Shown piece by piece: positions 1 to 21,728 of a DNA stretch of 21,728 nucleotides. The translations under genes and the position numbers were made by a program. Below the pieces are notes generated by a model. It did not search any database. It saw only the letters and a list, made by a program, of their open reading frames with translations, and was not told where the DNA came from. The first letter of the stretch is position 1. The number at the start of each line of letters is the position of its first letter. Origin of the DNA: a virus; the IMG/VR virus record IMGVR_UViG_3300025128_008524, positions 1 to 21,728 of that record, one strand, 5' to 3'.

Positions 1-723
1 TGCTATTACATCGGCACTAGACTTATCATAATATTGAATGTAGTGAGTTTTTTCTTTTTCTTGTCTACGCTCTTTCTTATCGCTATTAGGTAAAGATTGT
101 TGTGGATAATCTATCCTATTACAAAGAAAGTTAAAATGCTCTTGCAAACTTTCATACCTACCTACAAAGTTAATAAGTATTCTTAAATCTTTTGCATGCA
201 CAAACTCATATTGAGGTTTAAACCATCTAGGTAATGCTAACCCTCTTTTATGTGACAACCATAAATAACGAAGCACTTCTTCCATTTCTTTAAAGTCATG
301 GTCAACATTCAAACCATATAGCTTATTAAAATTTTCTTGTAACTTCACCTCTTCTTTAAACTTAGCCCACAGAGATACAAATCTATCCCAGGGGTTTCTA
401 ACAAAAGCAAATTTAAAGTACTCTTCAAACTTTTCACACCCGTATCCCATAGAAGCTGGTTTGGAATCTTGAGATAAGTGCTTAATAACATAATCATAAA
501 AATCTTGACCTACGTGTTGTATACCATTATCTACTTCAGCACTTTGTGCTATGTTTGGATAAAACCCATTGAGATGCCAGTCATATTTACCAAAAAAATC
601 TGAATGATCTTGAGGATGTATTCCTTCTTCGGTATCTCTATATCGCCACAAAGCATCTTGTATAGAAGAGCCACCAGTTCTAGGAATGTGTAACTGAATA
701 AATCTGTATTGTTTTGATATCAT
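1..723 (-). CDS. Sulfotransferase (Sulfotransfer_2-like), C-terminus cut by window edge
   Basis: The frame is open from the ATG at 723 to base 1, giving 241 residues with no stop. Residues 12-20 read HIPRTGGSS, the 5'-phosphosulfate-binding loop of PAPS-dependent sulfotransferases. Residues 105-119 read FAFVRNPWDRFVSLW, the 3'-phosphate-binding motif. FVGRYE at 186-191 is the usual late block of the Sulfotransfer_2 family. By family knowledge the enzyme moves sulfate from PAPS to a carbohydrate or other hydroxyl acceptor; the acceptor here is unknown. Family proteins are usually only slightly longer than this, so perhaps a few dozen residues are missing. The ATG overlaps the TGA of the upstream gene (ATGA), which suggests coupled translation. 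It ends a run of glycosyltransferase-like genes, so a sulfated glycan is a reasonable guess. Confidence 0.9.
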   Translation of the reverse strand, partial: MISKQYRFIQLHIPRTGGSSIQDALWRYRDTEEGIHPQDHSDFFGKYDWHLNGFYPNIAQSAEVDNGIQHVGQDFYDYVIKHLSQDSKPASMGYGCEKFEEYFKFAFVRNPWDRFVSLWAKFKEEVKLQENFNKLYGLNVDHDFKEMEEVLRYLWLSHKRGLALPRWFKPQYEFVHAKDLRILINFVGRYESLQEHFNFLCNRIDYPQQSLPNSDKKERRQEKEKTHYIQYYDKSSADVIA

Positions 724-1613
724 AAATTTTTATTAAACTCGTATCCGCTTAAATGATCAACATGAAAATAAAATAAATCTTTACTTTTAAGACACAATGA
801 ATTAGGTGTTCTCAATAAATCATGCCCTGCGGTAGTTTCTGTAGGTTGAAACTCTATCACCCCTTCTCTACCATCTTGAAACACACTATACTTAGAGTCA
901 ATAAACTCAACTCCTTTAAAAAAGTTATGATGACATAACCAAGAGCCACCATAGGCTTGAAAATATTCGGGTGCATCAATAGCATCAATAGATGGTACAG
1001 GATTAACATAAAAATGTTCATTAAAGTCATAAACCTTTTCTATTCCTTCTATTTCTCTACCACCTACATCAACATCTACCGTAACTGGCTCATTGGCTAC
1101 CACATACTGATTGTTATTTTCTCTTAGCTGTCCATCAAATTCTACAAATCTTTCATCAGTAGTGGACGGAAAAGCTAACTTACGTAATCGGTAAGATTCG
1201 GGTGGAATTTGTTCAAAACGCTGAGGTACAAGATAAACATTATGGTTATCATCAATAGTTTTAAAAAGATTATCAACATCTTTGGCGTAAAAAACTTGAT
1301 CAGCTTCGGTGAAGTATATATACTCTTCAGATAAATCCCATGATTGAACTATTCTTGCCATGTTGGCTGGTAAAAATATAGGATCTATCCCTTTAATATG
1401 CATTATTTCTACGTGTTGATCAGGGTATCTGCCAAAAGGTTCTACTGCCTCATAATCTCTCTCACTAGAAACAGCAACCACTAGTTTAGTCATGTAAGGC
1501 TCAATACTTTCATACATTTTTTCAAAATAACGAGAAACATTATCTAGTTCTGTTTGGCGAGGCGCACTAGAAATACCACCAAAGTATGGAGTCATTGCTA
1601 AAAATTTTTTCAT
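720..1613 (-). CDS. Putative glycosyltransferase (GT-A-like), paralogue of the next gene upstream
   Basis: This 297-residue protein is a close paralogue of the gene at 1616-2533. Both start MKKFLA-TPYFGG-SSAPRQTEL and share IDPIFLPAN, YFTEADQ, YLVPQRFEQIP-type, ETTAGHDLLRTPNS and FYFHVDHLSGY blocks. The YFTEADQVFYAKD segment (about residues 100-112) sits where GT-A enzymes carry an acidic metal-binding motif, and the SWLCHHNFF segment (about 225-233) resembles the acceptor-side block of such enzymes. No family was recognised outright, so the enzymatic call is inference from fold-like pattern and context. There is no signal peptide or membrane segment, so it should be cytoplasmic. It lies between its paralogue (2-base gap) and the sulfotransferase (ATGA overlap). 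It could instead be a non-catalytic member of a glycan-modifying set. Confidence 0.7.
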   Translation of the reverse strand: MKKFLAMTPYFGGISSAPRQTELDNVSRYFEKMYESIEPYMTKLVVAVSSERDYEAVEPFGRYPDQHVEIMHIKGIDPIFLPANMARIVQSWDLSEEYIYFTEADQVFYAKDVDNLFKTIDDNHNVYLVPQRFEQIPPESYRLRKLAFPSTTDERFVEFDGQLRENNNQYVVANEPVTVDVDVGGREIEGIEKVYDFNEHFYVNPVPSIDAIDAPEYFQAYGGSWLCHHNFFKGVEFIDSKYSVFQDGREGVIEFQPTETTAGHDLLRTPNSLCLKSKDLFYFHVDHLSGYEFNKNL

Positions 1614-1615
1614 TA

Positions 1616-2533
1616 TTAACCTAGCTTTTTATTACCATCATAACCACTTAGATGGTCAACATGAAAATAAAAGAAGTTTTTACTTTTCAAACAAACTGAG
1701 TTAGGAGTTCTTAGTAAATCATGCCCTGCTGTAGTCTCTGTAGGTTGATACTCTACAACCTCTTCCATTCTTTGACCATTTGGGCCGCGATGAATTAATT
1801 TAAATCGTGCATCAATAAACTTAACTCTCATAAATAAATCACGATGGCATAAGTAAGCGGCACCATATGCCTGACCATACTCTGGAGAATCTACCCAACT
1901 ATTATTCGGTTTTGGGCAAACATAAAAGTGTTCATCATAATCATGGATTTGTTCCACAATAACTTTTTCCTCATCTGCACCACGCCGATGAACATATGTT
2001 TCCCTTGATACTGGTTCATTAGCAACGACATACTTATTATTGTTTTCCTTAAATACGCCATCAAACTCTATAAATCGGTGTGCTGTAGTATCTTGATACT
2101 TTTCTATACGTTGCTGAATATTTTCATTAGGGATTTGCTCAAATCGTTGAGGTACAATATAAATATTCTTATTATCATCAATGGTTTTATAAAGATTATT
2201 CCAGTCTTTTGCATAAAGTATTTGATCAGCTTCCGTAAAGTATACATACTCTTCGTCAAAACCTTCTTCTTGAACAAGTCTTACCGTATTTGCAGGAAGA
2301 AATATCGGGTCAATATCACGAATCTGTATTACTCTAACGTCCGGATTAAGACCAAAACCCTTTACTGTTTCATAGTCTAAATCATTATAAACCGAAACTA
2401 TTAATTTAGTCATATGAGGTTTTAAACTCTCATAAGTTTGCTCAAAATATCTTAAAACATTATTTAACTCAGTTTGTCGGGGTGCGCTAGACACCCCACC
2501 AAAATAAGGAGTAATAGCTAAAAACTTTTTCAT
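1616..2533 (-). CDS. Putative glycosyltransferase (GT-A-like), tandem paralogue
   Basis: This 305-residue protein shares its whole length with the protein of the next gene downstream. Conserved blocks are MKKFLAITPYFGG, the IDPIFLPAN stretch, YVYFTEADQ (about 97-105), NNNKYVVANEPV, ETTAGHDLLRTPNS and the terminal FYFHVDHLSGYD. The acidic EAD cluster is a candidate metal/nucleotide-sugar site. Differences concentrate in the middle, where this copy has an insertion around YVHRRGADEEKVIVE, which suggests two different donors or acceptors. A ggggaaat Shine-Dalgarno-like stretch lies just before the ATG. The function is inferred from pattern and from the neighbouring GT2-like, GT4-like and sulfotransferase genes. 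Confidence 0.7.
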   Translation of the reverse strand: MKKFLAITPYFGGVSSAPRQTELNNVLRYFEQTYESLKPHMTKLIVSVYNDLDYETVKGFGLNPDVRVIQIRDIDPIFLPANTVRLVQEEGFDEEYVYFTEADQILYAKDWNNLYKTIDDNKNIYIVPQRFEQIPNENIQQRIEKYQDTTAHRFIEFDGVFKENNNKYVVANEPVSRETYVHRRGADEEKVIVEQIHDYDEHFYVCPKPNNSWVDSPEYGQAYGAAYLCHRDLFMRVKFIDARFKLIHRGPNGQRMEEVVEYQPTETTAGHDLLRTPNSVCLKSKNFFYFHVDHLSGYDGNKKLG

Positions 2534-2544
2534 ATTTCCCCGTT

Positions 2545-2805
2545 TTATTTATATGTAATAGTCACCGTAGTGCCTGCATCACCAGCATCACTTTCCACCA
2601 CACTAATAACTTTAAAGTCTGGATTATCATCAAGATAAACTTGCGCAGCATTTTGAGCATCGTTCCTAAAGAACTCTGTAAATTCTTCTACCTTTTCTAC
2701 ATCCGAAGCCTTTGGAGTAGGTTTGGGTTCTGGTGTTGCTTTAGGTGTAGCTTGCCTTTTAACCGTACCTTCTTCTTTAACTGCTGCTGCTTTTGCTTTA
2801 GCCAT
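2545..2805 (-). CDS. Small hypothetical protein with basic Ala/Pro/Lys-rich N-terminus
   Basis: This 86-residue protein has two parts. Residues 1-33 are a low-complexity, lysine-, alanine- and proline-rich tail with PKATPEPKPTPK. Residues 34-86 look folded, with an amphipathic helix (KVEEFTEFFRNDAQNAAQVYL) followed by alternating beta-like residues (FKVISVVESD, TTVTITYK). It starts within the last codons of the GT2-like gene (8-base overlap), after an AAGGAAA ribosome-binding site. The family was not recognised. The disordered tail plus small alpha/beta domain might tether or scaffold the neighbouring glycosyltransferases, but nothing proves this. Confidence 0.75.
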   Translation of the reverse strand: MAKAKAAAVKEEGTVKRQATPKATPEPKPTPKASDVEKVEEFTEFFRNDAQNAAQVYLDDNPDFKVISVVESDAGDAGTTVTITYK

Positions 2806-3466
2806 TATTGTTTCCTTTCATTCTATCATACATTAATGTATCAATATTTTTTATTTTATCAAACTCTTCTAAGTCAGAAGTTGCGCTTATCTTAGTAAAT
2901 ATCGGTATATCATCAATTACGTAATTTGTCTTACCTGCTTCATTATTCATATGAAACAAATAATCATCACCATACCAAATACGTATGTTTTCGGGTATTT
3001 TATGGTACGATTTCTTGTGAGCAGCTATAGCCATACCAAAACCCCAATTCCTATTTGAAACGGGTTGTAGCTCTATTTCTCTATCTAATTTAGTAATATT
3101 TTCAGCATCAAATTGGTTAACCTTAATAATAGAGGCGCTACCTAATCCAACTAAGCCAATGTCTTCTGTTATCCACTCTTCTAACTTAGAAACAAAATTA
3201 TATGGTATAATAATATCATCATTAAAAATTATAAACTTATCGTAATCAGATTCTTCAACACCTAAATTCCATGAAGGATTAACATATAAGTTTTCTTCTT
3301 GTTGTAAGGTAAAAACTTTTTCATTATCATAAAAAAAATCTGTAGGCGCATTATCTATAACAATAATCTCACCCACAGATTCATCTTTTATTAACACATC
3401 AACTAAGTGGTTTGTAAACTCTTTAGTCTTCCATAACGTAGGAATTATTGCAGAAACTTTACTCAT
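2798..3466 (-). CDS. Glycosyltransferase family 2-like protein
   Basis: This 222-residue protein opens with VSAIIPTLWKTKEF (residues 4-17), a typical GT2 first strand. EIIVIDNAPTD (33-43) follows, then YVNPSWNLGV (61-70), which matches the N-x-G block of the family, and FIIFNDDIIIP (78-88), which supplies the acidic DXD-type metal-binding residues at 83-84. By family knowledge it uses a nucleotide-sugar donor, probably in the cytoplasm. It is shorter than many GT2 enzymes and lacks a membrane anchor. It starts 3 bases after the stop of the DUF2589 gene and overlaps the following small gene by 8 bases. No strong Shine-Dalgarno precedes the ATG, so translation may be coupled. Confidence 0.85.
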   Translation of the reverse strand: MSKVSAIIPTLWKTKEFTNHLVDVLIKDESVGEIIVIDNAPTDFFYDNEKVFTLQQEENLYVNPSWNLGVEESDYDKFIIFNDDIIIPYNFVSKLEEWITEDIGLVGLGSASIIKVNQFDAENITKLDREIELQPVSNRNWGFGMAIAAHKKSYHKIPENIRIWYGDDYLFHMNNEAGKTNYVIDDIPIFTKISATSDLEEFDKIKNIDTLMYDRMKGNNNG

Positions 3467-3469
3467 TCA

Positions 3470-4114
3470 CTACTGAGGGGGCGCTTCACCACCGGTAACG
3501 GTGATAGGTTCAATAATGCTAGAAAGAATCTGCGTAAACTTCGCCATACCTTCGGCGGGTTCATTCTGCTTTGCCTTAACATTAATGTGATACTTAGCAC
3601 TTTGATCAGAACTGCGTTGTGTATCCTTGCTACTAGAAACAGTACCACTCGTCTTATTCTCAGTTTGTACCGAAGTGGAAACCGAACCCTTTACGCCCCA
3701 AAAACCAAAAGAAGCTTCGGCCTTTGTATCAGTGCCTACAGAAGAAGAGCTGGTGCTTTCGCTACTATCCTTACTAGACGAACTTTCACTAGTCTTCACT
3801 TCCATCATAAAATCAATTTCCATAGTATCCAAAGTAAAGTTAGGAATAGTTACTAAGGGAAGCAAAGGCATCTGCACCTTTTGACTTAGATTAGTCATTG
3901 TGCCATCGGGTTTATTAGCCAGTCGGTCCAAATCAATATCTAACAACTTAGCTTTTCTTGAATTACTTTTACCATCACTCTCTTCAAAAGCCAGTGAATC
4001 TACAAAATCCAGCGTCACTTGAGCGAGTGCTGCTTGACCCTTGGCTGCTGAAAGCAGCGGATCTAAAATCAAACTCTCAATCGGTAAACCTACAAACGCA
4101 TCTGCAATAGCCAT
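3470..4114 (-). CDS. DUF2589-like protein, long copy
   Basis: The 214 residues match the layout I know for DUF2589. The N-terminal helix IESLILDPLLSAAKGQAALAQVTLDFVDSLAF (13-44) corresponds to the family's 'PLxAAxxAQxxLAxxTxxFI' start. The core segment MPLLPLVTIPNFTLDTMEIDFMMEVK (82-107) matches 'VPLLxxVPIPxLxIDEVxIDFxxxI'. A serine-rich, probably flexible linker (about 108-125) and a second Ser/Thr-rich stretch (about 150-168) precede a C-terminal beta/alpha piece ending EPAEGMAKFTQILSSII. A clear AGGAGAG site precedes the ATG. The biochemical role of DUF2589 is not known to me. It is paired with the related gene at 4125-4568 and shares its C-terminal E-P-x-E-G-[ML]-A-[KR] motif. Confidence 0.8.
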   Translation of the reverse strand: MAIADAFVGLPIESLILDPLLSAAKGQAALAQVTLDFVDSLAFEESDGKSNSRKAKLLDIDLDRLANKPDGTMTNLSQKVQMPLLPLVTIPNFTLDTMEIDFMMEVKTSESSSSKDSSESTSSSSVGTDTKAEASFGFWGVKGSVSTSVQTENKTSGTVSSSKDTQRSSDQSAKYHINVKAKQNEPAEGMAKFTQILSSIIEPITVTGGEAPPQ

Positions 4115-4124
4115 AACTTCTCTC

Positions 4125-4568
4125 CTAAGTCGGTATAAACTTTATAAGATTATCCTTTATACGAGCTAGCCCTTCGGGTGGCTCTTTTCCTTTAAACTTT
4201 ACTCTAATGGTAGCAAGCTCTTTGCCACCTTCCCTGTTACTAAAATCGGTAATAATCTTTCTTAACTGGCCCTGCTTCTGACCCTTACTTTTTTTATCAT
4301 TTTCACCACTGGAAAGTTTTACTTTCATCTCTACTTCTACTTCATCAATCAGTATGCCTTGATGGGGAACCAGTGAAATAGCTGGTATGTTAACGTCCTT
4401 AAGTTTTCCATCTGGCCCAGGCAACTTAACCAAAATTACTTTTGGTGTGCCATCTTTTTCAAAATAATCTTCTACTACTTCTCCAAGGTAATGAGACTCA
4501 ATTGTGTTTTGAGCTTCTACTACACTAGAATAAATACTTTGAAAAACATCATCTAATGCGCCATTCAT
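4125..4568 (-). CDS. DUF2589-like protein, short copy
   Basis: This 147-residue protein is related to the next gene downstream. It has an N-terminal helix with VVEAQNTIESHYL (16-28), a core of VNIPAISLVPHQGILIDEVEVEMKVKL (58-84) matching the DUF2589 beta segment, a lysine-rich linker, and a C-terminal VKFKGKEPPEGLARIKDNLIKFI. Compared with the long copy it lacks the serine-rich insertions. A GAGG ribosome-binding site lies 6 bases before the ATG. It is the first protein gene after the tmRNA, 97 bases downstream of the encoded CCA. The two copies probably assemble together, by analogy with tandem paralogues; that is inference. Confidence 0.75.
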   Translation of the reverse strand: MNGALDDVFQSIYSSVVEAQNTIESHYLGEVVEDYFEKDGTPKVILVKLPGPDGKLKDVNIPAISLVPHQGILIDEVEVEMKVKLSSGENDKKSKGQKQGQLRKIITDFSNREGGKELATIRVKFKGKEPPEGLARIKDNLIKFIPT

Positions 4569-4614
4569 ATAACCTCATCTTCAAAAAACTTCGTGTAAGG
4601 AAAAATTGGGGCCG

Positions 4615-4635
4615 GCCGGATTTTAGAAATCGGGC
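4615..4635. terminator. Stem-loop after the tmRNA, candidate terminator
   Basis: The plus-strand reading is GCC-G-GATTT, loop TAG, AAATC-G-GGC, giving eight base pairs around one G/G mismatch and followed at once by five T. Read on the minus strand, the direction of transcription, the same hairpin follows the tmRNA and is preceded by an A-run, with a TTTTT run 9 bases further on (4601-4605). It may end tmRNA transcription or act in both directions. The GC-rich block GGGGCCGGCCGG beside it (4608-4619) stands out in this AT-rich sequence and could extend the structure. Confidence 0.45.
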
Positions 4636-4665
4636 TTTTTGCCTCTTGACCTTAAAAACGAAAAA

Positions 4666-4951
4666 TGGTGGAGTAGCTGACATTGAAGTCAGGTCCAGCC
4701 TACATCAACGAGATCGAGATATACAAGCTTAACGTGTACTAATACTACCGACAATGCTTCTTTCTAATAACGAATAAGATAGATATGAAAGAATAAGTTA
4801 TTACTATCTATTCGGCACCAACTCTAAGCGGCTAGTGCGTATTCTGTCTGTTCTTCGGCAGATAAAAGTTTGATAAATTTTTTACGAAGTCTCTATCATT
4901 CTTCGGCTTGCCCGATTCTGGTTGTCGTACCTGTCGATACCTTTCTACCCC
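4666..4951 (-). ncRNA. ssrA: tmRNA (transfer-messenger RNA), one-piece, tag AEEQTEYALAA
   Basis: This is a complete one-piece tmRNA of 286 nt. The 5' end GGGGTAG pairs with 3' CTACTCC over seven pairs (one G-U), then A and an encoded CCA (4668-4666). The D-like segment ATCGACAGG and the block GCCGAAG...ACTTCGTAAAAA match the 5' half of E. coli ssrA. The tag frame (4859-4824) runs GCC GAA GAA CAG ACA GAA TAC GCA CTA GCC GCT TAG, encoding AEEQTEYALAA and stop, close to the E. coli tag ANDENYALAA. Pseudoknot-rich sequence follows, then GATGTAGG, GGAC and a T-arm CTGAC-TTCAAT-GTCAG. tmRNA rescues stalled ribosomes and tags nascent chains for proteolysis, with host SmpB. Oddities: the T-loop appears to be 6 rather than 7 nt, and the 5' end starts 2 bases after the upstream stop codon, implying processing from a polycistronic RNA. 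Confidence 0.97.
4824..4859 (-). other. tmRNA tag-peptide reading frame
   Basis: Eleven sense codons and a TAG encode AEEQTEYALAA. The resume codon GCC was chosen because it lies 27 nt after the CGT of the CGTAAAAA block, against 24 nt in E. coli, and because TTATCT before it resembles the UAGUC that sets the E. coli frame. The frame stays open further upstream (through KKFIKLLS), so the first codon is inferred. The terminal ALAA is a ClpXP/ClpAP-type degradation signal. Confidence 0.85.
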
Positions 4952-4952
4952 A

Positions 4953-5120
4953 TTAACCCTTAATTAATCTTTTCCCTTTGTTCTTCTTCCAATCATTTTC
5001 ACTCACTAAACTACCTGTGCCATTACAATTAGGGCAAATATCCACCTTAGTAGAATTATTAACAGGGGTTCTTATTACTTTTTCCCCCTTACAGGTAGTA
5101 CAGATTAATTTATCATTCAT
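4953..5120 (-). CDS. Small zinc-knuckle protein (DnaJ-type CxxCxG motifs)
   Basis: This 55-residue protein contains CTTCKG (7-12) and CPNCNG (29-34). They form a pair of CxxCxG motifs like one zinc site of the DnaJ cysteine-rich domain, and should bind one zinc. A lysine-rich tail follows (DWKKNKGKRLIKG). Such mini-proteins are common in phages, and their targets are usually unknown; nucleic-acid or protein binding is likely. The ATG lies one base after the stop of the basic protein gene upstream. Its TAA (4955-4953) is followed one base later by the first G of the tmRNA, so the transcript must be cut precisely to release the RNA. Confidence 0.85.
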   Translation of the reverse strand: MNDKLICTTCKGEKVIRTPVNNSTKVDICPNCNGTGSLVSENDWKKNKGKRLIKG

Positions 5121-5121
5121 T

Positions 5122-5523
5122 TTACTTTACCTTATATAACCCTCTAGCTCTACCCTTCTTGGTTGTTTTAGTAGCTTTCTTTGTAATACGAGCTTGTTTA
5201 CCCTTACGCTTAATAGCAGACTTACGTGCAATTCTTTTTGCCTGTGACGGCTTAATTTTTCTTAAATGAAGAGGTAACTTCTTCTTTCTCTTCTTAACAA
5301 CAACCAGCTTGCCACCTTTCTTACGTAATCTCTTTTTATAGCCGCCAGCACCAGGCAACATATCTTCAGTGATTTCCTTATATACTTCTTCATCTTCTGC
5401 CACCTCTGGTGCAGCAGCCAATACCTTTTTAAAAACAGGTGATTGGCTTTCTTGCATGATCCGTCTAACCTCTTCTACAACCATTTCTTTTACCAGTTGT
5501 TTAAACTCTGCTTTTGTAGCCAC
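5122..5523 (-). CDS. Highly basic protein, probably nucleic-acid binding
   Basis: This is 133 residues starting at GTG, chosen because GGAGAG lies 5 bases before it. Residues 1-25 form a likely helix (EFKQLVKEMVVEEVRRIMQ). The middle is acidic (about 40-56), and from residue 60 to the end the protein is dominated by Lys and Arg (KKRLRKKGGK, VVKKRKKKLP, RIARKSAIKRKGK and TKKATKTTKKGRAR). The basic tail resembles histone-like or DNA-condensing tails, but no family was recognised. An internal or packaged virion protein, or a nucleoid-binding protein, are both possible. The neighbouring zinc protein begins right after its stop. Confidence 0.75.
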   Translation of the reverse strand: MATKAEFKQLVKEMVVEEVRRIMQESQSPVFKKVLAAAPEVAEDEEVYKEITEDMLPGAGGYKKRLRKKGGKLVVVKKRKKKLPLHLRKIKPSQAKRIARKSAIKRKGKQARITKKATKTTKKGRARGLYKVK

Positions 5524-5535
5524 TTATTCTCTCCA

Positions 5536-5808
5536 TTACATACTATTTAATATCTTTATAAAATCCTCAACAGGATCGCCTCTCAACACAATACAATATT
5601 GTTTATTCATTCGGGCATAATAATAACCCCACTCATAAGGTTCATACCTTTTACTCATTAAATCTTCAATCTTATCTTCACCTACTGCTTGAGGCACAAC
5701 AGCAATATGTTGGTTAGGAGCATCAGCGATTTTCCAATCGCCAACGCTGCACTCACCACTATAGTTTACCTCAAAGGTATCGCCCGATATATGTATTGTC
5801 TCACTCAC
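5536..5808 (-). CDS. Hypothetical protein, 90 aa
   Basis: This soluble 90-residue protein starts at a GTG (5808-5806) inside the last codons of the glycosyltransferase gene (8-base overlap), so it probably depends on translational coupling; no strong ribosome-binding site is visible. The sequence has beta-like N-terminal strands (TIHISGDTFEVNYSGE), an aromatic stretch YEPYEWGYYYARMNKQYCIVL (about 55-75) and a C-terminal helix. I do not recognise a family. The tight link to the GT4-like gene suggests co-expression but not a shared function. Confidence 0.7.
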   Translation of the reverse strand: MSETIHISGDTFEVNYSGECSVGDWKIADAPNQHIAVVPQAVGEDKIEDLMSKRYEPYEWGYYYARMNKQYCIVLRGDPVEDFIKILNSM

Positions 5809-7129
5809 CAGAATAATCCACGTATTGTGCTATCATATTTATTTGAGCCTCCTTAAAATCTTCAGCCTTTTCTAAATAAAACGATAGTCTATCTTCACAG
5901 TTCTTATTAATATCATAAATATCATCCGAATATGCTTTAAGGTTAGCAGCTCTCTTTTTACCTTCCTCAAAGTTTTCTACCCAATGACTAATTGCTCGTA
6001 CCCAAGGACCAGGAGTGGCGGTACTAATAGCAAAATTCTTATGCTTAACTCTATCTGGAGCAGCTTTCCAAAAATCCTTATAGCCACCATACTCAGAAAA
6101 AACAGGAATGGCTCCGTAATGTAATGCCTCAATAATTTTAATCTCACTCTTACAAGACGAAAACGCACTATGCTCAACGTAAGCTAAACTAATATCAAAC
6201 AAGGCATTGAACTTTGCATACTCTTCCAACGGTAACGCATCAAACAATTGGATTCTATTGGGATCTATATCTTTATAAATTTCCTTAATTCTATTTTTAT
6301 AAAGCATAGATTCATCTTCAATCTCTACTTCTTTAAACTGCTTTTGACCTTTTTCATCCTCTGTAATTTCTACATGACTATCTTTCAACGCCATACCAGC
6401 AAGAACAAAATGAGTATTAGGATACTTGTCATGTATCTCTTTTATGATTCTATGCATTCTGCGAATGTCTTCAAAGTGAGAAGTAAGACCAGCCCACCCA
6501 ATAATAATCTTATCGTCCGTAGGAAACCACTGAGGCAGCATTTCTTTTCTAACTTCATTTTTATCAAGATTCCATTGAGGTAAATCCCAATCAAATTGGT
6601 TGCGAAAGATTTCTACATTATTATTAAAGTTACCAAAAGTTCTCTTTAGTTTTTCTGTAGTAGTGGTAATATAATCAGAGTGCTTTAAAGATTGGATGGA
6701 CATTTTATCTTTACCACTCTCTATCCACAACTCTTTCATTGGATGAGTATCTGGTAAGTTAAACTCATTATCGTCTGCATCATGTATAATCAATGGCCTT
6801 CTTTCAGTGCGAGGCCACATTCGTGCAACAGATAGAAAATGAGAATGAAGATTACCACACCTATGCATAATGATAAGGTCAGCAATCTTCATATGATTGG
6901 GTTGTAGATTTTCCGTATAAAGATAATTTGCTTCTTCTGGAAAAGCCTTCCAAAGTGCCTTCATTGGTTCAAATAATCTAAAATAACTGGTTCCCGTTTC
7001 GGACGGCGTGCTAAAAACAATAGTCTTTTTAGTCATATCCAAATCTTCGGGCTGTGTAAAATAATTCTTTATCTCTTCTCGTTCTTCACTATTCTTGTAT
7101 TGCGCCTTCTGCAATAATTCTTCACGCAT
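5801..7129 (-). CDS. Glycosyltransferase, GT-B fold, group 1 (GT4)-like
   Basis: This 442-residue protein fits the two-Rossmann GT-B length. In the N-terminal half, residues 35-48 (KTIVFSTPSETGTS) form the acceptor-side strand and loop; LIIMHR (85-90) and IIHDADDNEF (114-123) follow. The C-terminal half has KIIIGWAGLTSHFEDI (207-222), HFVLAGM (240-246), LFDALPLEEYAKFNALFDISLAY (295-317) and CKSEIKIIEALHYGAIPVFSEYGG (326-349), the classic donor-sugar-phosphate site with the KxxE..E pattern of GT4. Substrates are unknown. AGGAGG precedes the ATG. It is apart from the other glycosyltransferase genes (1616-3466), separated by the tmRNA and DUF2589 genes. Confidence 0.88.
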   Translation of the reverse strand: MREELLQKAQYKNSEEREEIKNYFTQPEDLDMTKKTIVFSTPSETGTSYFRLFEPMKALWKAFPEEANYLYTENLQPNHMKIADLIIMHRCGNLHSHFLSVARMWPRTERRPLIIHDADDNEFNLPDTHPMKELWIESGKDKMSIQSLKHSDYITTTTEKLKRTFGNFNNNVEIFRNQFDWDLPQWNLDKNEVRKEMLPQWFPTDDKIIIGWAGLTSHFEDIRRMHRIIKEIHDKYPNTHFVLAGMALKDSHVEITEDEKGQKQFKEVEIEDESMLYKNRIKEIYKDIDPNRIQLFDALPLEEYAKFNALFDISLAYVEHSAFSSCKSEIKIIEALHYGAIPVFSEYGGYKDFWKAAPDRVKHKNFAISTATPGPWVRAISHWVENFEEGKKRAANLKAYSDDIYDINKNCEDRLSFYLEKAEDFKEAQINMIAQYVDYSGE

Positions 7130-7150
7130 AAAACCTCCTATTATTTGTTA

Positions 7151-7603
7151 TTATATAGGCTCCGGACTAAACGCAGCAAGCGCTGGAGCCTTATTCATTT
7201 TTAAACTATACACACCTTCTACGGTATACATAATTGTGCGTTGGCCGTTAGCGTTAGGGCCAGCAGATGTAAACATGCCAGGATTCACATCTATGGCAGT
7301 GCGATCAATTACTGGTTTGAATCCGTAATTCTTTAACTCTGTACCAATAAGTTGTGCAAGATTATCCATCTCTTCGCCCATCGTAATGGCAACTTGTTCA
7401 TAAGTTTGAGGATCAGCAGCCAAACTAGTTTTTAAACTTACAGTTAGTGGCCCTTCTTGTTCATCTGTCCACGCACCAAACTTAACATCCATCTCCGGAA
7501 CTCTTGCAATAAAGTTTTCAATCACTTCAATAGGGTTCCATGTACGAGTAGGTACATTTCTATTGGGCGATACAACATAAACTTCGGGGTTGGCCATCAT
7601 CAT
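7151..7603 (-). CDS. Hypothetical protein, 150 aa
   Basis: This soluble 150-residue protein begins MMMANPEVYVVSPNRNVP after GGAGATTTTAAG; any of three consecutive ATGs may be used. It alternates beta-like segments (TVSLKTSLA, RTIMYTVEGVYSLKM) with a helix EQVAITMGEEMDNLAQLIGTEL (about 69-90). There is no signal peptide, membrane segment or known catalytic motif. I do not recognise the family. Its place before two other unrecognised genes and after the DUF5675 gene would fit a small virion or head-associated protein, but that is only a guess. Confidence 0.75.
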   Translation of the reverse strand: MMMANPEVYVVSPNRNVPTRTWNPIEVIENFIARVPEMDVKFGAWTDEQEGPLTVSLKTSLAADPQTYEQVAITMGEEMDNLAQLIGTELKNYGFKPVIDRTAIDVNPGMFTSAGPNANGQRTIMYTVEGVYSLKMNKAPALAAFSPEPI

Positions 7604-7622
7604 CTTAAAATCTCCAAATTAT

Positions 7623-7910
7623 TTATTCTTTATTTTTTACTTCACCAGCATTATTATCAAGCTTTTCTTTTAGCTGATCTACATGGGCGTTATACTTTAA
7701 ATAACAAGTTTCGCACATACCATACTGCTCATAAAACATTTCATCCCAATTCCTCATAAATATTCCACACTTTTTACCGGTGTCGGGATCTTCTACGGTA
7801 CAAAATGTTGGAATACGAGGCGAATACTTTTCATCTTTTTTTGTTCTATCGTTAGTCTTCCACAACTTTACCTGTTTAGTAGGTAAAAAATCACTAGGAA
7901 CCTCAGACAT
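7623..7910 (-). CDS. Probable zinc-binding protein with four cysteines
   Basis: This 95-residue protein has cysteines at 37, 48, 66 and 69 (C-x10-C ... C-x2-C, the last in CETC). That is a plausible single zinc site of zinc-ribbon type. The N-terminal 36 residues are polar and basic, and the C-terminus is a charged helix (YNAHVDQLKEKLDNN). No family was recognised. It lies 14 bases downstream of the 163-residue gene and 19 bases upstream of the 150-residue one. A DNA- or RNA-binding or structural zinc role is likely from the pattern only. Confidence 0.75.
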   Translation of the reverse strand: MSEVPSDFLPTKQVKLWKTNDRTKKDEKYSPRIPTFCTVEDPDTGKKCGIFMRNWDEMFYEQYGMCETCYLKYNAHVDQLKEKLDNNAGEVKNKE

Positions 7911-7924
7911 CTATACCTGCTTTC

Positions 7925-8416
7925 TTAATTAGTAAACCCTTGATATTGTGCGCCAAAAACATATCCACTTAATGTGGCGTTTAACTCAGAAGCATGGGTA
8001 AGTCTGATCCATCTCCACGACCCCGATCCAACATAAGCATCACCGCTATCTATCTCTGCACCACCAGGCATATCAACCCAATTAGCGGCAAAGTCAGCAG
8101 CGCTAGCTGAAGATTCTTTCAAAGGATCATCAAACGGACCAATCGCCCCTCTATTAATTAAAACATTAAGTTGACTTTCGTTACCTAAAGCTTGAGGATG
8201 AACAGCGTGATGGGCTTTATGGGGGCTTATAGAATTAGCATTGTTTACTTGCACTTTAATTCCGCTTTGCACACCAGCACCATCTTTAAGGATAATGCTA
8301 AAATTTTGGCCGCCAACATAAACAGGCAATGTTCTACTATCATTGTCAGTGGTGCCGTCACTACCGGACTCACCAACTTTCTTTAATACAATTGATTCAA
8401 AAGATGCAATAGGCAT
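7925..8416 (-). CDS. Hypothetical protein, 163 aa, possibly structural
   Basis: This 163-residue protein is rich in small and beta-forming residues (Gly, Ser, Ala, Val), with RTLPVYVGGQNFSIILKDGAG near 28-48 and a C-terminal WRWIRLTHASELNATLSGYVFGAQYQ. That looks like an all-beta domain of the kind found in head-decoration or tail proteins. There is no signal peptide. TAGGAG lies 7 bases before the ATG. The 60-base gap upstream (8417-8476) is one of the larger gaps and may hold a promoter, though none is clear. The family was not recognised, and the structural guess is weak. Confidence 0.72.
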   Translation of the reverse strand: MPIASFESIVLKKVGESGSDGTTDNDSRTLPVYVGGQNFSIILKDGAGVQSGIKVQVNNANSISPHKAHHAVHPQALGNESQLNVLINRGAIGPFDDPLKESSASAADFAANWVDMPGGAEIDSGDAYVGSGSWRWIRLTHASELNATLSGYVFGAQYQGFTN

Positions 8417-8476
8417 TGTTGTACTCCTACTCAGTTAAAAAAAATATTGTCTCATATAAATATAGTTTAGTTTCTT

Positions 8477-9010
8477 TTAGTTGCGAGGGTTATCGTAATC
8501 AATATAAGTAATAGTTAAAATGTTTCCATCTAACAACCACTGAGCTAGTGATGGATATATTCTTTTATAGGCACTAACGGAGGCACCAATGAACCCATCC
8601 TTCGTAATATTTTGAGTAGAGCTATCCGCAACTAATAAACAACCCATTGTATGTTCGTCATTGTTACCGGTGTGAATAAGAATATATTCAAAGCCAGGCA
8701 CATCCTGGACGTGCAACATTCCCTTATGGAAATCAGCACCAAACTTGTCTATATAACGATTATGAAAACCACCTTCTGTGCGAAGCTTAACATCATAGGT
8801 GCCTTCTGGTATTCTTGTTTCAGCACTTACCTTCTCTTCTCTAAACTCATCTTCTAAAGTATAAGCAAGAAACTCTCTACCTTGTGGTCCATTCTCGCAC
8901 AATATACCTAATGTACTATCTACTCCAGAAGAGTATCTCAGCACTTCTATGTTGCGCTCGTCATCTCTCACAATATCTATATCTTTACTTTCGGTAAAAA
9001 AGTTCATCAT
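8477..9010 (-). CDS. DUF5675 family protein, possible cell-wall-related function
   Basis: The 177 residues match DUF5675 as I know it: FLAYTLEDEFREEKVSAETRIPEGTYDVKL (47-76), then MLHVQDVPGFEYILIHTGNNDEHTMGCLLVADS (98-130). The H-x-G-N...GC end (His113, Cys124) resembles the His/Cys active-site arrangement of L,D-transpeptidase-type enzymes. That has been a reason to suspect cell-wall chemistry, but the activity of DUF5675 is not established to my knowledge. Such genes often sit near lysis genes in phages; here the holin is about 2 kb upstream. The ATG overlaps the stop of the nucleotidyltransferase gene (ATGATG around TGA). Confidence 0.82.
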   Translation of the reverse strand: MMNFFTESKDIDIVRDDERNIEVLRYSSGVDSTLGILCENGPQGREFLAYTLEDEFREEKVSAETRIPEGTYDVKLRTEGGFHNRYIDKFGADFHKGMLHVQDVPGFEYILIHTGNNDEHTMGCLLVADSSTQNITKDGFIGASVSAYKRIYPSLAQWLLDGNILTITYIDYDNPRN

Positions 9011-9471
9011 ACAATAGCCTCTTCTCTTATATATGTCTCAGTATCTACTTTATATTTTTCTGCTTCATAAATTTTTGTTCTTATACCCGATGAACTATAA
9101 TCGTGAAACCTATTTATATAGTGAATTTCATCACACAAAAATCTTCCAGTTATTTTCTTTTTCATTTCTGGTGTATCATAATCTGAGCCTAAGAAGCGAA
9201 TATCAGGTTTATAGAAATACAATAAATTTAAAAGCTCGCTTTCATTCTTATATGGTGCAATTTCATCTACATATGATATAGACTTTAATACAAGAAACCT
9301 CTCATTTAAACTCATTATGGGACTATTTTTATCTTGTCTTTCCCATACTGGATTCTCATGCAACCCTACCACTAAGTAGTTACAATTGTCTTTACATTCA
9401 TTCAGCATCATAGCATAACCAGGATGATAAATGTCAAACGTGCTTGCTATAAAACCTGTCTTATTTTGCAT
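9007..9471 (-). CDS. Nucleotidyltransferase (cytidylyltransferase-like) with altered HxGH motif
   Basis: The fold motifs of the TagD/RfaE C-terminal (CTP_transf_like) family are present. Near the start GFIASTFDIYHPGYAMM gives the HxGH-type nucleotide-binding site, but its second His is Tyr. VVGLHENPVWERQ and LNERFLVLKSISYVDEI follow, and the late SSSGIRTKI corresponds to the family's S-[TS]-S-x-I-R block. By family knowledge the enzyme makes a CDP- or ADP-linked sugar or alcohol. Three ATGs in a row precede the conserved part. AAAGGA is 6 bases before the third (9471), which I prefer over 9477. It overlaps the end of the DUF3310 gene. It may feed the glycosyltransferases, but the substrate is unknown. 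Confidence 0.82.
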   Translation of the reverse strand: MQNKTGFIASTFDIYHPGYAMMLNECKDNCNYLVVGLHENPVWERQDKNSPIMSLNERFLVLKSISYVDEIAPYKNESELLNLLYFYKPDIRFLGSDYDTPEMKKKITGRFLCDEIHYINRFHDYSSSGIRTKIYEAEKYKVDTETYIREEAIV

Positions 9472-9676
9472 CATCATTCCTTTGTATTATATACTCTAAA
9501 TACCATTGAGCTTTTTTAATATCTTCTATATAATTTTCTTTATGTTTTGCTCGCAGAATGTATTTTAAAGCATTACCTAAACAAAAACCTTCTGTAAAAC
9601 CTGCGTCATCAATAACATCCATTACTTCATACTTACCACTATTATAGTGATCGGGATGGTTAACTTTTTCTTTCAC
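9461..9676 (-). CDS. DUF3310 family protein (phage T7 gp1.7-like)
   Basis: This 71-residue protein with VNHPDHYNSGKYEVMDVIDD (5-24) and GNALKYILRAKHKENYIEDIKKAQWYLEYII (34-64) closely matches DUF3310. That domain forms the conserved part of T7 gp1.7, a nucleotide kinase active on dGMP and dTMP. It starts at GTG (9676-9674), directly after the TAG of the glutaredoxin gene, with GGAG upstream inside that gene's end. This single-domain form is the common phage version. A role in nucleotide metabolism is inferred from gp1.7 only. Confidence 0.9.
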   Translation of the reverse strand: MKEKVNHPDHYNSGKYEVMDVIDDAGFTEGFCLGNALKYILRAKHKENYIEDIKKAQWYLEYIIQRNDDAK

Positions 9677-9931
9677 CTACTCCATTGCTCCCTGCCAATG
9701 ACCTTGCTGTTGCAACCAATCTTCTAATTCTGAGCCACCAACATCAGCCAGCATCTCTCCATCAAACTCTACACAAGGGGATAAGGGTTGATTGCTTTTA
9801 GCAACCATCTCAGCATAATTAGTTGCGTCATTAATTAGTTTTGTTTCGTAAGGGATATTATATCTAGATAACACTTCCCTAACGCCAGCACTCCATCCAC
9901 AAGTTTCTTTAAGATAAGCTGTTACTTTCAT
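9677..9931 (-). CDS. Glutaredoxin-like protein, CGWS active site
   Basis: This 84-residue thioredoxin-fold protein starts VTAYLKETCGWSAGVREVLSRYNIPYE, a glutaredoxin N-terminus in which the active site at residues 11-14 is C-G-W-S. The second cysteine of the dithiol form is therefore serine, as in monothiol glutaredoxins. The cis-proline region is SPCVEFDGEMLADVGGSELEDWL, with the GG glutathione-binding turn. AGGAATTAAAT precedes the ATG. It is next to the ferredoxin gene, so the two may form a redox pair, perhaps for a phage or host reductase. CGxS sites often act in iron-sulfur handling rather than disulfide reduction, which would fit the neighbour. Confidence 0.92.
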   Translation of the reverse strand: MKVTAYLKETCGWSAGVREVLSRYNIPYETKLINDATNYAEMVAKSNQPLSPCVEFDGEMLADVGGSELEDWLQQQGHWQGAME

Positions 9932-9933
9932 AT

Positions 9934-10188
9934 TTAATTCCTATTTAAAAAATAATCTGCATTTATTTTAGTAAAATGTTCCCACTCTTCTGGTAGATCT
10001 TCTTCGGTAAAGATTGCCTCTACTGGACATTCTGGCTCACAAGCACCACAATCAATACATTCATCGGGATCAATAAACAACTGATTAACATCTTCGCCAT
10101 CAATCGGGTGTATGCAATCAACCGGACAAACCTCTACACAAGCCTTATCTTTTACATCTATACAGGGTTGTGCTATCACGTATGTCAT
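9934..10188 (-). CDS. Ferredoxin, FdxA-like [3Fe-4S][4Fe-4S] (7Fe) type
   Basis: This 84-residue protein begins MTYVIAQPC. Cysteines at 9, 17, 21 and 25 have C-x7-C-x3-C-x3-C spacing, followed by C44-x2-C47-x2-C50-x3-C54-P. This spacing is that of 7Fe ferredoxins such as Azotobacter FdI. By analogy C9, C17 and C54 hold the 3Fe cluster and C21, C44, C47 and C50 the 4Fe cluster. The acidic C-terminal tail ([17 protein letters not shown]) is also typical of FdxA. It is a soluble low-potential electron carrier. A ribosome-binding site AAGGTGAG precedes the ATG. It sits between a lysis-region gene and glutaredoxin. Its electron partner is not encoded in the window. Confidence 0.95.
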
Positions 10189-10194
10189 TCTTTC

Positions 10195-10374
10195 TCACCT
10201 TAATAAAAAGTTAATAAATAAATCATCTATGTTTTTATTCTTATTTGGGGGTGCCCCAATCTTCATTACATTAACCTTTGGTACTTCTTTTTTTGGCTTC
10301 GTTAAATATAAAATATCTTGACTCAGGCAAAATGAAGCTATTACTGCAAAAACAATTTTACCTAACCATCTCAC
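10195..10374 (-). CDS. Small exported or membrane-anchored protein, 59 aa, GTG start
   Basis: The frame starts at GTG (10374-10372), 7 bases after GGAG in AAGGAGAGAAGAG, and stops at TGA (10197-10195) just before the ferredoxin gene. The product begins MRWLGKIVFAVIASFCLSQD, a basic start plus a hydrophobic stretch (about residues 7-18) like a short signal peptide or anchor. A polar tail follows (KPKKEVPKV, GAPPNKNKNIDD, LFINFLL). There is a Cys at 16, but the preceding residues (ASF) do not make a good lipobox. It follows the exported repeat protein and holin genes, so a lysis accessory role such as spanin-like or antiholin is possible. No family was recognised. Confidence 0.7.
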   Translation of the reverse strand: MRWLGKIVFAVIASFCLSQDILYLTKPKKEVPKVNVMKIGAPPNKNKNIDDLFINFLLR

Positions 10375-10389
10375 CTCTTCTCTCCTTTC

Positions 10390-11064
10390 TTATTCAATTA
10401 AAGTTTTTTTCACATCACCCCAAGTTTTCGTTCCTACATGCACTGGTGCGTCAGGCGGTTGTCTTTGACTTTGTGTCGCGACAATTTTTGCAGGGGCTTG
10501 CGGTGGTGTTTGATTACTAAAGCCATCATAAAATAAAGTATCATCATGTGTTGTATACATCCAATAACCATATCCTGGCATTAGATGTTCTTGTCTTGCT
10601 AGCATATCCTTATACTGATAGTTATGACGATCCCACCCCCAAATGGAGTCAATAGTTTGGTGAGAGTACACTAACAACAATGGATGAATTTCTTCTTCTA
10701 AAGGTGAAACAATATTCCACCCTTCATATAAAATATGTATTCTTTTTTCCGATGCGTTTCCTTGTTGTATAAGAGGTGCATCTACAAAAGACTTCAGCCA
10801 AAAACCCTCACCTATCACAAAACTATCTGCTATTGCATATCCAGTTGAATGAAAATACCAAACTCTATCATTTAAAGCAGCATACATTATAGCATCATAT
10901 CCACTACTAACAATACTATCATTAACCACATAGGGTTGCAAAGAAAAACCAAGCAAATTCCATCCTTCATACATTATAGGTATGATGGTTTTAACTTCAT
11001 CATGGTCACCATGAGCCGACATAGTAGTTAGTAATAATATTGCAATTACTAAAATTTTCTTCAT
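10390..11064 (-). CDS. Exported protein with two Gly-Trp repeats
   Basis: This is 224 residues. A signal peptide is clear (MKKILVIAILLLTTMSAHG, likely cleaved after residue 19). Two repeats follow. The first has YEGWNLLGFSL at 32-42 and GEGFWLKS at 85-92. The second has YEGWNIVSPL at 113-122 and PGYGYWMYT at 163-171. This 'GWN-(I/L)-x ... G-x-G-[FY]-W' module is seen in some bacterial surface proteins as a small beta domain. The last 45 residues are Pro/Gln-rich. It should reach the periplasm or outer surface. TAATG couples it to the holin gene. It could help in lysis or alter the infected cell surface; nothing catalytic is visible. Confidence 0.82.
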   Translation of the reverse strand: MKKILVIAILLLTTMSAHGDHDEVKTIIPIMYEGWNLLGFSLQPYVVNDSIVSSGYDAIMYAALNDRVWYFHSTGYAIADSFVIGEGFWLKSFVDAPLIQQGNASEKRIHILYEGWNIVSPLEEEIHPLLLVYSHQTIDSIWGWDRHNYQYKDMLARQEHLMPGYGYWMYTTHDDTLFYDGFSNQTPPQAPAKIVATQSQRQPPDAPVHVGTKTWGDVKKTLIE

Positions 11065-11468
11065 TAACTCTTCTCTGTACCGCTCTTACCTTTTATCTTC
11101 TCAATACTTCTACCAGCAAAGTAAGCACCATAGACGGTAAGTAATAGGGTTTGATAGATAGGTTTGTAAGCATCGCCAATGGAAAACTCTCCAATGTTAC
11201 CATCTGTAACAGATAGGATAGCAAACACCGAAGTAAGAAATATAAGGGTTATCGGCCTTATGTTGGCCGCTAACCAATTGCCGCTTTTCATGTCTGCGTT
11301 CCATCTTTCAGTTACTTCCTTCTGTGCATCTGCTTCGGCCCTTACGAATAGTTCTTCTAGTTTTTGTTTAGCAGCAGCTTTCTCTTCACCACTCGTTACT
11401 AACTCATCTAAAATTTTACCAGCTTCGGGTAAAAGCTTACCAGCTAATCCGGTTAATACACCTATCAT
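11064..11468 (-). CDS. Holin, GTA-type 3TM family-like
   Basis: This 134-residue protein starts with an amphipathic helix (VLTGLAGKLLPEAGKILDELV). A charged coiled segment follows (EEKAAAKQKLEELFVRAEADAQKEVTERW, about 28-56), then the hallmark NWLAANIRPITLIFLTSVFAILSV (63-86) and a second hydrophobic part PIYQTLLLTVYGAYFAGRSIEKIKG (103-127). This W-x(4)-NIRP-x-TL ... FGGRSIEK-like layout is that of the 3TM holin family first described in gene transfer agents. It should make lesions in the inner membrane so that lysis enzymes or depolarisation can act. The ATG overlaps the TGA of the MotA-like gene. No endolysin was recognised beside it. Confidence 0.88.
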   Translation of the reverse strand: MIGVLTGLAGKLLPEAGKILDELVTSGEEKAAAKQKLEELFVRAEADAQKEVTERWNADMKSGNWLAANIRPITLIFLTSVFAILSVTDGNIGEFSIGDAYKPIYQTLLLTVYGAYFAGRSIEKIKGKSGTEKS

Positions 11469-11932
11469 TCTTGCTCCTCATCAGAAATTTCTGTATCATC
11501 TTGTTTATGTGATTCTGATATTTTTGCATCAATACGATGAAGAATAGGTGCATAAATAAAATACTTAAGAATTGTTCCGTAAAGAGCGGTTAACAAACAA
11601 ACAGCCATTGCCGGACCAATCTTTGCTGGATCATCCAGATTCGCCAGCATCAACACCAAACCAATCAAAACCCCCACTACACCAGCACTCATGCTATAAC
11701 GACCGGCCATAAAAACAGTATAGGAGGCATCGTGAAGTTCATCGGGCAAAACATCCTTGCGTGTAAGTAAAGATAGTAACGACACTATCTTATTTCCAGA
11801 CGCTAGTAAAGCAAAAAAAGTTAAACCTAAAACAATAACTAATGATGGTACATTAACAAAAACTAATGGGTTTTCCATCGCTAGAGCCATCACCAAAAAC
11901 ATACCTAAAAATCCACTTATTCGTTTTATCAT
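11465..11932 (-). CDS. Minimal MotA/TolQ/ExbB-like proton-channel protein
   Basis: The 155 residues strongly recall MotA. NVPSLVIVLGLTFFALLASG (27-46) matches its second membrane segment, and MSAGVVGVLIGLVLMLANLDDPAKIGPAMAVCLLTALYGTILKYFIYAPILHRI (81-134) matches segments three and four, including the conserved proline and the ALYG/TFYG turn. MotA is normally near 255-295 residues. Here the large cytoplasmic domain between segments two and three is reduced to about 30 residues (48-78), so the part that contacts the flagellar rotor is missing. No MotB-like partner is visible. GAGGAG lies 7 bases before the ATG. It precedes the holin with an ATGA overlap, so a membrane-energy role in lysis or host control is plausible but unproven. 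Confidence 0.85.
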   Translation of the reverse strand: MIKRISGFLGMFLVMALAMENPLVFVNVPSLVIVLGLTFFALLASGNKIVSLLSLLTRKDVLPDELHDASYTVFMAGRYSMSAGVVGVLIGLVLMLANLDDPAKIGPAMAVCLLTALYGTILKYFIYAPILHRIDAKISESHKQDDTEISDEEQE

Positions 11933-11944
11933 AACACTTCTCCT

Positions 11945-12643
11945 CTATTCTAATTCTATGCTGTCTCCATTATAATTATATGTCTGCAATATCTTTGCTA
12001 CAATTCCACTTCTTACACAATCTTCTTTACTAAACTTCATATACTCCACACCGTCAATACTTTTAAGACGCTGCCATATATCATAAAACCCACTCTTCGT
12101 ATAATTATCACCATACTTATCACATTGACTTAAGTCACCTTGTATTAAGAGTTTGCTACTATCATGTATTCTAGTCAATAAAGTTTTTATTTGTAATGGC
12201 GATATGTTTTGTGCCTCATCTAATATAATATACATTCGGTCTAAATTCAACCCACGCATATGATTTATTACACGAAACTCTATCTTACCATCTTCAATAA
12301 ACTTTTTAGTTTGATCCTTTCCGATAATCTGATTAAGTATCCATATAGCACTTTCATTATATAGAGTTATTTTATCCATTATAGTGCCAGGCAAAAAACC
12401 TAGCGCATCTTCTTTACCTACATCAACTGTAGGATTTATTATACATAATTTTGAGTAGCTATTCCCCCTCTTCAAAATGTCTTCAACTGCTTTTTGTAAA
12501 CTTATATATGTTTTTCCTGTACCTGCCATACCATGACATAAAACTATTTGTGACTTATTATCTCCTATAAGATTATAATATTCCTTTTGGCTATCTGTTT
12601 GAAACTCAATGGGCCTTACAAATTTGGGAATAGTAGATGCCAA
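11945..12643 (-). CDS. phoH: PhoH-like P-loop ATPase
   Basis: This PhoH-family ATPase has Walker A GMAGTGKT, LCIINPTVDVGKEDALGFLPG (the family's strand with G-x-LPG), NHMRGLNLDRMYIILDEAQN (Walker B DEAQ) and KLLIQGDLSQCD (sensor). The start is uncertain. An ATG at 12688 would add 15 residues and overlap the upstream gene by 35 bases without a ribosome-binding site. TTG at 12643 follows AGGAG by 6 bases and begins 11 bases after the upstream TAG (12656-12654), so I prefer it. phoH is one of the commonest marine phage genes; its role is probably in RNA or nucleic-acid metabolism but remains unsettled. Confidence 0.93.
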   Translation of the reverse strand: MASTIPKFVRPIEFQTDSQKEYYNLIGDNKSQIVLCHGMAGTGKTYISLQKAVEDILKRGNSYSKLCIINPTVDVGKEDALGFLPGTIMDKITLYNESAIWILNQIIGKDQTKKFIEDGKIEFRVINHMRGLNLDRMYIILDEAQNISPLQIKTLLTRIHDSSKLLIQGDLSQCDKYGDNYTKSGFYDIWQRLKSIDGVEYMKFSKEDCVRSGIVAKILQTYNYNGDSIELE

Positions 12644-12653
12644 ATTAACTCTC

Positions 12654-15600
12654 CTATAAAATTTTGATGCTGCTGTACCCCCTCTCATTCTTATGAATAC
12701 TTAGAACATTGTTAGTAATATCTTGCATACTTTCAATGTGAGAAATTATAAGAACATTCTCAAACTTACTTTTGAGGTATAACAACAATTGATTCATATG
12801 ATTAATGTTTTCAGAGTCAAGGGTGCCAAAGCCTTCATCAATTACAAAGAGGTTGCAAGTGGGTAAAAGACTAATATTTGATAATGCAGAACGGATTGTT
12901 AAAGCTGTCAAAGTTTTCTCCATACCAGACCCCAACTCAACTCTACGGCGCGAGGTGCCGTCATCAATAAATATACTCAAGTCGTGAGCTTCGGTATCAA
13001 CTTCAAGAGAAACTTCAAAGTTTGTTATGTTAGACAAAACCTTTCGTATTTCATTGTTAATCAAGGGTACAGCCTTATTCATAATCATTAGAGGTATGCC
13101 ATCGCTACCAAACGCATCCATCAATAATTGATGAGTACTATACTTTTTTTCTATTTCTTTTAGCACTTCAATATTACCATCAAGATCCATAATCTTTTGA
13201 CTTAAAGCACCAAGATTACTATTTTCTTTAGTATGGTTATTATTGTTATCGCGAAGTTTAATGTCTATGTCAGCTATTTTACCATCAACATTTTTTATCT
13301 TTACATCTACAGCTACATTATGTTTAATAGAGTTTTCGTTCTCCTTGTAAGTCTTCTCTTCATCTTTATAAAATGACAACTTATTTCTTTCTAACTCTAA
13401 CTGAAGTTTTATATTTTCAAAAACAATTTCTAAGTTTTCTAATTTAGACTTTAGTTCACCAACTTCTTTTTGATATTTTTCATATAATTTTTCATCTTCC
13501 GGAAAATCAGAATGCTTGTTAAGCTCTTCGCCCAAGCGCTTCTTCTCTGCTAAAGCATTCTCCACCCACTTTCTTTCTTCTACTAACTGCCCCCTTGCCA
13601 CGAAAGCGCCAGTAAGAAATGAACATTTTTTGCAAGTTTCATTTGTCTCAAACCAATCATGCTTATTAAGAATAGACGATTGTTTTTCATAAGTATTAAC
13701 CATCTGACTTTTTAAATCATACTCTGATTTAAGCTTATTATGACTTTCAACTGTATTATAGTAAATGTTTTTTCTATCTTCAAAAACACCTTTTTCATTT
13801 ATCTTAAACAACTCATCTACCCTATGTTGATGGCGAGACATCAAATCAACTTTTAACTTCTGATTAGTCTCCCAACTTTCTTCTAACTTTTCTATTGACT
13901 TATTAGATTTATTTATATCTTTTTCAATAGAATTTATTGACCTTAGCCCATCATACGTAGGATGCAATGACTTAACTAATACATCTCTGCTTTTTTCATT
14001 CTTAGAAACATCTTCCTCTAAACCTTGCCTCTCTTTATTCAATACTTTTATCTTGTCAGCAGTTTTCTTCAACCTTTCTTCATACTGACTAAGAATAGAT
14101 GGATAATCATTTTGTTGATACTCTTTTAGAATGGTACGAATAGAGGCTGTCTCATCTTTTATAGACTTTTGTAAATCATCAATAACATTTAGGCCGAGGA
14201 AACGAGCTAGCAAATCTTTTCTATTTGTTTGACCATGATCAATAAATCGTGTAATATCAAACTGTTGACTAAACGTAGTCATAGTGTGTTCTTCATATGA
14301 ACCAAGCAGATTGCGTATTGCTGCTTCGGTTTCTCTAACATTAGCTTCACCACTAATGTTAACCTTATCACCATGCACAATTTGATAAAGTTCTACTTTA
14401 TTGTTTGCACGATTTGGATTTCTTTTATTCCTCTTGAAGACTCTTTCAATTACATACTTTTGATTATCTACCGAAAACTCTATCTCAATAGAGCCTTCGT
14501 TCTGATTCTTATGAATAACATCAGCTACATTTCTACCACCAGTTCTGTTGCTACTATTGAAAAATCCTTGTAAAATAGTATATAGAATACTAGACTTACC
14601 AGAAGCGTTGGCTGAAAATATACCTGTTAACCCCTTCATCTTATCAAAGTTAATAATGTTGTTAGGTCCATAAGAGAACACATTATCAAACAAAACTTTA
14701 TGTATCACCCACTTTCTACCTTTGTATGTATCATAATCTTCAGTAGTGCAAGTGTCATAAAAATCTTTATGGATGGCAATTATTTCATTTACTTCTTGCT
14801 CAGAAATGGTGGGGCGCTTTGCAAAATATTGTTTAAGTAAATCTTGTTGAGTTTTTAAATCAGTAACATTTTCTGCCTTGCCTGACAGAGATAGGTCATC
14901 AACTGTGGATTGAACATCAACCTCAATAAATAAACCCTCTGGCTTATACTTATTTTTTATAACTGATTCTACGTGTTTGGCAGTAGTAACATTGTAATCA
15001 TCAGTGTTGAGAAGAATGCGTACATAAGGCTTGGTAGGTAGTTCAAATTCAATGTTTTCTATATTATCAATAGCGTCTTGATCTAACCTAAAAGTTTTAA
15101 ACCCCCAATCATTTGCAATCTCTATAAACATACACTTCTTTTGATCCAAATCCCAAAGAAGAAAACCTTTCTCTATCTCTTCACCAAAGTTCTGTTGAAT
15201 CAAAGAACCTGCATATGCAACCTTAATCTTTCCATTATCATCTAATATCATTGGTTGCCGTGAATGAATATCTCCCAACATACCAAAATCATAATTGCGA
15301 AATATACTCTTATCATTGTCGCTTTCAATACGATGGCTTGCACTTGTGCGACTACCATCAATTGCACCATGATAAAGTGCTACATAGTTCTTCCCATCTT
15401 GTCTATCAAAATCAATAGGCCACTGATGTTTAGTATCTTGTTGTGCAAAAATACCATACACCAATCCATCTGTAACCTCATACAAACCACTTTCTTCATA
15501 CAGATTTATAGGCTTACCATTGTTCTTTAATAAAGATACAATAGGAGATAAGCTATCTAATCTGTTATGTTGATTAATAACACAATCATGGTTCCCAAGT

Positions 15601-15827
15601 ATTAAATCAACTGGCACAATATCACTTAGCCTATCCAAATACTCACTTGCTAGCTGCACCGCTTCAGGCGATAAATCTGTTTTGTTATGCAGTAAATCAC
15701 CTGCTAAAACAATTCTATCAATTGGGAGTGACTCTAAACTAGCAACCAAATTATCTAAAACTATTTTGTATTCTTCATGCCTTCTTGTTTTCCGAATATG
15801 TATATCACTTAGATGTGCTATTAGCAT
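12654..15827 (-). CDS. Single-chain Mre11-Rad50 (SbcD-SbcC, T4 gp47-gp46) fusion
   Basis: One uninterrupted 1057-residue frame. Residues 1-340 are an Mre11/SbcD metallophosphoesterase: LSDIHIR (D8, H10), GDLLHN (D44), LGNHD (N79, H80), YHG (H153) and GDIH (D186, H188). Residues 375-1057 are a Rad50/SbcC ABC ATPase: GIFSANASGKSS (Walker A, 402-413), FSQQFD (Q-loop, 519-524), long coiled coils (about 555-900), a zinc hook CKKC (732-735), signature LGSGMEK (965-971), LFVIDEGFGTLD (Walker B, 993-1004) and H1030. Together these process DNA ends for recombination-dependent replication and repair. The two chains are normally separate genes. The linker (about 340-375) has no internal start-like Met. 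Its ATG overlaps the primase stop (TAATG). Confidence 0.95.
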   Translation of the reverse strand: MLIAHLSDIHIRKTRRHEEYKIVLDNLVASLESLPIDRIVLAGDLLHNKTDLSPEAVQLASEYLDRLSDIVPVDLILGNHDCVINQHNRLDSLSPIVSLLKNNGKPINLYEESGLYEVTDGLVYGIFAQQDTKHQWPIDFDRQDGKNYVALYHGAIDGSRTSASHRIESDNDKSIFRNYDFGMLGDIHSRQPMILDDNGKIKVAYAGSLIQQNFGEEIEKGFLLWDLDQKKCMFIEIANDWGFKTFRLDQDAIDNIENIEFELPTKPYVRILLNTDDYNVTTAKHVESVIKNKYKPEGLFIEVDVQSTVDDLSLSGKAENVTDLKTQQDLLKQYFAKRPTISEQEVNEIIAIHKDFYDTCTTEDYDTYKGRKWVIHKVLFDNVFSYGPNNIINFDKMKGLTGIFSANASGKSSILYTILQGFFNSSNRTGGRNVADVIHKNQNEGSIEIEFSVDNQKYVIERVFKRNKRNPNRANNKVELYQIVHGDKVNISGEANVRETEAAIRNLLGSYEEHTMTTFSQQFDITRFIDHGQTNRKDLLARFLGLNVIDDLQKSIKDETASIRTILKEYQQNDYPSILSQYEERLKKTADKIKVLNKERQGLEEDVSKNEKSRDVLVKSLHPTYDGLRSINSIEKDINKSNKSIEKLEESWETNQKLKVDLMSRHQHRVDELFKINEKGVFEDRKNIYYNTVESHNKLKSEYDLKSQMVNTYEKQSSILNKHDWFETNETCKKCSFLTGAFVARGQLVEERKWVENALAEKKRLGEELNKHSDFPEDEKLYEKYQKEVGELKSKLENLEIVFENIKLQLELERNKLSFYKDEEKTYKENENSIKHNVAVDVKIKNVDGKIADIDIKLRDNNNNHTKENSNLGALSQKIMDLDGNIEVLKEIEKKYSTHQLLMDAFGSDGIPLMIMNKAVPLINNEIRKVLSNITNFEVSLEVDTEAHDLSIFIDDGTSRRRVELGSGMEKTLTALTIRSALSNISLLPTCNLFVIDEGFGTLDSENINHMNQLLLYLKSKFENVLIISHIESMQDITNNVLSIHKNERGYSSIKIL

Positions 15828-16768
15828 TAACTAAATAACCTTTCTTTAATTTGATCTTCAAACGTAAAACTTTTTACACTTCCACTTGTTACTATCTCTT
15901 CAAATTTATCGGACCCCATCTCTGCTATATCTCTTTCTTCACTCTTCCAATCCACATACGTAACGGGAATGTTATACTTAACTAATTCGTTAATCATTTT
16001 AAACATTTTCTTTTTAGCGTCTGCGTCTAAAGCTATAATAACGTGTGTGTTATTTTCTAAGAGTCTTTTAAACAATAATGACCCACTACCTACATTGCTT
16101 CCAAGAATCGGCACAGCGTTCTTACGAGATAATATAGCATCAAATATTCCCTCTACAATATACAAAGGTTTATCCCATTCAACTAAATGCTCATTGAATA
16201 TAACATCTCTTTTGGAGGCCGCCGCATTTTTATATTTGTAACTTTCATGTGGCTGAATAGTTCTTGCCACATAATAATTTAAACCATGCTCTCTATCATA
16301 AGATGGAAATAATATTCTCTGATCACTGACGCTATAATGAATATCATATTTTAGAATATCTTCTTTGGTCACCCCTCTCTTTTGCAGATACTCTACGGCT
16401 GGCTTATAGAAAGCTTTTTCTATATTACGAAAAAGATTTTCATACCTCTTGGGCAATATTAATTTAGAAGACGTTTTTTCTTTTATCTCTGTACCAAAAA
16501 GATTATCTATATCTTCTATATTCTTTTTTACACCTTCACTAAAAATCTTTTTATATTGGGGAAGTATTGTAGCGCCAGCTAATTTCAATAGATATAAAAA
16601 ACTTTTACCTTTGATCCCACAATGCCAACAATTAAATACAGACTTCTCTATATTAATAGTCATTTTGTGATTATGATGATGGCAAGATGGGCATTCAAAA
16701 TAATGATTTGCACCGGCCATTGTTTTATAGTTTCCAAGATGTTGCGAAATAATATCTATCTTATTCAC
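15827..16768 (-). CDS. DNA primase, CHC2 zinc finger plus TOPRIM
   Basis: This 313-residue primase starts at GTG (16768-16766), with GAAGGA upstream. Cysteines 26, 29, 47 and 50 (CPSC ... CWHC) form the CHC2-type zinc-binding domain that reads the template. RILFPSYD (151-158) begins the catalytic part. The TOPRIM domain has YIVEGIFDAIL (203-213; E206, D210), VIIALDADAKK (243-253; D248, D250) and a third acidic site near ERDIAEMG (278-285). There is no helicase domain, unlike the T7 gp4 type, so a separate helicase should load it. It makes RNA primers for lagging-strand synthesis. It lies directly downstream of the strong promoter at 16806-16834. Confidence 0.93.
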   Translation of the reverse strand: MNKIDIISQHLGNYKTMAGANHYFECPSCHHHNHKMTINIEKSVFNCWHCGIKGKSFLYLLKLAGATILPQYKKIFSEGVKKNIEDIDNLFGTEIKEKTSSKLILPKRYENLFRNIEKAFYKPAVEYLQKRGVTKEDILKYDIHYSVSDQRILFPSYDREHGLNYYVARTIQPHESYKYKNAAASKRDVIFNEHLVEWDKPLYIVEGIFDAILSRKNAVPILGSNVGSGSLLFKRLLENNTHVIIALDADAKKKMFKMINELVKYNIPVTYVDWKSEERDIAEMGSDKFEEIVTSGSVKSFTFEDQIKERLFS

Positions 16769-16805
16769 TTCTATATTCCTTCAAATAAAATTTTAACATA
16801 CATAT

Positions 16806-16834
16806 AATATAACTAATTTTTATGATTATGTCAA
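16806..16834 (-). promoter_or_regulatory. Sigma70-type promoter before the primase gene
   Basis: On the minus strand, TTGACA (16834-16829) matches the -35 consensus fully. A spacer of exactly 17 bases follows (16828-16812), then TATATT (16811-16806), five of six matches to TATAAT. Transcription should begin near 16799 and run into primase, Mre11-Rad50 and phoH. It lies in one of the few real gaps (16769-16844), just after the RuvC stop. Host RNA polymerase with the housekeeping sigma factor would read it, so these replication genes are probably early. Confidence 0.85.
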
Positions 16835-16844
16835 GGCTTTTTTA

Positions 16845-17456
16845 TTAAAAAGGTAATAATTCTTCTTCAATAATGGGAGGTGGGCTTAACTCTACTTCTA
16901 TTTGAGGTGGAAATATTTCTGCCGCTCTTGCTCTGGCAACTACTATTGCATCACTTACATCATATGCTTCTTTAGCAAACTCACTCTTCGTTTTCATCAA
17001 AGGTAAAAGCTCTTTTACTTCGGGATGAAGCTCGCATATTCTTCTTAGGATAAAATCTTTTGACTTTGTACCACGCGGCACTTTACACTCAGCTAAGTTT
17101 CTTGCTCTTATTACATTCATCATAGTAGGAGCCTTACCTAACATCTCATAACATTTACGTTGTATTATGGCGTTAAATGCAGCAAGAGTGATTATAGTTT
17201 TTATATTGGATTTACCAGAGATAAACTTTGTAATGATGTCTTCTATTACTACTTCAGTTATTTTATCAGTATTTTCGTTTAAGGTATCTAGAACCTCAAA
17301 CATTGTGTTAACTTTTTCGTGTATATCTTTTTTATTTTTTAACGCTACATGACCTGCAGTTTCTAATTTGTTTTCATTAAGGTTCCATATGGCATAGCCA
17401 GTGCAGAAGGTACTAACATCTAATGCTAGCAAATACCCCTCTGCACTGGATTCCAT
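16845..17456 (-). CDS. ruvC: RuvC-like Holliday-junction resolvase
   Basis: This 203-residue protein has the RuvC/RNase H fold signatures. LLALDVSTFCTGYAIW (9-24) gives the first acidic residue D13. TEVVIEDI (67-74) gives E72, and AYDVSDAIVVARA (164-176) gives D166 and D169. The spacing fits E. coli RuvC D7, E66, D138 and D141. A Pro/Glu-rich tail (about 183-203) is extra. It should cut four-way DNA junctions before packaging, the job T4 gives to endonuclease VII. The ATG follows the OMP gene's TAG by 6 bases with no strong ribosome-binding site. A divergent RuvC-like nuclease with another substrate cannot be excluded. Confidence 0.9.
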   Translation of the reverse strand: MESSAEGYLLALDVSTFCTGYAIWNLNENKLETAGHVALKNKKDIHEKVNTMFEVLDTLNENTDKITEVVIEDIITKFISGKSNIKTIITLAAFNAIIQRKCYEMLGKAPTMMNVIRARNLAECKVPRGTKSKDFILRRICELHPEVKELLPLMKTKSEFAKEAYDVSDAIVVARARAAEIFPPQIEVELSPPPIIEEELLPF

Positions 17457-17462
17457 ATCAAT

Positions 17463-18083
17463 CTACCAAGACTTACTTATGATTAAGTAAGGTGTCTCTG
17501 TATCTGGATTATAGATGAATGAAGCACCATAACCGGCTTCTGTCTCAACACCTACGCCAACATTGACAAGGGCAAAGTCACTACCTTCAGCAACATAGCC
17601 ACCATCACCAGCACCAACGAACAAGTTGAACTCATCCAACGTGTAGCCAAGCTCTATGTATGTATCATCCTTAACAGCATCGCCATTAACGAATCTACCT
17701 ACAAATAAATCAACTCCGGCATACGAAGTAGAAAGACCTACTTCAATATCGTGGCTGTCGGCATCAAGAAAAGGGCCGTCATAGTAATAAGAAGTAACAC
17801 CAATAGAGGCATACTCACCAATTTCCTGCGAAACAGTAATATCAATCTCTGTTGCACCGGTAGTAATTGGGGTTTGGCCCCATAATTCTATACTGGTTGT
17901 ACCAATATTAGAATCAAAAGGAACACTAACAGTAGGTTGAACAGATAAGTTATCCGATCCAGCTGTACCTCTCCATACGTGGCGACTAAAAAGATCAACT
18001 CCTACTTCAGTTTCACCAAAGGTTGGCGTTACACTAACAAGCAGTGCAAACAAAATTGCACATTTTGCAATAAACTTCGTCAT
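17463..18083 (-). CDS. Exported outer-membrane beta-barrel-like protein (TorF-like)
   Basis: This is 206 residues with a clear signal peptide (MTKFIAKCAILFALLVSVTPTFG, likely cut after residue 23). The mature part alternates polar and hydrophobic residues in many short strands and ends YLIISKSW, with a terminal aromatic as in outer-membrane proteins. VDLFSRHVWRGTAGSDNLSVQPTVSVPF near the mature start resembles the 'DYVWRG-SQSDN-PAVQ' block of the bacterial TorF family of putative outer-membrane proteins. By family it would sit in the outer membrane of a Gram-negative host. AAAGGAGG precedes the ATG. Phages rarely carry such genes; blocking a receptor against superinfection is one possibility, nutrient uptake another. 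Confidence 0.85.
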   Translation of the reverse strand: MTKFIAKCAILFALLVSVTPTFGETEVGVDLFSRHVWRGTAGSDNLSVQPTVSVPFDSNIGTTSIELWGQTPITTGATEIDITVSQEIGEYASIGVTSYYYDGPFLDADSHDIEVGLSTSYAGVDLFVGRFVNGDAVKDDTYIELGYTLDEFNLFVGAGDGGYVAEGSDFALVNVGVGVETEAGYGASFIYNPDTETPYLIISKSW

Positions 18084-18136
18084 ACAATATCCTCCTTTTA
18101 TAAGGGAAAATGTTTGCTACATTAACATTTTGACAT

Positions 18137-18565
18137 TCACACTTTTTTGTTGAGTTGTGGAAACTCAACAATACTCTGATCATCTTCTTTTTGATCATTT
18201 TCTTTTTCACCATCAGATTCAGGCATAAACCGTTTGGGTGCGATTCCTTCCTTATCTAAAAGATCAAGAATATCATTTGCGTTAACAGAATCTTTGCTTT
18301 CTGATTCTAAGTCTAATAGTTTATGAGAGGCAGTAATCATCTTGATAAGATTTTCAGTAGCCTTATGTGCAGAATCTAAATACGGATGGGGTTTATCTCC
18401 CGACATAAAAAGATCTTCACTGTCACCTACCATTTCCCTAAATCTTTTAAAGGTAGCCATAGCTTCTTCTCTTTCCTCAAGAGATTGTTTAAAGATAACA
18501 TTAAATATCTCATCAAGGCTCTTACCTTCAAATAAACTTATATCTTTTAGTTTATCAAGACTCAT
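18137..18565 (-). CDS. Hypothetical protein, 142 aa, helical
   Basis: This 142-residue acidic protein is predicted largely helical: SLDEIFNVIFKQSLEEREEAMATFKRFREMVGD (about 16-48), then YLDSAHKATENLIKMITASHKLLDL (about 62-86) and an acidic, disordered C-terminus ending VEFPQLNKKV. The two-helix pattern with an 'A-x-K-x-x-E-N-L-I-K' segment is a little like phage small terminase subunits, but the evidence is thin and no family was recognised. It overlaps the end of the 97-residue membrane-protein gene by 11 bases. Its last codons contain a perfect inverted repeat (18147-18171). Confidence 0.75.
   Translation of the reverse strand: MSLDKLKDISLFEGKSLDEIFNVIFKQSLEEREEAMATFKRFREMVGDSEDLFMSGDKPHPYLDSAHKATENLIKMITASHKLLDLESESKDSVNANDILDLLDKEGIAPKRFMPESDGEKENDQKEDDQSIVEFPQLNKKV
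18147..18171. repeat. Perfect 10-bp inverted repeat at the end of a coding region
   Basis: TTGTTGAGTT, a 5-base loop, then AACTCAACAA. It falls in the last codons (VEFPQLN) of the 142-residue gene and precedes the outer-membrane protein gene by about 64 bases. On the minus strand it is followed by an A-run, not a T-run, so it is not a standard intrinsic terminator. It could stabilise an RNA 3' end, slow RNA polymerase or be an operator. Confidence 0.6.
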
Positions 18566-18848
18566 CTTCTACACCTTCACCTAATGTGTTAAATTTATAA
18601 CTCTCGTCCAATTGTTGTAAATAGTATTCTATATCTTGTAACTGATTAATAAAATCTCTTATTACAGGATCGTCACTATAAATTTCCCGCGATAAAACAC
18701 CTCTAATACTATCTCCTAATGTTGCAAACCTTCCGTACATATCTCCATACATATCTTCATAAAAGCTAAGTCGATTAATTGACTTGTATAGAACTATTCC
18801 TAGGCTCGCAGTTAGTATAATAAATAGTGCTATTAATATCTCAAACAT
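18555..18848 (-). CDS. Small membrane-anchored protein
   Basis: This is 97 residues from the ATG at 18848, which overlaps the stop of the 39-residue gene (TGATG). A GTG three bases upstream would add one residue. Residues 1-20 (MFEILIALFIILTASLGIVL) form one N-terminal membrane helix. The rest is soluble, with YEDMYGDMYGRFATLGDSIRGVLSREIYSDDPVIRDFINQLQDIEYYLQQL, likely helical and facing the cytoplasm or periplasm. No family was recognised. With the 39-residue peptide upstream it forms a pair of membrane proteins of unknown role. Confidence 0.78.
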   Translation of the reverse strand: MFEILIALFIILTASLGIVLYKSINRLSFYEDMYGDMYGRFATLGDSIRGVLSREIYSDDPVIRDFINQLQDIEYYLQQLDESYKFNTLGEGVEDES

Positions 18849-18967
18849 CACATTTCATCATCATAAGGGTAGTCACTTACAAGCTCTCCTTTGTTATATA
18901 GATACCAAAACCATAACCCACCAACTATGGCACTTATAGTAAAGATAGATAGAACCCAATAAACCAT
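18848..18967 (-). CDS. 39-residue membrane peptide
   Basis: The frame starts at ATG (18967-18965), one base after the stop of the upstream gene, and ends at TGA (18850-18848), which overlaps the next ATG. The product MVYWVLSIFTISAIVGGLWF (first 20 residues) continues WYLYNKGELVSDYPYDDEM. It has one hydrophobic helix over about residues 4-24 and an acidic tail. No separate strong ribosome-binding site is visible. The exact fit between two neighbours is the main support. It is probably an inner-membrane peptide; the function is unknown. Confidence 0.72.
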   Translation of the reverse strand: MVYWVLSIFTISAIVGGLWFWYLYNKGELVSDYPYDDEM

Positions 18968-18968
18968 A

Positions 18969-19172
18969 TTACTTATCTTTATACCTTTCTAAGGCGAGCA
19001 AAGAATCTTCTGCTTCCGCTAGCCTTCCTACCCACTTATTAATTTCTCCAAGAATATCGCTGTGTTCACCTATACCCACTGAATTATGGAAATAAGTATC
19101 TAAGACAGCTTCTGCTTCTATCTTCTTTGCTTCAAAATGCATGATTGAGGCGGCTATATACTTATTGGTCAT
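18969..19172 (-). CDS. Conserved-looking small helical protein, 67 aa
   Basis: The start is ATG at 19172, after AAGGGAAAGAAAA. The longer reading from 19262 would run through the Lys-rich end of the upstream gene and is unlikely. The product is MTNKYIAASIMHFEAKKIEA..., with a central NSVGIGEHSDILGEINKWVGRLAEAEDSLLALERY. Two amphipathic helices flank the GIGEH turn. I have a general impression of similar 'VGIGEH' proteins in marine and T4-like phages but cannot name a family. It overlaps the upstream gene by 11 bases. Confidence 0.8.
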   Translation of the reverse strand: MTNKYIAASIMHFEAKKIEAEAVLDTYFHNSVGIGEHSDILGEINKWVGRLAEAEDSLLALERYKDK

Positions 19173-19359
19173 TTTTCTTTCCCTTCTTCTTAGATTTCTT
19201 ATCAACATCTTTTTCTTTTTTATCAATATCTCTAACTTCAGTTTTCCACTTCTCCTTACCAATATAAGCCCAGTTGCCAGTCTTTACTAACTCCTGCGCT
19301 TTATCATCGCCAACTCGGCGAATCCACGATGTTTCATTTAATTGGATTATTGTCTTCAT
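19162..19359 (-). CDS. Small basic hypothetical protein, 65 aa
   Basis: The start is ATG at 19359 (MKTIIQLNETSWIRRVG), because GGAGG lies 8 bases before it. The upstream TTG and ATG frame positions would put that GGAGG inside or touching the gene. Residues 1-40 look like a small alpha/beta fold (WAYIGKEKWKTEVRDI), and the last 25 are almost all charged (KKEKDVDKKSKKKGKKNDQ). No family was recognised. The Lys-rich tail suggests nucleic-acid contact. Confidence 0.75.
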   Translation of the reverse strand: MKTIIQLNETSWIRRVGDDKAQELVKTGNWAYIGKEKWKTEVRDIDKKEKDVDKKSKKKGKKNDQ

Positions 19360-19424
19360 AGGCATTGCCTCCAACGATTAGATGTTTTACTACTATAAGA
19401 AAAAACGTAAGGTTTATAAACTAT

Positions 19425-20414
19425 TTAATAATTCATAATCAATAACTCTTGACCTATACTTTGAGCTTGACCTTCCTTAGCACCAGAAGCTTTCACAAAC
19501 TCTTTCTTTTCCCATTTAAATTCATTCGGTGGGTACATTCCACTTAGCTCTGGAAAGTCATAATAAGATAAAGAAAACATTCCTTGCATGTTGTGCAAAC
19601 ATTCTTGTAGTTGAAAGTGCTGTTCTCTACCAAAACCATGTAAGCTGTAATAATCTTCAGTTTGCCAATAGGGAGGGTCGCAATAGAAATATGTATGAGG
19701 GGAATCATATTTTTCTATTACTTGCTCAAAGGAAAGATTTTCACAAGTAGTAATGTTTTTAAGCCTACGTATGTTGTCTTCATCATTTAACTTCTTGTGG
19801 AAGGCAGCAAACTTAGAGCTGTTCTTTTTTGAGTCATCTGTAAAAGTAGCCTCAACAGCAGAAGCACCAGAGAAACAATTAGTAAGAAGATATACATACT
19901 GCATGGCAGCCATTTGATCTTTTTTACCAGCCTTTATTTTTTCTCCAAACTTCTCACTTATCTGACTATTAATTTCAACTCTTCGTTTTCGTGCAAACTC
20001 TAATGTTTCATTTAAGCTTTTGCGTTCTTTCTTAACAATAGACTTATCTTCTAACACCTCTCTCAGCTTTTTAATAGCAAAGGTAGTAGCAAACATATCT
20101 TCTTTACACTGATTAAAGTATTGACGACATTCATCAAGTGGGCTTTTATTCTCTCCCGATTGTAATGGAGGATTCTTCTCATCAATAAATTTGCTGAATT
20201 GTTTGGGGTTAGATGCGCACCTATAAAGATTCGTCATATAGGGATTCGCATCCGAATATATGTGTTGCTTTGTTGCCAGAGGATTATCCATATCACTTTT
20301 CATATAAACCCAAAAAGCTCCACCGAAAACCTCAACATAAGTCTCTATGCCCTTTGGAATAAAACTATGTATCCAAGGAGCCATTCTCTGTTTTCCACCA
20401 ATGTACGGCAGCAC
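19425..20414 (-). CDS. dam: DNA N6-adenine methyltransferase, Dam/D12 type
   Basis: The 329 residues begin LPYIGGKQRMAPWI (2-15), the AdoMet-site start of D12-class enzymes. TYVEVFGGAFWVY (25-37; motif I-like FGG) and IYSDAN (52-57) follow, and FYCDPPYWQTEDYY (243-256) gives the catalytic DPPY at 246-249. SGASAVEATFTDDSKKNSSKF (182-202) corresponds to the motif before the catalytic site in Dam proteins. A helical, charged insertion spans about 110-165. It should methylate adenine in a short DNA site, possibly GATC, protecting phage DNA or marking it. The start is GTG at 20414 after AGAGGTGATATA. Confidence 0.93.
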   Translation of the reverse strand: MLPYIGGKQRMAPWIHSFIPKGIETYVEVFGGAFWVYMKSDMDNPLATKQHIYSDANPYMTNLYRCASNPKQFSKFIDEKNPPLQSGENKSPLDECRQYFNQCKEDMFATTFAIKKLREVLEDKSIVKKERKSLNETLEFARKRRVEINSQISEKFGEKIKAGKKDQMAAMQYVYLLTNCFSGASAVEATFTDDSKKNSSKFAAFHKKLNDEDNIRRLKNITTCENLSFEQVIEKYDSPHTYFYCDPPYWQTEDYYSLHGFGREQHFQLQECLHNMQGMFSLSYYDFPELSGMYPPNEFKWEKKEFVKASGAKEGQAQSIGQELLIMNY

Positions 20415-20437
20415 TATATCACCTCTTCTTTTTTAAT

Positions 20438-20459
20438 GTAACCAATTTTGTAACCAATT
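20438..20459. repeat. Two direct copies of GTAACCAATT before the dam gene
   Basis: Two copies of the ten-base unit lie at 20438-20447 and 20450-20459, with a 12-base period, in the 43-base gap upstream of the methylase gene and touching the previous stop codon. A repeat at one-helix-turn spacing before a methylase could be a regulator binding site. It may also be chance in AT-rich sequence. Confidence 0.5.
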
Positions 20460-20796
20460 ATTTTTCTTCGTCTTTATCTTTCTCATCAAACATACTTAAT
20501 ATATCATCCATAGAATGTAAACTCTGTGGCTCGGGTTTTTCTCTTTCTTTTTTAATTTGACTTAGCCTTTCTTTTTGTTCTTTCGTTAGCCCCTTATCTA
20601 ATATCTCTTTAAACTCTTCATCGGGAGCGAAACTAATAAACTCTTCACCCTCTTCAAAATCATTTAGATTTTCAAGCACTTCAATATATTCTTCTAGATC
20701 ACCAATGTGATGCAAAAGTCTTTCTTGTTTTTCCATAAGATCAGAAATTATATTTATTAGTTTGCTAGCATTATCCATCTTGGATTTTCTACTCAT
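20458..20796 (-). CDS. Hypothetical acidic helical protein
   Basis: This is 112 residues from ATG at 20796, which has GGGAG 6 bases upstream; a GTG at 20814 lies inside the preceding gene and is less likely. NASKLINIISDLMEKQERLLHHIGDLEEYIEVLENL (about 9-44) is a strong coiled-coil prediction by eye. The rest is very acidic (FEEGEEFISFAPDEEFKEIL) and ends with a charged tail DEKDKDEEK. No family was recognised. It might be a homodimer. Confidence 0.75.
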   Translation of the reverse strand: MSRKSKMDNASKLINIISDLMEKQERLLHHIGDLEEYIEVLENLNDFEEGEEFISFAPDEEFKEILDKGLTKEQKERLSQIKKEREKPEPQSLHSMDDILSMFDEKDKDEEK

Positions 20797-20806
20797 GTCA
20801 TTCTCC

Positions 20807-21196
20807 CTAATCACTAAACATCGTTTCTAAATCAAAATTACCTAATGGCTTTTCTAGCTTCAAATCTTTTAACTTATCATTCTCCACAATTAATTTAGTA
20901 CCTCCAGCAACAAACTTTTTGCCGCTGTTGTCGTTCTTAATAGTATAAAGGTAAAAAGTTGTCTTCCACATTGATACTCTAACTATTCTGCCTGGTCTAC
21001 CATCCAAAATAATAATGTCATCATTATTATAATCATTGCCAACAAAAACAAGAAGCCCTGCTAATACTGATTCTATTGTTGTTTTAAAAAAAAGTATTAC
21101 CAACGCCGCTAAAAACATCCATCCGTATTCGCCCAACAAAACACTTATGTTACTCTGTATAACATTTTCTATTTGTTGTGCGTTTGCCACTTCCAT
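20807..21196 (-). CDS. MscS-like small membrane protein
   Basis: This is 129 residues. A hydrophobic part WMFLAALVILFFKTTIESVLAGLLVFV (26-52) is followed by GNDYNNDDIIILDGRPGRIVRVSMWKTTFYLY (53-84), the pattern of the MscS pore helix leading into its beta domain ('F..GD.I...G..G.V..I...T'). GGTKLIVENDKL (98-109) resembles the MscS 'I.IPNS.L' end. True MscS has about 286 residues and three membrane helices, so this is a stripped version with one or two. It may be a membrane channel subunit or a phage-specific derivative. GGAGAAGTTAG precedes the ATG. Confidence 0.72.
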   Translation of the reverse strand: MEVANAQQIENVIQSNISVLLGEYGWMFLAALVILFFKTTIESVLAGLLVFVGNDYNNDDIIILDGRPGRIVRVSMWKTTFYLYTIKNDNSGKKFVAGGTKLIVENDKLKDLKLEKPLGNFDLETMFSD

Positions 21197-21276
21197 CTAA
21201 CTTCTCCAACTGGTATAGTTTTTGTTTATTACTTAGTGGGTTAAATAATATACCAATAGAAGGTTTTGATAGGTTT

Positions 21277-21723
21277 TTATTTCCTATTCTCCTTAATTAG
21301 AGAGGAAATATTTTCTTTCACTTGATTATATTCTTCAATCAACTCTTTTTCTTTTATACGTAACATCGTATACCCTTCTTTTTTTGCTAACCAATTTTTA
21401 GTGAGATCATTTTTTTTAGCCATCATGTTTGCATAGCTTGCCTTACTTCCTACATCACCATGCCAATATGCCCCATCTACCTCTATTAGTATATTATAAT
21501 CTATTAAATTAAAATCATAATATCTCCACCCCTGCATATATTTTAAAGGCTTTTCTCTTTCATATTCTATTTTTAAATCGTCTAACATATCAGCAACCAT
21601 TCGCTCTAGATTAGACATTTCTCTTTTAGCTCTATTCATCGGTGGATATTTTTGAGAATCGCTAAGCTTTTGCCTTAACCTCTTTACTTTATTTTTATTA
21701 TACTTTGGTTTTTTCTTAGGCAT
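21277..21723 (-). CDS. Vsr/DUF559-like PD-(D/E)XK endonuclease
   Basis: This is 148 residues. A basic N-terminus (1-30) is followed by SNLERMVADMLDDLKIEYEREKPL (37-60, with E40 as the helix glutamate). WRYYDFNLIDYNILIEVDGAYWHGD (66-90) has D70, E81 and D83 and the V-DG-x-WHG motif typical of Vsr mismatch endonucleases. KKNDLTKNWLAKKEGYTMLRIKEKEL (103-128) has R122, matching the final strand of the family. Some such proteins are free-standing homing nucleases, others repair enzymes. An 80-base gap (21197-21276) follows. Its upstream end is 5 bases from the window edge. Confidence 0.82.
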   Translation of the reverse strand: MPKKKPKYNKNKVKRLRQKLSDSQKYPPMNRAKREMSNLERMVADMLDDLKIEYEREKPLKYMQGWRYYDFNLIDYNILIEVDGAYWHGDVGSKASYANMMAKKNDLTKNWLAKKEGYTMLRIKEKELIEEYNQVKENISSLIKENRK

Positions 21724-21728
21724 TTAAA

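Follow-up and report, generated by a model that had tools for sequence, protein, structure and literature searches.

A one-piece tmRNA gene kept at one site in a T4-like phage clade, with signs of allele exchange between phages

We describe a one-piece tmRNA (ssrA) gene in a 21.7-kb virus record (21,728 nucleotides, the whole stretch that was analysed, hereafter the window). A T4-like phage clade encodes its own one-piece tmRNA, which would probably be co-transcribed with neighbouring genes, processed by the host and used to rescue ribosomes, and alleles of which would be exchanged between phages. The window gene is ordinary for a phage tmRNA; what seems new is the modular exchange to which the clade points.

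Results

Identity and Anatomy of the tmRNA

In the window, ARAGORN called positions 4666-4951 (minus strand) as a one-piece tmRNA, with the tag AEEQTEYALAA followed by a stop codon. With cmscan, the same segment matched the whole RF00023 model with 79.6 bits (E 1e-29), a modest Rfam score that stands above the gathering score of 47 bits, and this was the sole match at gathering threshold in the window among the 4227 Rfam families scanned. A two-piece (permuted) tmRNA was ruled out by the order of the parts: 5' half, core, 3' half. An earlier note on this DNA, made from the sequence alone, had claimed a one-piece tmRNA with all landmarks and with its own tag, and had proposed a covariance model as a check; ARAGORN, RF00023 and direct reading of the sequence agree on this.

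The 5' half of the tRNA-like domain together with H2 (4913-4951, minus strand, as for all parts) contains the acceptor strand GGGGTAG (4945-4951) and GGTATCGACAGG, and the 3' half (4666-4727) comprises H2, the T-arm CTGAC-TTCAAT-GTCAG (4677-4692), the strand CTACTCC (4670-4676), A73 and the encoded CCA (4666-4668). All seven pairs of the acceptor stem GGGGTAG/CTACTCC form, with G3.U70 among them, and the D-loop block TCGAC can be read directly, as can A73 and CCA. The T-stem CTGAC/GTCAG has five pairs and its loop TTCAAT has 6 nt instead of the usual 7, which are found in the relatives L005 and L006 (relatives are named by our contig handles). Between the two halves lies the apparently exchangeable core (4728-4912), with PK1, the tag, H5, PK2 and later structures, which is 95% identical to that of L010 and 59% to that of L003. 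PK1 (4871-4905; CGAAG/CTTCG and TGATAG/TTATCA) includes GTAAAAAA. At the resume site, TATCT precedes GCC, with A at -4, and the tag frame from GCC to TAG (4824-4859) was called by ARAGORN and read directly. The H5 hairpin (4815-4838; GCACTAGC/GTTGGTGC) covers the end of the tag and is followed by PK2 (4765-4814; CGAATAGATAG/CTATC-TTATTCG and TAATAAC/GTTATTA, both stems claiming one G); the helices of PK1, H5 and PK2 were assigned by hand. In part order, acceptor stem with G3.U70, CCA, D-loop block, PK1, tag with stop, H5 and T-arm, the molecule is like the standard one-piece bacterial tmRNA (RF00023). It differs from it in being phage-borne, in its 6-nt T-loop and in its length of 286 nt, which is short for that type.

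The tmRNA Is a Conserved Gene of a T4-Like Phage Clade

The genes of the window lie on the minus strand and code for a DNA methyltransferase, a RuvC-type resolvase, a primase, an SbcC-like protein, PhoH, glycosyltransferases and DUF2589 proteins. Syntenic 40-kb relatives contribute further genes, for a DNA polymerase and for a terminase, portal and major head protein of T4-like type. Judged by terminase and portal, the closest isolates are Microcystis phage Mel-JY01 and Flavobacterium phage immuto (43-46% identity). Since the relatives carry these structural and replication genes and their terminase and portal resemble those of the isolates, we assign the window, by gene content and homology, to an uncultured clade of T4-like myoviruses, of which it is a fragment. 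The view of the earlier note that the tmRNA is phage-borne is borne out by the virus record itself, by its primase, RuvC, PhoH and SbcC-like genes and by the T4-like genes of the relatives.

Nine IMG/VR contigs were retrieved with a pattern built on the 3' region of the core, and the same nine with an independent pattern built on the tag. When the 442-aa neighbour protein served as query, four further contigs came up (L057, L058, L059 and L060), all of which carry a tmRNA at the corresponding position. Since all 14 clade contigs of IMG/VR that reach the site, the window included, carry a tmRNA there, the gene is conserved in this clade; L002 and L048, which end before the site, were excluded from the count. 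When 1.3 kb of DNA surrounding the window tmRNA was searched against phage records, nothing matched, and no tmRNA over the cut-off turned up in Microcystis phage Mel-JY01, Flavobacterium phage immuto or Rhodothermus phage RM378, the nearest isolates. Among 84,980 genomes of bacteria and archaea, the family pattern likewise found no close bacterial relative of the window tmRNA, so that no host copy was obtained by this route.

Covariation Points to a Structure under Selection

Seven tmRNAs were compared, with helices assigned by hand from the sequences. The acceptor stem, the T-stem, the H2 junction, both PK1 stems and H5 pair fully in all seven, and PK2-S1 does so as well apart from a single mismatch in L003; PK2-S2 was identified only in the core type of the window, where its end pair is lost in some members. 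Many double changes separate the seven sequences, with PK1, H5 and PK2-S1 covarying and the T-stem occurring as CTGAC/GTCAG, ATCGG/CCGAT, CGCGG/CCGCG, AAGGA/TCCTT, ATGGG/CCCAT and GGGGG/CCCCC. The 7-bp acceptor stem with G3.U70, A73 and CCA is kept in every relative compared, and some relatives have odd T-loops. G3.U70 is invariant in the seven tmRNAs even though the acceptor stem varies at positions 4 to 6. It has been shown that the third-pair G-U is a determinant for AlaRS and is completely conserved in tmRNAs (PMC3985003). Because AlaRS reads this pair, its invariance within a changing stem provides strong comparative evidence that the tmRNA is used.

Tags Vary within the Clade

The tag AEEQTEYALAA of the window is replaced by AEETTEYALAA in L005, L006, L007, L010 and L013, DEELEYKMAA in L004, L009 and L011, DETVEYKMAA in L003, DENTVEYKLAA in L057 and DETQEYRLAA in L059 and L060. 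Of these, the first two types alone were recovered by ARAGORN, and not in every contig; the remaining frames were read by alignment at the resume site, and the frames are open throughout the clade. The clade's most divergent tmRNA, at 3223-3524 of L058, scores 40.8 bits and has a very short PK1 region; its tag was read by hand as DDSYRMAA.

The genome scan for bacterial copies of the tags covered EYKMAA: across the 84,980 genomes of bacteria and archaea, EYKMAA followed by a stop gave eight matches, none of them within an Rfam tmRNA, and a host source for this tag was thus not traced. ClpX reads the LAA end of tags, and the tag of the window retains this end. The idea of the earlier note that the phage tag could steer tagged proteins differently therefore receives indirect support at most: variation of the tags within the clade and the lack of EYKMAA from bacterial tmRNAs would speak for it, and the LAA end of the window tag against it.

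Core, tRNA-Like Ends and Neighbour Gene Give Conflicting Trees

In the tree of the neighbour gene, the window groups with L003, L010 and L013 (support 100/100). The core tree instead separates the window, L005, L006 and L010 from L003, L004, L009 and L011 (100/100), and the tree of the tRNA-like ends gives a third grouping (98/98). In AU tests, the neighbour-gene clade was rejected by the core (p-AU 1e-4) and by the tRNA-like ends (p-AU 0.002), and with L057 and L059 added by both again (2e-5 and 2e-6, respectively), and the core-1 clade was rejected by the ends (p 0.024) and by the neighbour gene; the clades were defined with the data already in view, so that these p-values serve as a guide only, and the alignments are short (100-190 columns).

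Pairwise comparisons agree with this picture. The window and L003 share 89% identity in the 442-aa neighbour gene and 80-83% in flanking DNA, and only 64% in the tmRNA. With L010, the window has the near-identical core mentioned above and ends that align no better than shuffled sequence, its tRNA-like ends being nearest to those of L006. L057 is 93% identical to L006 in the 442-aa neighbour gene, yet in ends and core it comes closest to L003. The trees of neighbour gene, ends and core are thus in conflict: sister phages carry different tmRNAs, and this suggests that core and tRNA-like ends are traded between phages of the clade. The imported piece in the window may extend past the gene, because the downstream spacer (4569-4665, minus strand) resembles the spacer that follows the tmRNA of L006 (score 23, against at most 14 in 500 shuffles).

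Two Relatives Have Ends of Alphaproteobacterial Type

The T-arm of L003 is GGGGGCAGTACCC, and L057 has a GGCAGAG T-loop and AAATAGGATCGAC. Both share with the alphaproteobacterial two-piece tmRNA (RF01849) a T-arm or loop of the GGGGGC type and the AGGATCGAC block. The RF01849 model itself gave 18.4 bits on the arm of L003, which is below the cut-off, and 10.2 bits on L057. The combined T-arm pattern was found in 105 of 142 alphaproteobacterial genomes, nearly always as GGGGGC, and in none of 148 genomes of Bacteroidota. This signature fits L003 and, by its loop, L057; it does not fit the window, the ends of which are of the common bacterial type. Judged by these motifs, the tRNA-like ends of L003 and L057 are of alphaproteobacterial type, in genes that are one-piece and non-permuted, unlike RF01849. 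The T-arm comparison led us to reject the assignment of the L003 ends to the type of the window, although a short tree still sets them nearer to the window than to type B. On a simple reading, the ends would be fitted to SmpB, AlaRS and EF-Tu of the host, and at least some phages of the clade would infect Alphaproteobacteria.

An Endonuclease Gene Follows the tmRNA in Some Members

Gene content downstream of the tmRNA differs between relatives, which makes its 3' flank a variable region. In the window, a DUF2589 gene (PF11655, by Pfam; 4125-4568, minus strand) lies beyond the spacer, and it is one of two adjacent DUF2589 genes, the other being at 3470-4114 on the same strand. In L005, L010 and L013, the next gene after the tmRNA codes for a putative endonuclease of the Endo VII/HNH type (phrog_3322, phrog_1035 and phrog_3118; E 5e-21 and 9e-25 for the phrog_3322 matches), with 72% identity between L005 and L013; no Pfam family confirmed it. 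The gene lies directly after the tmRNA at 177-716 (minus strand) of L013 and at 12808-13314 (plus strand) of L018, and is preceded by its own sigma70-like promoter match, the promoter-like element in L018 being TTGACTTAACGCCATCTCCGCCTTATATT. The window lacks this gene, as do most relatives.

It has been shown that, when infections are mixed, the preferential inheritance of the tRNA region of T4 depends on its SegB (PMC2988022), that amplification of a tRNA gene by SegB beats a tRNA-cutting defence (PMC13096335), and that the homing enzyme F-CphI is of the Endo VII type (PMC6083498). By analogy to SegB, the putative homing endonuclease may drive conversion of tmRNA alleles. A spacer 3' of the tmRNA, TTTGTAAAATAAACACATCTCCACC, is common to L010, L013 and L057 and similar in L005. 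Because in L057 this shared spacer runs straight into a spacer of the L006 type, the junction looks like the scar of a lost endonuclease gene.

The tmRNA Adjoins an Upstream Coding Sequence

Directly upstream of the tmRNA lies a gene for a 55-aa CXXCXG zinc protein (4953-5120, minus strand; DnaJ central domain, below the cut-off), which is conserved in all relatives checked, and the second upstream gene codes for a 133-aa basic protein (5122-5523, minus strand). The earlier note had placed the 5' G of the tmRNA two bases after the stop codon of the zinc-protein gene; the adjacency holds, and the spacing is one base between the TAA and the G at 4951. In all nine contigs mapped, the tmRNA starts 2-15 nt past the upstream stop codon.

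A promoter scan of the window found no minus-strand promoter near 4951 above chance, the total being 11 matches against 13 in shuffled sequences; a sigma70-like promoter adjoining the tmRNA was therefore rejected. The closest weak minus-strand matches lie near 6279 and 6474, and the nearest strict upstream match on the same strand outside any reading frame, TTGACA-17-TATATT at 16806-16834, is a consensus match only. With matches at chance level and a 5' end that adjoins a stop codon, the tmRNA has no visible promoter of its own and appears to be embedded in a coding transcript, as the earlier note had it. The same note had offered RNase P or a phage-guided cut for its release. Since RNase P processes the 5' ends of tmRNAs (PMC3985003), it would be the expected route here too, and nothing that we found points to a phage-guided cut.

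Discussion

How the Phage tmRNA Might Work and Spread

According to the explanation that we favour, the tmRNA would be transcribed together with the upstream genes and most likely excised by the host enzymes for tRNA, with RNase P cutting at 4951 and the CCA end already encoded. Host AlaRS would charge it via G3.U70, and host SmpB and EF-Tu would deliver it to stalled ribosomes; SmpB of the host is assumed because no SmpB gene was found in the 11 virus records searched, all of them partial. Addition of A-AEEQTEYALAA to the unfinished protein would then free the ribosome and mark the protein for proteases of the ClpXP type. As the earlier note proposed, such an RNA may stand in for a degraded host tmRNA or hasten the recycling of ribosomes. 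The clade always keeps a tmRNA at this site and would exchange its alleles, either as a whole gene or as core against tRNA-like ends, and the putative homing endonuclease gene directly downstream in some members would be the likeliest driver of exchange.

The modest Rfam score, the 6-nt T-loop, the odd T-loops in relatives and the divergent ends could suggest a decaying host-derived copy that is unused, or an assembly artefact. This is highly improbable, since all stems pair in the relatives with compensatory changes, save for the PK2-S1 mismatch of L003 and about one at the end of PK2-S2, the gene is kept with an open tag frame in every contig that reaches the site, and independent contigs share mosaic alleles (L010/L013, L009/L011 and L006/L007). 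Retention of pseudoknots, resume site and tag frame also argues against a dominant interferer, which would divert SmpB or ribosomes from the host tmRNA with no rescue for the phage and which alone would not need these parts. Short molecules of the type of the DS6A phage tmRNA, with a tRNA-like domain only, do inhibit the host system (PMC4131195, PMC11915505), and the clade tags were unlike bacterial ones in the one case tested (EYKMAA); even so, interference seems improbable to us.

The conflicting trees might also arise with no recombination, if the core were more constrained and the ends evolved fast to suit hosts. Within the core type of the window, cores are indeed about 90-95% identical while the ends differ. 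However, core types that are about 40% apart cut across the neighbour-gene tree, and the downstream spacer of the window also matches L006. Moreover, in bacteria the tRNA-like domain is conserved and the pseudoknot region variable (PMC3985003), so that the recombination of core and ends proposed here would be the reverse of the usual pattern; constraint is very unlikely to explain the trees. As to transcription, a phage-specific promoter within the upstream genes could drive the tmRNA alone, with no long coding transcript. Matches to TTGTAT-17-TATAAT about 150-180 nt upstream of the tmRNA, inside coding sequence, in L004, L009 and L011 speak for it, and phage promoters need not resemble sigma70. 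But there is nothing comparable in the window, and the 5' end would still sit inside a leader needing RNase P, and we think such a promoter rather unlikely.

Going beyond the favoured explanation of a host-processed rescue RNA with exchanged alleles, we tentatively raise the possibility that the tmRNA is a diversifying module, its tag and ends being swapped as cassettes, aided by the neighbouring homing endonuclease, to fit new hosts or to escape a host factor that attacks tmRNA. If this were true, the tags would be phage-specific signals and not copies of host tags.

Relation to Known Systems

Phage tmRNAs have so far been catalogued and hardly explained. A list of phage tmRNAs is given in PMC4131195 and those of huge phages in PMC7162821, the known cases include the mycobacteriophage Bxz1 group, Bacillus phage G, huge phages and the OM43 phage Melnitz (PMC4131195, PMC7162821, PMC9004378), and tmRNA is counted in 402 of 18,146 phage genomes (PMC9004378). 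Like these, the window carries a full tmRNA within a phage genome; the tmRNAs of Melnitz and most marine phages are two-piece, whereas that of the window is one-piece. The portions of the three sources available to us contain neither exchange of core and ends nor a clade-wide fixed locus with varying tags, and no report of a recombining or mosaic phage tmRNA was found in the literature searched, which comprised papers outside subscription. The nearest parallel is the tRNA region of T4 with SegB (PMC2988022, PMC13096335), where RNA genes of a T4-like phage also lie beside a free-standing homing-type endonuclease, which spreads the region in mixed infections; in contrast to SegB, the putative enzyme of this clade is of the Endo VII/HNH type, lies next to a tmRNA and is present only in some members.

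A fixed locus with swapped modules and tag is itself evidence for use of the RNA, and two questions become testable: do phages select a degradation tag of their own, and must the tRNA-like ends match the host? Apart from this clade, a 112-nt tmRNA-like match that lacks the core (RF00023, 58.2 bits) was observed at 1501-1612 of L027 (LR756508.1, 414804-414915). The molecule may consist of a tRNA-like domain only, like that of mycobacteriophage DS6A, and the 484-kb uncultured phage that bears it also has a full tmRNA (L025, ARAGORN tag GRRKPLSW).
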